This document shows positions 1-64,000 of a stretch of DNA of 64,000 nt, one piece after another. The notes under the pieces were generated by a model. It did not search any database. It saw only the letters and a list, made by a program, of their open reading frames with translations, and had not been told where the DNA came from. Source of the DNA: Terriglobales bacterium. GTDB taxonomy: Bacteria > Acidobacteriota > Terriglobia > Terriglobales > Acidobacteriaceae. The DNA is taken from contig JAICWP010000001.1 of the NCBI GenBank assembly GCA_025934735.1, positions 124,001 to 188,000 of the forward strand. Direction: 5' to 3'. Every line of letters begins with the position of its first letter. Positions within the stretch are counted from its first letter, which is position 1. Position numbers and translations under genes: made by a program.

Positions 1-103
1 CGAAGGCGACCTGCGCAACCAGTTGCCGACCGGCCACGAGGTGGAAGTCACCTATGAACCCAGGAACGGGGCCAACCGGGTGCTGGCGCTGAACTACAAA
101 TGA
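1..103 (+). CDS. C-terminal fragment of an unidentified protein
   Basis: The window opens inside a reading frame that runs from base 2 to a TGA at 101-103 and encodes the last 33 residues of a protein (ending VLALNYK). The fragment is polar and looks like a small beta-rich domain (GHEVEVTYEP), but it is too short to assign to a family. The start lies outside the window. The frame is believed because it is open to the window edge and is followed by non-coding sequence before the convergent pterin dehydratase gene. Confidence 0.5.
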   Translation, partial: EGDLRNQLPTGHEVEVTYEPRNGANRVLALNYK

Positions 104-223
104 TTTAGGTTTTTCGCCTTTCAGTTACCTAACATTCTCCAGAACGATTCTGCTGCTCAGGTGGAGGCGAGGCAGAGCCCCGCCTCCAAGCGACCAGCGA
201 AGAGCCAATCGTTCACAGTGCTG

Positions 224-568
224 CTATTTCGCCAGGCGGTCAATTTTGGCGGCCAAGATGAAGTCGCTCTCCGTCAGCCCGTCAATCTTGTGGGTGTAGG
301 TGGTGATGCCCACCTCGCCCCACTTGAGGACGATATCGGGATGGTGGCCCTGCTCTTCCGCCAGCTCGCCCACGCGATTCACGAATTCCAGCGCCTTGCG
401 GAAATCGGGGAACTTGAAGGTCCGGGTGAGGTGGTGTTCGTTGACCACCGTCCAGCCGGGCAGTTGCTTCTTGTAGGATTCCAGTTCCGCACCCTTTAGA
501 GGCGGCACGCCGCCGCGGCAAGGCACGCAGGTTTTGCTGGCGAGATCAGAGACCGCTGCATTGGACAT
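224..568 (-). CDS. phhB: 4a-hydroxytetrahydrobiopterin dehydratase (PCD/DCoH family)
   Basis: This 114-residue protein belongs to the pterin-4a-carbinolamine dehydratase family, which dehydrates 4a-hydroxytetrahydropterin during recycling of the cofactor of aromatic amino acid hydroxylases. The signature is clear: EQGHHPD followed by W, then TYTHKIDGLTESD, giving the catalytic histidines and aspartate. In bacteria without phenylalanine hydroxylase the same fold has been linked to molybdopterin metabolism; no hydroxylase gene is in the window. The start at 568 (MSNAAVSDL) is chosen because GGGGA lies about nine bases upstream; an upstream in-frame start at 640 would add an unlikely arginine/proline-rich leader. 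It is divergent from the FMN dehydrogenase gene, with 76 bases between the starts that must hold both promoters. Confidence 0.93.
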   Translation of the reverse strand: MSNAAVSDLASKTCVPCRGGVPPLKGAELESYKKQLPGWTVVNEHHLTRTFKFPDFRKALEFVNRVGELAEEQGHHPDIVLKWGEVGITTYTHKIDGLTESDFILAAKIDRLAK

Positions 569-644
569 GGTCGTTTTCCCCCACGACACTAATTTACTGC
601 AATCCGGACGTGAGCGGGGCAGCGGTGTACAATCGGCCACCGTT

Positions 645-1829
645 ATGGATAGTAAAACAGTGCAGACGTCGTATTCGGGAATGGAGCGGCAGCTGGCGAT
701 CTATGAGGCCGGGCTGAAAGGGTCGAAAACCGGAGTGCCGGTTTCGCCGGTTCTGCTGGAGCAGAAAGCCAAGGAAGTGCTGGAACCGCGGGCCTACGAT
801 TACGTGGCAGGAGCCGCGGGCGGAGAGCAGACGGCGCGCGCCAACCTGGAGGCGTTTTACCGCCGGCGCATTGTGCCACGCATGCTGCGCGATGTGACGC
901 AGCGCGAGCTGAGCATCGAGTTGCTGGGCAAGACGCTACCGGCTCCGGTCCTGCTGGGTCCGGTGGGCGTGCAGGGCATTATCCACAGCGAGGCGGAACT
1001 GGCCACGGCGCGGGCGGCGGCTTCCCTGGGCATTCCGTGCGTGCTCAGCACCCTTTCCTCGCGTCCGCTGGAAAAGGTGGCGCAGGCGAGCGGAGACGGG
1101 CCGCGCTGGTTCCAACTCTACTGGACGACGCATCCGGAGGTGACGGCCAGCCTGATACGCCGGGCGGAGGCGGCAGGCTACTCGGCCCTGGTGGTTACGC
1201 TCGATACCCCCTTACTGGGCTGGCGCGAGCGCGACCTGCAGCATCCCTACTTGCCGTTCCTGCTGGGCGAAGGCCTGGCCAATTTCTTTACTGATCCGGT
1301 GTTCTGCTCGGAGCTGCAGCGGCCGCCGCAGGAACATCCTCTGGCTGCGGTGCGGTTGTGGGGCGCAATGTGTTCCCACACAGCGCTGGGCTGGAAAGAC
1401 CTGAGCTTCTTGCGGCAGCACACGCGCTTGCCCATCCTACTGAAAGGAATCCTTCACCCCGAGGACGCAGAACGCGCGTTGGCCAGCGGGGTGGACGGCC
1501 TGATCGTTTCCAATCATGGAGGGCGCCAGGTGGATGGCGCGATTGCCGCTCTGGACGCGCTGCCGGAGGTGGTGCGGGTGGTGAATGGCCGCGTTCCCGT
1601 GCTGTTCGACAGCGGCATTCGTCGCGGGGCGGATGCGGTGAAGGCGCTGGCCCTGGGAGCGCGCGCGGTACTGCTGGGCCGGCTCTACATTTGGGGACTG
1701 GCCGTGGGCGGAGAGCAGGGCGTGCGCGAGGTGCTGCTCAACTTTCTGGCTGACCTCGACCTTACCATGGCGCTCAGCGGCTACCGCTCGTGCCGGGAGT
1801 TGGATGAAAGTGCCCTGGCCGGCTGTTGA
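645..1829 (+). CDS. FMN-dependent alpha-hydroxy-acid dehydrogenase (lactate oxidase/dehydrogenase-like)
   Basis: The 394-residue product is a TIM-barrel flavoenzyme of the lactate oxidase, L-lactate dehydrogenase (LldD) and glycolate oxidase family. It oxidises a 2-hydroxy acid to the keto acid with FMN. The family active-site signature SNHGGRQ with the catalytic His and substrate-binding Arg is present near residue 285, followed by the phosphate-binding segment DSGIRRGADAVKALALGA and VLLGR. No signal peptide or membrane anchor is seen, so it is probably cytoplasmic. The start at 645 (MDSKTVQTSY) removes an odd leader that would overlap the divergent pterin dehydratase gene; an ATG at 681 is also possible. 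Substrate cannot be decided between lactate, glycolate and longer 2-hydroxy acids. Confidence 0.9.
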   Translation: MDSKTVQTSYSGMERQLAIYEAGLKGSKTGVPVSPVLLEQKAKEVLEPRAYDYVAGAAGGEQTARANLEAFYRRRIVPRMLRDVTQRELSIELLGKTLPAPVLLGPVGVQGIIHSEAELATARAAASLGIPCVLSTLSSRPLEKVAQASGDGPRWFQLYWTTHPEVTASLIRRAEAAGYSALVVTLDTPLLGWRERDLQHPYLPFLLGEGLANFFTDPVFCSELQRPPQEHPLAAVRLWGAMCSHTALGWKDLSFLRQHTRLPILLKGILHPEDAERALASGVDGLIVSNHGGRQVDGAIAALDALPEVVRVVNGRVPVLFDSGIRRGADAVKALALGARAVLLGRLYIWGLAVGGEQGVREVLLNFLADLDLTMALSGYRSCRELDESALAGC

Positions 1830-2145
1830 ATTCTCGCGACCGGAAGCACCCGAGCGCAAACTGCAAAGTCAGCCGGAAAATAAAAAAGGGAGCGCGGAAC
1901 ATGTCCGCTGCTCCCGGGCTTGTACCCTCCCCCAGGTACTTCGCCGAAACAGATAGTACCCAGAGGCGGCGCATTGCGGAATGGCACGAAAGTGGCATCT
2001 GGCCGCCACTCCGGTAACAATGGGTGGGCAAAGAAACACCCGCCCTGCAGGCGGGTGTGGATATTTCGCGGCAGCCAGCGAACTAAAATTCTGGGTGGGA
2101 AAAATGGGGGAGCCAGGCACAGCGCCAGGGATGGCAACAGCCTAA
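1830..2145. other. Intergenic region between convergent FMN dehydrogenase and pilin genes
   Basis: These 316 bases separate two convergent genes. The only feature I can support is the perfect hairpin at 2036-2058. Several short frames cross the region on both strands but none has a plausible ribosome binding site or recognisable sequence. Confidence 0.6.
2036..2058 (-). terminator. Rho-independent terminator of the Flp pilin gene
   Basis: A perfect 9-bp stem (ACACCCGCC / GGCGGGTGT) encloses a 5-base loop. Read on the minus strand it is followed at once by TTTCTTT, giving the U-rich tail of an intrinsic terminator. It lies about 90 bases past the stop codon of the pilin gene. On the plus strand the tail is GGATATTT, which is a poorer fit. 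Confidence 0.7.
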
Positions 2146-2310
2146 TTAGCTAATGGCGCTGGCCGTCTGCGAGAACACCGTGTTCGCGTTGGAGCCGATC
2201 AGACGGATCGTGCCCACCACGATTACCAGAATCACCGCCAGCATAACTGCATATTCGGCGATGTCCTGTCCCTCATCGTTTGACCAAAGGTTACGCAGGA
2301 GTTCCTTCAC
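2146..2310 (-). CDS. Flp/Fap-type pilin subunit
   Basis: The 54-residue product is a Flp-family type IVb pilin: a short basic leader, then EGQDIAEYAVMLAVILVIVV, which matches the Flp pattern of a Glu-containing cleavage region followed by one hydrophobic helix, and a short polar tail (SNANTVFSQTASAIS). Flp subunits are cleaved by a TadV/CpaA peptidase and assembled by the Tad secretion machine. The start is taken at GTG 2310 because GGAG lies eight bases upstream; a longer frame back to 2403 would be rich in Pro/Trp/Arg and has no site. No tad/cpa genes are nearby, so this is an orphan pilin gene in the window. A good terminator follows it. Confidence 0.88.
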   Translation of the reverse strand: MKELLRNLWSNDEGQDIAEYAVMLAVILVIVVGTIRLIGSNANTVFSQTASAIS

Positions 2311-2766
2311 GTTTGTTCTCCAAGTTACTGGATTTCGCCTGAGGCGATACTGAAGCCATGCTAAGCGGGGCCAAAAGGGGGGAGAATGGCCCAGAGGTGC
2401 CATGGCGGAAACCAGCGGTAATTCACGTTAGATTACTCCCGGAAGTAACTGATTGTGCAGGCATTACGCCGCATAGATAAGGGTTGCCGTGGGCCGCGAC
2501 GCGTTTAGAGGCGGTGGCCGGGCAGGAATAGACTTTTGCAAGACTCACTTCTTTTGCGGTTAGGGTGAGGGTAGTTAAAGTGAAAGGTGAACCTCTGGCT
2601 CCAATCCGCAGAGGTGCAATTGTTTTAATTTTCGGTACGAGTATTTGACCGGACGCAGCCAAGCGGATTTTTTTGCTGAGAGCCGACACCGTCATCATAT
2701 AATCAGGGCGCTCCCCCAGGGCGCGCCAGACTCCCAGGAACACCCGGTTCCCAGCAGTCCATAAGG
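2311..2766. other. Divergent intergenic region between Flp pilin and TonB-like genes
   Basis: This stretch of 456 bases must contain the promoters of both flanking genes. A TATAAT hexamer at 2698-2703 faces the TonB-like gene. A minus-strand frame at 2423-2782 is open, but its product resembles no family and starts inside the TonB-like gene, so it is not called. Confidence 0.5.
2673..2703 (+). promoter_or_regulatory. Candidate promoter of the TonB-like gene
   Basis: A perfect TATAAT (2698-2703) lies 63 bases before the TonB-like start. The best upstream partner is TTGCTG at 2673-2678, a weak -35 match with a long 19-base spacer. This is sequence pattern only. Confidence 0.35.
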
Positions 2767-3885
2767 ATGGCGGCGGTGTCAAAAATAGAGGCAGGCGTAG
2801 TCGAGTTGCGCACGGATGTGGGGCGGTTATACGTTCGTCCTTCGGCGTGGCAGCGCGCCTACCTGCGCTGGACTTTCCGCAACTTTCACACTCTGCCGCA
2901 GCAGGTCCTCAACCATCGGCAGAAACACCTGATTGACTCTCTGAGCCGCACTGCCATCGTGACCGGGGGAGAGACGTTCCCACCCACAGCCATCATTGGA
3001 GTGGTGGAAGATGTGCGGGTGCTGGCGCTGCCTTCGAACGCAGAGATGGCGGAGCCGGCCAAACCAGCGGTGGCCGTGGCGAAGCTTAAAGTAGTGAGCG
3101 CGCGACACGCCGAATTGGAAGCTGCCGCGGAAGTCCCTGTCGAGAGCCCGCGAATTCGTTTTGTTCCAATGCCAGAAAATGTTGCAGAGAGGGCGAGCCA
3201 AGAGACGGAAGAAACCGGCACGCCGGCGGAGGCGCAGGAAGTTGCTGCCACTGGACGTGCCCCGAAGCGCACCTGGTTGGCAGTGCCGGTGACGGGAGCG
3301 GCTTTGGCGGCTGTGCTGTTGCTGGCTTTCCAGGTGGCGCCCCTTCTGCGCCCACGTGAAATCAAGATCGCGCAGCCCGAGCTGGTGCCGCCTGCTGAGG
3401 CAAGCGCGAAGTTGACAATGCCAGTGTTGCCGGCGCCGGTGCTCGCGAAGCCCCTGATTACGCGCCCGGCCTCCGCGCCGGCAGCGTTCCCCGTCCATGA
3501 AGGGCAGCTTGCCGTCCGGAATAGCTTCGGCAAACGTCTGATGAGCCATCCTTCCGCGGTCCCGCCTTCACCTGCCGTGGACGCGGTGAGCTTGCCGCAA
3601 ATTGCGGAGGCGCCACAATCGGGGTTCATGTATCCAGTGGCGCCCAATCCCAACCTCGTGGGCAAGGTGCTGCTGAAAGCGGTGATCGGAAGCGATGGCA
3701 CGGTCAAGCAGGTCGAGGTGCTGAGCGGCGACCGCGCACTAGCCGCCGCTGCCGCCCGGGCGGTGCGTCACTGGCGCTATGCTCCCGCCCAAGTGGACGG
3801 ACGCGCGGTAGATGCGCAAACTCACGTAACAGTCAGCTTCCTGGGCGAAGACGCCGTCTCCATCATTCTGCCGCCGGGGCGCTGA
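2767..3885 (+). CDS. TonB-like energy-transducing protein with an extra cytoplasmic domain
   Basis: The 372-residue protein has a TonB C-terminal domain at about residues 297-360 (VGKVLLKAVIGSDGTVKQVE ... AARAVRHWRYAPA), which in TonB contacts outer-membrane receptors. One transmembrane helix lies at about 168-191, followed by a Pro/Ala-rich periplasmic linker. Unlike classical TonB, which starts with its membrane anchor, there are some 165 residues before the helix, including a basic N-terminal segment with many aromatic residues. This layout is common in Acidobacteriota but its function is unknown. AAGGA at 2763-2767 overlaps the ATG and sits eight bases before an in-frame GTG at 2776, so the true start may be 2776. 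No ExbB/ExbD or receptor genes are adjacent. Confidence 0.85.
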   Translation: MAAVSKIEAGVVELRTDVGRLYVRPSAWQRAYLRWTFRNFHTLPQQVLNHRQKHLIDSLSRTAIVTGGETFPPTAIIGVVEDVRVLALPSNAEMAEPAKPAVAVAKLKVVSARHAELEAAAEVPVESPRIRFVPMPENVAERASQETEETGTPAEAQEVAATGRAPKRTWLAVPVTGAALAAVLLLAFQVAPLLRPREIKIAQPELVPPAEASAKLTMPVLPAPVLAKPLITRPASAPAAFPVHEGQLAVRNSFGKRLMSHPSAVPPSPAVDAVSLPQIAEAPQSGFMYPVAPNPNLVGKVLLKAVIGSDGTVKQVEVLSGDRALAAAAARAVRHWRYAPAQVDGRAVDAQTHVTVSFLGEDAVSIILPPGR

Positions 3886-4043
3886 CGCTCTCGGACCATT
3901 CTAGCCAAAGCTCCAGCTAAAAATTTCACCAGGGCTGTTGCGAACGGTGTGGGCTCGCACAGGGCATCGTGACCCAGCCGGCGATTAGGCAAAAACGCTC
4001 GGCATCTGGCATGATCAGGGTACTTACCTTTTAGGAGACCAAG

Positions 4044-4868
4044 TTGACGGAGACACTGGGAAAAAAGCGCCTGGCGGTGCTGGGCGCGGGGAAGATGGGC
4101 AGCATCCTGCTGCAGGCGTTTCTCAAGAGCGGATTGTTCGCCGCGGAGAACCTGAGCGCCACGGTGGCGCATCCGGAGCGGGCCAAGGCTCTGTCGCGGC
4201 AGCTGAATATCACGGTGGCCTGTGACAATCGAGCGGCGGCCAAGACAGCCGATATCGTCCTGCTCTGCGTCAAGCCCCAGGCAGTGAAGGAAGTGCTGCA
4301 GGAAATTCGGGAGGAAATGGGCCCTGGGCAGGTGGTGATTTCGGTGGCCGCTTCGGTGCCGACTAGTTACATCGAAGAGCGGCTGCCGGCCAAGGTGGTG
4401 GTGGTGCGCGCCATGCCCAACACGCCTGCAATGGTGGGCGCGGGCATCACCGGAGTGTGCGGCGGTTCGTGCGCCACACCGCAGCACTTGCACATGGCAT
4501 GCCGTTTATTTGAGACTGTGGGCAAAACCGTCACCGTGGATGAAAAACACATGGACGCGGTGACCGGACTTTCCGCCAGCGGGCCGGCGTTCATCTACAT
4601 TGTGCTGGAGTCGTTGGCCGAAGCAGGGGTGAAAGTAGGTTTGCCGCGCGATTTGGCCACCCTGCTGGCGGCGCAGACCACGCTGGGCGCTTCGCGGGTG
4701 GTGCTGGAAACCGGCAGCCACCCGGCGCTGCTCAAAGACGCGGTGACCACGCCGGCGGGCTGCACCATTGATGGAATCATGGAACTGGAAGAAGGGAAGC
4801 TGCGGGTTACGCTGATCAAGGCAGTGGTGAAGGCGACGCAGCGGGCCAAAGAACTCTTGTTCGCCTGA
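4044..4868 (+). CDS. proC: Pyrroline-5-carboxylate reductase
   Basis: ProC catalyses the last step of proline synthesis, NAD(P)H-dependent reduction of 1-pyrroline-5-carboxylate. The 274-residue product has the N-terminal Rossmann motif VLGAGKMG, the conserved RAMPNTPA segment, and the C-terminal ProC signature (LLKDAVTTPAGCTIDGIMELE). Length fits the family. The start is a TTG at 4044 preceded by AGGAG six bases upstream; no better start is in frame. A second, more diverged ProC-like gene lies at 56051-56845, and this copy is the better candidate for the biosynthetic enzyme. It is followed closely by the kinase gene in the same direction. Confidence 0.96.
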   Translation: MTETLGKKRLAVLGAGKMGSILLQAFLKSGLFAAENLSATVAHPERAKALSRQLNITVACDNRAAAKTADIVLLCVKPQAVKEVLQEIREEMGPGQVVISVAASVPTSYIEERLPAKVVVVRAMPNTPAMVGAGITGVCGGSCATPQHLHMACRLFETVGKTVTVDEKHMDAVTGLSASGPAFIYIVLESLAEAGVKVGLPRDLATLLAAQTTLGASRVVLETGSHPALLKDAVTTPAGCTIDGIMELEEGKLRVTLIKAVVKATQRAKELLFA

Positions 4869-4970
4869 AACAAGGCATTGAGCATGCCAAAATTCACCCC
4901 AGGACTATGCTGCTGGGGGGCGTTGACGCCATTTCTTCCGCTGGATAGCCTACAGCTCAGGGAGCAATCG

Positions 4971-7076
4971 GTGATCGGCGAACTAGTCAGCCACTACCGT
5001 ATCGTCTCAAAAATCGGGCAGGGGGGAATGGGGGTTGTTTACCATGCCCGCGACGAGGTCTTGCAACGCGACGTTGCTTTGAAGGTAGTGGGCGAAAGTG
5101 CGACGGCAGCGAAGCTGTCGCACGAGCATCTCCTGCATGAAGCGCGAGCGGCCTCCGCGCTCAGCCATCCCAACATCTGCACCATTCACGAAGTGGGTGA
5201 GTTCAAGGGCGAACTCTACATGGTGATGGAGCTGGTGGAAGGCAAGTCTTTAAGGGAGTTGATTGGCCGCGATGGGTTGGCCATGGAAATCGTGGTGCGC
5301 TACGCGGTTCAGATTGCCGCCGCGCTGGCCCATGCCCACAGCCGCAATATTGTTCATCACGATCTGAAAAGCGCCAATATCCTGGTGACGCCGCAGGGCC
5401 TGGTCAAAGTGCTCGATTTCGGACTAGCCAGGCAACTGCCGCAAGTCTCCGCCGACGCGGCCACCATCAGCATGGCACCGGTCGAAAGCGCCGGCACCGT
5501 CATGGGCACCTTGTTTTACATGGCGCCTGAGGTGCTGCGCGGGCAGATGGGAGACCATCGCAGCGACTTGTGGGCGCTGGGGATCGTAATTTATGAAGCC
5601 GCCTCGGGACAGCTACCGTTTCGCGGAACCACCGGCATGGCAGTGGGCTCGGCCATCCTGCACGAGCCGCCATCGCCACTGCCGGAGCGCATACCGCCGG
5701 GCCTGAGAGGCATCATCCAACGTTGTTTGGCCAAAGAACCGGCACAGCGCTACCAGCAGGCGGCGGAAATACAAGCGGCGCTTGAAGCGGTGCAGTCCTC
5801 CTCGATGGTTCCCCGGGGACAACCCGAGCAGCGCGGACCGCTTACCACCCTGCATCGCGGCATTCGCCACCTGCGGGTCAAAAATGGCGACGTGCTGCTG
5901 ATGGTGGGAACGATCAAAGGAGTGTTCCTGTTGCGTTCGAACCGGGAGCGCCGACGGTGGGAAGTTGCCGGACCCTATTTTCCCGGACATTCCATTTACG
6001 CTCTGGCTTACGATGGCCGAGCCGGACGGCACCGGCTGTGGGCAGCGACCCACACATTTTGGGGCACCTACCTGCGGTCGAGCGACGATTTCGGCAAGGC
6101 CTGGATGAATCCCGCAGAGGCCAGCCTGAAGTTTCCGACCGAAACGGGCGCCGTCTTGAACAATATCTGGCAGATCTGCCTGGGGCGCGCCGAAGAGCCG
6201 GATGTGCTGTATTGCGGGGCGGAGCCGGCAGCGCTGTTTGAATCGCGGGATGGGGGAGAAACTTGGTCGCTGGTGCGAGGCCTGTTTGACCATCCCCACC
6301 GAGCGCGATGGGTGCCGGGAAACGGCGGGCTTACGCTGCACACCATTGCTCCCGATCCTTCCGACAAGGGCCGCATGTATGTGGGTATTTCCTCGGGCGG
6401 GGTCTACGGGACAGAGGACGGCGGGCACAACTGGCGGGCTCTGAACCGCGGCATTCGGGTGGTTTTCCAACCCGAGAGGTACCCCGAGTTCGGGCAGTGC
6501 GTGCACAAATTCGTGCTGCACCCGGCTCGCCCGGAGCGCCTTTTCCTGCAGAATCACTGGGGCCTCTATCGTTCCGACGACAGCGGGGAAAGCTGGGTGG
6601 ACATCGCGAATGGGGTGCCCTCAGACTTTGGATTCGCGATAGTGATGCATCCGCACAATCCCGACTGTGTGTATATCCTTCCGGTGGAATCGGATGAATT
6701 CCGTTGCGCGCCGGAAGGACGCCTACGGGTTTATCGCACGCGTAATGCCGGCGCCTCCTGGGAACCGCTGATGCGCGGCCTGCCGCAGAAGGGGGCGTAC
6801 GAAACTGTGCTGCGCGACGCCATGACAGCCGATTCGCTGGACCCGCATGGGCTCTATTTCGGAACCCGAAGCGGGCAGCTCTACGGCTCCAGCGACGAGG
6901 GAAAAAGCTGGAAGAGAATTCTGGAGGGACTGCCGGCGGTGGTGTGCGTCAAGAGCGCGGTCATCGGCGAGCCACGCGCCGGGCGAAGGTCGAAAAGCCA
7001 CCGGGCGCCGCCTGGCCGCTCGGGCGCAAAGCCGGCTGAGAAGAAGCGTAAGAAAGGGCAGGGCAAGCGGCGTTGA
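4971..7076 (+). CDS. Ser/Thr protein kinase fused to a BNR/sialidase-like beta-propeller
   Basis: The 701-residue protein starts with a eukaryotic-type Ser/Thr kinase domain (about 8-270): glycine loop IGQGGMGVVY, VALKV lysine, DFG (VLDFGLAR) and APE (FYMAPEVL). The catalytic loop reads His-His-Asp at 129-131 in place of the usual His-Arg-Asp. Residues from about 300 onward form a BNR/YCF48-like propeller with repeated S-x-D-x-G-x-x-W blades (SRDGGETWS, TEDGGHNWR, SDDSGESW, SSDEGKSWK) and no transmembrane helix between the domains. The GTG at 4971 is chosen because AGGGAG lies six bases upstream and kinases of this family begin just before SHYRI; TTG 4878 or ATG 4884 would add a poor leader. 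Its stop overlaps the start of the MoaD-like fusion, suggesting translational coupling. Confidence 0.9.
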   Translation: MIGELVSHYRIVSKIGQGGMGVVYHARDEVLQRDVALKVVGESATAAKLSHEHLLHEARAASALSHPNICTIHEVGEFKGELYMVMELVEGKSLRELIGRDGLAMEIVVRYAVQIAAALAHAHSRNIVHHDLKSANILVTPQGLVKVLDFGLARQLPQVSADAATISMAPVESAGTVMGTLFYMAPEVLRGQMGDHRSDLWALGIVIYEAASGQLPFRGTTGMAVGSAILHEPPSPLPERIPPGLRGIIQRCLAKEPAQRYQQAAEIQAALEAVQSSSMVPRGQPEQRGPLTTLHRGIRHLRVKNGDVLLMVGTIKGVFLLRSNRERRRWEVAGPYFPGHSIYALAYDGRAGRHRLWAATHTFWGTYLRSSDDFGKAWMNPAEASLKFPTETGAVLNNIWQICLGRAEEPDVLYCGAEPAALFESRDGGETWSLVRGLFDHPHRARWVPGNGGLTLHTIAPDPSDKGRMYVGISSGGVYGTEDGGHNWRALNRGIRVVFQPERYPEFGQCVHKFVLHPARPERLFLQNHWGLYRSDDSGESWVDIANGVPSDFGFAIVMHPHNPDCVYILPVESDEFRCAPEGRLRVYRTRNAGASWEPLMRGLPQKGAYETVLRDAMTADSLDPHGLYFGTRSGQLYGSSDEGKSWKRILEGLPAVVCVKSAVIGEPRAGRRSKSHRAPPGRSGAKPAEKKRKKGQGKRR

Positions 7077-7708
7077 TCACGTTTCACATTCCGGGCCCAT
7101 TGCTTTCCTTCAGCGGCGGGCACAGCGACGTGAAGGTTGACGCGACGGCAGCCACGGTGTTTGACGCATTGCAGGCGCTGTGGGCGGCCTGTCCTGGCAT
7201 GCGCGACCGGATTGTGACGGAACAAGGGCAAATCCGGGAGCACATCAATCTCTTTGTGGGCAAAGAAAACACCCGCTATACGGGAGGACTTGCCACGCCT
7301 GTTTCTTCTGGAGCCGAGATCTCAATCGTGCCAGCCATCAGCGGAGGAAAGACTTCTAATCCATTTGCGAATCTCGCCGGGAAGAAGTACCTGAGCCTGG
7401 CCAGCTTCCGCAAAAACGGGCAGGCGGTACGCACGCCTCTGTGGTTTGCGGAGGAGAACGGGAAGCTCTACGTGATGACGCGTGATGATTCCTGGAAGTA
7501 CAAAAGAATCCGCAACAACCCGCGCGTGCTGGTCGCGCCCTGCACGGGTCGGGGACGCATCACCGGGCCGGATGCGGAAGCGCGGGCGCGCATTCTGGAG
7601 GCGGCTGAATTTCCCGGCGCTCGCGGCGCCTTGGAACGCAAGTATTGGCTGATGAGCCTGCCGTTCTGGAGCAAGCGCAACATTTTTCTGGAGATTACGC
7701 CGGTTTAG
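7073..7708 (+). CDS. MoaD/ThiS-like domain fused to a PPOX-class F420-type flavin-fold protein
   Basis: Residues 1-92 form a ubiquitin-like MoaD/ThiS domain ending in IVPAISGG, the diglycine that in free MoaD/ThiS is activated and thiocarboxylated. Here the chain continues directly with a split-barrel domain (93-211) that resembles the PPOX-class F420-dependent Rv2061 family (LASFRKNGQAVRTPLWFA, RIRNNPRVLVAPCTGRG). The diglycine is therefore internal and could be used only after cleavage or in a non-covalent role. The start is TTG 7073, overlapping the TGA of the kinase-BNR gene. In many bacteria a stand-alone BNR-repeat gene sits next to a MoaD/ThiS gene; here both partners have gained an extra domain. 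Family calls are from memory of sequence patterns; function is unknown. Confidence 0.8.
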   Translation: MITFHIPGPLLSFSGGHSDVKVDATAATVFDALQALWAACPGMRDRIVTEQGQIREHINLFVGKENTRYTGGLATPVSSGAEISIVPAISGGKTSNPFANLAGKKYLSLASFRKNGQAVRTPLWFAEENGKLYVMTRDDSWKYKRIRNNPRVLVAPCTGRGRITGPDAEARARILEAAEFPGARGALERKYWLMSLPFWSKRNIFLEITPV

Positions 7709-7752
7709 CGCAAGGCCTCTGCAGGAAGATAGAACTCCGCGCAAACGAAAGC

Positions 7753-7773
7753 CCTTCGCTGCGCTCAGGATGA
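7753..7773. repeat. Dispersed intergenic repeat ending GCTCAGGATGA
   Basis: The 3-prime end of this element (CGCTCAGGATGA) is shared with 23493-23510, where it reads CCGCTCAGGATGA. Both copies are in non-coding gaps. Similar short elements are frequent in acidobacterial intergenic DNA. The rest of the 7709-7951 gap has no gene I can support. Confidence 0.5.
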
Positions 7774-7951
7774 TAAAACTGGTTTTCCCTGGTCCTGGAC
7801 AGGCTCGCCTTAGCGTACGCGAGATGCTTCGCGGCTAAGCCGCCCTGCATGACGTTTGCCAGGGAGGACGTACGCGAGCGAGGCCGTCAGTGCCACAACA
7901 CCCCCACACGTGGTCGAGTTCGCCCGGGCCACAACAACAATGTGAACTGCG

Positions 7952-10246
7952 CTACTCTGCCGCCACCAACTCGCCCACCCAGGCGGGTTCGATGGCGCTT
8001 TCCTGAGCATCCACGACAGCGATGGTGGTGATGTTCACCACATCGTCCACGTCGGCGCCGCGGGGCAGCAGGTGCACCGGTTTCCTCATTCCCATGAGCA
8101 TGGGGCCCAGCGTTTCCGCCCCGCCGATGCGCGCCAGCAATTTGTAGGCGATGTTGGCGGAATCGAGGTCGGGGAAGATGAGCACGTTGGCGCCGCCGTG
8201 CAGGGTGGAAAAAGGATAATCGCGCTCCAGCAGTTCCGGGCTGACCGCCACATCCGCCATCATTTCGCCATCCACGATCAGGTACGGATCAGCCTGTTTC
8301 ACCAGTTGGGTCGCGCGGCGCATTTTGTCCACCTGGGGATGCTTGGTGCTGCCGAAGTTGGAGAAGGAAAGCATGGCCACCCTGGGCTCCACGTCGAAGC
8401 GGCGGGCGGCGTGGGCGGCGCAAAGGGCGATTTCGGCCAGGTCTTCGGCGTTGGGGTCAATGTTCACGCTGCAATCGGCAAGGAACATGAGGTCGCCTTT
8501 GCGGGTGATCATCACATAGCAGCCGGAGACTTTGTGCGTGCCCTCGTGCACCTGGACCACCTGCAGGGCCGGGCGGATGGTCTCGGGGAAGTGCTGGGTA
8601 ACGCCGGAAACCAGGGCGTCGGCGTCGCCCATGCGCACCATCATGGAGGCGAAGTAGTTGCGGTTTTTGATGAGGCCGCGTGCCTCCGCCAGGGTGAGTC
8701 CGCGCCGCTGCCTGATGCGGTGGAGTTCGTACACGTAGGGCCGCAGCAACATGGACCCGGCGGGCTCGATGATTTCCATCCCCTGCAGCGAGACGCCCAA
8801 CTCCGCCGCCCTGGCCTGGATGGCGGATTCGGCGCCCAGCAGAATAGGGTTGGCGATTTTTTCGTCCACAAGAATATGGCAGGCGCGCAGGATTTTGTCG
8901 TTGTCGCCTTCGGGGAAGACCACGCGCTTGGGGTGGGCCTGCGCCTTGTGCACCATCATGCGCACCACTTCGTGCGCCCTGCCCAGGCGTGCCTCGAGTT
9001 GCTCGCGATAGTGGGCAATCTCCACCGGTTCCTGGGCGACGCCGCTTTCCATGGCGGCACGGGCCACGGCGGAGGAGACCCACACCAGTGCGCGCGAGTC
9101 GAAGGGCTTGGGCAGAATGTAGTCGAGACCGAAGGCGAGGCGCTCAACCCCATAAGCCCGGCAGACACGATCGGGCACATCTTCCTTGGCCAGAGCGGCC
9201 AGAGCGCAGGTAGCGGCCAGCTTCATTTCCTCGTTAATGGCGGTGGCGCGCACGTCCAGCGCTCCACGAAAGATGAAGGGGAAGCCAAGCACGTTGTTGA
9301 CCTGGTTGGGAAAGTCGGAGCGGCCGGTAGCCACAATCGCGTCGCTGCGCGCGGCGCGCGCTTCTTCGTAGGTGATCTCGGGGTCGGGATTGGCCATGGC
9401 GAACACCAGCGGACGCGGCGCCATGCTGCGAATCATTTCCTGGGTGAAGACGCCCTTGGCTGAGAGGCCCACCAGCGCGTCGGCTCCCACCACTGCTTCG
9501 GCCAGCGTGCGGTGCGTCGTTTCCTGGGCGAAACGCTCCAGGTACGGGTTCATCCCCTCGACGCGCCCCTTGTAGACCACGCCGAAAATATCCACCATGG
9601 TGATATTTTCCCGCTTCACTCCCAGACGAATGTAATGCGCGGCGCAAGCCAGGCCGGCCGCGCCCGCTCCGCAGAACACGACTTTAACCTTGGCGATGTC
9701 CTTACCCACAATTTCCAGCGCATTCAGCAGCGCCGCTCCGGAAATGATGGCCGTGCCATGCTGATCGTCGTGGAAGACGGGAATCTTCATGGTGTGGCGC
9801 AGCTCTTCCTCGATCTGGAAGCACTCTGGCGCCTTGATGTCCTCCAGGTTGATCGCGCCGAAGGTCGGCTCCAGGAGCTGGCAAAGGCGGATTACTTCTT
9901 CAGGTTTGGTGCTGTCTACTTCCAGATCGAAAACGTCAATGTCGGCGAAGCGCTTGAAGAGCACGGCCTTGCCCTCCATGACGGGTTTGCCGGCCAGGGC
10001 GCCGATGGGGCCTAGTCCAAGCACGGCGGTGCCGTTGCTGATGACGGCGACCAGGTTGCCGCGGCTGGTGTATTTGAAGGCGTCATGGGGATTTTTTTGG
10101 ATTTCCAGGCAGGGCTCAGCGACACCGGGCGTGTAAGCGAGGCTCAAATCGCGTTGCGTGCGACAAGGCTTGCTGGGAGTGACCTCGATTTTACCGGGCC
10201 GCGCCCCACAGTGATAATCCAGCGCCTCTTGTTTGGATATGGACAT
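7952..10246 (-). CDS. maeB: NADP-dependent malic enzyme with C-terminal phosphotransacetylase domain
   Basis: The 764-residue product is a MaeB-type malic enzyme that decarboxylates malate to pyruvate with NADP reduction. The N-terminal half carries the malic enzyme domains ([30 protein letters not shown]) and a Rossmann site ([13 protein letters not shown]). From about residue 430 onward it has a phosphate acetyl/butyryltransferase-like domain ([35 protein letters not shown]), which in MaeB acts in regulation by acetyl-CoA rather than catalysis. The start at 10246 is set by GGAGGAATTT directly before ATG; a longer frame to 10354 lacks such a site. The gene stands alone, separated from the upstream minus-strand gene by about 140 bases. 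Confidence 0.95.
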
Positions 10247-10383
10247 AAATTCCTCCGCCTCCGCCGGTTCGCAGTTACAACGACATTTGGGCTCAAACCC
10301 TTGCAGTAAATTGTCGGTTGCCGCAGCCCTGGATTCGGTGACGGGGAGCACCAAGAGACGTGATGCAGGTCAAGCAGTTGGGT

Positions 10384-11100
10384 TCAAATGGGCAGGCTTA
10401 AGATCGCTGGCCGGCGCCTTGACCCGTTGCCAGAGAAGGAACCTGTTTCCTCAAAGGGCGGGGCGAGATCAATGAGGTAAGCCCAAAGCACGATGATGGA
10501 GAAGAAGATCAAACTGGAGATTGCGGCGCGTACCAGGTCTGGAGGGGTGGCCCCGCCCAGGGTGGAGGTCCACAGCAGGGTAAGCAGGAGTACGACGCCC
10601 CAGAACAGATACGCGCCGGCACGTTTTTTCGGGCGCGTGGCGCGGGCGTAGAGCAAAACACCGCCCACCCAGAGCAGGCCTTCCACCCCCACGATGGCGA
10701 CTGGGGAATTGTAGAGACCCATGCCGAAATATCGGTGGATTCCAGGAGCCAGCGGCATGTCTGGGCGATGGCTGAGGAAGTCGAGCAGCCAGTGGCTGAG
10801 CACGGCCGCAAATATTACCCAGGAGCCCCGGGGGTAACGGCGCCACAGGAAATAGGCCCCGGCCAGAAGCGCGCTCCAGACGGCATCCATCGCCAGGCTG
10901 TGGCTGAAGGCGATGTCATACATCTCCAGCGCATTGGTGCGGGTGATGCCGGGATGGATGCGCGCGTGTTCGATGCCGGCAAGCAGGAAAGCCCACGCCA
11001 GCAGGTCGGGCAAGAGGGAGGCCAGCATCAGCGTGCCCAAAGAGACCTTGGGCGCCACTCTCTTGGCCGCCAGTGCTACACCGAAGTGTCCGACCAGCAT
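10384..11100 (-). CDS. YdjM-like integral membrane protein (putative metal-dependent hydrolase)
   Basis: The 238-residue protein resembles the YdjM/LexA-regulated membrane hydrolase family: it begins MLVGHFGVALAAKRVAPKVS, then LASLLPDLLAWAF, FSHSLAMD and SHWLLDFLSHRPDMPL, placing conserved His and Asp residues at the membrane face as candidate metal ligands. About five or six hydrophobic helices follow. The start at 11100 is preceded by GGGAG; longer in-frame sequence runs into the PEBP gene and is Arg/Pro-rich, so it is rejected. Biochemical activity in this family is not established. The PEBP gene lies immediately upstream in the same direction and may share its transcript. Confidence 0.78.
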   Translation of the reverse strand: MLVGHFGVALAAKRVAPKVSLGTLMLASLLPDLLAWAFLLAGIEHARIHPGITRTNALEMYDIAFSHSLAMDAVWSALLAGAYFLWRRYPRGSWVIFAAVLSHWLLDFLSHRPDMPLAPGIHRYFGMGLYNSPVAIVGVEGLLWVGGVLLYARATRPKKRAGAYLFWGVVLLLTLLWTSTLGGATPPDLVRAAISSLIFFSIIVLWAYLIDLAPPFEETGSFSGNGSRRRPAILSLPI

Positions 11101-11141
11101 GCGTTCTCCCGCCGCCTCTGCGACCTTCGGGTGAATATGGA

Positions 11142-11741
11142 CTAACGTCCGAATTTGCCCATGAGTTCGGCTTGGGCGATTACGTGTCCACGCATGGCCG
11201 CTTCCACATCCGGCTTGGAAGCGCCAGCGGGCAGGCCGAGCGTGGAATTCAGCGCATAAAGCTTGAAGAAGTAGCGGTGGGGCTTGCCGGGGGGCGGGCA
11301 AGGGCCGCCGTAGCCGACGTGGCGAAAATCGTTGCGGCCCTGGCGGCCGCCGCCGCTCAGGTCGTCCGTTTTGGAAACATTCTCCGGCAGTTGATGCGTG
11401 CCGGCTGGCACGTCGTAGACGACCCAGTGCGTAAAGGTGCCAGAGGGAGCGTCTGGGTCTTCGACGATCAGGGCAAAACTCTTCGTGTCCTGCGGACCGC
11501 CACTCCACGAGAGCGCCGGGGAAATGTCCTCGCCGCTGCAGGTGTACTTGCTGGGGATCTCGCCACCTTTGGGGAAAGCCTTGGAGTCCAAAACCAAGCT
11601 CATGGTACCCCTCCCGTCATGGTGGGTGGACGCGCGGTCGCTGTCAAGTGCAGTGTCGCCGGCGAGGCAAGTGGAAGACGCCAACGCCAGGCAGGCGGCT
11701 GTGAGGAGCAGCATCCAACGCGATTGCCGACTGGAGGTCAC
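11142..11741 (-). CDS. YbhB/YbcL-family Raf-kinase-inhibitor-like (PEBP) protein
   Basis: The 199-residue product has a signal peptide (LLLTAACLALASSTCLAG) and a phosphatidylethanolamine-binding-protein fold typical of bacterial YbhB/YbcL: FPKGGEIPSKYTCSGEDISP, VEDPDAPSGTFTHWVVYD and PPPGKPHRYFFKLYAL, which include the conserved ligand pocket Asp/His residues. The length after cleavage is close to the usual 155-170. The signal peptide places it in the periplasm or as a lipoprotein-like secreted protein (the Cys at the end of the leader could be a lipobox, CLAG). Role unknown; no kinase partner is adjacent. Confidence 0.92.
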   Translation of the reverse strand: MTSSRQSRWMLLLTAACLALASSTCLAGDTALDSDRASTHHDGRGTMSLVLDSKAFPKGGEIPSKYTCSGEDISPALSWSGGPQDTKSFALIVEDPDAPSGTFTHWVVYDVPAGTHQLPENVSKTDDLSGGGRQGRNDFRHVGYGGPCPPPGKPHRYFFKLYALNSTLGLPAGASKPDVEAAMRGHVIAQAELMGKFGR

Positions 11742-11874
11742 GGGCTACATTATCGCCGAAACGCGGAACTCGTGTCGCGGTCGCAGCCCGGCTTTCGGGC
11801 GGGGCTTTACTTGCCCCGGGAACGCAGATAAGATGCCTGCACTCATCCCCCAGTTCGCGCGAGGACCAGCACTT

Positions 11875-12039
11875 ATGAAGAATGTTTACGAAGTTTTGCG
11901 AGAGAAGGAAGCCCAGCTGCAGAAAGTCCAGGTTGAAGTGGAAGCTCTGCGAGTAGCGGCGCCCCTGCTGGGGGATGAAAGCGAAGCCGAGAACGAGAAG
12001 AACGGCAGCACCCGCCGCGTCGCGGGTAGCTCACGTTAA
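11875..12039 (+). CDS. Small coiled-coil protein, acidobacterial KN-x-Y-x-VL family (copy 1)
   Basis: This 54-residue protein begins MKNVYEVLREKEAQLQKVQV and continues as an amphipathic coiled coil to APLLGDE, then a polar tail. It is a paralogue of the product of 12123-12314: over the first 35 residues 16 are identical, with the same Y5, VL7-8, KE11-12, LQ15-16, E21, E23, LR25-26 and PLL30-32 pattern. I recall small proteins of this type in many acidobacterial genomes, without known function. Longer in-frame starts upstream would read through the PEBP gene region antisense and are rejected. The two copies are convergent, 83 bases apart. Confidence 0.75.
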   Translation: MKNVYEVLREKEAQLQKVQVEVEALRVAAPLLGDESEAENEKNGSTRRVAGSSR

Positions 12040-12105
12040 TTATCACCCGCCAAATGGATGTCCATGGCGCGATCCCCGAGTCGTGTAGAGCCGTGCTTCG
12101 CCTGG

Positions 12106-12125
12106 TGACCGCCGGGAAGCGGTCA
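12106..12125. repeat. Short hairpin between the convergent microprotein genes
   Basis: A perfect 7-bp inverted repeat, TGACCGC / GCGGTCA, encloses CGGGAA. It lies in the gap between the two convergent microprotein genes and overlaps the stop codon of the minus-strand copy. There is no U tract on either side, so a terminator role is only a guess. Confidence 0.35.
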
Positions 12126-12314
12126 ATTGCCAACGGACGGCAACGGACGGAGCCCGGATCGGGCACGCTCAAACGGAATCACTGCCGCTGCAGAGAGGGA
12201 ACCCTCCGCATCATCTTGCAATAGCGGGATGACAATTCTTAATACTTCAATTTCTCTGCGCAGCTGCTGCAGCTCTAGTTCTTTGCGATACAACACCTGG
12301 TAAATGTCGCGCAT
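12123..12314 (-). CDS. Small coiled-coil protein, acidobacterial KN-x-Y-x-VL family (copy 2)
   Basis: The 63-residue product starts MRDIYQVLYRKELELQQLRR and keeps the coiled-coil pattern of copy 1 up to IPLLQDD, then has an unrelated Ala/Arg/Pro tail. The start is set by alignment with copy 1; a GTG at 12335, seven codons upstream, has AGGA at suitable distance and is a real alternative. The heptad spacing of Leu, Ile and Val suggests self-association or pairing with copy 1. No domain of known function is present. Confidence 0.75.
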   Translation of the reverse strand: MRDIYQVLYRKELELQQLRREIEVLRIVIPLLQDDAEGSLSAAAVIPFERARSGLRPLPSVGN

Positions 12315-12353
12315 GTTGTAACCGAGAGATGCCACCTGAAACTGTCCTGCCGC

Positions 12354-12488
12354 TCACTTCGCCAGCGAGTTCGCCGGAGCCAGCTCCGGAACCGGCCCTG
12401 AGGGGCTCGGCGCCAGACTGGCTGTGCCGGGACCCAGCAGCACGCCCGGACTGAGCCGCTTGCCACAGCGGGTACACACCAGAAACAT
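12354..12488 (-). CDS. Possible 44-residue single-CxxC protein
   Basis: A short frame starting MFLVCTRCGKRLSPG has GGAG eight bases before its ATG and ends 39 bases before the copy 2 microprotein gene in the same direction. The N-terminal C-x-x-C resembles half of a zinc ribbon; no second cysteine pair follows, and the tail is Pro/Ala/Ser-rich. It may be a leader or small gene co-transcribed with the microprotein, or a chance frame. Confidence 0.3.
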   Translation of the reverse strand: MFLVCTRCGKRLSPGVLLGPGTASLAPSPSGPVPELAPANSLAK

Positions 12489-12979
12489 TTCATGCACTCC
12501 GCTCGTGATAGTGCGGCCAGCGACGCTTTGCCGCCGGTGCCGGCAGGGTATGCAGAGGCTGAGAACCGTGGTAATTGCCTGGGGAATCACGTTTCGCCCT
12601 CCAACGGAATTTTCTTCGGAGCCCCAGTCCATGCTAGGGCGAGGCAGGGAGGGAAGGGAGTCCACAGCCGGGTTCCCCCAGGGAAACGGCGGCCAGACGG
12701 TGGTGATGCCGGTCACGCAGGGGGGTGCGCTGCCAGCCCGGGGCAGAGTGGGACCGAGACCCCGATGTGATGCTTATCACACCGGCCTGTGGGCCGTATC
12801 ACAGCCAGACGTAAGCTTGCAGGCCGACACTAATTTTGTGCGAGCCTGCGCCGGGGCTGCTGAATCAGCGTGGTCCCCGGGGTGCACTGGAGCAAGGAGC
12901 GGCAGCAAACCACGCTGGACGGAAGGGACGGTGGTTGAGGAAACCCAACCGCCAGACAACTGGTCACAGGGAGGTGTGC
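12489..12979. other. Intergenic region upstream of the Crp/Fnr gene
   Basis: About 490 bases without a supported gene. It carries the CRP-like palindrome at 12766-12781. Open frames crossing it on both strands are rich in Gly/Pro/Arg and have no recognisable content. The Crp/Fnr frame itself remains open back to 12836, but that extension lacks a ribosome binding site. Confidence 0.5.
12766..12781. promoter_or_regulatory. CRP-type operator, TGTGA-N6-TCACA
   Basis: TGTGATGCTTATCACA matches the E. coli CRP consensus half-sites exactly. It lies 199 bases before the start of the full-length Crp/Fnr gene, consistent with autoregulation if the promoter is distal. It is one of seven GTGA-N6-TCAC palindromes found near the cytochrome loci. 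Confidence 0.65.
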
Positions 12980-13699
12980 GTGCTCTCACCATATGGGTTG
13001 GAAATTGTCGAAAGCTGTTTGACCTGCAAGGTGCGTGCAGAACGCATCTTCTGTGACCTGCCCAACGCCGCGTTGCAGGCCTTTGAAAACATCAAGTATG
13101 CCACCGCGTATCCCAAGGGCGCGGTGCTGTTCGTGGAGGGGCAAAATCCGCGCGGCATTTTTGTTCTCTGCAAGGGACGGGTGAAAATGTCCATCTGCTC
13201 CACCGATGGCAAGACGCTGATTCTGAAAATCGCCGAACCAGGGGAAGTGCTTGGCCTAAGCGCCACGGTTTCCGGCAAGCCCTACGAGTTGACGGCGGAA
13301 ACCATTGATCCCTGCCAGGTAAATTTCGTAAAGCGGGAAGATTTCCTGCGCTTCCTGAAGGAGCACGGAGATGCCTGCTTCCGCGTGGCGGAACAGCTCA
13401 GTGAGAAATACAACAATGCGTGCCACGAGGTGCGCTCCCTGGGCCTTTCGCACTCGGCGGCGGAAAAGCTAGCCAAACTGCTGCTGGAGTGGAGTTCGCG
13501 CAACGGAGAGGCCGCCAAGCAGGAACCGCGAATGAAGCTGGCGCTTACACACGAGGAGATCGCGCAGATGATCGGCACTTCGCGCGAGACGGTAACGCGG
13601 TTGTTCGCGGAACTGAAAAAACGGCAGATTGTGCAGTCCAAGGGTTCCACCCTGCTTATCCGTAACAAGGCGGCGCTCCGGCAGATAGCAGGCGCATAA
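12980..13699 (+). CDS. Crp/Fnr-family transcriptional regulator with Cys-rich N-terminus
   Basis: The 239-residue protein has a cyclic-nucleotide-type sensor barrel (about 26-130), a dimerisation helix and a C-terminal winged helix (about 187-215, LTHEEIAQMIGTSRETVTRL). The recognition helix carries R202, E203 and R207 in the R-E-x3-R spacing that in CRP reads TGTGA; FNR has Val in place of the first Arg. Five cysteines (13, 16, 25, 64, 73) recur at identical spacing in the next gene, giving C-x2-C-x8-C, so an Fe-S or thiol sensor is possible. The Arg that binds the cAMP phosphate in CRP is not found after PGEVLGL. The GTG at 12980 is chosen because AGGGAGG lies five bases upstream; length then matches the family. 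It heads the cytochrome island and is the likely regulator of the GTGA-N6-TCAC sites. Confidence 0.9.
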   Translation: MLSPYGLEIVESCLTCKVRAERIFCDLPNAALQAFENIKYATAYPKGAVLFVEGQNPRGIFVLCKGRVKMSICSTDGKTLILKIAEPGEVLGLSATVSGKPYELTAETIDPCQVNFVKREDFLRFLKEHGDACFRVAEQLSEKYNNACHEVRSLGLSHSAAEKLAKLLLEWSSRNGEAAKQEPRMKLALTHEEIAQMIGTSRETVTRLFAELKKRQIVQSKGSTLLIRNKAALRQIAGA

Positions 13700-13733
13700 T
13701 TGCCGCCGGCTGTGCGAAGGGTCACCGCGAAGG

Positions 13734-13747
13734 GTGACTCGAGTCAC
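13734..13747. promoter_or_regulatory. Crp-type operator before the HTH-less Crp gene
   Basis: GTGACTCGAGTCAC is a perfect 14-bp palindrome of the GTGA-N6-TCAC type. It sits between the stop of the full-length Crp/Fnr gene and the start of its paralogue, 34 bases before the latter. A further GTCAC/GTGAC inverted pair overlaps it on the left (13721-13738). Confidence 0.6.
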
Positions 13748-13781
13748 TGCCTGTGTTCCCCTCAAGAGCTATCAAGAGCAT

Positions 13782-14279
13782 ATGGAAAGCGCCATCCAAC
13801 TGAGCTGCTTTGATTGCTCCCTGCGGCCGGACCGGGTTTTTTGTGACCTGCCTGCGGATGCGCTGGAAGCGTTCGACGCCATCAAGACCACCGCCCTGTA
13901 CCCGCGTGGCACCACCTTGTTCACCGAGGGGCGTCCCGCGCGCGGGGTGTTCATGCTGTGCGACGGCCGAGCAAAGCTCTCGGTGTGTTCGGGCAACGGG
14001 CGGCGGTTGACGCTGCGCATTGCCGGTCCGGGCGAAATGCTGGGGCTGAGCGCCGCGGTGTCAGGAACTCCCTACGAAGTCACCGCCGAAATGCTGGACA
14101 ACTCCCAGGTGGCCTTCGTGCGCCGCAAGGACATGCTGCGTTTCCTGCGGATGCATCGCGACGCCTGCCTGCAGGTTGTGCACCTGCTCAGCCAGGATCT
14201 GCACACGGCCTACGACCGGGTACGGGCGATTGGGTTGGTTCGTACGCGCCATCACCCGGCGGTCAAAGCTGTGTCTTGA
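13782..14279 (+). CDS. Crp/Fnr-like sensor-domain protein lacking the DNA-binding domain
   Basis: The 165-residue product is a paralogue of the preceding regulator: SCFDCSLRPDRVFCDLP aligns with SCLTCKVRAERIFCDLP, and the sensor barrel (PGEMLGLSAAVSGTPYEVTAE) and dimer helix follow in register. The chain stops shortly after the dimerisation helix (RVRAIGLVRTRHHPAVKAVS), so there is no winged helix. All five cysteines of the full-length copy are kept (9, 12, 21, 60, 69). No HTH-coding sequence is seen in other frames before the next gene at 14352, so a simple recent frameshift is unlikely. It could form mixed dimers that block DNA binding, or act as a stand-alone sensor. Start at ATG 13782, with AAGAG upstream. 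Confidence 0.85.
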   Translation: MESAIQLSCFDCSLRPDRVFCDLPADALEAFDAIKTTALYPRGTTLFTEGRPARGVFMLCDGRAKLSVCSGNGRRLTLRIAGPGEMLGLSAAVSGTPYEVTAEMLDNSQVAFVRRKDMLRFLRMHRDACLQVVHLLSQDLHTAYDRVRAIGLVRTRHHPAVKAVS

Positions 14280-14351
14280 GCGGCCCGAACGCAATCAGCT
14301 TGCGCGCCGGCAACCTCCGCATTGGCGAGGCGCGACTGCAGGAGGCGCCGC

Positions 14352-14822
14352 ATGTGTATTCGCGAGCCAGGCTTTGCCTTCTTTCGGGTTGCAATCTGTG
14401 CGGTCCTGCTGATTTGTCCTCTGTTGCGCGCCCAGACGCGAAATTCCCAATACGTCGGCAGCGACTCTTGTGTGGCCTGCCACGAGGATGTGGCCGGCAA
14501 GATCGCCGAATCCGCCCACGGCAAATTGGCCGGCGAAAGCACGCCCTCGCGCCGGGGCTGCGAGGGCTGCCATGGGCCGGGCAGCAATCATGTGAACAGC
14601 GGCGGCGACAAGAGCCTGCTGTTCAGTTTCAAGGACGCATCGGCGGAGGCCATCCGCGGCCGTTGCGGGTCCTGCCACGAGACCGAGTCCGGCTCGGTGC
14701 ACTCCCAGCACACCACCAACTGCCTCAGTTGCCACGCAGCGCACCGTTATCGCCAGACGAAATTTATTCTGGCGCAGGCTCCGCCCCAGCTATGTACCGA
14801 CTGCCATGACCGGCGGCATTAA
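14352..14822 (+). CDS. Periplasmic pentahaem c-type cytochrome
   Basis: The 156-residue protein has a signal peptide (FFRVAICAVLLICPLLRAQ) and five CxxCH haem c sites: CVACH, CEGCH, CGSCH, CLSCH and CTDCH. The order and the linking segments (YVGSDSCVACHED, GCEGCHGPGSNHV, GGDKSLLFSF) resemble the first part of the DmsE/MtrA-type decahaem cytochromes, and of the decahaem protein at 59875 in this window (YVGSETCKGCHED, CEACHGPGAAHV, GGDKSK). It is thus like a half-length MtrA. The start at 14352 follows CAGGAGG eight bases upstream. It lies 72 bases after the HTH-less Crp gene and is probably an electron carrier between the membrane quinol oxidase modules downstream and an unknown partner. Confidence 0.9.
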   Translation: MCIREPGFAFFRVAICAVLLICPLLRAQTRNSQYVGSDSCVACHEDVAGKIAESAHGKLAGESTPSRRGCEGCHGPGSNHVNSGGDKSLLFSFKDASAEAIRGRCGSCHETESGSVHSQHTTNCLSCHAAHRYRQTKFILAQAPPQLCTDCHDRRH

Positions 14823-14892
14823 CCTCGGCGGCTAGTCGGCAGCAAGCAGCGGGCCCAGTGAACAACGACCAGCACCGATTACCGGAGCATTC

Positions 14893-14906
14893 GTGACCCC
14901 GGTCAC
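14893..14906. promoter_or_regulatory. Crp-type operator, site 1 of a 22-bp-spaced pair
   Basis: GTGACCCCGGTCAC, followed by A, is a perfect palindrome with the GTGA-N6-TCAC pattern. It is centred at 14899.5, 22 bp (two helical turns) before the centre of the next site, and about 96 bases before the start of the 11-haem gene. Confidence 0.65.
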
Positions 14907-14913
14907 AGGTGCA

Positions 14914-14929
14914 AGTGAGTGCACTCACT
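14914..14929. promoter_or_regulatory. Crp-type operator, site 2 of a 22-bp-spaced pair
   Basis: AGTGAGTGCACTCACT is a perfect 16-bp palindrome (GTGA-N6-TCAC core at 14915-14928), centred at 14921.5. It is about 67 bases before the 11-haem gene start. The same two-site spacing recurs before the radical SAM gene. Confidence 0.65.
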
Positions 14930-14995
14930 GCGGATAAGTGTGCCAATCAGCCAACAATAGAGGGTAATACTGGCCGACTGGAGGAGGTCAGTTCC

Positions 14996-17068
14996 ATGCG
15001 CTCTGGTGCTGATTGTGCGCCGCGCCTTCCGACCTCGCGCCCCAGGAATTGGGCGCTGCTGGCAGCTGTTCTCCTGATTTGCGGACTATCCTTTGGGCAG
15101 AAACTGAGCAACTCCGATTGCCTTGCGTGTCACGGAGATAACACGCTGAGCAAGGAGGAAAGCGGCAAGCAGGTCAGCCTGTACGTTGACGACAAGAAAT
15201 TCCAGGGCTCGGTGCACAGCGTTTTTGGATGCACCGATTGCCACAGCGACGTCAAGGCGGTGCCGCACGAAGCGGCGCCGGCCAAGCCGGCTTGCGCCAC
15301 CTGCCATGCCGACCAGCAAGCGGCCTACGACACCGGTTTTCACGCGGCGGCACGCAAAAAGGGAGATACACGGGCAGCGCGCTGCGTGGATTGTCACGGC
15401 AGCCCGCATGAAATCGTGGCCGCCAGCGATCCGGTGTCTCGCGTGCACCGCACCAACATTCCCGCCACCTGCGGCGCCTGCCACGGGCAGAAGTTCGTGA
15501 TGGAAGCCAGCGGTCACAGCGCCCAGCCCTTTGCTTCGTATCAACAAAGCGTGCATGGGCGGGCAGTGGCGGCGGGATCGGAAAAGGCGGCGGTGTGCAC
15601 CGATTGCCACGGCAGCCACGATATCCGCGCGGCGAGTGATCCCAAGTCGCCGATTTTCAAGTTCAACGTGCCCAACACCTGCGGACAGTGCCATGGCGGG
15701 GTGAAGAAGGTTTACACGGAGAGCATTCACGGCACCGCCATCGCACGCGGCAACTGGCAGGCTCCGGTGTGCACCGATTGCCACGGGATCCACTCCATCA
15801 AGGCGCCGCTGGACCCAGCTTCCACGGTTTCGGCGCAGTTGGTGGCGCAAGCAACCTGCGCGCGCTGCCATGAAGGCGTGCGCCTGACGCAGGAATTCGG
15901 CGTGCCCGCGCACCGGGTGAGCACGTACATGGACAGCTATCACGGACTGGCCTCGCGCCTGGGATCGCAGGTGGTGGCCAACTGCGCCAGTTGTCACGGG
16001 GTGCACAACATTCTGCCCTCATCCGACCCGCGTTCCACGATTAATCGCGCCAACCTGGTGAAGACCTGCGGGCAGTGCCATCCCGGAGTCAGCCAGAAAT
16101 TCGTGCTGGCCAAGGTGCACGTGGACGCGCCGCTTTCGGCGGATACGGGCAGCGTGGCGGTGCGCTGGGTCCGCCGTTTTTACGTGAGTATGATCCTGGC
16201 GGTGATTGGGGCCATGCTGGCGCACAATTTGTTGATCTGGCGCCGGAAGGCGATAGCGCGGCGCAAAGCGGAGCACCGCGTGGTGGTACGCATGACCCTT
16301 AACCAGCGGGTGCAGCACCTGATCCTGCTGACCAGCTTCTTTGTGCTGGTGATCACAGGATTCGCGCTCAAGTTCCCGGACTCCTGGTTTGCCGCCATGG
16401 TGGGAGGCGAGACGGTGCGCGGCATCGTTCACCGCGTGGCGGCGGTGGTGCTTATCTCGCTCGGCTTGTACCACCTGATCTATGCCGCTGCCAGCCGCGA
16501 AGGGCAGCGCCTGCTGCGGGATTTTCTGCCCGGGCTGAAGGATGCACGCGATGTGGCAGACAACCTGGGCCACTACCTGGGATTGGGCCGGGAGCGGCCG
16601 CAATTCGCCCGCTTCAACTATGCGGAGAAGGCGGAGTACTGGGCGCTGGTTTGGGGCATGGTGGTGATGGCCGCTACCGGCATCATGCTCTGGGCCAAAG
16701 TCACGGTTGGCGACCTGATCCCGCGCTGGTGGCTGGATGTGGCGGTGGCGGTGCACTTCTACGAGGCGGTGCTGGCCACTCTCGCCATTGTGGCCTGGCA
16801 TTTCTACCAGGTGTTCTTCGATCCCGACACTTACCCGATGAACTGGGCGTGGTACGACGGCAAAATGTCAGTGGAGCACTACCGCGAAGAGCACGGACTG
16901 GATGCCCAGACGTTGCTGGAAGCCAGCGGCGCGGAACAGACGGTTGCGGGATGTGACCAGCCTGAAGCCGCATCTGAAGCGGGCAAGAACGGCGACGAGA
17001 GGGGTCCGAAAAGGGAACAATCGCCAATGGAAGAAGAGCAGGAAGAAGCGGTATCTCCGAATCCTTGA
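14996..17068 (+). CDS. Fusion of an 11-haem cytochrome c with a membrane cytochrome b
   Basis: The 690-residue protein has an N-terminal signal/anchor (WALLAAVLLICGLSFGQ), then eleven CxxCH motifs between about residues 41 and 362 (CLACH, CTDCH, CATCH, CVDCH, CGACH, CTDCH, CGQCH, CTDCH, CARCH, CASCH, CGQCH). Five hydrophobic helices follow at about 391-412, 438-460, 477-498, 547-566 and 582-607, with histidines in AHNLL, VQHLIL, VHRVA, YHLIY, VHFYEA and AWHFYQ, as in the di-haem cytochrome b561/FdnI/HyaC superfamily. The layout suggests one chain that oxidises quinol at haem b and passes electrons into a long periplasmic haem wire, or the reverse. The C-terminal 80 residues are charged and disordered. 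Start at 14996 follows GAGGAGG eight bases upstream. The NapC-like gene begins 42 bases later. Confidence 0.92.
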   Translation: MRSGADCAPRLPTSRPRNWALLAAVLLICGLSFGQKLSNSDCLACHGDNTLSKEESGKQVSLYVDDKKFQGSVHSVFGCTDCHSDVKAVPHEAAPAKPACATCHADQQAAYDTGFHAAARKKGDTRAARCVDCHGSPHEIVAASDPVSRVHRTNIPATCGACHGQKFVMEASGHSAQPFASYQQSVHGRAVAAGSEKAAVCTDCHGSHDIRAASDPKSPIFKFNVPNTCGQCHGGVKKVYTESIHGTAIARGNWQAPVCTDCHGIHSIKAPLDPASTVSAQLVAQATCARCHEGVRLTQEFGVPAHRVSTYMDSYHGLASRLGSQVVANCASCHGVHNILPSSDPRSTINRANLVKTCGQCHPGVSQKFVLAKVHVDAPLSADTGSVAVRWVRRFYVSMILAVIGAMLAHNLLIWRRKAIARRKAEHRVVVRMTLNQRVQHLILLTSFFVLVITGFALKFPDSWFAAMVGGETVRGIVHRVAAVVLISLGLYHLIYAAASREGQRLLRDFLPGLKDARDVADNLGHYLGLGRERPQFARFNYAEKAEYWALVWGMVVMAATGIMLWAKVTVGDLIPRWWLDVAVAVHFYEAVLATLAIVAWHFYQVFFDPDTYPMNWAWYDGKMSVEHYREEHGLDAQTLLEASGAEQTVAGCDQPEAASEAGKNGDERGPKREQSPMEEEQEEAVSPNP

Positions 17069-17110
17069 TGAGGGCCATATAAGGGGAAGAATTTTCGGCT
17101 GCGAAATATT

Positions 17111-18643
17111 ATGGATAACGACGCAAACACAGAAGCTGGCCAGCGGCGAATTAGAATCAGCAACCGCTTCCGCCATCCTTTGGCGGCGATTGGCGGGGCC
17201 TTAGCGCTGGTCAGCCTGGCTAATATTCTCTTCCTGTTTCTGATTGATGTTTTCTCGCCGCGGCACAGTCCCTACATCGGAATTCTCGCCTACATGATCC
17301 TGCCGGGGTTTCTAATCCTGGGGCTGGCGCTAGTTCCCATGGGCATGTACCTGGCGCGCCGGCAGCGGCTACGGCAGGACGGGGTGGAGGGGCCGGTTTA
17401 TCCGCAAATTGACCTGAACGAGCCGGCGCAGCGCAGCACGGTGGCATTCTTCTTCAGCTTTGTAGTGGTGTTCGTGGTGCTGAGCGCAGTGGGCAGCTAT
17501 CGCGGTTACGAGTTTACAGACTCCGTTCAGTTTTGCGGCCAGCTTTGCCATTCGGTGATGAATCCGGAATTCACCGCCTACCAGCTTTCGCCACACGCCC
17601 GGGTGCGCTGCGTGGACTGCCACGTGGACGCGGGCGCCACCTGGTATGTGCGCTCTAAGCTCTCCGGAGCGCGCCAGGTGTATGCCACCATGCTCAACCG
17701 CTTTCCCCGGCCCATCCCCACGCCGGTGGAGAACCTGCGGCCGGCGCAGGAAACTTGCGAGCAGTGTCACTGGCCGCGCAAGTTTTATGGCGCGCAGCTG
17801 AAGGTAATCACGCACTATGCGTACGATGAGAAGAACACCCCGCGGCAGATTCGGCTGCTGATCAAGACCGGCGGCGGAGATCCGGGAATCGGCATGACCA
17901 CCGGGATCCACTGGCACATGAACATTGCCAATGAAATCACCTACGTCACGCCCGATAAGACCCATGCAGCCATCCCTTACGTTCACGTCAAGGACATGCA
18001 GGGCCGGGTGACCGACTATATGGCCAAGGACACTCCTTTGACCAAAACGCAGATTGAGACGCTGCCGCGCCGGCGCATGGACTGCGTGGACTGCCATAAC
18101 CGGCCCACGCATATCTACGTACCCCCGGACCGCTCAGTGGACCAATCGCTGCTGGCGCGCCGGATTGACGCTACGCTGCCCTATATCAAACAACAGGGTG
18201 TGACCGCGATCACCACCAGCTATGCCAACACCGACCAGGCCATGCAGGGGATCGCCACCGCGGTGCACAACTTTTATGCCGGCAAGTATCCGCAGCTGGA
18301 GAACGCGAAACAGCTGGAGATCCGTGATGCTATTACGGAACTGCAGCGCCTGTATCGCACCACGACCTTTCCGGAGATGAAGATTGACTGGAAGACCCAT
18401 CCCGATAATATTGGGCACTTCTACTTTTCGGGTTGCTTCCGTTGCCATGATGGACAGCACGTGAGCGCCGACGGCAAGGTGATTCGCAAGGATTGCACCA
18501 TTTGCCACACCATCCTCAGCCAGGAGGAGGGCGGAACCCAGCCCACCGCTATTGAGGGAGCTGCATTCAAGCATCCGGTGGACCTCGGCGACATCAGCGC
18601 GGCCAATTGCAGCGACTGCCATACCGGGGGAGTGGGGCCGTAG
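17111..18643 (+). CDS. NapC/NirT-type membrane multihaem cytochrome c
   Basis: The 510-residue protein has three N-terminal hydrophobic helices (about 25-48, 52-80 and 114-135), followed by the NapC/NirT core. Haem sites are CGQLCH (a C-x3-CH form, with the NirT-type Met in HSVMNPEF), CVDCH, CEQCH, CVDCH, CFRCH, CTICH and CSDCH, seven in all. NapC/NirT proteins oxidise menaquinol and feed periplasmic reductases or, as CymA, extracellular electron transfer. The family core usually has four haems and one helix; this copy is longer at both ends. It probably forms an operon with the 11-haem/cytochrome b gene upstream. A close paralogue starts at 63376. No strong ribosome binding site precedes the ATG; the start is supported by alignment of the first helix with the paralogue. 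Confidence 0.93.
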   Translation: MDNDANTEAGQRRIRISNRFRHPLAAIGGALALVSLANILFLFLIDVFSPRHSPYIGILAYMILPGFLILGLALVPMGMYLARRQRLRQDGVEGPVYPQIDLNEPAQRSTVAFFFSFVVVFVVLSAVGSYRGYEFTDSVQFCGQLCHSVMNPEFTAYQLSPHARVRCVDCHVDAGATWYVRSKLSGARQVYATMLNRFPRPIPTPVENLRPAQETCEQCHWPRKFYGAQLKVITHYAYDEKNTPRQIRLLIKTGGGDPGIGMTTGIHWHMNIANEITYVTPDKTHAAIPYVHVKDMQGRVTDYMAKDTPLTKTQIETLPRRRMDCVDCHNRPTHIYVPPDRSVDQSLLARRIDATLPYIKQQGVTAITTSYANTDQAMQGIATAVHNFYAGKYPQLENAKQLEIRDAITELQRLYRTTTFPEMKIDWKTHPDNIGHFYFSGCFRCHDGQHVSADGKVIRKDCTICHTILSQEEGGTQPTAIEGAAFKHPVDLGDISAANCSDCHTGGVGP

Positions 18644-18818
18644 ATTTTTGATCGACTCCCTGGCTGCGCTTGGCCGGCGCTCGTCCTCAATTACCAAAAT
18701 GCGTGTTTCCCAAGCCTGATGTGGTGGGCTGGGTCGCTTGCGACGGACTGGGGCTGGTTTCGGTGCAACGGCAACGCTAAGGAGCGGCTAAGCGGCTGCA
18801 AGGTCAAGGCTTGCGCCG

Positions 18819-18832
18819 GTGATAGACGTCAC
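18819..18832. promoter_or_regulatory. Crp-type operator, site 1 before the radical SAM gene
   Basis: GTGATAGACGTCAC, followed by A, fits GTGA-N6-TCAC. It is centred at 18825.5, exactly 22 bp before the centre of the next site. Confidence 0.62.
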
Positions 18833-18840
18833 AATTGCTC

Positions 18841-18854
18841 GTGATATGGGTCAC
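18841..18854. promoter_or_regulatory. Crp-type operator, site 2 before the radical SAM gene
   Basis: GTGATATGGGTCAC fits GTGA-N6-TCAC and is centred at 18847.5. It ends 71 bases before the radical SAM start, nearly the same distance as the downstream site of the pair before the 11-haem gene (67). Confidence 0.62.
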
Positions 18855-18925
18855 GGCCCTAAGTGCGCACCTTTTCTATCGTAGGAGCTGCAGGGATGTG
18901 GGCTCAGCGGGAAAAGGAGAGCACC

Positions 18926-20191
18926 ATGGCGCATGGCAGCGGTGAGGCGGCGGAGGTCAAAACTTCGCCCAGGCTGATTTTCTGGGAAGTGACCAAGGGC
19001 TGTAATCTGCGCTGCATCCATTGCCGGGCCAGCGCCACCGAACTCAGTTCGCCTTCCGACCTCAGCACCGCCACCGCGCTTGGCATCATTGACCAGATCG
19101 CAGCAGCCGGCAATCCCATCCTGGTGCTCAGTGGCGGCGAGCCGCTCTACCGCTCCGACATTTTTCAACTGGCGCGTTATGGAACCGACCGCGGCTTGCG
19201 CGTCGCCCTGGCCACCAATGGCACTCTGGTGACCCGGGAAGTGGCTCGCATGATCGTGGATTCGGGCGTGCGCCGCGTCTCCATCAGCCTGGATGGCGCC
19301 GATTCGCTGACCCACGATACCTTCCGCGGCATTCCGGGTGCGTTTGACGCGGCCGTGCAGGGGCTGCGCAACCTGAAGGCGCTGGGGATGTCGGTGCAGA
19401 TCAACATGACCATCGCCCGCCACAATGCGCGCCAGTTGCCGCAAGTGCTGGAACTGGCCAAACGGCTGGGAGCGGATGCGCTGCATACTTTCCTGCTGGT
19501 GCCGGTGGGTTGCGGAGTGGATATTGCCGCCGAGCAGATGGTGGCGCCGGAAGAGTACGAAGAGATGCTGAACTGGTTTTACGACCGCTCGCTGGAGGGC
19601 GGCATTGAGCTGAAGGCTACCTGCGCTCCTCATTACTTTCGCGTGGTGCGGCAACGGCGTGCCGCCGAACGCAAAGGCACGGACGGGGAACGAAGGCCCG
19701 CTGCAAACCCTGAGCAGCGGCCAATTCCGGGGACGATCGGGCCCTCGGAAATGGCCATGCCGGGCTCCACCGGCTTAGTCATTCATCACTCGGCAGCGGG
19801 CGCAGGACATCCGGCCGGCACGCACCATGGTCATCCTGGAGACATGAACGCCATGACCAAGGGCTGCCTGGCGGGCACCGGCGTCTGCTTCATTTCCCAC
19901 GAGGGTGAAATCTATCCCTGCGGGTATCTGCCGGTGCTGGCCGGCGATTTGCGGCGCCAGACCTTTACCGAGATCTGGGAAAAGTCCCTGGTGTTCGAGC
20001 AACTGCGCGACAGTAGCAATTTGAAGGGGAAGTGCGGCTGTTGCGAATTCCGCAACGTGTGCATGGGATGCAGGGCGCGCGCCTTCGCCGCCAGCGGCGA
20101 TTTTCTGGATGAGGAGCCGTTCTGCGTTTACCAGCCGAAAGCTGGCGAGAAGACCAGAGACACGAAAGCAGTACGCCCCGCGGCCCTGTAA
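18926..20191 (+). CDS. Radical SAM/SPASM protein of the AhbD/NirJ (haem-modifying) type
   Basis: The 421-residue enzyme carries the radical SAM cluster motif KGCNLRCIHC (C26, C30, C33), SGGEPL, and a C-terminal SPASM-type region with CGCCEFRNVCMGCRARAFAA and EEPFC. This pattern matches AhbD, which decarboxylates Fe-coproporphyrin to haem, and NirJ of haem d1 synthesis. Lacking other d1 genes, AhbD-like is the more economical reading, and supply of haem to the neighbouring cytochromes fits. An insert at about 285-306 is rich in His (HHSAAGAGHPAGTHHGHPG) and is not a usual part of the family as I know it. Start at 18926 follows AAAAGGAG; an upstream frame back to 18863 overlaps no operator but lacks a site. 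Two GTGA-N6-TCAC sites precede it. Confidence 0.87.
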   Translation: MAHGSGEAAEVKTSPRLIFWEVTKGCNLRCIHCRASATELSSPSDLSTATALGIIDQIAAAGNPILVLSGGEPLYRSDIFQLARYGTDRGLRVALATNGTLVTREVARMIVDSGVRRVSISLDGADSLTHDTFRGIPGAFDAAVQGLRNLKALGMSVQINMTIARHNARQLPQVLELAKRLGADALHTFLLVPVGCGVDIAAEQMVAPEEYEEMLNWFYDRSLEGGIELKATCAPHYFRVVRQRRAAERKGTDGERRPAANPEQRPIPGTIGPSEMAMPGSTGLVIHHSAAGAGHPAGTHHGHPGDMNAMTKGCLAGTGVCFISHEGEIYPCGYLPVLAGDLRRQTFTEIWEKSLVFEQLRDSSNLKGKCGCCEFRNVCMGCRARAFAASGDFLDEEPFCVYQPKAGEKTRDTKAVRPAAL

Positions 20192-20359
20192 AAGCCTTGC
20201 GAGAGTGTGACGCAGGATCATCTGCTGCACTCCGGCAGCGATATCTGCTCATCAGCAGGGGCCCAGTATCCGCGGCGGAGATGCAGAGGAAGCCGGAGGA
20301 TCTAACTTTCGTTTGTTTTATCTGCTCGGCGATCTGGGCGGTGGAATGGGTTCTTAATC

Positions 20360-21214
20360 ATGAATATGTCACTGATTCTTGGTTCGGCGGCAGTGCCCGG
20401 ACCGCGGCTGCACGCCCTGGTAGTGCCGCGCGAGCACGGCGCCTGGGGGATGCTGCTGGTGCCGCTGGCGACGGGAGCGGCGGTCGGGTTGATGCGGGGC
20501 GGCCAGGCGCTGCCGGTCATCATTTTAACCATGGCGGCGCTGGCCCTATTCTGGCTGCGAACGCCGCTGGAAAGCTGGCTGGGCACCACCCCGTTGCGTG
20601 CGCAATCCGCTGCCGAGCGGCGGGCGGTGCTGGTATTCGTCCTTCTTCTTTCCTGCGTGGCTGCTCTGATGTTCTCCGCGCTCTTCTGGGATGGACGGAA
20701 CCGCAACCTGTTGCCACTGGGTGCGATAGTGGCGCTGTCCTTCGTTAGCCAGGCTGGGCTCAAGAAGGTGAGCCGAAAATTGCGCATGGCGGCGCAAGTG
20801 GCTGGCGCCTTCGGGTTGACGGCTGCGGCACCCGCTGCCTACTCGGTAGCGACCGGACGGATTGACTCCACGGCAGCTGCGCTGTGGCTGGCCAACTGGC
20901 TGTTTGCCGGCGACCAGATCCACTTTGTGCAGTTGCGCATTCATTCCGCACGGGCTCGGGCAGCGGACGAGAAGCTGCGGCGCGGGCGCACCTTTTTAGC
21001 TGGGCAAATCGGATTGGCCGCCGTACTCATCCTGAGCGTCAACTTCGGCTTCCTGCCCTGGCTGGCGCTGCTGGCGTTCGCACCAGTGTTAGTGCGCGGA
21101 ATCGCCTGGTTCCTGCGCGCCTCCCAGCCTCTAGCGGTTCGCCGCCTGGGTTGGAGTGAACTTGCCCAGTCAGTGGCGTTCGGGGTGCTGCTGGTTGCGG
21201 CATTCCGCATTTGA
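20360..21214 (+). CDS. YwiC-like integral membrane protein
   Basis: The 284-residue protein has the YwiC hallmark near its N-terminus, PREHGAWGMLLVP, followed by seven or eight hydrophobic helices and the motif FAGDQIHFVQLRIHS. YwiC in Bacillus subtilis lies beside narK and fnr, and YwiC-like genes often accompany anaerobic respiration genes, but no activity is proven. The PREHGAW and GDQ-x-H motifs recall the polar active-site motifs of UbiA-type prenyltransferases, which is only a resemblance. It is the last gene of the cytochrome island, 168 bases after the radical SAM gene. The ATG at 20360 has no strong ribosome binding site; ATG 20366 is an alternative. Confidence 0.85.
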   Translation: MNMSLILGSAAVPGPRLHALVVPREHGAWGMLLVPLATGAAVGLMRGGQALPVIILTMAALALFWLRTPLESWLGTTPLRAQSAAERRAVLVFVLLLSCVAALMFSALFWDGRNRNLLPLGAIVALSFVSQAGLKKVSRKLRMAAQVAGAFGLTAAAPAAYSVATGRIDSTAAALWLANWLFAGDQIHFVQLRIHSARARAADEKLRRGRTFLAGQIGLAAVLILSVNFGFLPWLALLAFAPVLVRGIAWFLRASQPLAVRRLGWSELAQSVAFGVLLVAAFRI

Positions 21215-21317
21215 ACAAAAAACAATCAGGCGTTCGTTAGGGTCCCCGCGGACTAGCACACACCCGGGACGGAATGACGGCTGTGACCTTTGTGTCCTTT
21301 GTGGTGAGGATCCAAGC

Positions 21318-23309
21318 CTATGCGAAGAGGAATTCCTTGGTGCGCAGGTCGCGAATCGTGTCGCGCAGCTTGGCGGCCTTCTCGAACTCGAAGCGCTTGG
21401 CGGCCTCGCGCATATCGTTTTCCAGTTTGGCGATGTAGGCATCGAGTTCCTCCTGCGACTTGAACTCGGGCATGCCTTCGGCTTCCTGAACCACGTCGTC
21501 GCCGTAGTCGGCTTCCACAATGCGCGCCAGCGACATCTCCAGCGGGCGCACGATGGATTCGGGCGTGATGTGGTGCTCCTCGTTGTAGGCCTGCTGAATA
21601 GCGCGGCGGCGGTCGGTTTCGTCCATGGCGCGGCGCATGGAGTCGGTCATGACATCAGCGTAAAGGATGGCGCGTCCGTTCAGGTTGCGGGCGCAGCGGC
21701 CGATGGTCTGGATAAGCGAGCCGCTGGAACGCAGGAAGCCTTCCTTGTCGGCGTCGAGCACGGCCACCAGCGAAACCTCGGGCAGGTCCAGGCCTTCGCG
21801 CAGCAGGTTAATGCCGATGAGCACATCGAACTCACCCTTGCGCAGGTCGCGCAGGATCTTCACCCGCTCCAGCGTTTCGATTTCTGAATGCATGTAGCGG
21901 CAGCGCACCCCGACCTCGCTATAGTACTCGGCCAGATCCTCGGCCATGCGCTTGGTGAGCGTGGTCACCAGCACCCGTTCGCCGCACTCCACCCGCCGGC
22001 GTATTTCGTGCAGCAGGTCGTCGATCTGGCCCTTGACCGACCGGACTTCCACCTGCGGGTCAACCAGGCCGGTGGGGCGGATGATCTGCTCCACCACCAC
22101 GCCGGCGGATTTGGTCAGCTCGTAAGGTCCCGGCGTTGCCGATACATAGATGAGTTGGTTTACCCGGTGCTCGAACTCGGGGAAGGTGAGCGGCCGGTTG
22201 TCGAGCGCGGAAGGCAGGCGGAAGCCATACTCCACCAGCGTTTCCTTGCGTGAACGGTCGCCGTGGTACATGCCGTGCAGCTGGGGAACGGTCTGGTGCG
22301 ACTCATCAATAAACAGCAGGTAGTCGCGGGGCACGTAGTCGAGCAGCGTCGGCGGCGGCTCCCCGGGCAGACGGCCGGTGAAGTGCCTCGAGTAGTTCTC
22401 GATGCCATGGCAGTAGCCGACGGACTTGATCATCTCCAGGTCAAAGCGGGTGCGCTGGTGCACGCGCTGCGCTTCGACCACCCGGCCCTGTTTTTCCAGT
22501 TCGGCTTCCCACCACGCCAGCTCCTGCAGGATGGAATCAATGGCGCGGCTCTTGGTCTCCGGCTTCATCACGTAATGCGTTTTGGGATAGATGGGCAGGC
22601 GGACATATTTCTGCTTGATGGTGCCGAAGAGAGGGTCAATCTGGGAGAGGGATTCGATCTCGTCGCCCCAAAGCTCCACCCGGTAGGCCATGTCGTCGTA
22701 GGTGGGGAAGATTTCGATCACGTCGCCGCGCACGCGGAAGGTGCCGCGGCGGAACTCGCCATCGGTGCGCTCGTAAAGGATTTCCACCAGCTTGCGGGTG
22801 ATGTCTTCGCGCTGGATCTTCTGCCCTTTCTCCAGGAACAGCAACATACCGTAGTAGGCTTCGGGCGAGCCCAGCCCGTAGATGCAGCTCACCGAGGCGA
22901 CGATGAGGCAATCACGCCGCTCGAACAGCGACTTGGTGGCGGAAAGGCGCAGCTTGTCGAGTTCGTCATTGATGGTGGCTTCTTTTTCGATGTAGAGGTC
23001 GGCGGCGGGAACGTAGGCTTCGGGCTGGTAATAGTCGTAGTACGATACGAAATACTCAACCGCGTTGTGAGGGAAGAAGCTCTTGAATTCGTGATAGAGC
23101 TGGGCCGCCAGGGTCTTGTTGTGGGCCATGACCAGGGTGGGACGATTGGTGGCCTCGATGACCTTGGCCATCGTGTAGGTTTTGCCTGAGCCGGTGACGC
23201 CGAGCAGAACCTGGTGCTGCTCAGAATCGAACACACTCCGGGTGAGCTGCTCGATGGCCTTGCCCTGGTCGCCGGCCGGCTTGTAGTCGCTGAAGAGCTT
23301 GAAATTCAT
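21318..23309 (-). CDS. uvrB: UvrABC excinuclease subunit B
   Basis: UvrB is the damage-verifying helicase-like subunit of nucleotide excision repair. The 663-residue product has Walker A GVTGSGKT, the beta-hairpin that inserts between DNA strands ([13 protein letters not shown]), helicase motifs ([28 protein letters not shown]) and a C-terminal UVR motif ([20 protein letters not shown]). Length is normal. It starts with [15 protein letters not shown] at ATG 23309. Upstream bases 23310-23360 hold overlapping AGCTAATTAGCT/CTAGC palindromes that may be part of its promoter region. Confidence 0.98.
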
Positions 23310-23492
23310 AAAAACAGCTGGATAGCTAATTAGCTGACTAGCTGCCTAGCCGATCCCTCGCAGTGTTGCCGCGTGGCTGGGCGAACCCGTTCAGCGCCCG
23401 CACAGAAGGCCATTTCGGCGAGTGAGTATCTCTTCATTATAACTGGGGCGGCAAGAACGCGATTACAGGCGGTTGGGATCGGTGGGACCGGC

Positions 23493-23510
23493 CTGCTCCG
23501 CTCAGGATGA
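23493..23510. repeat. Dispersed intergenic repeat, second copy
   Basis: CCGCTCAGGATGA here matches the end of the element at 7753-7773. It sits in the gap between uvrB and the Memo-like gene. Confidence 0.45.
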
Positions 23511-23522
23511 CATTCGGGTAGA

Positions 23523-24335
23523 CTAGCGAACCACCACTCCCGCGTAGCCGACCACGGCGCTGCGGTCGCCGGAGATGTCGCCGGAGGTGGCGTACTTGAT
23601 TACTTCGGCGGAGGTCGCACCCAGCAGGCGCGCCGCAGTCAGGGTAGCCACCGTGGGTGCGAAGCCGCACATCGAGATGGACTCCTCCATAACCACGTCG
23701 TAGAGGCCGCGCGGGTCGACCGCAAGAATCTTGTCAATAGCCTTGCTGTCCTTAATGCGTGTGACATCGTCGGGCTCGTAGTGGTTCATGTCGCTGGAGG
23801 AGATGAGCATCACCTTGTCGCGCTGGTCGCGCAGCACTTCGGCCATGGCCTCACCTAAGGACTGGAGCGGCTCATACCGGGCGGTGCCTACGGCGATAGG
23901 CACAAAGGTGAACTCGGGTAGCGCCGACTGAAGGAAGGGCAGTTGCACTTCGATGGCGTGCTCCCCGCGATGCGCTAGCTCGTCCTCCTCCAGCAAGGGA
24001 CAGGCGAGGCGCAAGGCTTGGCCGAGTTCGCGGTCAATCGGCGCCTGGCCCAACGGAGTTTGCCATGCGCCTTCCGTCATCACCGCGAGAGGGCGACCGT
24101 AGCCGGTGTGATTAGGGCAGAGGATGACGAAGCGCGGAGGCAGTTGCAGCCGGGCGTAAACCGCGCCAGCAACGTGGCCGGAATACATGTAGCCGGCATG
24201 GGGAACCACGCAGGCCAAGGCAGAGATTTTCTCCGCCGCCGGCGCGGTGTACTTCCTGATTTCCTGGGTGAGAGTTTGCGCAGAACGCGGGTAGAAATGG
24301 CCCGCGACAGCCGGCTCGCGCACGGCGGTACTCAT
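23523..24335 (-). CDS. amrB: Memo-family protein (AmmeMemoRadiSam system protein B)
   Basis: The 270-residue product belongs to the Memo family, with the dioxygenase-like (LigB) fold. Conserved metal-site residues are visible in VVPHAGYMYSGHVAG, GEHAIEVQLPFLQ, SSSDMNHYEP and the C-terminal ATSGDISGDRSAVVGYAG. In many bacteria and archaea Memo is encoded with an AMMECR1 domain protein and a radical SAM protein; neither is adjacent here. Start at ATG 24335 follows AGAGG; the alternative TTG 24347 overlaps the rsmA stop. The gene follows rsmA with eight bases between, so they are very probably co-transcribed. Confidence 0.9.
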   Translation of the reverse strand: MSTAVREPAVAGHFYPRSAQTLTQEIRKYTAPAAEKISALACVVPHAGYMYSGHVAGAVYARLQLPPRFVILCPNHTGYGRPLAVMTEGAWQTPLGQAPIDRELGQALRLACPLLEEDELAHRGEHAIEVQLPFLQSALPEFTFVPIAVGTARYEPLQSLGEAMAEVLRDQRDKVMLISSSDMNHYEPDDVTRIKDSKAIDKILAVDPRGLYDVVMEESISMCGFAPTVATLTAARLLGATSAEVIKYATSGDISGDRSAVVGYAGVVVR

Positions 24336-24343
24336 ACTGCCTC

Positions 24344-25276
24344 TCAATCTGCAGCAACTGCCGTCAAGCCGCGAAACACGGCAGCCATCTTGTCCAGCGG
24401 GACTGCTTCCGCTCGTACACCAGGCTGCAGGCCGGCTTTCTTCAGGGCGGCGGCCAGGAGCTTAGAGTCGAAGCGCGCTTTGAGGTTGTTGGCAAGGGTT
24501 TTGCGCTTCTGGCCGAAGGAGAGCTTGAGGAACTCAATAAACTCCGGCTCCGGCACCCGCAACCTGTCCATCTGAGGAGATATGGTAAGCCGAAGCACCG
24601 CGGAATGCACCTTGGGCGGCGGGTTGAAGGCGTCCGGAGGCAGGGAAAAGAGCTTCTCGACCTTGGCGTAAAGCTGGACCGTGGCGGAAAGCAGGCCGTA
24701 GTCGCTGCCATTGGGCTTGGCGGCGATACGGTCTGCCACTTCTTCCTGAACCATGATGACGATGGTTTCAAAATATGGATGGTAATGGAACAGATGCAGC
24801 AGGATATCGGAAGTAATGAAGTAGGGCAGATTGCCGACCAGGCGCGCCTTTTCCGGCACGTGCACGACGCCGGGGGGATTCATGCCGGGACGCGGCCCCA
24901 GCACAGTGCTGAAATCAATGGAGAGGATGTCGCCCTCGATAATTTCAACATTCTCGAAGCGGCCGAAATGCATGCGCAGCTGCGCCGCCATCACGCGGTC
25001 GAGTTCGACGGCGATCAGGCGGCGGGCGCGCTCGGCCAGCAGGTTGGTGAGGGCGCCGCGCCCGGGGCCAATTTCGACCACCGTCTTCTCTGAGACATCG
25101 CCGAGGGAGTGCACGATGCGCTCGGCGGCGTGATGATCGGCCAAAAAATGCTGTCCCAGTTTGGGACGCTTGTGCTGGGTGCGAAAATCGGCTCCCACGC
25201 GCGCCTGCAGGCGCATTGGCTCCGCTTTCCACAGCTTGGCGGTTTTCTCCACGTTGACCCTCTTTCCTTTCGCCAT
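24344..25276 (-). CDS. rsmA: 16S rRNA dimethyladenosine transferase
   Basis: RsmA (KsgA) dimethylates two adjacent adenosines near the 3-prime end of 16S rRNA. Seen here are KLGQHFLADHHAAERIV, the SAM site VEIGPGRGALTNLL, and the catalytic NLPYFIT, followed by the C-terminal DAFNPPPKVHSAVLRL domain. The 310-residue chain has an N-terminal extension of about 38 basic residues compared with E. coli KsgA. The first ATG (25276) is kept because MAKGKR is a normal start, but an internal ATG (MRLQARVGADF) is possible. It is divergent from glgA. Confidence 0.96.
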   Translation of the reverse strand: MAKGKRVNVEKTAKLWKAEPMRLQARVGADFRTQHKRPKLGQHFLADHHAAERIVHSLGDVSEKTVVEIGPGRGALTNLLAERARRLIAVELDRVMAAQLRMHFGRFENVEIIEGDILSIDFSTVLGPRPGMNPPGVVHVPEKARLVGNLPYFITSDILLHLFHYHPYFETIVIMVQEEVADRIAAKPNGSDYGLLSATVQLYAKVEKLFSLPPDAFNPPPKVHSAVLRLTISPQMDRLRVPEPEFIEFLKLSFGQKRKTLANNLKARFDSKLLAAALKKAGLQPGVRAEAVPLDKMAAVFRGLTAVAAD

Positions 25277-25388
25277 TTAGACTCGAATTTCACCCCAGGG
25301 GCGCTGATGCGAGCCCTCGTTTTCCCACCGGGAAGCGAAGGGCTGGTACTCCGCGCTGCGCCGCATATCTTTGGAGGTCCATTTCCCA

Positions 25389-26849
25389 ATGCACATAGTG
25401 TTTGCCGCATCCGAGTGCGTGCCATTTTCCAAAACCGGCGGTCTGGCGGATGTGGTGGGCGCCCTGCCGCCCGCGCTGGCCGCTCTGGGACACCGGGTGA
25501 CGGTGTACCTGCCACTTTACCGCCAGACCAAGCTGGCGGACCCCAAACCTGTGCTGCAAAGCGTGACCGTTCCCTTTGACGACCGCTACCGCTTCTGCTC
25601 GGTGGTGGACGGGGGCATGCACTCCGGAGTGCAATTCTATTTCATAGACTACCCGCCTTTCTTCGACCGCGAAGCCCTCTATGGCACCTCGGTGGGGGAC
25701 TACCGCGACAATGCTGAACGCTTTGCCCTTTACAGCCGCGCCGTGCTGGAGGCCTGCAAGATTCAGGGCGTGCCCGACGTGTTTCACTGCCATGACTGGC
25801 AATCGGCGCTGGTCCCGGTGCTACTGCGCTCAATTTACGCCGAGGACCCGGCGTTCCGCGATGTGGCCTGCGTGTTCACCATCCATAACATGGGCTACCA
25901 GGGCTTGTTCCCGCCGGAAATCCTGCCGCTGCTGATGCTGCCCTGGGACCTGTTTACTATCACCCGCATGGAATTTTACGGCAACGTCAATTTCCTGAAG
26001 GGCGCGCTGGTGTTTTCCGATTTCGTGACCACGGTCAGCCGCAAGTACAGCCAGGAGATTCAAACCGCGGAATATGGTTTTGGGCTGGAAGGGGTGCTGC
26101 ACGGGCGCGCGGCCACGGTCACCGGCATCCTGAACGGTGTGGACTACAAGGAGTGGAGCCCGGAGGTGGACAAGTTCACCGCCGCGCACTTCTCGCCGAA
26201 TGACCTGAGCGGCAAGGCGGCGTGTAAGCAGGACCTGCTCACTCAGTTTGGCATCACCAATGCCAATCTGAAGCTGCCGGTGATCGGCATTGTTTCGCGC
26301 TTCGCCGCGCAGAAGGGGTTCGACCTGATCTCACAGGTCATGGATCGGCTGGCGCGCGAGGAGATGATCGTGGTGGCGCTGGGCGCCGGGGACAAGGAAT
26401 ACCAGGACATGTTCCTGCGGCTGCACAAACAGTATCCGCAGAAGATCGCGGTGAAGGTGGCCTACGATAACGCGCTGGCGCACAAGATTGAGGCGGGCAG
26501 CGACATGTTCCTGATGCCTTCGCGCTACGAGCCCTGCGGATTGAACCAGATTTACAGCCTGAAATACGGGACGGTGCCGGTGGTGCGCGCCACGGGTGGG
26601 CTGGACGACACTATCGAAAACTGGGACCCGCGCAGCGGCCGGGGCACGGGCTTCAAATTCAGCGAATACACGGGCGAGGCGCTGCTGGATACGATGAAGC
26701 TAGCATTGAAGGCTTATCAGGACCGCGAGGCGTGGCAGAAGCTGATGCGCAACGGGATGAACAAGGATTTCTCCTGGAACGCGTCGGCCCGCGAATATGT
26801 CCGCGTGTACGAGCGGGCGCGGCAGCTGCGGACCATCAACGCAGCATAG
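25389..26849 (+). CDS. glgA: ADP-glucose-type glycogen synthase
   Basis: The 486-residue enzyme is a GT5 family glycogen synthase that extends alpha-1,4-glucan from ADP-glucose. The N-terminal KTGGLADVVGALP contains the substrate-binding lysine, VFTIHNMGYQG and TVSRKYSQEI follow, and the C-terminal Rossmann half has SRFAAQKGFDL, MPSRYEPCGLNQ and ATGGLDDTIENW. Start at ATG 25389 (MHIVFAASE) is preceded by GGAGG ten bases upstream; TTG 25371 would add six residues. Length is normal. No other glg genes are next to it. Confidence 0.97.
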   Translation: MHIVFAASECVPFSKTGGLADVVGALPPALAALGHRVTVYLPLYRQTKLADPKPVLQSVTVPFDDRYRFCSVVDGGMHSGVQFYFIDYPPFFDREALYGTSVGDYRDNAERFALYSRAVLEACKIQGVPDVFHCHDWQSALVPVLLRSIYAEDPAFRDVACVFTIHNMGYQGLFPPEILPLLMLPWDLFTITRMEFYGNVNFLKGALVFSDFVTTVSRKYSQEIQTAEYGFGLEGVLHGRAATVTGILNGVDYKEWSPEVDKFTAAHFSPNDLSGKAACKQDLLTQFGITNANLKLPVIGIVSRFAAQKGFDLISQVMDRLAREEMIVVALGAGDKEYQDMFLRLHKQYPQKIAVKVAYDNALAHKIEAGSDMFLMPSRYEPCGLNQIYSLKYGTVPVVRATGGLDDTIENWDPRSGRGTGFKFSEYTGEALLDTMKLALKAYQDREAWQKLMRNGMNKDFSWNASAREYVRVYERARQLRTINAA

Positions 26850-26921
26850 AAATGGCGCGCGTTCGAGTCCCTTGCGGCTGGCTCGCAGGCGATGGCGCCC
26901 GCGCCACACCTGCTGCCGGAT

Positions 26922-26933
26922 TAACAATTGTTA
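26922..26933. promoter_or_regulatory. AT-rich palindrome upstream of the tricorn gene
   Basis: TAACAATTGTTA is a perfect 12-bp palindrome in the 214-base gap before the tricorn gene, 130 bases from its start, and a related CGTAACAATAATCA follows 17 bases later. It could be an operator; no regulator is assigned. Confidence 0.3.
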
Positions 26934-27063
26934 TGTTCCGCCTTTTCTCGTAACAATAATCACATTCCGGCTCATTCGCGTTGACCCTGCCACGCTCTGA
27001 GGCTTAAGATTCCGCTTCTCCCCGGGAATCCAGCTAGCTAGCCGCACGAACAGGAGTCCGTCC

Positions 27064-30000
27064 ATGAAAAAGCTTGTTGTGGCGCTTGTGTGCCTGCTCG
27101 TTTCCACCTTCTGCCTGGCCGCCGATGCGCCGTTGCTGCTGCGCAAGCCGGCCCTCAGCCGCACGCAAATTGCGTTTACTTATGCAGGCGACCTGTGGGT
27201 AGTGAACCGCGATGGAGGCGACGCACATCGCCTCACCACCGGTGTGGGCATCGAAACCGACCCCATGTTTTCACCGGATGGCTCGCTGATCGCGTTCACC
27301 GGTGAGTACGATGGCAATCGTGATGTGTATGTGGTGGCGGCTGACGGCGGCGTTCCCCGGCGCCTGACCTACCATCCCGGCGCCGACGAAGTCTTGGGCT
27401 GGACGCCCGACGGCAAGAGCGTCCTGTTCCACTCGCCGCGCAACAGCTTTATCTCCTTCATTGACCGGCTCTACATCATGCCGCTGAGCGGCCACGGATT
27501 TCCCAACGAATTGCCGCTGCCCAGCGGCGAAGAGGCGTCGTTCTCGCCGGACGGCACGCAACTGGCCTACGTGCCTCATCCGCAATGGGAGCCGGGTTGG
27601 AAGCAGTACCGCGGCGGCCAGACCACGCCCGTCTGGATTGTGAATCTGGCTACCTCGCACGTCGAGGCTGCTATCCCGCGCGACAATTCCAACGACTCCG
27701 ATCCCATGTGGGTGGGCGACACTATTTATTTCCTCTCCGACCGCAACGGTCCGGTCAGCCTGTTTGCCTACAACACGCAGACACGCAAGGTCAGCCAGAC
27801 GGTGGCCAACCACGGGCTAGACTTGAAGTCTGCTTCGGCAGGGCCGGGCGCCATTGTGTACGAGCAATTCGGTTCGCTGCACCTGTACGACCTCAACACA
27901 CACCAGGTGAAGGACGTGAATGTGCGTGTGGCCGGCGATCTGCCGCACGTGCAGCCGCATTTTGTAAAGGTTGACGCCAAGGACATTCACAATATTGAGC
28001 TCTCGCCGACCGGCGTTCGGGCGGTGCTGGAAGCGCATGGCGAGATTTTGAGCGTGCCCTCCGACAAGGGTGACATCCGCGACCTGACTAACACCACGGC
28101 AGTGGAGGAGCGCGATCCGTCCTGGGCGCCGAACGGCAAGTGGATCGCTTATTTCTCCGATGCTTCCGGGGAATATGGCCTGGAACTGCGCGACCAGAGC
28201 GGATTGGGCGATGTGCGCAAAATCAACCTGGGCACTCCGGCATCTTTCTTTTATTCACCCAAATGGGCGCCGGACAGCAACAAGATCGCCTACACCGACA
28301 AGCGCCTAAACCTGTGGTATGTGGACGTGAACAAGGGCGCTCCCGTGAAGGTGGATACGAATATGTTTGAGACGCCGGAGCGCTCGCTGGATCCGCAGTG
28401 GGCGCCGGACAGCGAGTGGCTCACCTATACCAAGCTGCTGCCCAATCACCTGCACGCGGTATTCGTTTACTCGCTGGCCAGCGGCAAGTCGTTCCAGATT
28501 ACGGACGGCATGAGCGACGCCCGTTATCCCAATTTCGACGCCAAGGGCAAGTACCTGTACTTCCTGGCCAGCACCGACGTGGGGCTGAGCGCCGACTGGC
28601 TGGACATGTCGAGCCTGAATCGGCCCGTGAGCAGCAGCGCCTACGTGGTGGTGCTGCGCAAGGATCTGCCCTCGCCGCTGGCGCCGGAAAGCGACGAGGA
28701 GAAAGTTGCCGAGGAGAAGAAGAAGGATCAGGACAGGCCGCTGAGCGTGGCCAAGGAAAAGAAGAAGAGCAAAGCGTCGAGCGAGGAAGAAGCCAAGCCT
28801 GAAGACCAAGACCAGGACAAAACGATGGAAAAAGAAGAGCCGGTCACCGTCCGCGTGGATATGGAGAACATCAGCCAGCGCATTCTGGCCCTGCCCATTC
28901 CGGCGCGCAATTATGTGGACCTGAAAGCGGGCAATGCCGGGGAGTTGTTCCTGCTGGAGGCGCCGCCGGTGCTTTCCCAGGAAGACTCCCAAGATCCCAA
29001 GATGGTGCTGCACAAGTTTGAACTGAAAAAACGCAAGCTGGACAAGTTCCTGGACGGCATTGCCGATTTCCGCATCTCCCATGACGGAAAAAAGGTGCTG
29101 TTCCGCAAAGGCGAGCAGTGGATTATCGCTTCCACTGCCGAACCGCCCAAGGCCGAAGCCGGCGAGCCCAAGCCCGGAGAGGGCCCGCTGAAAATGGATG
29201 CGCTGCAGGTTTACGTGGATCCCAAGGCGGAGTGGAATCAGATGTACCGCGAGGTGTGGCGCATTGAACGCGACTTCCTCTACGACCCGCACTACCACGG
29301 GCTCAACTTGCAGGCCGCCTCGGCCGCCTATGCTCCTTATCTCAAGAACATCGGGGACCGCGACGAGCTGACCTATCTGTTCGAAGAGATGCTGAGCAAC
29401 CTGAGCCTGGGACACGTTTTCGTGCGCGGCGGCGACAGTGACGAACCCAAACCGCTGGCCAAAACCGGGCTGCTGGGGGCGGACTACAGTGTCGCCGCTG
29501 GGCGCTATCGTTTCTCCAAGGTGTACAACGGCGAAAACTGGAATCCCGACCTGAAGGCGCCGCTCACCCAGCCAGGCGTGAATGTGAAGGCGGGCGAATA
29601 CCTGCTGGCGGTGAACGGGCGTGAACTGCACGACGGCGACAACCTGTTCAGCTTCTTCCAGGGGACCGCGGGCAAAGGTACGGTGCTGAAGGTGGGGTCC
29701 AGTCCTGACCTCAAGGATGCGCGCGAAGTCACCGTGGTGCCCATCGAGAGCGAATCGAACCTGCGCCGCCGCGCCTGGATTGAGAACAACCGCCGCACCG
29801 TGGACGAACTGACCGGAGGCCGCGTGGCCTACGTGTACCTGCCCAATACCGCCGAGGCCGGCTACACCTACTTCAATCGCTATTACTTCTCGCAGATCAA
29901 CAAGGAAGCGGCGGTGATTGACGAGCGCTTCAATACAGGCGGCGACATTGCCGACTACATCGTGGATTACCTGCGCCGTCCGATCATGAGCCTGATGATG

Positions 30001-30492
30001 ACCCGCGACGGCCGCGAGCAGTCCAGTCCTTTGGGCTCCATCTACGGTCCGAAGGTGATGGTAATCAACGAAATGTCCGGCTCGGGCGGCGACGCCCTGC
30101 CCTGGTACTTCCGCAAGGCCGCGATCGGGCCCTTGGTCGGCAAGCGCACCTGGGGCGGGCTAGTGGGTATCTATGACTATCCCGAACTCATGGACGGCGG
30201 CTTCGTCACAGCGCCGCGCATTGCTATTTACGGCTTGCAGGGACAGTGGGAGGTGGAGAACCACGGTATTGCACCGGATTACGACGTGGAAATGGATCCT
30301 GAGGCTTGGCGCAATGGCCGCGATCCGCAACTGGAAAAGGCCGTCAACCTGGTGCTCGGAGAATTGAAGGCGCACCCGCTGCAGAAGTATGCCCGGCCGG
30401 CTTATCCCAACTTTCACCAGAATTTTGGGGTGGAGACGGTGAAGCATCCGGCGGGCAGTGGGTCTCAACCTTCCGCCCCGACGGGGAGATAG
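27064..30492 (+). CDS. Secreted tricorn-type protease (propeller, PDZ and S41 serine peptidase)
   Basis: The 1142-residue protein starts with a signal peptide (KKLVVALVCLLVSTFCLA). Residues about 25-540 form WD40/TolB-like propeller blades (FSPDGSLIAFTG, WTPDGKSVLF, WAPNGKWIAYFSDASG). A Lys/Glu/Asp-rich linker lies at about 545-597. The C-terminal half has the tricorn core helical domain with candidate catalytic His at 743/745 (DPHYHGLN), a PDZ domain (about 845-910) and the S41 catalytic domain with the nucleophile in MSGSGGDALPWYF (about S1007) and KRTWGGLVG. Thermoplasma tricorn degrades peptides from the proteasome in the cytosol; bacterial copies with signal peptides probably act outside the cytoplasm. 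AGGAG precedes the ATG. The acidic/basic linker inside the second propeller region is unusual. Confidence 0.92.
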   Translation: MKKLVVALVCLLVSTFCLAADAPLLLRKPALSRTQIAFTYAGDLWVVNRDGGDAHRLTTGVGIETDPMFSPDGSLIAFTGEYDGNRDVYVVAADGGVPRRLTYHPGADEVLGWTPDGKSVLFHSPRNSFISFIDRLYIMPLSGHGFPNELPLPSGEEASFSPDGTQLAYVPHPQWEPGWKQYRGGQTTPVWIVNLATSHVEAAIPRDNSNDSDPMWVGDTIYFLSDRNGPVSLFAYNTQTRKVSQTVANHGLDLKSASAGPGAIVYEQFGSLHLYDLNTHQVKDVNVRVAGDLPHVQPHFVKVDAKDIHNIELSPTGVRAVLEAHGEILSVPSDKGDIRDLTNTTAVEERDPSWAPNGKWIAYFSDASGEYGLELRDQSGLGDVRKINLGTPASFFYSPKWAPDSNKIAYTDKRLNLWYVDVNKGAPVKVDTNMFETPERSLDPQWAPDSEWLTYTKLLPNHLHAVFVYSLASGKSFQITDGMSDARYPNFDAKGKYLYFLASTDVGLSADWLDMSSLNRPVSSSAYVVVLRKDLPSPLAPESDEEKVAEEKKKDQDRPLSVAKEKKKSKASSEEEAKPEDQDQDKTMEKEEPVTVRVDMENISQRILALPIPARNYVDLKAGNAGELFLLEAPPVLSQEDSQDPKMVLHKFELKKRKLDKFLDGIADFRISHDGKKVLFRKGEQWIIASTAEPPKAEAGEPKPGEGPLKMDALQVYVDPKAEWNQMYREVWRIERDFLYDPHYHGLNLQAASAAYAPYLKNIGDRDELTYLFEEMLSNLSLGHVFVRGGDSDEPKPLAKTGLLGADYSVAAGRYRFSKVYNGENWNPDLKAPLTQPGVNVKAGEYLLAVNGRELHDGDNLFSFFQGTAGKGTVLKVGSSPDLKDAREVTVVPIESESNLRRRAWIENNRRTVDELTGGRVAYVYLPNTAEAGYTYFNRYYFSQINKEAAVIDERFNTGGDIADYIVDYLRRPIMSLMMTRDGREQSSPLGSIYGPKVMVINEMSGSGGDALPWYFRKAAIGPLVGKRTWGGLVGIYDYPELMDGGFVTAPRIAIYGLQGQWEVENHGIAPDYDVEMDPEAWRNGRDPQLEKAVNLVLGELKAHPLQKYARPAYPNFHQNFGVETVKHPAGSGSQPSAPTGR

Positions 30493-30497
30493 CGCGC

Positions 30498-30956
30498 TTA
30501 CGGCTGCTGAAAGCGGAGAAGGTCGCCGGCCAAAAGCTGGGCGTGAGGATCGTTGGCAGGAAGTGGACCGGTCCAGAGCCCGGCGAGCCGGTTAACCAAG
30601 CGCGTGGCGGGCGGATGCGAGACCCAGTTGCTGCCGTCCTGTTCGCGCACGCCCATGGAAAACTTGCGGGCGGCATCATGCTCCGCCAGCTTCCATTCGA
30701 ATAGCGAAGCTTCCAGCGCCTCGCTGAGAGCTTCCCTGGACAGCAGGCAGAGAATCCAATCGTGGCGCGCCTGGCCGAGATCCGCGGCTGCGGCAGGCAG
30801 CAGGCGCGCGCCATACTCGCGAGCGATGCCCGCCGTGCCATCCTGTGATCCGTGATCGCAAATCAGAAGCTCATCGCACGGCCGCAGCGACTCCAGCGCC
30901 CGCGCCAGGCGCAGTTCGTCATTGTGGGTGTGAATGAGAGCCGTGAGCAGGGGCAT
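30498..30956 (-). CDS. Short family 2 glycosyltransferase-like protein
   Basis: The 152-residue product begins with the GT2 pattern (LTALIHTHNDELRLARALES, CDELLICDHGSQDGTAGIA), which corresponds to the nucleotide-sugar-binding start of GT-A glycosyltransferases, and then shortens: the acceptor half of normal GT2 enzymes (about 230 residues or more) is largely missing. It may be a reduced, possibly inactive, relative of WaaE-type transferases. The start is uncertain; ATG 30956 begins at the domain border, while GTG 31004 would add sixteen residues. It is convergent with the tricorn gene, the two stop codons being five bases apart. Confidence 0.7.
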   Translation of the reverse strand: MPLLTALIHTHNDELRLARALESLRPCDELLICDHGSQDGTAGIAREYGARLLPAAAADLGQARHDWILCLLSREALSEALEASLFEWKLAEHDAARKFSMGVREQDGSNWVSHPPATRLVNRLAGLWTGPLPANDPHAQLLAGDLLRFQQP

Positions 30957-31034
30957 GAGAAGAGAAATCGTAGCATTGTCGCCAGGGAATACGAAGTGGT
31001 TCACACGAACCTGGTTCGCAATTCGCCGGCGATC

Positions 31035-33077
31035 TTAGGAGCTGGTGGTCGCCGAGAAAGCGATGGGCCGCGACTGGGAGCGGGGCAGTTCGATAATCAC
31101 CACGGCGCCGGGCTGCAGGTTTTCGGCGCGAATTTCGCCGCCGTGCTCCTTGATAAGGCCGTAACAAATGCTCAAACCCAGGCCCGAACCCTTCCCCACC
31201 GGCTTGGTGGTGTAGAAGGGATCGAAGGCGCGATTCAGGTCGCTGAAGCCGGCGCCGGAATCGGTGAAGCGAATCACCACGTGGGTGTCACGGGCGATCA
31301 TCTCCACACTAATGCGGCGCTCGGGGCCGCCGCTCACCGCGTCCACCGCATTGCCCAGCAGGTTCACGAACACCTGCTTCATCTGGTCTTCATCGCCCAC
31401 CACGCGAGGCAGGGAAGGATCAATGGCGGTGCTCAATTCGATGTTCTCGCTGCGCACCCTGTAATCGTAAAGCGCGATCGCATCCCGCAGCGCCAGTTCC
31501 AGGTCCATGGGCGATTGTTCCAGGGTCTTGCGGCGGGCAAAGCGCAGCAGGTTATCAATGATGCGCTGCATGCGCCGGCTCTCGCGGTTGATCTTCTCCA
31601 GCTTCTTGCGGGTGTCTTCCTCCCGCACTTCGTCGAGCAGCAGTTCAGAAAAGCCGCAAATGGAAGTCAAAGGATTGTTGAGTTCATGGGCCACGCCTGA
31701 GACCAGCTTGCCGATGGCAGCCAGCTTTTCCGAACGGATGAGTTGCTGCTGCAGAGCGTTATTTTCGAACGATACGGAAACATCGGCGGCCAGCAGTTCG
31801 ATTGTTGACATCTCCTCCGGGCTGACCCGGGTCACATCCTTGGGATCATCCAGGGAGATGCATCCGAGATAACGGCCTGCCGAGGAGCGTAAAGGAATGA
31901 AGACTTCGTCGCCGTTTTCCCACAGCGGGTTGGGATGGAACTGCTCGCGGCTGCGTACGGGATCGAATTTCGCCAAGTCGCGGTACTTAGCCAGAAAAGA
32001 GTTGGACCCAAGGGGGCGCGCAACCGAACAAATCTCGGCGATATCGCCGGCCGTCCAGCCCTGCACCTTTTCTCGCAACTCGCGGCTGGCTTCGGGAGAA
32101 AGACCGCTTTCGCCGGCCACCTCCAGCTTGCCTTCCTCATTTTCCCAATTAATGGCGACGCGGCGGAAATTGCTGAACTGGGTAATGACGCGGGCGATTT
32201 CGGCGCACATCTCCTTGGGATCCGCTCCGGTGAGGAGGCGCGACGTGATCTGGGAAAAGCGCTGCAATTGCTGGTTGGCTTCCTGTTCGCGGATGTTTGA
32301 CGTTAACAAGGAAAACGACTTGTCTTCCAGCAAGGTGAGGATCATGCCGAAAGCCACAAAAAATTTGGGCACATTCCACAGTTCGGGGTTGATGGTGACG
32401 TGGGGCAGAAAGTGATCGGTGAGAGCCCCCACCGGGAACACTGCTCCCCAAAAAAGAAAACCGAGCATGGTGGTGGCCACCCCGGGAGACTGGCGCCGGT
32501 AGATACGGTAGAAGTTCAGTCCGGCAAATATGAAGCCTGTGGCGAGCACAGCCAGGGTACCGGTGTCATAGTTGCGGCCCCAGGCGTCGTGAATGGACCA
32601 CGAACCAATGGCAAGCAGGACTACCGCCGCACCCTGCCCGAAGCGCGGCAAAGGCCGGCTCCCGCGCAGCAGGAAGGCGGTCGCGCCAACAAAGATGGCC
32701 AGCAGGCTGGCGATGTAAAGCCAGCGCAGGTCCAGGGGAATGCCGGCGAGGATGGAGTGCGCCAGCACCGCCGGCACCATCAGCAGAAAAAAGCCGTACA
32801 GCCGGCGCCGGGTTTCGAAAACCGCCTTCCAGGTGGAGGCCACAAAAACTACGCCCGCCAGCTCCAACCCGGCCAGGTCGAGAGTGCCGCACAATTGCCC
32901 GCGCCAGCCCGGAGCCGACTCAAAGGCTTGGGCGATGAAGTGGGCCAAAATCAGCGCCCAACCCACAATCCATAGCCGCACCATGCGCGAGGGGGCATGC
33001 TTGCGCAGCGAAACAAAGATTCCCAGCAGCACGCACAGTACGAGGATGGTGGGCAGTTTGTCTAAGAAAAAACTCAT
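31035..33077 (-). CDS. Membrane sensor histidine kinase with GAF domain
   Basis: The 680-residue protein has about seven hydrophobic helices in the first 235 residues, a GAF-type sensor domain at about 265-440, a HisKA dimerisation domain with the phosphoacceptor at about residue 463 (GVAHELNNPLTSICGFSEL) and a HATPase_c domain (NLLGNAVDAVSGG, DSGAGF, GSGLGLSICYGLIKEHGG). It belongs to the NtrB-like branch with the HELNNP box. No response regulator gene is adjacent, so it is an orphan kinase here. The start at ATG 33077 (MSFFLDKLP) is preferred to 33107 because the helix begins right after; neither has a strong ribosome binding site. Confidence 0.9.
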   Translation of the reverse strand: MSFFLDKLPTILVLCVLLGIFVSLRKHAPSRMVRLWIVGWALILAHFIAQAFESAPGWRGQLCGTLDLAGLELAGVVFVASTWKAVFETRRRLYGFFLLMVPAVLAHSILAGIPLDLRWLYIASLLAIFVGATAFLLRGSRPLPRFGQGAAVVLLAIGSWSIHDAWGRNYDTGTLAVLATGFIFAGLNFYRIYRRQSPGVATTMLGFLFWGAVFPVGALTDHFLPHVTINPELWNVPKFFVAFGMILTLLEDKSFSLLTSNIREQEANQQLQRFSQITSRLLTGADPKEMCAEIARVITQFSNFRRVAINWENEEGKLEVAGESGLSPEASRELREKVQGWTAGDIAEICSVARPLGSNSFLAKYRDLAKFDPVRSREQFHPNPLWENGDEVFIPLRSSAGRYLGCISLDDPKDVTRVSPEEMSTIELLAADVSVSFENNALQQQLIRSEKLAAIGKLVSGVAHELNNPLTSICGFSELLLDEVREEDTRKKLEKINRESRRMQRIIDNLLRFARRKTLEQSPMDLELALRDAIALYDYRVRSENIELSTAIDPSLPRVVGDEDQMKQVFVNLLGNAVDAVSGGPERRISVEMIARDTHVVIRFTDSGAGFSDLNRAFDPFYTTKPVGKGSGLGLSICYGLIKEHGGEIRAENLQPGAVVIIELPRSQSRPIAFSATTSS

Positions 33078-33230
33078 GAGACTTGGTGGGGATCCCGAGA
33101 CACACAAATGTTATGAGAATTGGAACGGGAACCGCCAGAGAACTTTAGTAACTTGAGGATAACCGGCGGCCTCCTGAACCGAAGAGCGGAGAGACCGCCG
33201 TGGGTCCCTCCGCCCTGTTTAAGCCAGCGC

Positions 33231-34286
33231 TTAGTTCAGGGTTTGCCGGCCCGCATTCGGTCCGGTGCTGCTTGGGATCACCGAAACCGGGGCTTGCAGT
33301 TGGAAGTTCAGCACGGTTTCCGAGGGCAGCACGATCTGCTGGCCCTTGGTAGCCGCGGAAACGCCCGTCCCGGCGCCCGCGCCTACGGTGGCGCCGATGG
33401 CCGCGCCTTTGCCGCCGCCCAGCAGGCCGCCCAGAATGGCGCCGACCGCCGCGCCGCCGCCCACCTTGGCCGCGGTTGCCTTGCCACGCGAACTGCCCTT
33501 ACGGCTGTACTGGTTGGTTTGCAGAGCGTAGGACCTGCCGTTTACGGAAAGCCGGGTCAGCGACATGATGATGTCGGACTGACCGGCAAAGCGTCCGGCG
33601 CTTTTCACCTCATCGAGGCGGCCGGTCACGTCGAAGCCGGCGGGAATCACGACATTGCCGTTTTCATCCGCCAGCGGCGAATCCAGCGTGGCCCGGAAGC
33701 TCTGTCCAGATTGGTTCTTCTCGCTGTCAATGGGATCAATCAGGCGAATGGCGATATTGGTGCCCGAAGGAACCACCACTGGTTTCGGAGGCGGCGGAGG
33801 CGGTGGCGTCGTTGGCTCTGATGGCTCCGGGGAAGTCGCTGCCGAATTCATCGCCATGGTGTTGGAAGCGGATTCGGTGTTGGCAACCGGAGCGCGGCGA
33901 CGGCGGGTTGCACGGCGGCGTACCGGAGCAGGCGCGGGCTCTTCCTGCTGGGCCGTGGGTTCTACGGCCGGCGCCGGAGCCGCAGCCTGGGCGGGCGCGG
34001 ATACTTCGAGATTGTTGACCACGGTTTTGACGCCCTCAATTTGGGCAGCATCGGCAGCCGCGGTGGCACGTTCGGCGTCGCTATTGGCATAGCCGGAAAG
34101 AGTGACTACCCCATTGGCCGACTGCACGGTAATTTGCCGGCTCTGCACGTTGGGATCGGCGTAGATCTTGCTTTGCACGGTGCCGGCAACCTGGGCGTCA
34201 TTGGGGGCGCGCGTGCAGCCAATCGTCAGACCCAAAGACCCTGCCAGCAGTAATGCACACAGATAGAGGCCTACCTTCGGCTTCAT
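33231..34286 (-). CDS. BON-domain lipoprotein with proline-rich linker and glycine zipper
   Basis: The 351-residue product has a lipoprotein signal ending in LTIGC, a BON domain at about 30-95 ([30 protein letters not shown]), an Ala/Pro/Arg linker with seven prolines in a row, a beta-rich domain with [16 protein letters not shown] (about 172-265), and a glycine zipper (about 272-312, [20 protein letters not shown]) that could insert in a membrane. BON domains bind phospholipid surfaces; the likely place is the outer membrane or periplasm. GGAG precedes the ATG. The protein is predicted to support envelope integrity, which is inference from OsmY/BON relatives. Confidence 0.85.
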
Positions 34287-34463
34287 AAATTACTCCTCAT
34301 CAGAAGTGCGGGTTTCTGCTAACAGTTTAGATGCAGAGTGCCTGCCGCTCCAATCACAAAAATTACACGGAGGGCTTAGGACCTGTGGGAGTGTAAAGAA
34401 TTGTAAAAGCAGGGCTTGCGGAGCTCTCACCCGGCAGAACTCAGCCCGCAGCGAAGGTGCGCC

Positions 34464-34583
34464 TCACTCGTAGCGCAGGGCTTCCAACGGGTCAACCTTG
34501 GCGGCGCGGCGGGCGGGAAACAAAGCGGCCAGCGCGCCGACTGCAAGCAGTATGACGGCAACAAGCAAGAGAACCTCCGGGGG
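34464..34583 (-). pseudogene. Remnant of a MacB/FtsX-type ABC transporter permease C-terminus
   Basis: The minus strand encodes LLLVAVILLAVGALAALFPA followed by RRAAKVDPLEALRYE and a stop. This is the standard C-terminal helix and tail of MacB-type ABC permeases (ARRAA-x-x-DP-x-x-ALR-x-E). Upstream of it, homology ends within the divergent start region of mobA, and no further permease sequence is present, so only the last 39 codons or so remain. The longer open frame that contains it (to 34763) runs antisense through mobA and is not a gene. Confidence 0.75.
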
Positions 34584-34602
34584 CCGATGGTAAGCTTTCC
34601 CC

Positions 34603-35190
34603 GTGGCTGATCTGACCGCGTTTGTGCTGGCCGGGGGCAAAAGCTCGCGCATGGGGACGGACAAAGCCTTTCTCCTGCTCGAAGGCCAAACGCTCGTGCA
34701 ATGCGCGCTGGAACTGGCGCGTTCCGTGACCGATGATGTACGGATTGTCGGCGCACGCGACAAGTTTGCGGCTTTTGCGCCGGTGCTCGAGGACGAATAT
34801 GTAGAACGCGGCCCTCTGGGGGGAATTCACGCCGCTCTTAGCTCAACCAGCAGCGACTTCAACCTGATGCTAGCCGTGGATCTGCCGTTTCTGCAGGCGA
34901 GATTTCTGCAGTATCTGGCAGACGAGGCTCGTGTGGCGAATGCAGTGGTGACGGTGCCGAAAGCGGCGGGAGGACTGCAGCCCCTGTGTGCCGTCTATCG
35001 TCGCGAGTTTGGGCCGGTGGCGGAGCAGGCCCTGAACGCGGGCAGAAACAAAATTGACACTCTCTTCACCCAGGTTGCAGTCCGTATCATCGAAGAGGAC
35101 GAACTGGCGCGTTTTGCCTTCCCGGCGACAATGTTCGACAATTTGAATACCCGCGAAGAATGGGAGCAGGCTCGCCGGCGCCTGGTGTAG
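34603..35190 (+). CDS. mobA: Molybdenum cofactor guanylyltransferase
   Basis: MobA links GMP to molybdopterin to form the bis-MGD cofactor of molybdoenzymes of the DMSO reductase family. The 195-residue product has the nucleotidyltransferase loop [15 protein letters not shown], the [12 protein letters not shown] segment, and the metal-binding VDLPFLQ (usually D-x-P). Length is normal. It starts at GTG 34603. Its presence implies molybdoenzymes elsewhere in the genome; none is in this window. It is followed four bases later by the ABC ATPase gene in the same direction. Confidence 0.9.
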
Positions 35191-35194
35191 AACC

Positions 35195-36064
35195 ATGAAC
35201 TCCATGTTCAATATTGCTACTTCGGATGGACAGAGTGAGGCACAGGGGCAGGGTGTTTCCACGGAGCAGGAGCGCAAGCCCTACATCGAGTTCAAGCACG
35301 TATTCAAGGCGTTCGGCTCCAACCGCGTGCTGGACGATGTGAGCTTCGACGTGCTGCCGGGCGAGACCGTCTGCATCCTTGGGCGCAGCGGCGTGGGCAA
35401 GTCGGTGTCGCTGCACCACATCATGGGATTCCTCAAGCCAGATTCGGGACGAGTGATCGTGGCCTTCGAGGACATCACCGATTATCCGGAACAAGAACTG
35501 GAGCGCATCCGCAAGAAAGTCACAATGGTGTTCCAGAATGGAGCGCTGTTCGATTCGCTCACCGTGGGCGAAAACGTTGCGTTTCCCCTGCGCGAGCGCG
35601 GCGACCTGAACGAAGAACAGATATACCAGATCGTGGATGGGCTTCTGGATATGGTGGGCGTTAAGCCCATGCGCGATGTGCTGCCCTCCGAGCTTTCCAC
35701 CGGGATGAAGCGCTCGGTGGCTATCGCGCGGGCTTTGGCGGCCCAGCCGGAATGCGTGCTTTACGACGAGCCCACCACCATGGTGGATCCGCTGATGGCG
35801 CAGCTACTCGGCGACCTGATCAAAAAGCTGAAGTTTCAGCTCAAGCTGACCAGCGTGGTTGTGACCCACGACATGCGGCTGGCCAAGAAGCTGGCCGACC
35901 GCGTGGTCTTCCTTCACGAGGCCAGGGTGATCTTTTTTGGCTCGCCGCGGGAAATGGAGCGCTCCTCGGAGCCCATCGTACGCGAGTTCCTGGAACTGGA
36001 TGAATTGCGGCTCGATACTCCGCCTCCGGATCAGAAAGGTGGCGAGTGGCGGGATCAGACATAG
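35195..36064 (+). CDS. ABC transporter ATPase of the MlaF/Ttg2A type
   Basis: The 289-residue ATPase has Walker [10 protein letters not shown]-loop [12 protein letters not shown], signature [16 protein letters not shown], Walker [10 protein letters not shown] and switch VVTHD. The order and the G-ALFDSLTV[10 protein letters not shown] stretch match MlaF/Ttg2A, the ATPase of retrograde phospholipid transport across the envelope. The signature differs from LSGGM, reading LSTGM. No permease (MlaE) or MCE (MlaD) gene is next to it, so its partners must be elsewhere. An N-terminal extension of about 28 residues precedes the ABC domain; the first ATG (35195) is kept but ATG 35204 is possible. Confidence 0.88.
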
Positions 36065-36089
36065 AGCAGTGAGCTGGCGAGTACCGAGT

Positions 36090-36731
36090 CTAAAAGCCTT
36101 CCGCCATGAGGCGCTCCACGGTCAGGGCGCTCTCAGTTTCACCGCGCAGCATTTTCTCCACATACTTCGCGACCAGGTCCACTTCCAGGTTCACGGGATC
36201 GCCGGCCCGCAGCGAGTTCAGGTTGGTCATCTCGATGGTGTGGGGAATGATGGCGATAGTTACCGTGTTGCCCTCCAGTTTGGCCACCGTCAAGCTGATG
36301 CCCTCCACCGATAGCGAGCCCTTGTGCACGACATAGCGCTCCAGGTCCTGGGGAATCTCAATGCGCAGCCAGAAGTCGTTGCCTTCGGGAATGGGGTCCA
36401 GCGCCAGGAATTTGCCGGTGCCATCCACGTGACCCTGCACCAGGTGCCCGCCAAAACGGCCATCAGCCCGCATAGGCAATTCCAGGTTCACCAGCGCACC
36501 CTGGCGGATGCGTGAGAAAGAAGTGCGGGCCCAGGTTTCGGCGGCCAAGTCGGCGGCAAAGGAATCAGGGTGGACCTCCACCGCTGTCAGGCAGGTGCCG
36601 CTCACGGAAATGCTGTTGCCAATCTGGAGTTCGTGCGGAAGCCGCGCGGCAGAAATGCTCAGACGGCGCTGCCCCTGGTTCTCAGTAATCGTGGCCACCC
36701 GCCCGACTTCTTCAATCAGTCCAGTGAACAT
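36090..36731 (-). CDS. ribE: Riboflavin synthase alpha chain
   Basis: Riboflavin synthase converts two 6,7-dimethyl-8-ribityllumazine molecules to riboflavin. The 213-residue protein shows the two repeated lumazine-binding halves, starting MFTGLIEEVGRV and, in the second, GHVDGTGKFLAL; SVSGTCLTA and SVEGISLTV are the equivalent ligand segments. The start at 36731 matches the universal MFTG N-terminus; the frame upstream to 36776 is ignored. ribD is 2.1 kb away on the opposite strand, so the pathway genes are near but not in one operon. I see no FMN riboswitch in the short upstream region. Confidence 0.96.
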   Translation of the reverse strand: MFTGLIEEVGRVATITENQGQRRLSISAARLPHELQIGNSISVSGTCLTAVEVHPDSFAADLAAETWARTSFSRIRQGALVNLELPMRADGRFGGHLVQGHVDGTGKFLALDPIPEGNDFWLRIEIPQDLERYVVHKGSLSVEGISLTVAKLEGNTVTIAIIPHTIEMTNLNSLRAGDPVNLEVDLVAKYVEKMLRGETESALTVERLMAEGF

Positions 36732-36792
36732 AGGTCCATTGTATGCGACGGGAACAAAGGCCTGGAGCCGGCGCAAGAATTGCTAACGGGCT

Positions 36793-37719
36793 CTAGCGTC
36801 CGCCCGCAGCGCTCGCCGGAGGCGTTGCCACGCGATTGGAAAGCCGCTGTGCCAGCCACTCGGGGTTGCTACCCAGGCCGGTGAGAGCAGCTCCGCCCAG
36901 TGCTAACAATCCGAACACCAGAATCGCAAATAATCCCAGCACCGGAATCGCCTGCAGAACGCCCACCAGAATAGCCCCCGCAATCACCGCTCCCATCAGG
37001 CCGGCAGCAGGAGCCAGCCCGTGGCCTATCCAGGCGCTGACCCCGGTGTAGCCGATGATGGCGAGCGCCACCATCGCCAGCGAGAGTCCGATAAAGGCGA
37101 GCGGCCCGAGGGACCCCGCCCAGTGAAATACCGCATTCAGAACCACGAATCCGGCCAGTACTCCCAGACCTGCCAGCCAACCCAGGCCCGTATGCTTCCG
37201 CAATGCGTCCACCATGATTTCAATGCGCCGTTCGCCCAACACGGCTGTGCACAGCACCGAAAGCACGACTCCCACGACCAGCATGAACAAAAACGGCGCC
37301 AGCAATAGGAGGGCCAGGCCGCGTGTATTGCCCAGCCCCGAAGAATTGGATACTTCGCCATCAATTTTGGCAGTCGGATCCCGCTGCAGCTTGCCCCCTA
37401 CGACCGTGACATCGCCGTGGACAATGGAGCCGGGTCCCAGTCGCAGGTTGCCACCGACCACGACGGCATCGCCCTGGAGGGTTCCGTCCACCTGGGCACT
37501 GCCACCCACGGCCACCAGGTCGCCGCTACCGTGCCCAGCGATGTGAATGGAACAGCCAATGCAGACCGCGTCGCCCAGGGCCTCGTTCGGGCCTACATTA
37601 ATCGCCTTCCCAATGTGCACCATGTCATTGCCTTGGTCGGCGGAAACATCGGTAGCGTGGAGGCAAGGAGAAAGCAGGAACAGCCCGCAAAGGACCAGCA
37701 AGACGTCAAAAATCTTCAT
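36793..37719 (-). CDS. Secreted/membrane protein with bactofilin-like repeats and membrane helices
   Basis: The 308-residue protein has a signal peptide (FDVLLVLCGLFLLSPCLHA), then short beta repeats (GDAVCIGCSIHI, GDLVAVGGSAQVDG, GDAVVVGGNLRL, GDVTVVGGKL) like the polymer-forming right-handed helix of bactofilins, then four or five hydrophobic helices from about residue 135 to 290. The combination of an exported bactofilin-like part with a membrane half occurs in several phyla as hypothetical proteins. It lies between ribE and ftsY without obvious functional link. The repeats face the periplasm if the signal peptide works. Confidence 0.8.
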   Translation of the reverse strand: MKIFDVLLVLCGLFLLSPCLHATDVSADQGNDMVHIGKAINVGPNEALGDAVCIGCSIHIAGHGSGDLVAVGGSAQVDGTLQGDAVVVGGNLRLGPGSIVHGDVTVVGGKLQRDPTAKIDGEVSNSSGLGNTRGLALLLLAPFLFMLVVGVVLSVLCTAVLGERRIEIMVDALRKHTGLGWLAGLGVLAGFVVLNAVFHWAGSLGPLAFIGLSLAMVALAIIGYTGVSAWIGHGLAPAAGLMGAVIAGAILVGVLQAIPVLGLFAILVFGLLALGGAALTGLGSNPEWLAQRLSNRVATPPASAAGGR

Positions 37720-37898
37720 GCCATGCTCCAGGCCGAAAAGAGGCGACAGAGGGTTTTGCTGCCTAACCGGACAGCCTAATCGATTGCTGGTCAGCCATCC
37801 AATGGCACGATGCTTGACGCAAACGCGGCTAAGGTGGCCGCCGCTGTTGGCTATAATGAAAGTTTAACGCGCATCAAGTATAGATTGCTGGCATCTTC

Positions 37899-38843
37899 AT
37901 GATTCAGACCTTATTCGGCAGCGTAGAACCCGGATTCCTCGATCGCATGAAAGAGGCGGTCACCCGCACCCGCGAGAACCTGAGCGAGCGCCTGGAAGAC
38001 GTGGTTTCTTTCCATAAGGAAATTGACCGCGCCACGCTCGACGACCTAGAAGCCACGCTGATCGGCGCCGACCTGGGCACCACCACCACGCACGAAGTGC
38101 TGGATAAGCTGCGCGAGAAAGCCGATCGCAAGCAGATTAAGGACGTGGGCGAACTCAAGCGCCTGCTTAAGGAAGAACTGCTGGCCATCCTCACCCAGGG
38201 CGGCCCGCAGCCGGTGCAGAAGGTGGAAGGCGAGCCCGAGGTCATCGTGGTGGTGGGCGTCAACGGCACAGGCAAGACGACCACCATCGGCAAGCTGGCC
38301 AACGTTTTGCGAGCCGACGGTAAGTCGGTGCTGCTGTGCGCCGCGGACACGTTTCGCGCCGCCGCCATCGAGCAACTGGAAATCTGGGGCACGCGCACGG
38401 GTACCGAGGTCATCAAAACCAGGCCCGGCGGCGACCCGGCAGCAGTGCTCTTCGACGCGCTGCAGGCAGCCAAAGCGCGCCACGCCGATTACGTCATTGT
38501 GGACACCGCCGGGCGCTTGCACACCAAGGCGAACCTTATGGCGGAGCTGGAGAAAATGCGGCGCACCGCACAGCGCATCATTCCGGGCGCGCCCCACGAA
38601 ACCCTGCTCATCATGGACGCCACCACCGGCCAGAACGGCCTGCAGCAGGCGCGGCTCTTCACCCAATCCTCCGGCGTGACCGGCATCGTGCTCACCAAAT
38701 TGGACGGCACCGCCAAGGGCGGAGTGGTGGTGGCCATCACCCGCGAACTCGGGCTGCCAGTGCGCTATGTGGGCGTGGGTGAGAAGGCGGGAGACCTGCT
38801 GCCCTTTGATCCCCAATCCTTTGTGGACTCGCTGTTCGAATGA
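37899..38843 (+). CDS. ftsY: Signal recognition particle receptor FtsY
   Basis: FtsY is the SRP receptor GTPase that brings ribosomes translating membrane proteins to the Sec translocon. The 314-residue protein has the N domain, then G domain motifs [49 protein letters not shown] and [13 protein letters not shown]. It lacks the long acidic A domain of E. coli FtsY, which is usual outside Proteobacteria. ribD starts 21 bases past its stop and is probably co-transcribed. Confidence 0.97.
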
Positions 38844-38864
38844 TTCAATTCATCAGTGAGACAG

Positions 38865-40022
38865 ATGAGCAGCGAAGCTGACCAACGGTACATGCAAAAG
38901 GCGCTGCAGTTGGCGCGCCAGGGCATCGGTTTGGCCTCGCCCAATCCCTGTGTGGGTGCGGTGCTGGTCAGCGGAGACCAGATCGTGGGCTTCGGCAGCC
39001 ACACTTACGAAGGCCTGAAGCATGCAGAAATTCTGGCCTTAGAGCAGGCGGGCGAGCGCGCCCGCGGCACCACCCTTTACCTGAATCTCGAACCCTGCTC
39101 CCATCAGGGCCGCACCGGGCCTTGTGCCGACGCGCTGATTGCCGCCGGGGTGGGCCGCGTGGTCGCCTCCATGCCCGATCCCAATCCGCAGGTCGCGGGC
39201 CAGGGATTCGCCCGTTTGCGGGACGCCGGCCTTGAAGTGGAAGTTGGCGCGGGCGCCGACGAGGCCCGTAAGCTGAACGAAGCCTTCGCCAAATACATAC
39301 GCTACAAAGCGCCGCTGGTAACTCTGAAGGCGGCGATGACGCTGGATGGGAAAATCGCGCCGCCGCCGGGCGAATCCGCCAATCCCACGGCGCTGGGCGC
39401 GGGAGGCGTGAGCGGAGGCTGGATTACCAGCGAGGCGGCGCGCGCCCATGTCCACCAATTGCGGCACCAGCACGATTGCATCCTGGTGGGCGTGGGCACC
39501 GTCATCGCCGACGATCCTCTGCTCACCGATCGCAGCGGCCTGCCGCGGCGCCGGCCACTTTTGCGGGTGATTGTGGACTCCCGCCTGCGCCTGCCGCTCG
39601 ACTCACGCGTGGTCAAGACGTTTAAAGATGATGTGCTGGTTATCTGCTCATTCGCGGAAGAGAAAAAACGCCGCAAGTTGGAGGAGCACGGAGTGCAAGT
39701 GAAGCAGGTTGGGCTGGGTCCCGGCGACGGGCGCCCGGACATGGATCAGATTGTGGCCTGCCTGGGTGAGATGGAAATGACCAGCCTGCTCATCGAAGGC
39801 GGCGCCATGGTTAACTGGGCGGCGCTGGCCGCCGGAGTGGTGGACAAAGTTTTTCTCTACTACGCGCCCAAGATCCTGGCCGGCACCGGTTCTGTTCCTT
39901 TTGCCGCCGGGCCCGGTTTCCGGCGCATGAGCGAGGCCGCCTATATTCGCTCTTTTACCTTGCACCGCTTTGGCGAAGACTTCGCGGTCGAGGGCTACTT
40001 GAAAGACCCGTACGAGGATTGA
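38865..40022 (+). CDS. ribD: Bifunctional riboflavin deaminase/reductase
   Basis: RibD performs the deamination and side-chain reduction steps between GTP cyclohydrolase II and lumazine synthase. The 385-residue chain has the zinc deaminase motifs HAEILALEQAG and PCSHQGRTGPC in the N-terminal domain, and the C-terminal reductase domain with VTLKAAMTLDGKIA, GVGTVIADDPLLT and LIEGGAMVNWAAL. The ATG at 38865 is preferred to GTG 38856; neither has a strong ribosome binding site, and coupling to ftsY is likely. An insertion in the reductase domain (GESANPTALGAGGVSG) lies between DGKIA and the GGWITS segment. Confidence 0.95.
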   Translation: MSSEADQRYMQKALQLARQGIGLASPNPCVGAVLVSGDQIVGFGSHTYEGLKHAEILALEQAGERARGTTLYLNLEPCSHQGRTGPCADALIAAGVGRVVASMPDPNPQVAGQGFARLRDAGLEVEVGAGADEARKLNEAFAKYIRYKAPLVTLKAAMTLDGKIAPPPGESANPTALGAGGVSGGWITSEAARAHVHQLRHQHDCILVGVGTVIADDPLLTDRSGLPRRRPLLRVIVDSRLRLPLDSRVVKTFKDDVLVICSFAEEKKRRKLEEHGVQVKQVGLGPGDGRPDMDQIVACLGEMEMTSLLIEGGAMVNWAALAAGVVDKVFLYYAPKILAGTGSVPFAAGPGFRRMSEAAYIRSFTLHRFGEDFAVEGYLKDPYED

Positions 40023-40056
40023 GATCCGCGTGCCTGCCTGAATGTTCCTGAGGCGG

Positions 40057-42603
40057 TTATTTCAGTCCCTCGACTGTAAACAGCTGGGAGAGCAAACGGT
40101 TATAAGAATACGCGTAGGCGCTCTGGTCAGGCAGGATGCAGATATGAAGCACGCTGGTGATGCCGGCGCGGTCCGCCGGCGCCAGTTCCTTCCACAAAGT
40201 GCGCTTGCCGGATGACAGTTCGATGCGATATACGGGCGCGGTCATCCCCATCTTTGTTACGAAAAGCGAACGGCTGTCTGCGCTCCAGGCGACAGGTATT
40301 TCCTCGGGCGCTAAACCGGGGACTGTTTGCGCCTGGCCGCCATCGGGCGAGAGCAGCAAGCCCTTGCCGGCAAGCGCGGTGGCCACGTAGCGGCCATCGG
40401 GGGAAGGCAGGGCGCCATAAATCAGTCCCTCCGCCGAGATGGCGCGCGGCGACCCGGAGAGTTCCTGCACGTAAATACGGGGATCGTGCTTCGGTTCTAT
40501 TGCAATAAATACGATGCGCTTGCCGCCGGGAAGCCAGTGTGCGTCCGCCCAATAGCTGGCAAAGTTGCCTTTGATAACGCGCGGCTCTCCCACACCCGTG
40601 GGCAGCAGATGCAATTCGTTGCGCGAGCGCGGCAAGGCCAGCACCCACTTGCCGTCGGGAGAAAGACTCAGCCCTACGCCGCTTCCCAGGCGCACGGGTG
40701 GGGAGCCGTCGCTTTCACGCAGGTACACCGAACCCTCTGAGCCTCCCGCTTCCTGGGTTTCGCTGAACAGCATGGCGGAGCCGTCGGCGGAGAGGTCACC
40801 AAGCGTCGAACCATCCAGCCAGGAGAGGTCACGCTCCACACCCGATTTCGCCAGATAGCGAATGCCGGTTTCGCGGTTCTCAAGGGCGAGCAGCAGTTGG
40901 CCATCGCGGGAGATGTCATACAGGCGCGTGGGCCCGGTCAACCGCAGCAACAGACGCTGCTTGCCGCTAATGCTGACCGCGTACACCCCCCAGCTCGCGT
41001 CGCGCCCTTGCGCCGCAAACCAGATTTCCCCGCCAGAAGGAGTCCAAGCAAGTCCGTGAATTCCCAGCATGCCTTGGGAAAGAACACGTCGCTTGCGTTG
41101 CCGATCCACGACACTGATGACGAAGGCATCCTTTTCTATTTCCCAAAACGCGACCAGTTTGCCATCAGGAGAGACCCGTACGTCATGAATGGGACCCTCT
41201 TTTTCGTAAAGGGACGTGCCCACGGGATACTCAAGGCGATCACCAACACCGGTGTCGAGAGTAACAGCGAGAGAACCGTTATCGCCCCAGTCGGCAAACT
41301 CCACGCCGTCCATGACTGGGCGGGGTGCGGCGCCGCCCAGCAAGGCCGCGCGTTCGAGGGTGCCGGAAACCGGCGGCAGAGGATCGCGATTACGCAGCGA
41401 AAGAGCCAGCTCCCCGTTGGGGGAGACGGAATAGACATCTGTGTTGGCTAGTCCCAGCGGACGTGATTCCGGGCTATCAGGAGTAACCAGAAACACTTCC
41501 GGCTTGTTGCCGTCCCAGGCTGCTCCATAAACCACGGTTTTGCCGTCGGGGGCGAAGCGAGCGGTTAGCACGGTGCCACGCCGAAACGTAAGGCGATGAA
41601 ACGAGGGCTGGGAGTCTCCACTAAGACGGCGCCCAGCCACAAAGGCGCCCGCGCCCGCAACTGCCAACAGAAGCAAACCGAGGCCTGCGGCCGGCAGCCA
41701 GCGGCGGGAGCGGTGGCCGACGATGGGTTCGGCGATCCCGCTGGCACTGGAAGGAGAAGAAACATCGCTTAAGTGAAAGGCGAGATCACGCGCTGACTGG
41801 AATCGTTCCTGGGGATTTTTTTCCAAGCAGTGGCGCACAATCCTTTGCAGCGCCGGGGGGGTGGTGCGGTTGGTAGCGCTGAGTTCAGGCGGTTCCTCCC
41901 GCAGAATAGCGCTGAGGACGTCAGCCGAAGACTCGCCTTGGAAAGCACGCTGGCCGGAGAGCATCTCGTAAAGGATCACGCCAAAGCTGAACAAGTCAGA
42001 GCGCGCGTCCACGGGCTTGCCCCGCACTTGCTCCGGGGACATATACCCGACGGTGCCCAGCACCTTGCCGGCTTCGGTGGCCGCCGACATGGTGGCGTGT
42101 TCGGCGGAGGAGGGTTCTTCGGGACGGGTCAGCTTGGCCAAGCCGAAGTCAAGGATCTTGGCCCGGCCATCGCCCGTGATGAAGATGTTTTCCGGCTTGA
42201 GATCGCGATGGATAATGCCCTTGTCGTGGGCAGCGGCCAGGCCGTGCGCCACCTGCAGGGCGTAATCGAGTGCCTTGCGTACGGGCAGCGGACCAGGACG
42301 CAAGCGTTCCCGCAGAGTCTCGCCTTCCAGCAGTTCGGAGACAATGTAGGTCTGCTCGAGTTCCTGCCCGATCTGGTAAATGGCAAGAATGTTGGGATGA
42401 TTGAGAGCAGCGGCAGCCTGAGCTTCCTGCGTGAATCGCCGCAAGCGGTCCGCGTCGCCGGAATAGGAGGCGGGAAGAATCTTGAGGGCGACGTCTCTGC
42501 CCAGGGAAGTGTCGCGGGCGCGGTACACCTCGCCCATGCCGCCAGCGCCGAGTGGCGCGAGGATTTCGTATTGGCCGAGTCGTGAGCCTTTTTCCAGATG
42601 CAT
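40057..42603 (-). CDS. Transmembrane Ser/Thr protein kinase with extracytoplasmic WD40/TolB-like propeller
   Basis: The 848-residue protein has an intact kinase domain (about 12-270): LGAGGMGEVYRARD, VALKIL, IIHRDLKPENIF, ILDFGLAK, GYMSPEQVRG. A transmembrane helix (WLPAAGLGLLLLAVAGAGAF) lies at about 305-325. The C-terminal 500 residues are TolB/WD40-like blades (ARFAPDGKTVVYG, VSPDGKLVAFWE, LSPDGKWVLALP, LPSPDGRYVATAL). This is the PEGA/WD40 kinase type expanded in Acidobacteriota. The likely role is signalling from the periplasm to cytoplasmic targets, but no substrate can be named. It is convergent with ribD and downstream of the HD-GYP gene in the same direction. Confidence 0.92.
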   Translation of the reverse strand: MHLEKGSRLGQYEILAPLGAGGMGEVYRARDTSLGRDVALKILPASYSGDADRLRRFTQEAQAAAALNHPNILAIYQIGQELEQTYIVSELLEGETLRERLRPGPLPVRKALDYALQVAHGLAAAHDKGIIHRDLKPENIFITGDGRAKILDFGLAKLTRPEEPSSAEHATMSAATEAGKVLGTVGYMSPEQVRGKPVDARSDLFSFGVILYEMLSGQRAFQGESSADVLSAILREEPPELSATNRTTPPALQRIVRHCLEKNPQERFQSARDLAFHLSDVSSPSSASGIAEPIVGHRSRRWLPAAGLGLLLLAVAGAGAFVAGRRLSGDSQPSFHRLTFRRGTVLTARFAPDGKTVVYGAAWDGNKPEVFLVTPDSPESRPLGLANTDVYSVSPNGELALSLRNRDPLPPVSGTLERAALLGGAAPRPVMDGVEFADWGDNGSLAVTLDTGVGDRLEYPVGTSLYEKEGPIHDVRVSPDGKLVAFWEIEKDAFVISVVDRQRKRRVLSQGMLGIHGLAWTPSGGEIWFAAQGRDASWGVYAVSISGKQRLLLRLTGPTRLYDISRDGQLLLALENRETGIRYLAKSGVERDLSWLDGSTLGDLSADGSAMLFSETQEAGGSEGSVYLRESDGSPPVRLGSGVGLSLSPDGKWVLALPRSRNELHLLPTGVGEPRVIKGNFASYWADAHWLPGGKRIVFIAIEPKHDPRIYVQELSGSPRAISAEGLIYGALPSPDGRYVATALAGKGLLLSPDGGQAQTVPGLAPEEIPVAWSADSRSLFVTKMGMTAPVYRIELSSGKRTLWKELAPADRAGITSVLHICILPDQSAYAYSYNRLLSQLFTVEGLK

Positions 42604-42719
42604 AAAGTGCGAGTGATTATATCTGTGAGCCCCGTTTGGCCCAAGGTTGCGAAAATGGTCCGCCTCAACCAGCTAGATGTTTCCCGAAATGGGAAAAACC
42701 GCGGGAAAGGTGAATCGGG

Positions 42720-44555
42720 TTAGTAGCGCCCACTCTCAACGGTGGCGGCGACGTCGGCGGGTAGCTCGACCGTTGCGACGGGTGGAGGAGCCTGAGGCTT
42801 CGGCGAACTTTCCGATTGCAGATCGCCGCGGTGGAACACGGTGGTCAGTGCAGACACCGCCTTTGGATCAAAGCGCTTGTCGGCCAGGGAATTGATAATG
42901 CGCACGGCGTAGGCGTGATCGTGCGCAGCCTGGTAGGGACGGTTAGTGGTGATAGCGTCAAAAGTGTCAGCCACGGCAATGATGCGCGCCATGAGCGGTA
43001 TTTCATCGCCTTTCAAGCCGTAGGGATATCCTCGGCCATCCAGCGATTCGTGGTGCAGTTCGATGCCGGGAATCATCTCGGCCAGCTGTTTCACCGGGCG
43101 CAGGATGTTGGCGCCTTTGGTGGTGTGTGTCTTCATGATCTCGTATTCTTCGGGCGTGAGGGCCCCCGGCTTCTTGAGCACGCGATCTTCAATGCCGATT
43201 TTGCCCACATCGTGCAGCTGGGCGGAGATGCGCACCTTCTCAATGAACTCGTTCTCCAGGCCCATTTCGGTGGCCAGCAGGACAGAGTAGCGGGTCACAC
43301 GGTCAGAGTGGCCGCGAGTGTACGGATCCTTTTCGTCGACCGCGCCGGCCAGCATCTGGATGGAGTTCAAGAAAAGCGCGCGGTTCTCTTCCGCGGCGCG
43401 CTTCAGGTCAGCGACGAAGCGCTCCAGATCGTCGGACATGGTGTTGAAGGTGTGGGCGAGTTCGCCGATTTCGGTGCGGCTGGTGAGCTGGACGCGTTGC
43501 GAGAAGTCGCCGCGCGCGATGGCCCGGCTGGTGTCCGTCAAGACCTGAATGGGGTGAGTGATTTTGCGGGCCGCAAAGCTGCTGATGCCCACCGCCATCA
43601 GCACGGCCATCAGGGCCAGCAGGCCGGCGGTTCGCTGCATTTCGTAAATGTTCTGATAAGCCTCGCGCTGGGGCTTCTGGGCGATGACTGCCCATTCCAA
43701 CGACGGGACAGGACTGTAGGTCCCCAGCATGGATTCCGTCTGGCGTCCGTTGGTGATGTTAAATTCCTTAGTGGCCACAAACTGCGCCCGGCCGCCCTGT
43801 TCGACAAAATTCTTAACGATGTCCAGGTTGGTCATTTCCTGGCCGGTGGCGTACTCCGGCTTGACCCCGGCTACCAGCCGGCCTTGGCGGTCAACTACGT
43901 AGGTGACCAGGCCGCCGGTGCTGACCTCCTGCATGCGGCGGATCAGAAACTGCAAATCAACCACGGCGCCCAGCATGCCAATGAAATGGCCGCCGGCCAT
44001 GATGGGCGTGCTCACCAGCGTGATGGTGCGGGGAGCCTTGCCACCGTAGGCGGTGAGGGCGTCGCCGTTATAAATGCGGCCATCCCGGGCGGCGGCAAAG
44101 GCGCGCTCCAACTCGCGCTGCAGGAAAGCGTCAGGAGCGATGCGTCCGGCCGATATGCCTTTTGCCTGATTATTGAGCAGGGTGGCATAGACCAGGTTGT
44201 CGGAAGAAGAAACAAAGTTCTCCACCAGGGCGCGCAGTTCCGGGGTGCTCACGTGATTGCTGCTGAGATCGCCGCCGCTGGCGATCTGGATGGCGGAGGA
44301 GAGATTGTTCAGCATCAACCGGACTGTGGCCTGACGCTCGGAAATGCTGTCCGCCAGCGAGCGCGTGATGGTGTTCTGCAGCATCATTTCGTTGGTCTTA
44401 AGCCGGTCCCGGTTTATCGCAATCATCTGTTGCGAGTAGAAATACATGGGGACCACGCTGACCAGCATGAGCACGCTCAGCATGAGGTAAAGAATGGGGA
44501 TGCGCGCGGGTATGGGTAGTTTCTTGAACAAGGAATCCCTGCTCGTCCTGTGCAT
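42720..44555 (-). CDS. HD-GYP cyclic-di-GMP phosphodiesterase with dCache sensor and HAMP
   Basis: The 611-residue protein has an N-terminal transmembrane helix (about 17-42), a periplasmic dCache-like sensor (about 45-295), a second helix (about 305-325), HAMP (about 325-380) and an HD-GYP domain (about 390-560). The metal and substrate motifs are intact: AQLHDVGKIG, HHESLDGRGYP and ARIIAVADTFDAIT, so hydrolysis of c-di-GMP is likely. The tail is Pro/Ala-rich. A PilZ-type receptor is encoded at 58270-58599, showing that c-di-GMP is used by this organism. The ATG at 44555 is a reasonable start directly before the basic pre-helix segment. Confidence 0.94.
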   Translation of the reverse strand: MHRTSRDSLFKKLPIPARIPILYLMLSVLMLVSVVPMYFYSQQMIAINRDRLKTNEMMLQNTITRSLADSISERQATVRLMLNNLSSAIQIASGGDLSSNHVSTPELRALVENFVSSSDNLVYATLLNNQAKGISAGRIAPDAFLQRELERAFAAARDGRIYNGDALTAYGGKAPRTITLVSTPIMAGGHFIGMLGAVVDLQFLIRRMQEVSTGGLVTYVVDRQGRLVAGVKPEYATGQEMTNLDIVKNFVEQGGRAQFVATKEFNITNGRQTESMLGTYSPVPSLEWAVIAQKPQREAYQNIYEMQRTAGLLALMAVLMAVGISSFAARKITHPIQVLTDTSRAIARGDFSQRVQLTSRTEIGELAHTFNTMSDDLERFVADLKRAAEENRALFLNSIQMLAGAVDEKDPYTRGHSDRVTRYSVLLATEMGLENEFIEKVRISAQLHDVGKIGIEDRVLKKPGALTPEEYEIMKTHTTKGANILRPVKQLAEMIPGIELHHESLDGRGYPYGLKGDEIPLMARIIAVADTFDAITTNRPYQAAHDHAYAVRIINSLADKRFDPKAVSALTTVFHRGDLQSESSPKPQAPPPVATVELPADVAATVESGRY

Positions 44556-44727
44556 GCTTTGGGGGGGAGCTTGGGAAATTTTACTGTGAAGAAGGAGAAA
44601 GCAGGGGAAACGGCGGTACAGGGGGAGTTACGAAAGTACCGCATCTCCACAGTACCGGCTAATCCAGCGTTGGCGCATGCGGGTACCAAGTCCTGCTTAG
44701 GACAGCTTTGCGTTCTGGTGCTCCATC

Positions 44728-45768
44728 CTACCCATTAGCGCTGTTGCGGTAGAGGCCGACTTCGCTGGTAGCGCGGCGGGTCATGAGTTCGTGGATTGCA
44801 TCCCGGGGCGATTTGTCCTGATGCAGGATGGCGTGAACTTGCTGGGTAATGGGCATTTCCACGCCGTATTTGTGGGCAAGTCCGACGGCGGCATTGGTGG
44901 TGAGCACGCCTTCTGCAACCATGCCGTGCATGCCGGCAACCACGTCTGTCAGCTTGCGTCCGCGGCCCAGTTCCACGCCGACGGAGCGGTTGCGGGAGAG
45001 CTCGCCGGTGCAGGTGAGTACCAGGTCGCCCAAGCCGGCCAGGCCAGCCATGGTGTCACGATGGCCGCCGCAGGCCACCACCAGGCGGGTGATTTCGGCC
45101 AAGCCACGGGTAATGAGCGCGGCCACGGAGTTGTGGCCTAAGCCCAGGCCGTCGCACATGCCGGCAGCGATGGCAACGATGTTCTTGAGCGCGCCTCCGA
45201 GTTCCACTCCCACAACGTCTTCGCTGGTGTACACGCGGAAAGAGGGATCGCTGAACTCGCGCTGCACCGCCTGCGCCAGGTCAGCATCATGGGAGGCGAC
45301 GGTGATGGCAGTGGGGTCGCCTCGTGCCACCTCGCGGGCAAACGAGGGTCCGCTAAGCGCGCCCAGACGGGGGCGGAATCCGGCGAGTTCGTGGACTACG
45401 TCCGTGATCACTTCGGTCATGCGCGAGAGCGTGTCGTTCTCCACGCCCTTGGTGGCGCTGACGAAAAGCATCTCCGGGCGGACCAGCGGCGCCATCTCGC
45501 GGAACAGCCGCCGGCAATGATGGGAAGGCATGACGCTGACCACTACCTCAACGCCGGCCAGCGCCTCTTCCAGGCGGTTGCTGACCGTGACCATCTCCGG
45601 GATGGGATAGCCGGGAAGGAACGGCGCGTTTACGCGGTGGTCGGCAATAGAATCGCGGACCTCGCGCTCGTAAGCCCAGAGGCGAACGCTGTGCGAACGC
45701 TTGCGGCCGAGGACAATCGAGAGGGCGGTGCCCCAGGCGCCCGCGCCGATAACGGCGATGTCGCTCAC
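44728..45768 (-). CDS. gpsA: Glycerol-3-phosphate dehydrogenase (NAD(P)+)
   Basis: GpsA reduces dihydroxyacetone phosphate to sn-glycerol-3-phosphate for phospholipid synthesis. The 346-residue protein has GAGAWGTALS, VSATKGVE, LSGPSFAREVA, ELGGALKNIVAIAAG and the GLGDLVLTC signature. plsY lies 13 bases upstream in the same direction, so the two first steps of phosphatidic acid synthesis are encoded together. Confidence 0.97.
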   Translation of the reverse strand: MSDIAVIGAGAWGTALSIVLGRKRSHSVRLWAYEREVRDSIADHRVNAPFLPGYPIPEMVTVSNRLEEALAGVEVVVSVMPSHHCRRLFREMAPLVRPEMLFVSATKGVENDTLSRMTEVITDVVHELAGFRPRLGALSGPSFAREVARGDPTAITVASHDADLAQAVQREFSDPSFRVYTSEDVVGVELGGALKNIVAIAAGMCDGLGLGHNSVAALITRGLAEITRLVVACGGHRDTMAGLAGLGDLVLTCTGELSRNRSVGVELGRGRKLTDVVAGMHGMVAEGVLTTNAAVGLAHKYGVEMPITQQVHAILHQDKSPRDAIHELMTRRATSEVGLYRNSANG

Positions 45769-45781
45769 GCGGTGTCTCCCT

Positions 45782-46429
45782 TCATCCCCGCCTCACGGAG
45801 AGGCGGTGCTCGGTACCGGCGAGCAGTCGCGAAATGTTCTGGTGGTGCTTGGCAATGATGAGCAGGGAAGCGGCCATGGCTGCGCCCAGCACGCTCCGCA
45901 TGGGCGCGCCGGGCTGAATGTAGAAGAGATAAATTAAGGCGGGCAGCGCCGCGGCCGCGACCATCGAACCCAGGGACACATAGCGGAACAGAGCCACGAG
46001 GGCAGCGAACACACAGATGGCGACCAGTACGGCCTTGGGTACAATGGCCACGAATGCGCCCACCCCGGTGGCCACCCCTTTGCCACCACGGAACTTCAGC
46101 CACACGGGGAACATGTGGCCCAGCAGAGCGCAAAAGGCGGCCAGCGCCGTGGCGGAATACAGGTAAGGCACGCCCACCCCTGATGCGAGAGCCGAGGCAG
46201 AGGTGACGGCCAGGAAACCCTTGGCCGCGTCCAGCAAGAGAGTCGCAGCGCCCAGTCCGGGAGAAGAGCGGGCGACATTGGTAGCTCCGATGTTGCCGCT
46301 GCCGCTTTGCCGAATATCGGTTCCGCGGAAAATCCGAACCAGAAGATAACCAAAGGGAATGGAGCCGAGCAGGTATCCAATAATCGCAACCGCTACGAAA
46401 TAGGTTTGAACAGGCATACCTGCATTCAT
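45782..46429 (-). CDS. plsY: Acyl-phosphate:glycerol-3-phosphate acyltransferase
   Basis: PlsY transfers an acyl group from acyl-phosphate to glycerol-3-phosphate, the product of the neighbouring gpsA. The 215-residue integral membrane protein shows YLLGSIPFGYL, SGSGNIGATNVAR (phosphate loop), FRGGKGVATGVG and five to seven helices. The ATG at 46429 overlaps the thpR stop (ATGA), and ATG 46417 is an alternative. Gene order is thpR-plsY-gpsA on one transcript. Confidence 0.96.
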   Translation of the reverse strand: MNAGMPVQTYFVAVAIIGYLLGSIPFGYLLVRIFRGTDIRQSGSGNIGATNVARSSPGLGAATLLLDAAKGFLAVTSASALASGVGVPYLYSATALAAFCALLGHMFPVWLKFRGGKGVATGVGAFVAIVPKAVLVAICVFAALVALFRYVSLGSMVAAAALPALIYLFYIQPGAPMRSVLGAAMAASLLIIAKHHQNISRLLAGTEHRLSVRRG

Positions 46430-47007
46430 AGTAGCGGGAAGCGCTGCAGTTTCGTGTACTGCGAACCCGCCGGCGAGAGCTTGCTCTGGTAGAGAAAGAA
46501 CTCGCGGGCGGTCATTGTACCGAACTCGGGCGTGGGCAAGGCGTCCAATTTTTCCTGCAGGCGCTGGAAGTTGCGGTTGGGGCGGTCGTCGTGGCGGTGC
46601 TGCGGGGCCGCCGACTTGCCCCGCGCCAGCGTCAGATGCGGGCTAAAGCCGTGCGCTTCCCGCTTGATGCCGAAAGGCTCCAGCGCTTGTTCCACCAGGC
46701 CGGCGAGTTGGGCGAGATGCTCGTCCGCGTCCACACCGATCGAGAAAACACGCGCGGAACGCGCGGTGGGGAAAAATCCGTAGCCGCGAAAGGTCAGGTC
46801 CGCGGGCAGCGAGTGAATTCCGTCTAGCGCCGTTTTGATGGAATCCAGTTTTTCGTCGGGCTGTTCACCGATGAACTTCAGCGTGATGTGCAACGACTCG
46901 GCACGAACCCAGCGCGCGTCGGGAGTAAACTCGCGCACCCCTTCCAGGAAGCGGGCTATCCGGTCCCGGATAGCTGCATCAATATCGAGGGCAACGAAGA
47001 GACGCAT
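46426..47007 (-). CDS. thpR: RNA 2',3'-cyclic phosphodiesterase
   Basis: The 193-residue protein is a 2H phosphoesterase of the LigT/ThpR family that opens 2',3'-cyclic phosphates in RNA. The two catalytic H-x-T-x motifs are HITLKF (near 41) and HLTLAR (near 123). The N-terminus MRLFVALDID is typical. Its stop overlaps the plsY start by four bases. Confidence 0.93.
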   Translation of the reverse strand: MRLFVALDIDAAIRDRIARFLEGVREFTPDARWVRAESLHITLKFIGEQPDEKLDSIKTALDGIHSLPADLTFRGYGFFPTARSARVFSIGVDADEHLAQLAGLVEQALEPFGIKREAHGFSPHLTLARGKSAAPQHRHDDRPNRNFQRLQEKLDALPTPEFGTMTAREFFLYQSKLSPAGSQYTKLQRFPLL

Positions 47008-47028
47008 AAACTCAGCTATTAGCGTTGT

Positions 47029-48273
47029 TCACATCATTTTCCTGCGCAACATATCCAAAGCCTGCTGCGAAGCCCACCAGCGCACCCGTTCGCGGTCGCC
47101 GGGAAATTTGCGCTCAACCACCTCGGTGGATTCGCCGTTCGATAGAGCGTGAAACACCAGGCCGACCGGTTTTTCTTCGGTCCCTCCGCTGGGGCCGGCA
47201 ACGCCGGTGACGGCGAGCCCCCATGTGGCGCCGCAACGCTTGCGAATGCCCTCCGCGAGGGCGGCCGCCACTTGGCGGCTGACGGCGCCGTGAGCGGCAA
47301 TCAGCGCTTTCGGCACATCGGCAAACTTGTGTTTTAGTTCATTGGAGTAAACCATGGCGCCGCCCAAAAAGTAGCGTGAACTGCCGCTCACCGAGGTGAT
47401 GCGCTCGCCGATGAGCCCGCCGGTGCAGGATTCGGCGACAGCCACAGTGGCGTTCCGCATCTGCAGGTAGTAGCCGACAATCTGCTCCAGCGATTCGCCT
47501 TGGCGGGAGAACACGTACTCATCTAGTTCGTCCTCCAACTTCTCCGCCACCTTGTCGACCCGCTGCTGGGCCACTTCCAGGGAGTCGGCTCGCGCCCGCA
47601 GGTGGATCTCGATCTCGCCGGCATAGGCCAGGATTGTGGTCTGCACATTGGGATAGCGGCGGTAGATGGGCGCGATGCGGTCATCGCAATGGGACTCGCC
47701 CAGCATGGCGACCTTGAGCACGCGGCTGGCAATGAAGGCCGGCGGCAGGTGCTCGCGCAGGCGCTCCAGGCACTGTTCCTCAAACAGCGGTTTCAATTCA
47801 TGGGGTGGCCCAGGGAGCAGGATGATGGTTTTTTCGTTGCCATCGTAGCTGCCGGTGATCCACTGCCCGGGTGCGGTGCCGTTGCGATTGGTGAGCACCG
47901 TCGCTCCGGAAATGATGTCAGCCTGCTTGGAGTTGTTTTCCGTGAACTTGAACCCGCGCTTGGAAAAGCGCTTGCGCAGGGCTTCCACAATGGCTTCATC
48001 GCGCACCAGCGGGAGTTCCAGGGCGTCGGCTACGGCCTCACGAGTCAGGTCATCCTCGGTGGGGCCCAGGCCGCCCATCAGGATCACCAGACCAGCGCGT
48101 GCGAGAGCAATGCGCGTCACCTCGGCGAGGTGCTCGCGGCTGTCGCCCACGATGTTCTTGAACAACACTTCCACGCCCAATTGGTTGAGCTTTTCCGTGA
48201 GATAGAGGGAGTTGGTGTCCTGACGAAAAGGCGTCAGCAGTTCCGACCCCACGGCGATAATTTCAGCGTTCAT
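47029..48273 (-). CDS. cinA: CinA-family nicotinamide-nucleotide amidohydrolase
   Basis: The 414-residue protein has the N-terminal MoeA/MogA-like COG1058 domain (AEIIAVGSELL, GGLGPTEDDLTREAVA) and the C-terminal PncC domain (VAVAESCTGGLIGERIT, VTGVAGPSGGTEEKPVG). PncC domains hydrolyse nicotinamide mononucleotide to nicotinate mononucleotide; the N-terminal domain in some bacteria acts on ADP-ribose. Full length for the two-domain form. It ends 21 bases before thpR starts, so it is probably first in a cinA-thpR-plsY-gpsA transcript. Confidence 0.95.
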   Translation of the reverse strand: MNAEIIAVGSELLTPFRQDTNSLYLTEKLNQLGVEVLFKNIVGDSREHLAEVTRIALARAGLVILMGGLGPTEDDLTREAVADALELPLVRDEAIVEALRKRFSKRGFKFTENNSKQADIISGATVLTNRNGTAPGQWITGSYDGNEKTIILLPGPPHELKPLFEEQCLERLREHLPPAFIASRVLKVAMLGESHCDDRIAPIYRRYPNVQTTILAYAGEIEIHLRARADSLEVAQQRVDKVAEKLEDELDEYVFSRQGESLEQIVGYYLQMRNATVAVAESCTGGLIGERITSVSGSSRYFLGGAMVYSNELKHKFADVPKALIAAHGAVSRQVAAALAEGIRKRCGATWGLAVTGVAGPSGGTEEKPVGLVFHALSNGESTEVVERKFPGDRERVRWWASQQALDMLRRKMM

Positions 48274-48399
48274 GAATCAGTTCCTAGCGCCTGGTACCCA
48301 GTTCTTCGTACCGGGAAATAATCTCACACGGTGCGCCGATTCTTTAGCTTCAAAACCTCGTGGCTTGGGGGCTGGGTACTGGAAACTTGGCACTAGAGA

Positions 48400-49464
48400 C
48401 TACGTTTCCTGCGGCAGCAGCGGCTTGCCCTGGATGTCCCAGGAAAGATGGTGGATGGCGTTGCTGGTGGCCAGGACGGTGGAGCGGCCGGGCGCGAAGG
48501 CGAGCCCGACCAGGCCATGGCCGGCGACTTCGAGCGAGGCCTGAGCAGCGTGGGTCAATTTGACGATGCCGCGTTTTCCGCCCAGGGAAGCCGCCACGTA
48601 CAGATTGCCCTCGCCATCGAAGGCCAAGCCCTGCGGGCGGCCCAAGCCACGATAAAAAACACTCACGCTGCCATGAGGATCAACCCGGTAGACCGAATCG
48701 AAGCTGGAGGTGGTAGGCCCGGTCACGAACAATTCGCCGTTGTTGCTGAAGGCCATGTGGTAGGCGGAGACGCTGGGCTCGAGGGTGGCGAACACAAAGA
48801 TCTGCCGGTCGCGGCCAATCTTGAAAATGGTGCCGCTGCGGTCGCCCACGTAAAGATTCTCCTCCTTGTCGAAGGCCAGACCCGTGGCCACGCCCATGCC
48901 TTCGGCATAGGCGGACATGGTGCCGTTGGGCGCAACTTTATAAACCGTCCCGTCGTAGCGCGAGGTGACGTACATCTGGCCACCGCGGTCGAAGGCAATG
49001 GCGGTGGCGTTCATCATTTCCGCCAGAAAGGGCTTGACCGCATAGTTCGTGTCAATTTTGTAAATGGCGACGGGAACCTTCTGTCCGCGAGAGCCGGAGA
49101 AAGTAACGTAGATGTTGCCTTCCAAATCGAGGGCGGGATTGGTGACAGGGTGAAGGTTCTCGGCGATGGTGACTGCCACCTTCACTTCCTGGGCGTTGCT
49201 GGTGTTGCCGTTCGTGGAAACGACAACCGGCCCGGTCATGGCCCCTTCCGGGACGCGGGCCACCAGAAACTCGTCAGAGCTGATGAGCACCGAGCCCTCG
49301 ACCTCCCCGAACTGGACGCGCGGGCGGCGCAATTCCGGAGGTCGCAAGCCGCTGCCAATGATGCGGACTTCGCCCCCGGGCAGAGCGGCAGCGGGGCGAA
49401 CCGCGTCAATGTGCGGTTTGCCATTTACGTTTTTCTTGCCCAGCAGCCGTTCGGAAATACCCAT
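48400..49464 (-). CDS. IPT/TIG and NHL/SMP-30-like propeller protein
   Basis: The 354-residue product has an IPT/TIG immunoglobulin-like domain at about 18-100 (PHIDAVRPAAALPGGEVRII) and a six-bladed propeller of NHL/SMP-30 type after it (NPALDLEGNIYVTFSG, FDRGGQMYVTSRYDG, FDKEENLYVGDRSG, FSNNGELFVTGP, FDGEGNLYVAAS). There is no signal peptide, so it is cytoplasmic or exported in another way. The SMP-30-like fold includes lactonases, but catalytic metal ligands cannot be confirmed from these repeats. Neighbours give no hint. Confidence 0.82.
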   Translation of the reverse strand: MGISERLLGKKNVNGKPHIDAVRPAAALPGGEVRIIGSGLRPPELRRPRVQFGEVEGSVLISSDEFLVARVPEGAMTGPVVVSTNGNTSNAQEVKVAVTIAENLHPVTNPALDLEGNIYVTFSGSRGQKVPVAIYKIDTNYAVKPFLAEMMNATAIAFDRGGQMYVTSRYDGTVYKVAPNGTMSAYAEGMGVATGLAFDKEENLYVGDRSGTIFKIGRDRQIFVFATLEPSVSAYHMAFSNNGELFVTGPTTSSFDSVYRVDPHGSVSVFYRGLGRPQGLAFDGEGNLYVAASLGGKRGIVKLTHAAQASLEVAGHGLVGLAFAPGRSTVLATSNAIHHLSWDIQGKPLLPQET

Positions 49465-49494
49465 CCTCGCAATCTCGAAATCTGGCGGCGCAGT

Positions 49495-50022
49495 TCATCG
49501 CAGCCAGCCGAAGTGGAGCGCCAACTGCAGGATGGCCAATGCGTAAAGGCCTGCTCCCACATCGTCCAGCATGATGCCCGTGCCGCCGGGAATTTTTTCC
49601 AGCCGGCGCAGGGGCGGAGGCTTCACGATGTCGAACGCCCGAAAAAGTATAAAGCCGGCCAGCAGAGTTTGCCATCGCAACGGGGCGGCAATCAGAGCGA
49701 TCATTTGACCTGCCACTTCATCAATCACCACGAAGGAAGGATCGCTGATGCCGCTCTCACGGGCGACGCGTGTCGCCGCCGGAATTCCCAGCGCAATCGC
49801 CAGACAGGCCAACATCACCGCAATTGGGACCTGCAGTCTGGCGCCGGCAGCCTGTGAGATGAGCCACCACAGCAGCACCGTTGCCGCCGAGGCCCAGCTG
49901 CCTGGGCCGGGACGCATTCGTCCGCAGCCGAAGAACGTGGCGATGAGCCAGGAAAGCTTGCCAGTTCGCCCGTGTCCCGCCGGGGTGGAGGGTTCAGCGC
50001 TTGTGCTGTCGGTCGGGATCAT
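49495..50022 (-). CDS. pgpA: Phosphatidylglycerophosphatase A
   Basis: PgpA dephosphorylates phosphatidylglycerophosphate in phosphatidylglycerol synthesis. The 175-residue protein has the family motifs FGCGRMRPGPGSWAS, DPSFVVIDEVAGQMIAL and FRAFDIVKPPPLRRLE, and four hydrophobic segments. The ATG at 50022 is taken; an upstream in-frame ATG at 50049 would extend the overlap with yacG from 29 to 56 bases. The overlapping yacG-pgpA pair is likely translated together. Confidence 0.92.
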   Translation of the reverse strand: MIPTDSTSAEPSTPAGHGRTGKLSWLIATFFGCGRMRPGPGSWASAATVLLWWLISQAAGARLQVPIAVMLACLAIALGIPAATRVARESGISDPSFVVIDEVAGQMIALIAAPLRWQTLLAGFILFRAFDIVKPPPLRRLEKIPGGTGIMLDDVGAGLYALAILQLALHFGWLR

Positions 50023-50275
50023 TTCGGTTTCCGACGGTATCGTCCTCATGATTTTGGCCGAAGCTCTGATCTCGGGAGCTCGCCCGCGGATTGGACTTGA
50101 ATCCCATCTCTTCGGGATCGGTAATCGGACTGGAAATCACATAGCCGTCGCTGGCCCACTTGCCCAAATCTATCAGACGACAACGCTCGCTGCAGAAGGG
50201 GAACTCGGGATCGGTGCGCAGCACCAGCTTCTTACAGGTGGGGCAGCGCAGGCTGAGCACTCGTTTCCGGGGCAT
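49994..50275 (-). CDS. yacG: YacG-type zinc-binding protein (DNA gyrase inhibitor family)
   Basis: The 93-residue protein has the YacG zinc site C11-x2-C14 ... C28-x3-C32 (CPTC, FCSERCRLIDLGKW). E. coli YacG binds and inhibits GyrB. The C-terminal 30 residues are polar and overlap the start of pgpA in another frame, so they may be poorly constrained. The gene is preceded by the AT-rich repeat region at 50276-50436. Confidence 0.92.
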   Translation of the reverse strand: MPRKRVLSLRCPTCKKLVLRTDPEFPFCSERCRLIDLGKWASDGYVISSPITDPEEMGFKSNPRASSRDQSFGQNHEDDTVGNRNDPDRQHKR

Positions 50276-50436
50276 GGGAAAATTGAGTAATTGAGTAATT
50301 TCTAATCGGGTAATTTAAAATCCGCCGAACATTTCACTGCGTTTCAACCGGCCGCAAGCGCAACACGGAACGGCTTGCGGCAAATTGGAAATTGCCAATT
50401 ACCCAATTACAAATTGCACAATTACCGATTACTCAA
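50276..50436. repeat. AT-rich CAATTAC/GTAATTG repeat patches flanking a hairpin
   Basis: The gap between rimO and yacG has an AT-rich patch at its left (AATTGAGTAATTGAGTAATT and GGGTAATT) and a second at its right (CAATTACCCAATTAC, CAATTACCGATTACTCAATT) that is roughly its inverse complement. Between them a 9-bp perfect inverted repeat, GCCGCAAGC (50351-50359) and GCTTGCGGC (50373-50381), encloses a 13-base loop. The base composition differs sharply from the surrounding GC-rich genes. Confidence 0.7.
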
Positions 50437-51930
50437 TTACACAATTCTCCCGACCAGATCGTAATCGTGAGCCTCGGTGATCTGGCAGCGATAGAACTCG
50501 CCAGGGCGAAGTTCGTGCTCACCCGCATCGTTGATCAGCACCTTGCCATCAATTTCCGGGGCATGCATTTCCGTGCGGCCTTCCAGCAGCAGGTCGGTTT
50601 CCTGCGAGGGCCCTTCCAGCAGCAGGTCGAACTCGCGGCCGACCAGCGTTTTTTTTCTGCGCCTGCTGATCTGGCGCTGAATGCCCATCAAGTGCTTGCG
50701 GCGGCGCTCAATTTCCCTGGCCGGCAGCTTGTCCTCTAGATGGAAGGCGGCAGAACCTTCCTCGTCGGAGTAGCCAAAAGCGCCCATCCAGTCGAACTCG
50801 GCTTCACGCACGAAGTCACAAAGCTCCTCGAAGTCGTGTTGGGTCTCGCCCGGAAAGCCCACGATGAATGTGGTGCGCAGGGTGACCCCGGGGATGGTGC
50901 GCCGCATCTTCTCCAGGGAGCGCAGGAACAAGTGAGCGCCGCCACCGCGTTTCATACGCTTGAGCACCGCCGGAGAGGCGTGCTGCAGAGGCAGGTCCAT
51001 ATAGGAGCAAATTTTATCGCTGCTGGCGATGGTCTCGAGCAGGCGGCCGGTGATCTTGTTGGGATAGGCGTAAAGAAAACGGACCCAGCGCAGCTCCTCG
51101 ATGGCCGCCAGCTTTTCCAGCAAGAGCGCCAGCCCGTCCTTCAGGCCCAGATCCTCTCCGTAGCAGGTGGTGTCCTGGCCGATGAGAGTGACTTCGCGCA
51201 CGCCGTTCCCGGCCAGCCGTTCCGCCTCGGCGACTACCGACTCAAAGCGGCGGGAGCGGAACTTGCCGCGCAACTGCGGGATGATGCAAAAGCCGCAAGG
51301 ATGGTCGCAGCCTTCGGCAATCTTGATGTAGGCGGAGTAGCCGGGCGTGGCCAGCAGGCGCGGCGTGTTCTCGTCATAAAGATAATTAGGCAGGTCGGCG
51401 ATGGCGCCGTCCCACTCCTGGCGGGAGAAGCGCCCCTGGGCTTCGCGGGCCCGCGCTTCCGGGCGATCGTTCAAAATCGTGAACGGAGAAGAGTTGTCGC
51501 CGTTGGCGGGAATGCCGGGCGGGAGCGCCACTCCGGCGGCCACCAGAATCTTCTCCAATTCGCCGGTGCCCACCAACGCATCCACCTGGGGAATGTTTTT
51601 GCGAATCTCCTCGCGGTAGCGCTCCACCAGGCAGCCGGCCACGACCAGGCGCTGGGCGCGGCCGCTGCTTTTGTGCTCGGCCATTTCCAGGATGGCGTCC
51701 ACCGACTCCTGCTTGGCGCTGCCAATGAAGGAGCAGGTATTGACCACGATGACATCAGCCTCTTCCGCCCGCGGCGTGAGTTCGGCTCCGGCGCGCTGCA
51801 GCAGGCCCATCATGACCTCGCTATCCACCAGGTTCTTGGGACAGCCCAGGCTGACGAAGCCCACCCGGGTCGGCTTTCGCGGGCTGGCTTGTTCGGGTAA
51901 AGGGGCTACGATGGGCTCTTTCAACGGCAT
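50437..51930 (-). CDS. rimO: Ribosomal protein S12 methylthiotransferase
   Basis: RimO adds a methylthio group to the conserved Asp of ribosomal protein S12. The 497-residue enzyme has the N-terminal UPF0004 domain (FVSLGCPKNLVDSEVMMG, VNTCSFIG, VAGCLVERY), the radical SAM motif EGCDHPCGFCIIP, and a C-terminal TRAM domain. KNLVDSE after the first cysteine favours RimO over MiaB. It is longer than E. coli RimO by about 55 residues, mostly in a linker near residues 140-185 and at the N-terminus. Confidence 0.95.
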   Translation of the reverse strand: MPLKEPIVAPLPEQASPRKPTRVGFVSLGCPKNLVDSEVMMGLLQRAGAELTPRAEEADVIVVNTCSFIGSAKQESVDAILEMAEHKSSGRAQRLVVAGCLVERYREEIRKNIPQVDALVGTGELEKILVAAGVALPPGIPANGDNSSPFTILNDRPEARAREAQGRFSRQEWDGAIADLPNYLYDENTPRLLATPGYSAYIKIAEGCDHPCGFCIIPQLRGKFRSRRFESVVAEAERLAGNGVREVTLIGQDTTCYGEDLGLKDGLALLLEKLAAIEELRWVRFLYAYPNKITGRLLETIASSDKICSYMDLPLQHASPAVLKRMKRGGGAHLFLRSLEKMRRTIPGVTLRTTFIVGFPGETQHDFEELCDFVREAEFDWMGAFGYSDEEGSAAFHLEDKLPAREIERRRKHLMGIQRQISRRRKKTLVGREFDLLLEGPSQETDLLLEGRTEMHAPEIDGKVLINDAGEHELRPGEFYRCQITEAHDYDLVGRIV

Positions 51931-51965
51931 CGAATCTCTCTATTCTACCATCGCTAAGCAGTCCG

Positions 51966-54137
51966 TCAGCGGCGGCTGGAGCTGATCTGCTCGTACAACT
52001 CAGGCAGGCGCTGCGCATCTTCGCGGGATTGGGCGAAGCGCGCCCGCTCATAGTGTTTGGTGAAGCGGGCTACGGACGTGCGCAAGTCGTCCTCGGCAAT
52101 GCTGGCGATAAATTCCTGGGGTGTTTGCGCGGGCAATTTATGCCAGCCGCGGCGCCCAATAGCCCGCACCATGCGCGTGTACCAGATGCTGGCGGCCATC
52201 TGCGGAGCCTGGGCAGGGCGGGCGGCGGTTCGCCGGCTTCTCCAGGCCCGGGCCAGGCGCAGGGCGTTGGCAAGCAAAAGCAGGAATACAACCAGGCCGG
52301 CGAAGCCGGCGCTCCAGCGTAGGGGAGAACGCAGGACAGAGCGCTGGATGCTGCGGGTTCGGGCAAGCAAAGAGGCGTACTGAGAGCGCAGCCATGCGCG
52401 TTGCCGCTGCCACAGCGCCTGCGTGTGCTGGCCGGCGGTTTCCTCCAGCGTCGCCTGATGCGCGGCGTCGTAGTTGACCACCCACTCCCGCCAGAATTCG
52501 GAAGCGGCATCCAGGTAAAGTTGGAGCCGGCTCCAGCGGCCGCGCGTCATGCCCAGGCCGGCCGGCGTGGGATCGAAGGTGGTCCAGCCGTGCCCGGGAA
52601 TGTAGGCCTCCACCCAGGAGTGGGCATCGCTGGCTCGGATCAGGTAGCTTCCCGTAAGGTCATTGAACTCGCCGCCGCGAAAGCCATTGACGATGCGCGC
52701 GGGAATGCCTTGCATGCGCAGCATGAGTGCCATGGCAGAAGCGAAATACTCACAATGTCCCTGCTTGCGCACAAACAGAAAATTGGCTACAGGGTCGCGT
52801 GGCAGCACCCGCGGCAGCTGCAGGGTGTAGCCGTAATGGGTCATCAGATACTGCTGAATAGCGGCGGCTTTGTCATAGGCGGTGGGCGGGGAAGCAGCGA
52901 TCTGCTGCGCTAACTGCGCAATCCGGGGATCCACCGGCGGCAATTGCAGGTAACGCGCGGCAATGAAGGATGGCACGCCGCCGGAAGCGGCACGCAGGAT
53001 CGCGGGCGAGGATTGGACGAGGTGCGACACCGCTTCATAGCTGGTGATCGCGCGGTCGCGGTCAGAGTCAAAGAGAGCGCCGGCCTCATCCTCGGCAATC
53101 TGGCGGTAGGGGCCGGAAAGAGAGAGGGGCCGGCCAGCCACGAAGAATACATTGCTGCCAATCGGCTCCATGATTACGTGGAAGCGCAGGGAGCGGGCCG
53201 GAGAAGCCCCGATCTCCGGTTGGCCTTTCTCAGCCCGCACTACAAACCGGCCCTGAGTGGCGCGGGGGAGCACTGTTTCCGGCAGGGGGTTGCTCCAACT
53301 GCGCCCGTCAAACAGGCTGAGGGTCACGCCGCGCCACTTCAGGTCGTAGGCGCCGGCCGTGTCGCCCTCAATTTGCACATGCATCACCACGGCGCTGGAC
53401 TGCTGGATTTCGCCAATCTGTCCCAACCGCACGCTGTCGCTGAAGCCGGTGGCCAGCAAGCCGCCGGGAGCATAGGCCCCCAGGTACCCGGTAGAGACCC
53501 GGGGAACGAAGAAGAAGATAACGGTGCCGCCCAGGAGGATGAGAAACAGGAAAATGGGTCCGGTGGCCGCCAGCCACCATCCCAGGGTGCGCGCTGCCTG
53601 GGCGCTCTCTCGCGCGTGCACCGCCGCCGTGGCGGAGGAGCGGCGCATTTCCATCAGGATGAAGGTGGTCACTGCCACCAGAAGGAAAACCGCGAAGGCG
53701 GCGAAGAAGACGCTGTCCACGGTAAGCACCGCCGCCGCCAGTACCATCAGGAATGAGAGCACGGCCAGGTAAAGGTAATCGCGCTCTCGGCGCACGGAAA
53801 AAAGCTTGACCACGGTGGCAAACAGAACCAGGTGGACCGTCGCAGTTACAAAATTGCGGGACAGCAGGAAGAAGTCGGCGGCGTAGAACAGGACGTAAAT
53901 CAGGGTAAGCAGGGAAGCGGTGCGCTCGGAGATGACTAACTCCCCGCCTTTGGCCAACAGATAGCCGCGAATCACCAGCGCCAAGCCCACCAGCAGCAGC
54001 GAAGGCGCTTCCAGTTTGCCGGTGGAGGCTAGAGTCGCGAAGCCGGCCACCAGCAACAGGTAAAGCGCCAGATGGAAATAGCGCTCAATGGCGCGGCTGG
54101 TCCCTGCGGGTTCGAGAACTGCGGCCGGTTGAGCCAT
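51966..54137 (-). CDS. TgpA-like membrane transglutaminase-domain protein
   Basis: The 723-residue protein has six or more hydrophobic helices in the first 210 residues (DUF3488-like), a periplasmic domain, a transglutaminase core at about 455-540 and one more helix (about 610-630), then a cytoplasmic tail (DUF4129-like). The papain-like triad is visible: Cys in GHCEYFASAMAL, His in SDAHSWVEAY, Asp in TTFDPTP. Pseudomonas TgpA is essential for viability and has this layout; its substrate is not known. In many genomes a MoxR ATPase and a DUF58 gene sit upstream, but here the neighbour is an SDR gene on the other strand. Start at ATG 54137 follows AGGA; the frame extends to 54227 without a better site. 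Confidence 0.9.
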   Translation of the reverse strand: MAQPAAVLEPAGTSRAIERYFHLALYLLLVAGFATLASTGKLEAPSLLLVGLALVIRGYLLAKGGELVISERTASLLTLIYVLFYAADFFLLSRNFVTATVHLVLFATVVKLFSVRRERDYLYLAVLSFLMVLAAAVLTVDSVFFAAFAVFLLVAVTTFILMEMRRSSATAAVHARESAQAARTLGWWLAATGPIFLFLILLGGTVIFFFVPRVSTGYLGAYAPGGLLATGFSDSVRLGQIGEIQQSSAVVMHVQIEGDTAGAYDLKWRGVTLSLFDGRSWSNPLPETVLPRATQGRFVVRAEKGQPEIGASPARSLRFHVIMEPIGSNVFFVAGRPLSLSGPYRQIAEDEAGALFDSDRDRAITSYEAVSHLVQSSPAILRAASGGVPSFIAARYLQLPPVDPRIAQLAQQIAASPPTAYDKAAAIQQYLMTHYGYTLQLPRVLPRDPVANFLFVRKQGHCEYFASAMALMLRMQGIPARIVNGFRGGEFNDLTGSYLIRASDAHSWVEAYIPGHGWTTFDPTPAGLGMTRGRWSRLQLYLDAASEFWREWVVNYDAAHQATLEETAGQHTQALWQRQRAWLRSQYASLLARTRSIQRSVLRSPLRWSAGFAGLVVFLLLLANALRLARAWRSRRTAARPAQAPQMAASIWYTRMVRAIGRRGWHKLPAQTPQEFIASIAEDDLRTSVARFTKHYERARFAQSREDAQRLPELYEQISSSRR

Positions 54138-54283
54138 GGGCGTCCTAGCTATTGTTGGACAGCCGCCCCAGGAAGGGAAGAGTGACGTTGGTGGCGGCCT
54201 CTTGGTAACCTTCAGCCGCCGAATCAAGCCGCAAAGCTTGTATCATGATCGGCTCAGCCTCTTCGAAGGAACAGGGAAAATTC

Positions 54284-55036
54284 ATGCGTGGATTGAAGCC
54301 AAAGCGCGTCCTCATTACGGGAGGAGCCAGCGGTATCGGCGCCGCCACCGCTGCTCGCTTCCTGGAGGAGGGCGCGCGCGTGGTGGTGCTCGATCGTGAT
54401 GTTGAGGCGGGGGAGCGCATTCAGCGCGAGCTGCCGTCGCTGTCGGGGGTGGTGAACGCCGATGTCGCCAGCCTGGACGAGGTAAAGGCCGCCTTCGGCA
54501 AGGCGGTTCAGATGATGGGCGCCGTGGACGTCCTCATCAACAATGCCGGCATCAGCATCCGCCACAGTTTCCTCGACATCACGCCGGAAGAGTGGGACAA
54601 AGTGATGGCGGTGAACCTGACCGGCGTCTTCTATGTCGCCCAGACCGCCGCCCGGCATATGACGGAGAAGGGAAGCGGCGTGATCCTGCAGACGGCTTCC
54701 ACCAACGGCATGATGGGATATCCCTATTACGCCGACTACAACGCCAGCAAGGCAGGGGTGATCGAACTCACTAAGAGCATGGCGCTGGAGCTGGCGCCCA
54801 AGGTGCGAGTGAACGCGGTGGCGCCCGGGTACGTGCTTACGCCCATGCAGCGCGCCGAATACAGCGATGAAATGCTGGAGGAAGTGAACCGCAAAATTCC
54901 CATGCGCCGCCACGCCAAGCCCGAGGAAATTGCGGCACTGTTTGCTTATTTAGCTTCCGACGATGCCGCTTTTGCCACCGGCCACGTGTACGTGATGGAT
55001 GGCGCCGAAACCGCCGGCGGCCTGGCCAGCCGCTAG
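54284..55036 (+). CDS. Short-chain dehydrogenase/reductase (first of two)
   Basis: The 250-residue SDR has TGGASGIGAATAA, NNAGIS, the catalytic serine in QTASTNG and YNASK, so the Ser-Tyr-Lys set is intact. The acidic residue after the second beta strand (VVLDRD) predicts NAD(H) preference. Start ATG 54284 follows AGGGAAA; the frame upstream to 54245 overlaps the divergent transglutaminase leader. A second SDR follows after 211 bases of repetitive DNA. Substrate unknown; sugar or hydroxy-acid catabolism is possible. Confidence 0.9.
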   Translation: MRGLKPKRVLITGGASGIGAATAARFLEEGARVVVLDRDVEAGERIQRELPSLSGVVNADVASLDEVKAAFGKAVQMMGAVDVLINNAGISIRHSFLDITPEEWDKVMAVNLTGVFYVAQTAARHMTEKGSGVILQTASTNGMMGYPYYADYNASKAGVIELTKSMALELAPKVRVNAVAPGYVLTPMQRAEYSDEMLEEVNRKIPMRRHAKPEEIAALFAYLASDDAAFATGHVYVMDGAETAGGLASR

Positions 55037-55060
55037 GGCGGGTTTGTGCGCGCGGGTTTA

Positions 55061-55140
55061 TGTGGGCACGGGCTTGTGGGGGCACGGGCTTGTGTGGGCA
55101 CGGGGCTCGTGTGGCACTTTGGGTTGTGTGGGCAAGGGCT
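55061..55140. repeat. Tandem GTGGGCACGGGCT repeat
   Basis: Copies of TGTGGGCACGGGCT start at 55061, 55077 (TGGGGGCACGGGCT) and 55093 (with one extra G), period 16, and a degraded copy TGTGTGGGCAAGGGCT ends at 55140. The repeat fills most of the gap between the two SDR genes. Confidence 0.7.
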
Positions 55141-55167
55141 TTGCCCCGTGCAGGCGGGGCGAAGCCC
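55136..55167. repeat. 13-bp inverted repeat (stem-loop) between the SDR genes
   Basis: GGGCTTTGCCCCG (55136-55148) pairs with CGGGGCGAAGCCC (55155-55167), with a single G-T wobble, around the loop TGCAGG. No U tract follows, so it is not a typical terminator; an RNA hairpin that separates the two SDR messages is possible. Confidence 0.6.
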
Positions 55168-55247
55168 CGCAGCCTTCCGAAGGGCTCGCTTTAGCCAAGC
55201 CGTAAACGAGCCATGCCCTTGCCGAAATCATTCGTTCCAGGAAGAGG

Positions 55248-56054
55248 ATGAAAAAGAGGCTAGAGACGAACACTCCAGGGGCAGCCGGGCGCTTGCAGGA
55301 CAAGGTAGCCCTCATTACCGGCGCTGGGTCCGGCATCGGGCGCGCCAGCGCGCTATTGTTTGCTCGAGAAGGTGCGGCCGTAGCCGTGGTGGACGTGAAC
55401 GAAAAAGCCGCCCGGGCGGTGGCGGACGCGATCACTTCCGCGGGCTCGCGGGCCATCTCCGCAACCGCCGACGTGACCCGCGCCGCCGACTGTCAGCGCG
55501 CAGTTCGCGCCGCAGCCGACAAATTCGGCGCGCTTCACATCCTGTTCAACAATGCTGGCATCATTCGCCGAGCCAGTGTTCTGGACCTCAGTGAGGCGGA
55601 TTGGGACCGGGTAATGGCAGTGAACGTGAAATCCATTTTCCTGATGTCGAAATTCGCCATTCCAATAATCGAAAAATCCGGCGGCGGCTCCATCATCAAC
55701 ACTGCCTCGGGATGGGGGCTGGCGGGCGGCGCGAAGGCGGTTGCCTACTGTGCTTCTAAGGGCGCCGTCGTGCTGCTGACCAAAGCCATGGCGATTGACC
55801 ATGGCCCACAGAATATTCGTATCAATTGCATTTGCCCCGGCGACACCGACACGCCCATGCTGCGCAGCGAGGCCCGGCAGTTGGGGGCGGCTACCGGACG
55901 CTTTTTGCAGGAAGCGGCCCAGCGTCCCTTGCAGCGCGTGGGCACCCCGGAGGAGATTGCCCAAGCGGCGCTGTACCTGGCCAGCGACGCCGCTTCCTTC
56001 GTCACCGGTACGGCTCTGGTGGTGGATGGCGGGGGCCTTGCCGGAACTGCCTAG
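55248..56054 (+). CDS. Short-chain dehydrogenase/reductase (second of two)
   Basis: The 268-residue SDR has TGAGSGIGRASALL, VVDVN (NAD preference), NNAGII, NTASGWG and the catalytic YCASK. It is only moderately like the first SDR, with typical family ends (TGTALVVDGGGLAG). AGGAAGAGG precedes the ATG. Its stop codon TAG overlaps the complementary stop of the ProC-like gene by four bases (CTAG), so the two genes are convergent with no spacer. Confidence 0.9.
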   Translation: MKKRLETNTPGAAGRLQDKVALITGAGSGIGRASALLFAREGAAVAVVDVNEKAARAVADAITSAGSRAISATADVTRAADCQRAVRAAADKFGALHILFNNAGIIRRASVLDLSEADWDRVMAVNVKSIFLMSKFAIPIIEKSGGGSIINTASGWGLAGGAKAVAYCASKGAVVLLTKAMAIDHGPQNIRINCICPGDTDTPMLRSEARQLGAATGRFLQEAAQRPLQRVGTPEEIAQAALYLASDAASFVTGTALVVDGGGLAGTA

Positions 56055-56845
56055 ACGCGGCGCGCGTTGGCCCGCGCCCGCGCCACTCCTGCGCGAACCC
56101 CGCGCTCAATAATGCGGTAGTAGCCGGCATCATCCATGGTCTTGATCACCGTGGCGGCAATGCCGCCGGGTGTGGCCGCCTCATGCATCAACTTCTCCAG
56201 GGGAAGTTCCCCCTCCGTGAATGCCATGACGCCGCCCGCCAGTGCGTGGGCCGCCGCCGCCAGCGCGGTTTTGCGGTCGAGGCCCAATGTCTTTCCTGCA
56301 TTGGAGAGTGCCGCCAGGGTGTGGTATCCGTGACTGGAAGAGTAAGTGGCCGTGAACACGTCGAATTTCTTTTCGGGAACCTCGATCACCGCTCCCACCT
56401 GACTGAAAAAATCGCGTACCCGCTTGCGGTCAGACTTCGACATCTCCCGGGCAAACGCCAGCGCCGTGAATCCCCGCCCGGTGCGGCAGGTTGGACTGGG
56501 CATGGCCCGCGCCCAGCGCACTGGCGGCCCCAGCGCTCGGCCCAACTTTGGGAGGGGAACGCCCGCAGCCAGGCTGACTACCGTGAGCGGTCGGTCCACC
56601 CGGCCAATGCTAGCCAGCAGGTTCTTCACCGAATCGGGCCGCACAGCCACGACCAGCAGCCCGGCCTGAGCGACTGCGCTTTGCAGATCGCGTTCGACTT
56701 GCACGTGAAATTCGCGCTGCAATCGCCGCAGCTTGGCGGGGTGGCGGTCATGGACAACAATGAGCTCATCGTAGCCGGCCAGGCGCAAGCCTGAAATGAG
56801 CGCGCCCGTGATGCGCCCGCCGCCCAAAAAGACTGTGGCCTTCAT
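56051..56845 (-). CDS. Pyrroline-5-carboxylate reductase-like protein (diverged)
   Basis: The 264-residue product has the ProC fold: Rossmann start FLGGGRITGAL, RAMPSPTCRTGRG in place of the RAMPNTPA of true ProC, and the end motif HEAATPGGIAATVIKTMDD replacing the T-x-PGG-T-x-x-G-I consensus. These changes in the active-site loop suggest a different imine substrate or loss of proline synthesis. A canonical proC is at 4044-4868. The start ATG 56845 overlaps the stop of the upstream aminomutase gene (ATGA), so the two are translationally coupled. Confidence 0.82.
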   Translation of the reverse strand: MKATVFLGGGRITGALISGLRLAGYDELIVVHDRHPAKLRRLQREFHVQVERDLQSAVAQAGLLVVAVRPDSVKNLLASIGRVDRPLTVVSLAAGVPLPKLGRALGPPVRWARAMPSPTCRTGRGFTALAFAREMSKSDRKRVRDFFSQVGAVIEVPEKKFDVFTATYSSSHGYHTLAALSNAGKTLGLDRKTALAAAAHALAGGVMAFTEGELPLEKLMHEAATPGGIAATVIKTMDDAGYYRIIERGVRAGVARARANARRV

Positions 56846-58182
56846 GTGAGCCGCGCGCAAACTTTATCGGCAGCGCGCACCAGCGCCTGGATATCTGCCT
56901 CGCTGTGCGCAGTGCTGATGATCCAGTGCAGGCCGTTCGAGGGGGTCATGTAGATGCCTTCGCCCAGCAGCAGGTGCACGAAGCGCGAATAGCGGGCGGC
57001 GTCCACATGCGCACAATAGTCGCGGTAATCGTGGATGGCCTCGCGGCCGGTGAAATAAATCTGGAACATGGGGCCAAAGCCCTGCACGACGGACTTGATC
57101 TTGTGGCGAGCAAACGCATCGCGCAGCCCGCTGATCGCCATATCGCCCAAGTTGCGGATTTTCCGCAGGGCGGCGTTGCCCTGGTCGGCGAGCAGGTCAA
57201 GGTTGGCGGCAATTACCTTCATGGTGAGCCGGTGGCCATTGAAGGTGCCATAGTGCAGCACCATGTCCTCGGACCATCGCATCTGCTCCAGGATCTTGCG
57301 GCGGCCCGTTACCGCGCCCACGGGGAAACCTGCCCCCATGGCTTTGCCGAAGGTGCTCAGGTCGGGCTTGAGTCCCCACAACTGTTGCATGCCGCCGGGC
57401 GCATAGCGGAAGCCGGTGACCACTTCGTCCAGGATGAGCAGCGCTCCATGTTTCTGCGCAAGCTCCTGCAGGCGCTGCAGGTAGCCTTCGCGCGGCGGAA
57501 TGCAGCCCATGTTGGCCATGATGGGCTCGGTAATCACGGCCGCCAGCTCATCACCGCGCTTCTGCATGACCCGTTCTAATTCCGAGACATCGTTCCACGG
57601 GGCGACCACGACCTCCGCAAACGTGCTGGCGGGAATGCCGAGCGAGTCCGGCATGCGGGCGGGATTTTCGGGCGGACCGAGTTGTTGTGGCGGATGGCCA
57701 TGGGCGTTCAGCAGGTAAGGATCGTACCAGCCGTGGTAGTGGCCTTCGAACTTCAGCAGCTTGTTGCGGCCGGTGAACCCCCGCGCCAGCCGCAACGCCA
57801 GCATGGTGGCTTCGGTGCCGCTGTTGGTGAAGCGCACGGCTTCGGCTGAGGGCACCATGCGGCAAAAGCGCTCGGCGGCCTCCAACTCCGCCGGCGTGGC
57901 CGCGGCAAAGTGCGAGCCCTCTGCCATGGCCTGGTACACCGTCTCCACAATCGCCGGGTGGGCATGCCCGTGGATCAGCGCTCCAAACGACATCATGAAA
58001 TCGGTGTACTGGTTGCCATCCAGATCCCAGACCTGCGAACCCTGACCACGCTCGAGCACAATTGGGCCTGGGGCATACACCGCGCTGCCACGTGACGGCG
58101 AATTGACACCTTCAATCAGGTATTTTTGCGCGCGCTCATACCACTCCTGCGAATGGGAACGCCGTCGCGTGATTGCGGGCAC
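56842..58182 (-). CDS. Glutamate-1-semialdehyde 2,1-aminomutase-like class III aminotransferase
   Basis: The 446-residue PLP enzyme shows the class III pattern: NSGTEATMLALRLAR, FEGHYHGWYD, DEVVTGFRYAPGG and the PLP lysine in STFGKAMGAGFPVGAVTG. The beginning (LIEGVNSPSRGSAVY) and the GHYHG-WYD segment are those of GSA aminomutases (HemL), the C5-pathway enzyme that makes 5-aminolevulinate. However, it is coupled to a diverged ProC-like gene and near two SDRs, which hints at an amino-ketone or amino acid catabolic pathway. A true hemL elsewhere in the genome would settle this. The ATG at 58182 is accepted. Confidence 0.85.
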   Translation of the reverse strand: MPAITRRRSHSQEWYERAQKYLIEGVNSPSRGSAVYAPGPIVLERGQGSQVWDLDGNQYTDFMMSFGALIHGHAHPAIVETVYQAMAEGSHFAAATPAELEAAERFCRMVPSAEAVRFTNSGTEATMLALRLARGFTGRNKLLKFEGHYHGWYDPYLLNAHGHPPQQLGPPENPARMPDSLGIPASTFAEVVVAPWNDVSELERVMQKRGDELAAVITEPIMANMGCIPPREGYLQRLQELAQKHGALLILDEVVTGFRYAPGGMQQLWGLKPDLSTFGKAMGAGFPVGAVTGRRKILEQMRWSEDMVLHYGTFNGHRLTMKVIAANLDLLADQGNAALRKIRNLGDMAISGLRDAFARHKIKSVVQGFGPMFQIYFTGREAIHDYRDYCAHVDAARYSRFVHLLLGEGIYMTPSNGLHWIISTAHSEADIQALVRAADKVCARLT

Positions 58183-58269
58183 CCGATCCTCCTGACGAAA
58201 TTAGTCCTGAGGCAAGCCCGCCATAGTAACAAATGGGTTATCTGGGTGAATGGCCTTACGGTGGAAAGC

Positions 58270-58599
58270 TCAGCTGAAGCGGGTCATGGGCGCGGAGGGC
58301 GCCGGCAGGTGTCCCCAGATGCACTCTCCCGACTCCAGGCACTGCAGCCCGGCCTGGGCGTGCAGGGCGGTACCATAGCCGCCAATCCACACTACTTTGT
58401 AGCGTGCGCGCCGTCCCCGGTGCTGTATTTCGATGACGGCAGCCTGATCAATCACGCACGGTGTGCCATCCAGGCGAGCGCCCCCGCGGCTGATGTCACA
58501 AGTGTACGCATCCTGTTGAAAAGGATGGCCAAAAGAGTCCACCCCGCGTACGCGTACCCGCAACCGGGTGGAGAAACGAGGCTCAGGACGGGAGGCCAT
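58270..58599 (-). CDS. PilZ-domain c-di-GMP receptor protein
   Basis: The 109-residue single-domain protein has the c-di-GMP-binding elements of PilZ: RFSTR (R-x3-R) near the N-terminus and DISRGGARL (D-x-S-x-x-G) after the first strands, followed by a beta barrel. AGGG precedes the ATG. No partner domain or pilus gene is adjacent, so the process controlled is unknown; the HD-GYP protein at 42720-44555 could lower the ligand level. Confidence 0.85.
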   Translation of the reverse strand: MASRPEPRFSTRLRVRVRGVDSFGHPFQQDAYTCDISRGGARLDGTPCVIDQAAVIEIQHRGRRARYKVVWIGGYGTALHAQAGLQCLESGECIWGHLPAPSAPMTRFS

Positions 58600-58716
58600 G
58601 CAACCCTATGACACCCCGACGCCCGCCCCAGGGTCAAATTACCGAAGGCTCACCAAGGTAATGACCGATGTGCCATGGGCGGCCTTGGCCCTCCTCAGCC
58701 ACTTCCCAAGTCACGT

Positions 58717-58878
58717 TCAAGCAGCGGGCGGGCTCACGTATTGTTGCGGGTTGCGCTCGAACTCGTCTTTACATGCCTGCGAGCAAAAATAGAAAAAGTG
58801 TCCCAGATGCTGGGAGCGCAAACTCTGCGGAACCTTGTTCTCGTCCACTTCCATGCCACAAACTGGGTCAATGCGCAT
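58717..58878 (-). CDS. YHS-domain protein
   Basis: The 53-residue protein is a single YHS domain: MRIDPVCGMEVDENKV, then HFFYFCSQACKDEFERNPQQY, with the Cys residues (DPVCGM, FCSQAC) that bind metal in copper- and silver-handling proteins. The start at 58878 follows AGGAGAGG. Such small YHS proteins often accompany metal ATPases or multihaem cytochromes; here it precedes the decahaem locus by about 1 kb on the opposite strand. Confidence 0.88.
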   Translation of the reverse strand: MRIDPVCGMEVDENKVPQSLRSQHLGHFFYFCSQACKDEFERNPQQYVSPPAA

Positions 58879-59041
58879 GATTTCCTCTCCTGGCCTGTCC
58901 TCCACTGGGATGCAGCGGTCGAGCCAGGCGTACATTGGGGAATGCGGCGGCTTGTACCTCTAGGTCAATATGAGGAACCGACAAACGTAATATGCGCTCG
59001 GCAGCCGGAAAGTGTTTACTGGAGCAGAGTCGCCACCACCC

Positions 59042-59257
59042 ATGGCAGAAAAAGTACGTAGTTCCTCGATCAAGTTCATGCGCCTCCTGGGCGCCTTTGC
59101 CGCGGCCGTTTGGGCCATGCGCTGTTCCGTGGAGTGGATCCACGGAGGCGTGGGAGTCAAGCTGCTGGGTGGCTGGCTGGTGCTGCTGGTCGCCAGCTTC
59201 GCACTAGGCATGGCGGTGAACGAAGAAGTTCGCCGCGATACTCTGAAGCAGCAGTGA
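59042..59257 (+). CDS. Small hypothetical membrane protein
   Basis: The 71-residue product has two possible hydrophobic helices (FMRLLGAFAAAVWAMRC and LLGGWLVLLVASFALGMAV) and a charged C-terminus (NEEVRRDTLKQQ). The start is uncertain: ATG 59042 (MAEKVRSSS) looks natural, and GTG 59012 would add ten residues. Not recognised. It is divergent from the YHS gene. Confidence 0.55.
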   Translation: MAEKVRSSSIKFMRLLGAFAAAVWAMRCSVEWIHGGVGVKLLGGWLVLLVASFALGMAVNEEVRRDTLKQQ

Positions 59258-59874
59258 ACTTGCGATTCTCTTCCTAAGGAATTTCCACAATTTCTGCGTC
59301 GCGGGTACTATTTCTTGACACCGCTTGTGCTACTTTTGCTTTCAGTGCACTAGTTTGTGCGGTGGTGATTGGCACGCGCCGTTCTTTATCAACCGCGCAA
59401 ATGGGTTCGAAGTTTCTGCTGCAGAAGTCCCAGTCTGTTTTCCGGTCCGCGTCCGCGTTGTCAGACGCCTACCGCATCTATGTGTCGGACGGCTGATCAG
59501 CAGTGGTGGCATGCTGTGCTAACCATTTTTGGCACTCCCAATGTGACGCAGGTCACAGATTCAGAGGATTGGGTGTGCCATACACTTCCGGGGGACTGCA
59601 AGTTTAGGGTTCGAGTTGCCGCAAGCCTTAAGGCCAGAAATCGCGGCTGTGCAACAGGGTGATGCTGCGTAACCCGACTCGGAGAAGAGCCGTGAAGAAG
59701 CCTGTTCTCACGCTGGTGCGTAGCGCGACTGACAATTGTTTGCGCCGAAAGACGCCGGAGAGGGCGGCTGTGCTGCTGTTTTTGCTAGCCAGCGGTTTCA
59801 CCTGACTTGCCAAACTGGCGGTAGGTTCCAGGGCTCCTCTCGCTATTTGAACTCCATGTCCCGCGGAGGGAAGC
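59258..59874. other. Long intergenic region upstream of the decahaem cytochrome
   Basis: These 617 bases hold no gene I can support, although short Arg/Ser/Pro-rich frames occur. The one clear element is the CRP-type palindrome at 59541-59556. The length suggests a long 5-prime leader or an additional regulator site or small RNA, none of which I can identify. Confidence 0.55.
59541..59556. promoter_or_regulatory. CRP-type operator upstream of the decahaem locus
   Basis: TGTGACGCAGGTCACA matches TGTGA-N6-TCACA exactly. It is 318 bases before the decahaem start. No second site is found 22 bp to either side, unlike the pairs at 14.9 and 18.8 kb. Confidence 0.62.
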
Positions 59875-60825
59875 ATGTATTTCCGCATCGGCAAGCTGCC
59901 TTTCCTGTTTTTCCCCTTCCTGCTGGTATCTGTGAGTCATGTGCAGGCGCGACATGTGCAGCAAAACACGGCGCAGACCAGTGCAGCAACCCAAACGAAG
60001 GATTCTAAGCAGTACGTGGGTTCTGAAACCTGCAAGGGCTGTCACGAAGACGTCTACAAAGCCACAGAACAAACGCCCCACTATAAGATGGGATTCCAGC
60101 CCGGCGCCCCGGGCAAGGGGTTGAATTGCGAAGCATGCCACGGTCCCGGGGCAGCACACGTGGAAGGTGGAGGCGACAAAAGCAAGATCATCGTGTTCGA
60201 GAACCTGAGCATGGCGGAGGCGAACAAGCGTTGCCTTAGCTGTCATACCTACGGCAACGAGCATGCAAACTTCACCCGTTCAGCGCATGCGAGCAATGAT
60301 ATCGGCTGCATTAGTTGCCATTCACCGCACCATGCCAAGACGCAGAGGGCCCTGCTGGTGGAGAAGCAGCCACAGCTTTGCTACCAGTGCCACACGGAGG
60401 TCAAGGCCGAATTCAGCCGCCCCTACCGGCATCGGGTAAACCAGGGGTTGGTGCAGTGCACTGATTGCCACAACGAGCACGGAGGGTTCCTGCCCAAGCA
60501 GTTGCGGACCAGCGCGGCCCAGGATCAAGTCTGTTTCAAGTGCCATACTGAGAAAAAGGGACCGTTTGTCTTCGAACACCTGCCGGTAGAGACGGAAGGT
60601 TGCGTCAGCTGCCACACGCCGCACGGCTCAACCAACCCGCGTCTGCTGAGGGTAAGCCAGGTCAACCTGCTCTGTCTGCAGTGCCATACCCTGGCGATGA
60701 GCAACGTGCCCTCGCAGCCGCCCATCGGTCCGGCGCATAACCAGGCCCAGAAATACCAGGCCTGCACCATGTGCCACGCGTTTATTCACGGCTCCAATTT
60801 CAGTGAGGTCTTCTTCAAGCCCTAG
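59875..60825 (+). CDS. DmsE/MtrA-type periplasmic decahaem cytochrome c
   Basis: The 316-residue protein has a signal peptide (LPFLFFPFLLVSVSHVQA) and exactly ten CxxCH motifs: CKGCH, CEACH, CLSCH, CISCH, CYQCH, CTDCH, CFKCH, CVSCH, CLQCH and CTMCH. The length, haem number and order, and endings such as GSETCKGCHEDV and HTPHGS match DmsE/MtrA/PioA, which carry electrons through an outer-membrane barrel. The gene for an MtrB/PioB-type barrel follows in the same direction after about 100 bases, supporting a porin-cytochrome complex. ATG 59875 follows GGAGGG. The first half resembles the pentahaem protein at 14352. Confidence 0.95.
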   Translation: MYFRIGKLPFLFFPFLLVSVSHVQARHVQQNTAQTSAATQTKDSKQYVGSETCKGCHEDVYKATEQTPHYKMGFQPGAPGKGLNCEACHGPGAAHVEGGGDKSKIIVFENLSMAEANKRCLSCHTYGNEHANFTRSAHASNDIGCISCHSPHHAKTQRALLVEKQPQLCYQCHTEVKAEFSRPYRHRVNQGLVQCTDCHNEHGGFLPKQLRTSAAQDQVCFKCHTEKKGPFVFEHLPVETEGCVSCHTPHGSTNPRLLRVSQVNLLCLQCHTLAMSNVPSQPPIGPAHNQAQKYQACTMCHAFIHGSNFSEVFFKP

Positions 60826-60928
60826 AAGAAGCAAAGGAGCTTCGATGACCGGAAGTAGTAGGTGTGCAGACACAATTGCCGGCGCGCCCGTGCGGCAAGC
60901 ACGCGGCCCAGACTGTAGGGAGTCATTT

Positions 60929-63145
60929 ATGAGAAAGAGCTTGTGGTTATTCGTGGTCCTCCTGCTTATGCCTTCGTGGGCTTTGGCACAGGCCGGCGCG
61001 GCGGGAACACCCACACCTGCGGCCGCGGAAGGAAAGGACATCAGCGACTATCACATCGAACAGAGCATTGAGCTGGGCTACCGCTTCAGTGAGGTTAACG
61101 GCAGTGGTTCCATGTTTGACACCTTCATCAATCAACACGCTGGTCCTCGCTTCCTCGATCAGACGCTCTCCATGCACTCGCTAAACAACGCTGGTGTATT
61201 GTTCGACGATCTCAACGTAAGCAGCTTCGGGTGGGGGGGTGACCCGGAAAACGTCGGACGAGTAAGCGTCTCGAAGAATAAATGGTATGACTTCAGCTTC
61301 CTGTTCCGGCGCGATCAGAACTTCTTTGATTATGACCTGCTGGCAAACCCGTTGAATCCTCCGACGTCGACGCCCCACCTTCCGGTCGGATTTTCTCCCC
61401 ACGAGATGCAGATCCGGCGCCGCATGTACGATACCGGTTTGACACTGATGCCGCAGTCGAAGGTCACCCTGCGGCTCGGCCATACACGCAATCGGTCGGA
61501 GGGCCCCTCATTCTCCAGCTTCCATGAAGGGACAGATCCACTCCTGGACCAGGCTTGGAATGTTACCCAGAACGACTACCACTTCGGCGTAGATTTCAAG
61601 ATGCTCTCAAAAACTAACCTCAGCTATGACCAGTTCCTGGAATACGACAGGAACGATACCAACTGGAGCCTGAGCCCATACAATGTTTTTCTGCTGCCCG
61701 ATGGCACTCCCGTTTCCCTTGGCCTGCCTATCAATTCCGATGCCGGCCAGCCTTGTACGCCGGTTTTCAGAAATGATTCGGTCAACACCCGTTGTAACGG
61801 GTACTTTGCCTATACACGCAGCCAGCGAGTTCGTACCACCACGCCGACAGAGTCTCTGAGCCTGCAATCAACATATCTAAAACGTGTGAATTTGGTCGCC
61901 CGCGCTACTTACAGTTCAGCCGACATGAACTCACCCTATGCGGAATTCTTTGACGGCCTGGTGACACGTACCAATGAACGGCAGTTCACATTTTCCGGGC
62001 CTGCGCACGTGCGGCGAATTGCCGTCACTTCTGATCTCGGCGTAACCGTCGAGCTAACCAGCAAGCTTAATCTCAGCGACAATTTCCGTTACGACAACTG
62101 GCATATGCCGGGCACCTGGGATTCGCTGGCCACAGCGACGGTCGGGCTTGGCACACGCGTGACCCTGCTCAGTCCGCTTGGTCCCACAGAAACGACTACC
62201 GCTTTTGTCGCCAATTTCCTCGGCCAAAAGTCGTTCCTCAACCTGATACAAGCGGAATACCTGGCCTCAAAGCACTTCGGCGTGCACGTCGGTTTCCGCT
62301 TCCGGCATCGCCACGTGTTCAAGGCAGAGCCAGAGACCTTTACCGATCCAGAGGCGGGCTTGGCGGAATTTGAAGGCGATAGCATAGACGTGAACGAGTA
62401 CACGCCGGTAGTTGGCGTGTGGTTCCGGCCGACATCGGCGTTGCGCATCAACCTGGAAGCCGAAGCGACCTCGGCGGATAATTTCATTACCCGCATCAGC
62501 CCACGGCAACGGCAGAACTATCGCGCGCGGGCAAGTTACCGGCCGGTTCGGTGGGCCAACCTCGCGGGAAGCCTGAACATCTGGGAAAGCCGCAATGGTG
62601 AGCCAGACACGCAGTTCAAGCAGCATTATCGCAACGTGGGTTTTGTGGCCTCTCTGCTTCCCAAGGAACGCGTCGGATTCGATGTGAGCTACAACTACAC
62701 CAACGCCCTGCAGCAGGCGCTGATCTGCTTCAACTTCAGCGATACCGTTATCCCTGCGGGCACGGTGGTGAACGGATGTCCAACCTTTGATCCGGCGGAG
62801 AATAACAATCCGAATCAAGTTCTTTCCACCTATGTGAACCACACGCATTATTTTGCAGCTAACCTGATGGTCAAGCCGGTGAAGCAGGTCACGGCCAAGG
62901 TGGGCTACGGCCTTACCAGCGTGAACGGTACCACGACCTTGCTTAACCCGCTGCAGCCACTCGGACCGCTGGATTTCACCTACCACCAACCCCTGGCGGA
63001 ACTCAGCTACGAGCTTGCCAAGTACTGGAGTGTTAACGCCTGCTGGAACTACGACCAGTACAATGAAGGTTCATTCATCGGCCCGACCAGTCCTCGTTAC
63101 TTCCATGACAATCGGACTACGCTGTCGCTGAAGTATGCGTTCTAG
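60929..63145 (+). CDS. MtrB/PioB-type outer-membrane beta-barrel
   Basis: The 738-residue protein has a signal peptide (KSLWLFVVLLLMPSWALAQ) and then continuous alternating beta strands with aromatic girdles (IELGYRF, WYDFSFLFRRDQNFFDYD, KVTLRLGHTRNRSEGPSF, VHVGFRFRHRHVF), ending in LSLKYAF, the C-terminal Phe expected of outer-membrane barrels. Size and position after a decahaem cytochrome match MtrB/PioB, the sheath around MtrA/PioA. The N-terminal CxxC found in Shewanella MtrB is not seen. The start at ATG 60929 follows AGGGAG; the frame extends to 60803 across the end of the decahaem gene, but without a signal peptide. No extracellular MtrC/OmcA-type cytochrome gene follows in the window. 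Confidence 0.9.
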   Translation: MRKSLWLFVVLLLMPSWALAQAGAAGTPTPAAAEGKDISDYHIEQSIELGYRFSEVNGSGSMFDTFINQHAGPRFLDQTLSMHSLNNAGVLFDDLNVSSFGWGGDPENVGRVSVSKNKWYDFSFLFRRDQNFFDYDLLANPLNPPTSTPHLPVGFSPHEMQIRRRMYDTGLTLMPQSKVTLRLGHTRNRSEGPSFSSFHEGTDPLLDQAWNVTQNDYHFGVDFKMLSKTNLSYDQFLEYDRNDTNWSLSPYNVFLLPDGTPVSLGLPINSDAGQPCTPVFRNDSVNTRCNGYFAYTRSQRVRTTTPTESLSLQSTYLKRVNLVARATYSSADMNSPYAEFFDGLVTRTNERQFTFSGPAHVRRIAVTSDLGVTVELTSKLNLSDNFRYDNWHMPGTWDSLATATVGLGTRVTLLSPLGPTETTTAFVANFLGQKSFLNLIQAEYLASKHFGVHVGFRFRHRHVFKAEPETFTDPEAGLAEFEGDSIDVNEYTPVVGVWFRPTSALRINLEAEATSADNFITRISPRQRQNYRARASYRPVRWANLAGSLNIWESRNGEPDTQFKQHYRNVGFVASLLPKERVGFDVSYNYTNALQQALICFNFSDTVIPAGTVVNGCPTFDPAENNNPNQVLSTYVNHTHYFAANLMVKPVKQVTAKVGYGLTSVNGTTTLLNPLQPLGPLDFTYHQPLAELSYELAKYWSVNACWNYDQYNEGSFIGPTSPRYFHDNRTTLSLKYAF

Positions 63146-63375
63146 AGTGAGTCAGGGGGCCGCGGTTTCTACCGTGAAGGCTTCGTTGAAAAGCGACTTT
63201 CACCGCCCGCTGGCCGAGCTGCAGTATGATCTCTCCCACGGTTGGGCGGCAAAAGCGGCTACGGTTATGGAGGAAAGGAAGGTCTGGGTCCCACTCTGCC
63301 CCGGAACTTCCACGCCAACTCCGTATCCTTAGTCTCACCATCTACGCCTTTTGACTCCGGTAACATAAAAGGAGC

Positions 63376-64000
63376 ATGAGCACGGAAGAGAACGAAACTG
63401 CATCTGCGGACAACAGGGCGCCGGGCCTGACGCGGAATCTGTTCAGCATCATCGGCCTGGCGATGGCGGTCGTCGCCGGCGCCAACATTGCCTTCCTGGT
63501 ACTGCTGGAGGCGCTGCGCCCCAACCCCTACATCGGTATTTTTGCTTACATGATCCTGCCCGGCATCATGGTGCTGGGCCTGATCCTGATTCCGATTGGC
63601 ATGGCGCTGGAGCGCCGCCGCCGCCGCAAAATGGCCCCGGGCGAGGTCCCACGCTTCCCCCGCCTGGACTTAAATGTTCCTTCGCAGCGCAGCGCCGTGG
63701 CGTTTTTCTTCAGCTTCACCGCGGTATTCGTCAGCCTCAGTGCGGTGGGCAGCTATCGGGCGTATGAATTCACTGATTCGGTGCAGTTCTGCGGCCAGCT
63801 CTGCCACACCATCATGAACCCGGAGTTCACTACCTATTTGAAGTCTCCGCATGCACGGGTGGCCTGTGTGGATTGCCACGTTGGGCCGGGGGCGGGCTGG
63901 TACGTGCGCTCCAAGCTTTCCGGCGCCTACCAGGTGTATGCCGCCTTCGCCAAGGTGTATCCGCGTCCCATTCCTACTCCGGTGGCCAACCTGCGCCCGG
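63376..64000 (+). CDS. NapC/NirT-type multihaem cytochrome, second copy (partial, runs off the window)
   Basis: The frame from ATG 63376 is open to the end of the window (208 codons). It aligns with the NapC-like protein at 17111 along its whole length: PYIGIFAYMILPGIMVLGL versus PYIGILAYMILPGFLILGL, and EFTDSVQFCGQLCH identical in both, followed by NPEFTTY, HARVACVDCHVGPGAGWYVR and KLSGAYQVYA. Three hydrophobic N-terminal helices, the C-x3-CH first haem and one CxxCH are visible before the edge. AAAAGGAG lies close to the ATG. It follows the porin gene by 230 bases, and would supply electrons from the quinol pool to the decahaem-porin conduit, as CymA does for MtrCAB. Confidence 0.92.
   Translation, partial: MSTEENETASADNRAPGLTRNLFSIIGLAMAVVAGANIAFLVLLEALRPNPYIGIFAYMILPGIMVLGLILIPIGMALERRRRRKMAPGEVPRFPRLDLNVPSQRSAVAFFFSFTAVFVSLSAVGSYRAYEFTDSVQFCGQLCHTIMNPEFTTYLKSPHARVACVDCHVGPGAGWYVRSKLSGAYQVYAAFAKVYPRPIPTPVANLRP

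Follow-up and report, generated by a model that had tools for sequence, protein, structure and literature searches.

A CbcL-type fusion of an 11-haem cytochrome c with a membrane cytochrome b adjoins an ImcH-type gene in a Terriglobales bacterium

The analysed stretch of 64,000 nucleotides (the window) carries, on its plus strand, a gene for a CbcL-like fusion protein (positions 14996..17068). ORF, Pfam, hydropathy and AlphaFold2 analyses revealed that the encoded protein is composed of (i) a signal peptide, (ii) 11 c-type haem motifs and (iii) five membrane helices of the cytochrome b561/FdnI type. The ORF is stop-free from position 14909 to 17068 (+) and encodes 719 aa when counted from a GTG codon; translation from the ATG at 14996, downstream of a GGAGGAGG stretch, yields a protein of 690 aa, with the stop codon at 17066-17068. 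On this single chain Pfam recognised both Cytochrome_C7 (64.7 bits; cut-off 24.8) and Ni_hydr_CYTB, PF01292 (56.5 bits; cut-off 30.1), and Cytochrom_c3_2 was also matched above its cut-off within the haem part. The hydropathy profile contains an N-terminal helix, corresponding to the signal peptide, and five helices after the haem region, while the AlphaFold2 model has long helices at residues 387-425, 435-459, 472-499, 542-566 and 577-608 (690-aa numbering). Since the model was graded as only fair (mean pLDDT 68.7, pTM 0.44), we make no claim about haem-to-haem distances. The ORF, the motif count, the hydropathy and the model all agree with a preliminary description of this DNA, in which 11 CXXCH motifs and five helices had been placed on one polypeptide at the same coordinates.

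The periplasmic haem domain (15119..16081, +) was defined by its 11 CXXCH motifs. Module-to-module alignment revealed that haems 4-5, 6-7, 8-9 and 10-11 form four copies of one di-haem module of approximately 56 aa (z 13-28 against shuffles in the six pairwise alignments among the copies); membership of haems 2-3 in this repeat is not clear (z 3.3 against haems 4-5). We aligned 26 fusions, i.e. 24 from Terriglobia (including that of the window) and two from Desulfuromonadales. Besides the histidines of the motifs, those at positions 74, 91, 116, 138, 187, 208, 245, 266, 316, 337 and 375 of the haem domain were kept in all 24 Terriglobia rows, and eight of these 11 also occur in both Desulfuromonadales rows. 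The presence of 11 conserved extra histidines together with 11 CXXCH motifs leads us to expect 11 bis-histidine haems. Among 44 Terriglobia-set loci, 39 encode fusions with 11 CXXCH motifs and three with 13, the remaining two being short frames with 5 and 6 motifs (L083, which changes frame near a run of N, and L101, which begins at a contig end). In 20 loci of the wider phylum 11 motifs were found in 13 cases, nine in five, and 13 and 10 in one case each. The haem number among relatives of the fusion thus mostly changes by two.

The haem domain is joined to the membrane part by the first membrane helix (16154..16270, +; model residues 387-425), which is followed by the cytochrome b domain PF01292 (16292..16819, +). 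Histidines 441, 479, 587 and 602 of this domain are identical in all 26 aligned fusions. In a phmmer alignment to Escherichia coli FdnI (1kqf_C) they fall, counted by hand, on H18, H57, H155 and H169, which we take to be the ligands of the two b haems of that protein. This agrees with the preliminary description, in which histidines were said to be placed for haem b. FdnI was also the best PDB match of the fusion model (E 1.1e-3; TM 0.66, normalised by FdnI length), no structure in the PDB search being matched at E 0.001 or better. The window protein shares the four-helix core and the four histidines with FdnI and prokaryotic cytochrome b561 (PF01292), but differs from FdnI, which is a separate subunit, in having an additional front helix and a fused haem domain. 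Its architecture, together with the conserved ligand histidines, is far beyond chance.

Single-frame matches covering both the haem and the b part were detected in 38 of 100 genomes of the same family (58 with any match) and, at 400 bits or more, in 94 of 297 genomes of the phylum (185 with any match), the window genome being included in each count. The named genomes with relatives of the fusion comprise Terriglobia and Acidobacteriaceae MAGs, Candidatus Sulfotelmatobacter and Occallatibacter savannae, which suggests that the window derives from an acidobacterium of this neighbourhood; a tblastn search against plasmid records gave no match. One flagged stop was present in nine of the 94 phylum matches, six of which, when examined as loci (L023, L035, L043, L044, L048, L049), had an intact fused frame. 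From the 48 loci of the Terriglobia set we dropped L078, L079 and L107, which have the same sequence as L056, L054 and L061, as well as L068, whose fusion is not intact. The fused frame was found in 44 of the 45 distinct loci of this set and in 20/20 loci of the wider phylum, in samples that lean to strong matches: 20 Terriglobia stretches were hand-picked, mostly as the best family matches with the addition of G018, and 20 wider stretches were likewise picked from the phylum matches, plus G005. The single exception, L068 of genome G018, is broken between the haem domain and the first helix, forming two overlapping ORFs. This locus, the frame change of L083 and the existence of paralogous haem/b pairs encoded by separate genes are what could be cited for an error of assembly or frame that joined two genes in the window. 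The one-frame matches in so many family and phylum genomes, and the fused frame in 44 distinct Terriglobia-set and all wider loci, argue against such an error, whose probability we consider negligible, and we reject an assembly artefact on the strength of these one-frame fusions. Two genes and a stop in relatives, which the preliminary description had named as the sign of an artefact, are not the pattern observed.

Fusions of this kind have been described previously. CbcL of Geobacter sulfurreducens carries, on a single chain, nine c haems together with a di-haem b domain of six helices, according to the published account (PMC9129911). As summarised in a 2018 survey, 138 CbcL/MtrH/MtoC homologues with 3-23 CX2CH motifs occur in 15 phyla; their b domain is HydC/FdnI-like, mostly with six helices (five in four members and four in one), and contains three conserved histidines for the b haems (PMC6295460). 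We compared five Geobacter-type genomes (G. argillaceus, Geobacter sp. OR-1, Pelotalea chapellei and two Geobacter MAGs), in each of which the window protein found one fusion (E 1.5e-66 to 2e-58; 34-36% identity over the C-terminal two thirds) with nine CXXCH motifs, an FdnI-like part and an extra C-terminal helix. Judged from their sequences, these five fusions are CbcL as published. The statement of the preliminary description that the two components are separate subunits in known systems is therefore wrong, since CbcL fusions have been published (PMC9129911, PMC6295460) and are present in all five of these genomes; the same evidence rules out that the fusion is unprecedented.

With its 11 CX2CH motifs, PF01292 b domain and four invariant histidines, the window fusion agrees with the family as outlined in the survey (PMC6295460), although it lacks the usual six helices. 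By its sequence features it belongs to the broad CbcL/MtrH/MtoC family, G. sulfurreducens CbcL, MtrH and MtoC having been compared by their published description. As in Geobacter CbcL, an N-terminal multihaem part precedes a C-terminal FdnI-like b domain on one chain, the b histidines are conserved, and ImcH is encoded in the same genome, as in 5/5 of the Geobacter-type genomes. In contrast to the strict CbcL build of nine c haems and six helices, the window protein has 11 haems and five C-terminal helices, the terminal helix being absent, and the mean identity of Geobacter CbcL to the window type is 28.1% over the last three haems and the b domain.

Trees of this region (last three haems and b domain) placed the window type in an acidobacterial clade of its own (support 100/100), while Geobacter CbcL grouped with another acidobacterial kind (98/91 and 97/92), consisting of 11-/19-haem + cytochrome b pairs and fusions with 19-21 haems. 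The mean identity of Geobacter CbcL is 41.3% to the 19-haem pairs and 37.7% to the 11-haem pairs; the window type is on average 30-31% identical to the 11-/19-haem pairs. The long rows L033, L028, L046 and L041 were excluded from the second tree and from the AU test, and L199 from the AU test as well. This test did not reject (p 0.113) a tree that unites the window type with Geobacter CbcL to the exclusion of the acidobacterial pairs and long fusions, and the branches concerned are long. In an earlier tree of 98 rows, based on the b domain only and made without L175, which is a truncated copy of the L156 fusion, the split/CbcL group lay inside the window type; that tree was rooted among window-type rows by the very long row L163, and we base our conclusions on the other trees. 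Analysis of the tail downstream of the P-M motif, with which the b domain terminates, revealed a hydrophobic helix in 15/15 Geobacter and pair rows (Kyte-Doolittle maximum 2.1-3.0), versus none of the 11 window-type rows with this motif (maximum 0.49); the motif was not found in five more rows. The haem number and the five helices give no support to strict CbcL orthology. Because the AU result and the long branches leave the separation undecisive, we assign the fusion to the broad CbcL/MtrH/MtoC family and not to CbcL orthologues. It adds a somewhat divergent member to a family that is already known.

The acidobacterial 11-/19-haem + cytochrome b pairs and the 19-21-haem fusions represent a module of the same kind as the window fusion, but in the trees they cluster with Geobacter CbcL, and the terminal helix is present in them. 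A search of the window genome gave no match to such a haem/cytochrome b pair. Pair-type cytochrome b was found within the examined stretch in at least 13 of the 44 Terriglobia-set loci, a lower bound, as the flank lengths vary. In L062, L069, L070, L081, L084, L086, L117 and L128 a separate 11-/19-haem + cytochrome b pair adjoins the window-type fusion; these pairs are nearer to Geobacter CbcL, and their split point lies between the first and second membrane helix. Single-chain fusions of 981-1015 aa, in which 19-21 haems are joined to a b domain, were observed at L189:1175-4219, L190:1553-4495 and L204:6164-9145.

Directly downstream of the fusion gene lies a gene for an ImcH-type cytochrome of 510 aa (17111..18643, +), identified by motifs, hydropathy and homology. 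The protein has three N-terminal helices (residues 27-45, 56-74 and 110-128), a CX3CH motif (CGQLCH at 142) and six CX2CH motifs. The ImcH pattern given in the survey consists of three N-terminal helices, an adjacent CX3CH and 5-9 CX2CH (PMC6295460), so the predicted protein has the full ImcH architecture; it is also 45-48% identical to the ImcH proteins of all five Geobacter-type genomes, which are of the same build. The label "NapC protein", given to this neighbour previously, was too coarse. Of the 43 Terriglobia-set loci having 1.2 kb or more of downstream sequence (the window included; L080, with 1 nt downstream, was omitted), 30 carry an ImcH gene 3' of the fusion, on the same strand and no more than 300 nt away; the same holds for 4 of 20 wider loci. 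In the Geobacter MAG Bin_37_8 (L156, L175) imcH directly follows cbcL, as in the window. According to work on Geobacter, the potential of the extracellular acceptor determines whether ImcH or CbcL is needed, and a cbcL imcH double mutant is unable to reduce Fe(III) oxide (PMC5585712). The two predicted quinol entry points, of the CbcL type and ImcH, are thus a known pairing, encoded side by side in the window.

A second ImcH-type gene begins at position 63364 and runs past the window end (63364..64000, +); sequence comparison showed that it shares 59% identity with the first copy across 491 columns. Whereas the first copy adjoins the CbcL-type gene, the second one (L182:6865-8400) directly follows genes for a decahaem cytochrome and a barrel-like protein. 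The survey mentions no mtrAB beside imcH in its set (PMC6295460).

The other genes around the fusion are likewise on the plus strand. Upstream are (i) a Crp/Fnr-family regulator (12836..13699; Pfam, neighbourhood), which precedes the fusion in many relatives, (ii) a second Crp-like ORF with a cNMP-binding domain only (13734..14279; Pfam), which in the alignment shares 54% identity with this regulator across 145 aa, and (iii) a pentahaem cytochrome with a signal-peptide-like start (14352..14822; ORF, motifs, alignment). Downstream of imcH, a radical SAM/SPASM protein (18863..20191) gave its nearest profile match to AhbD (haem b synthase), at 474.5 bits, i.e. below the cut-off of 500, and is followed by a YwiC-like membrane protein (20360..21214; Pfam). 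In many relatives the region upstream of the fusion contains two Crp-like genes, a decahaem cytochrome gene and a gene for a large barrel-like protein. Among 16 relatives for which 7 kb or more of upstream sequence was available, eight have the decahaem/barrel-like pair upstream; in the wider set, 6 of 19 have it within the stretch, on either side. In the window, the pentahaem gene alone is upstream of the fusion, and the decahaem/barrel-like pair is located 43 kb away, at 59.9-63.1 kb. The first half of the window decahaem is 39% identical to the pentahaem protein over 135 aa.

The decahaem cytochrome of the window (59875..60825, +) is of the DmsE/MtrA type by profile match (TIGR03508, 276 bits; cut-off 192), and the decahaems of two tested relatives also fall into the DmsE family (277 and 256 bits; same cut-off). 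The gene after it (60929..63145, +) encodes the counterpart of the protein that in relatives separates the decahaem from the fusion. At E 5 this protein matched no Pfam family, neither PF11854 nor TIGR03509 was matched, and the only profile similarity was a weak one to the GSU2204 family (21.6 bits; cut-off 350); its AlphaFold2 model was unusable (mean pLDDT 27.7). A homologous counterpart that adjoins a decahaem in a different family of the phylum is 23% identical to the window protein (E 3e-30). Its position and such counterparts are the grounds on which we regard it as a putative barrel. Among relatives, the barrel of L062 is MtrB/PioB by Pfam (PF11854, E 2.4e-65), but its 189 bits are below the TIGR03509 cut-off of 240; the barrel-like proteins of L056 and L053 gave only weak GSU2204-family matches. 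The window pair is 67% (decahaem) and 46% (barrel-like protein) identical to that of L056.

The architecture of the fusion, the conservation of its ligands, its homology and its gene neighbourhood are established. From these features we consider it probable that the fusion is a CbcL-type quinol:periplasmic-cytochrome oxidoreductase serving extracellular respiration, with ImcH as a second entry. Its five-helix b domain would bind two b haems and oxidise menaquinol, and electrons would pass through the b haem nearest the periplasm to the 11 bis-histidine c haems of the same chain, and from there to soluble or outer-membrane cytochromes. Together with the adjacent ImcH-type protein the fusion would provide two quinol oxidases, which in Geobacter act at different redox potentials. 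The likely destination would be an extracellular acceptor (Fe(III), humics or other cells), reached via the decahaem/barrel conduit. We infer quinol oxidation, the direction of flow, the partner proteins and the final acceptor by analogy with CbcL and ImcH. The preliminary description had proposed a self-contained quinol:haem-wire module and two parallel quinol entry points; the single-chain architecture of the former and the adjacency of the ImcH-type gene in the latter stand as observed, while quinol oxidation and entry are suggested by the homology.

Several observations speak against the extracellular reading: the conduit is 43 kb off, the barrel-like protein lacks a Pfam match, ImcH is adjacent in only 4/20 wider loci, and the fusion is devoid of the terminal helix of CbcL. 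The same quinol oxidase might instead feed a soluble periplasmic reductase, for which the Crp/Fnr genes, the YwiC-like gene and the pentahaem gene nearby would also be suited. NapC-type quinol dehydrogenases commonly serve periplasmic reductases, which fits this alternative. We nevertheless regard it as unlikely, since no reductase was found among ten annotated neighbouring proteins of the fusion and 8/16 relatives combine the fusion with the decahaem and barrel-like genes. Moreover, PF02335 (NrfA family) had no match in the window genome, the E. coli control being positive; NrfA nitrite reductase was therefore rejected as a partner, which makes the simplest soluble-acceptor explanation less likely. 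Flow in the inward direction, as in MtoC, with Fe(II), a syntrophic partner or another donor outside the cell supplying the quinone pool, would be compatible with the occurrence of the family in Fe(II) oxidisers as well, and with the survey's remark that no sequence feature separates the directions (PMC6295460). The adjacent ImcH, known to that survey from Fe(III) reducers only (PMC6295460), argues against inward flow, which we judge quite improbable.

The fusion is real, well conserved and of interest for acidobacterial respiration, although its kind is already known. For Acidobacteria, the 2018 survey gives 2 CbcL-type and 19 ImcH proteins (PMC6295460), compared with a strong one-frame match in 94 of the 297 phylum genomes analysed here. 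Should the fusion function as CbcL does, extracellular respiration would be a widespread capacity within a major phylum of soil bacteria, and a CbcL-type fusion gene followed by imcH would be a simple genetic marker of it in Terriglobia. A bolder reading, which we put forward as speculation with a low chance of being correct, is that the window type constitutes a second acidobacterial lineage of single-chain quinol oxidases, which differs in function and forms one physical unit with ImcH. In such a unit a single haem wire would receive the electrons of two quinol sites of different potential, and in relatives it would be linked to a conduit through the outer membrane. Many soil Terriglobia that are as yet uncultured would in this way respire outside the cell.

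Further multihaem proteins are encoded in the window genome. Elsewhere in this genome a nine-haem cytochrome is located beside a cytochrome b6/ExtP-like protein (L183:6646-8950; G000:C17), and a similar nine-haem + cytochrome b6/ExtP-like pair is present near the fusion in L193 and L194.
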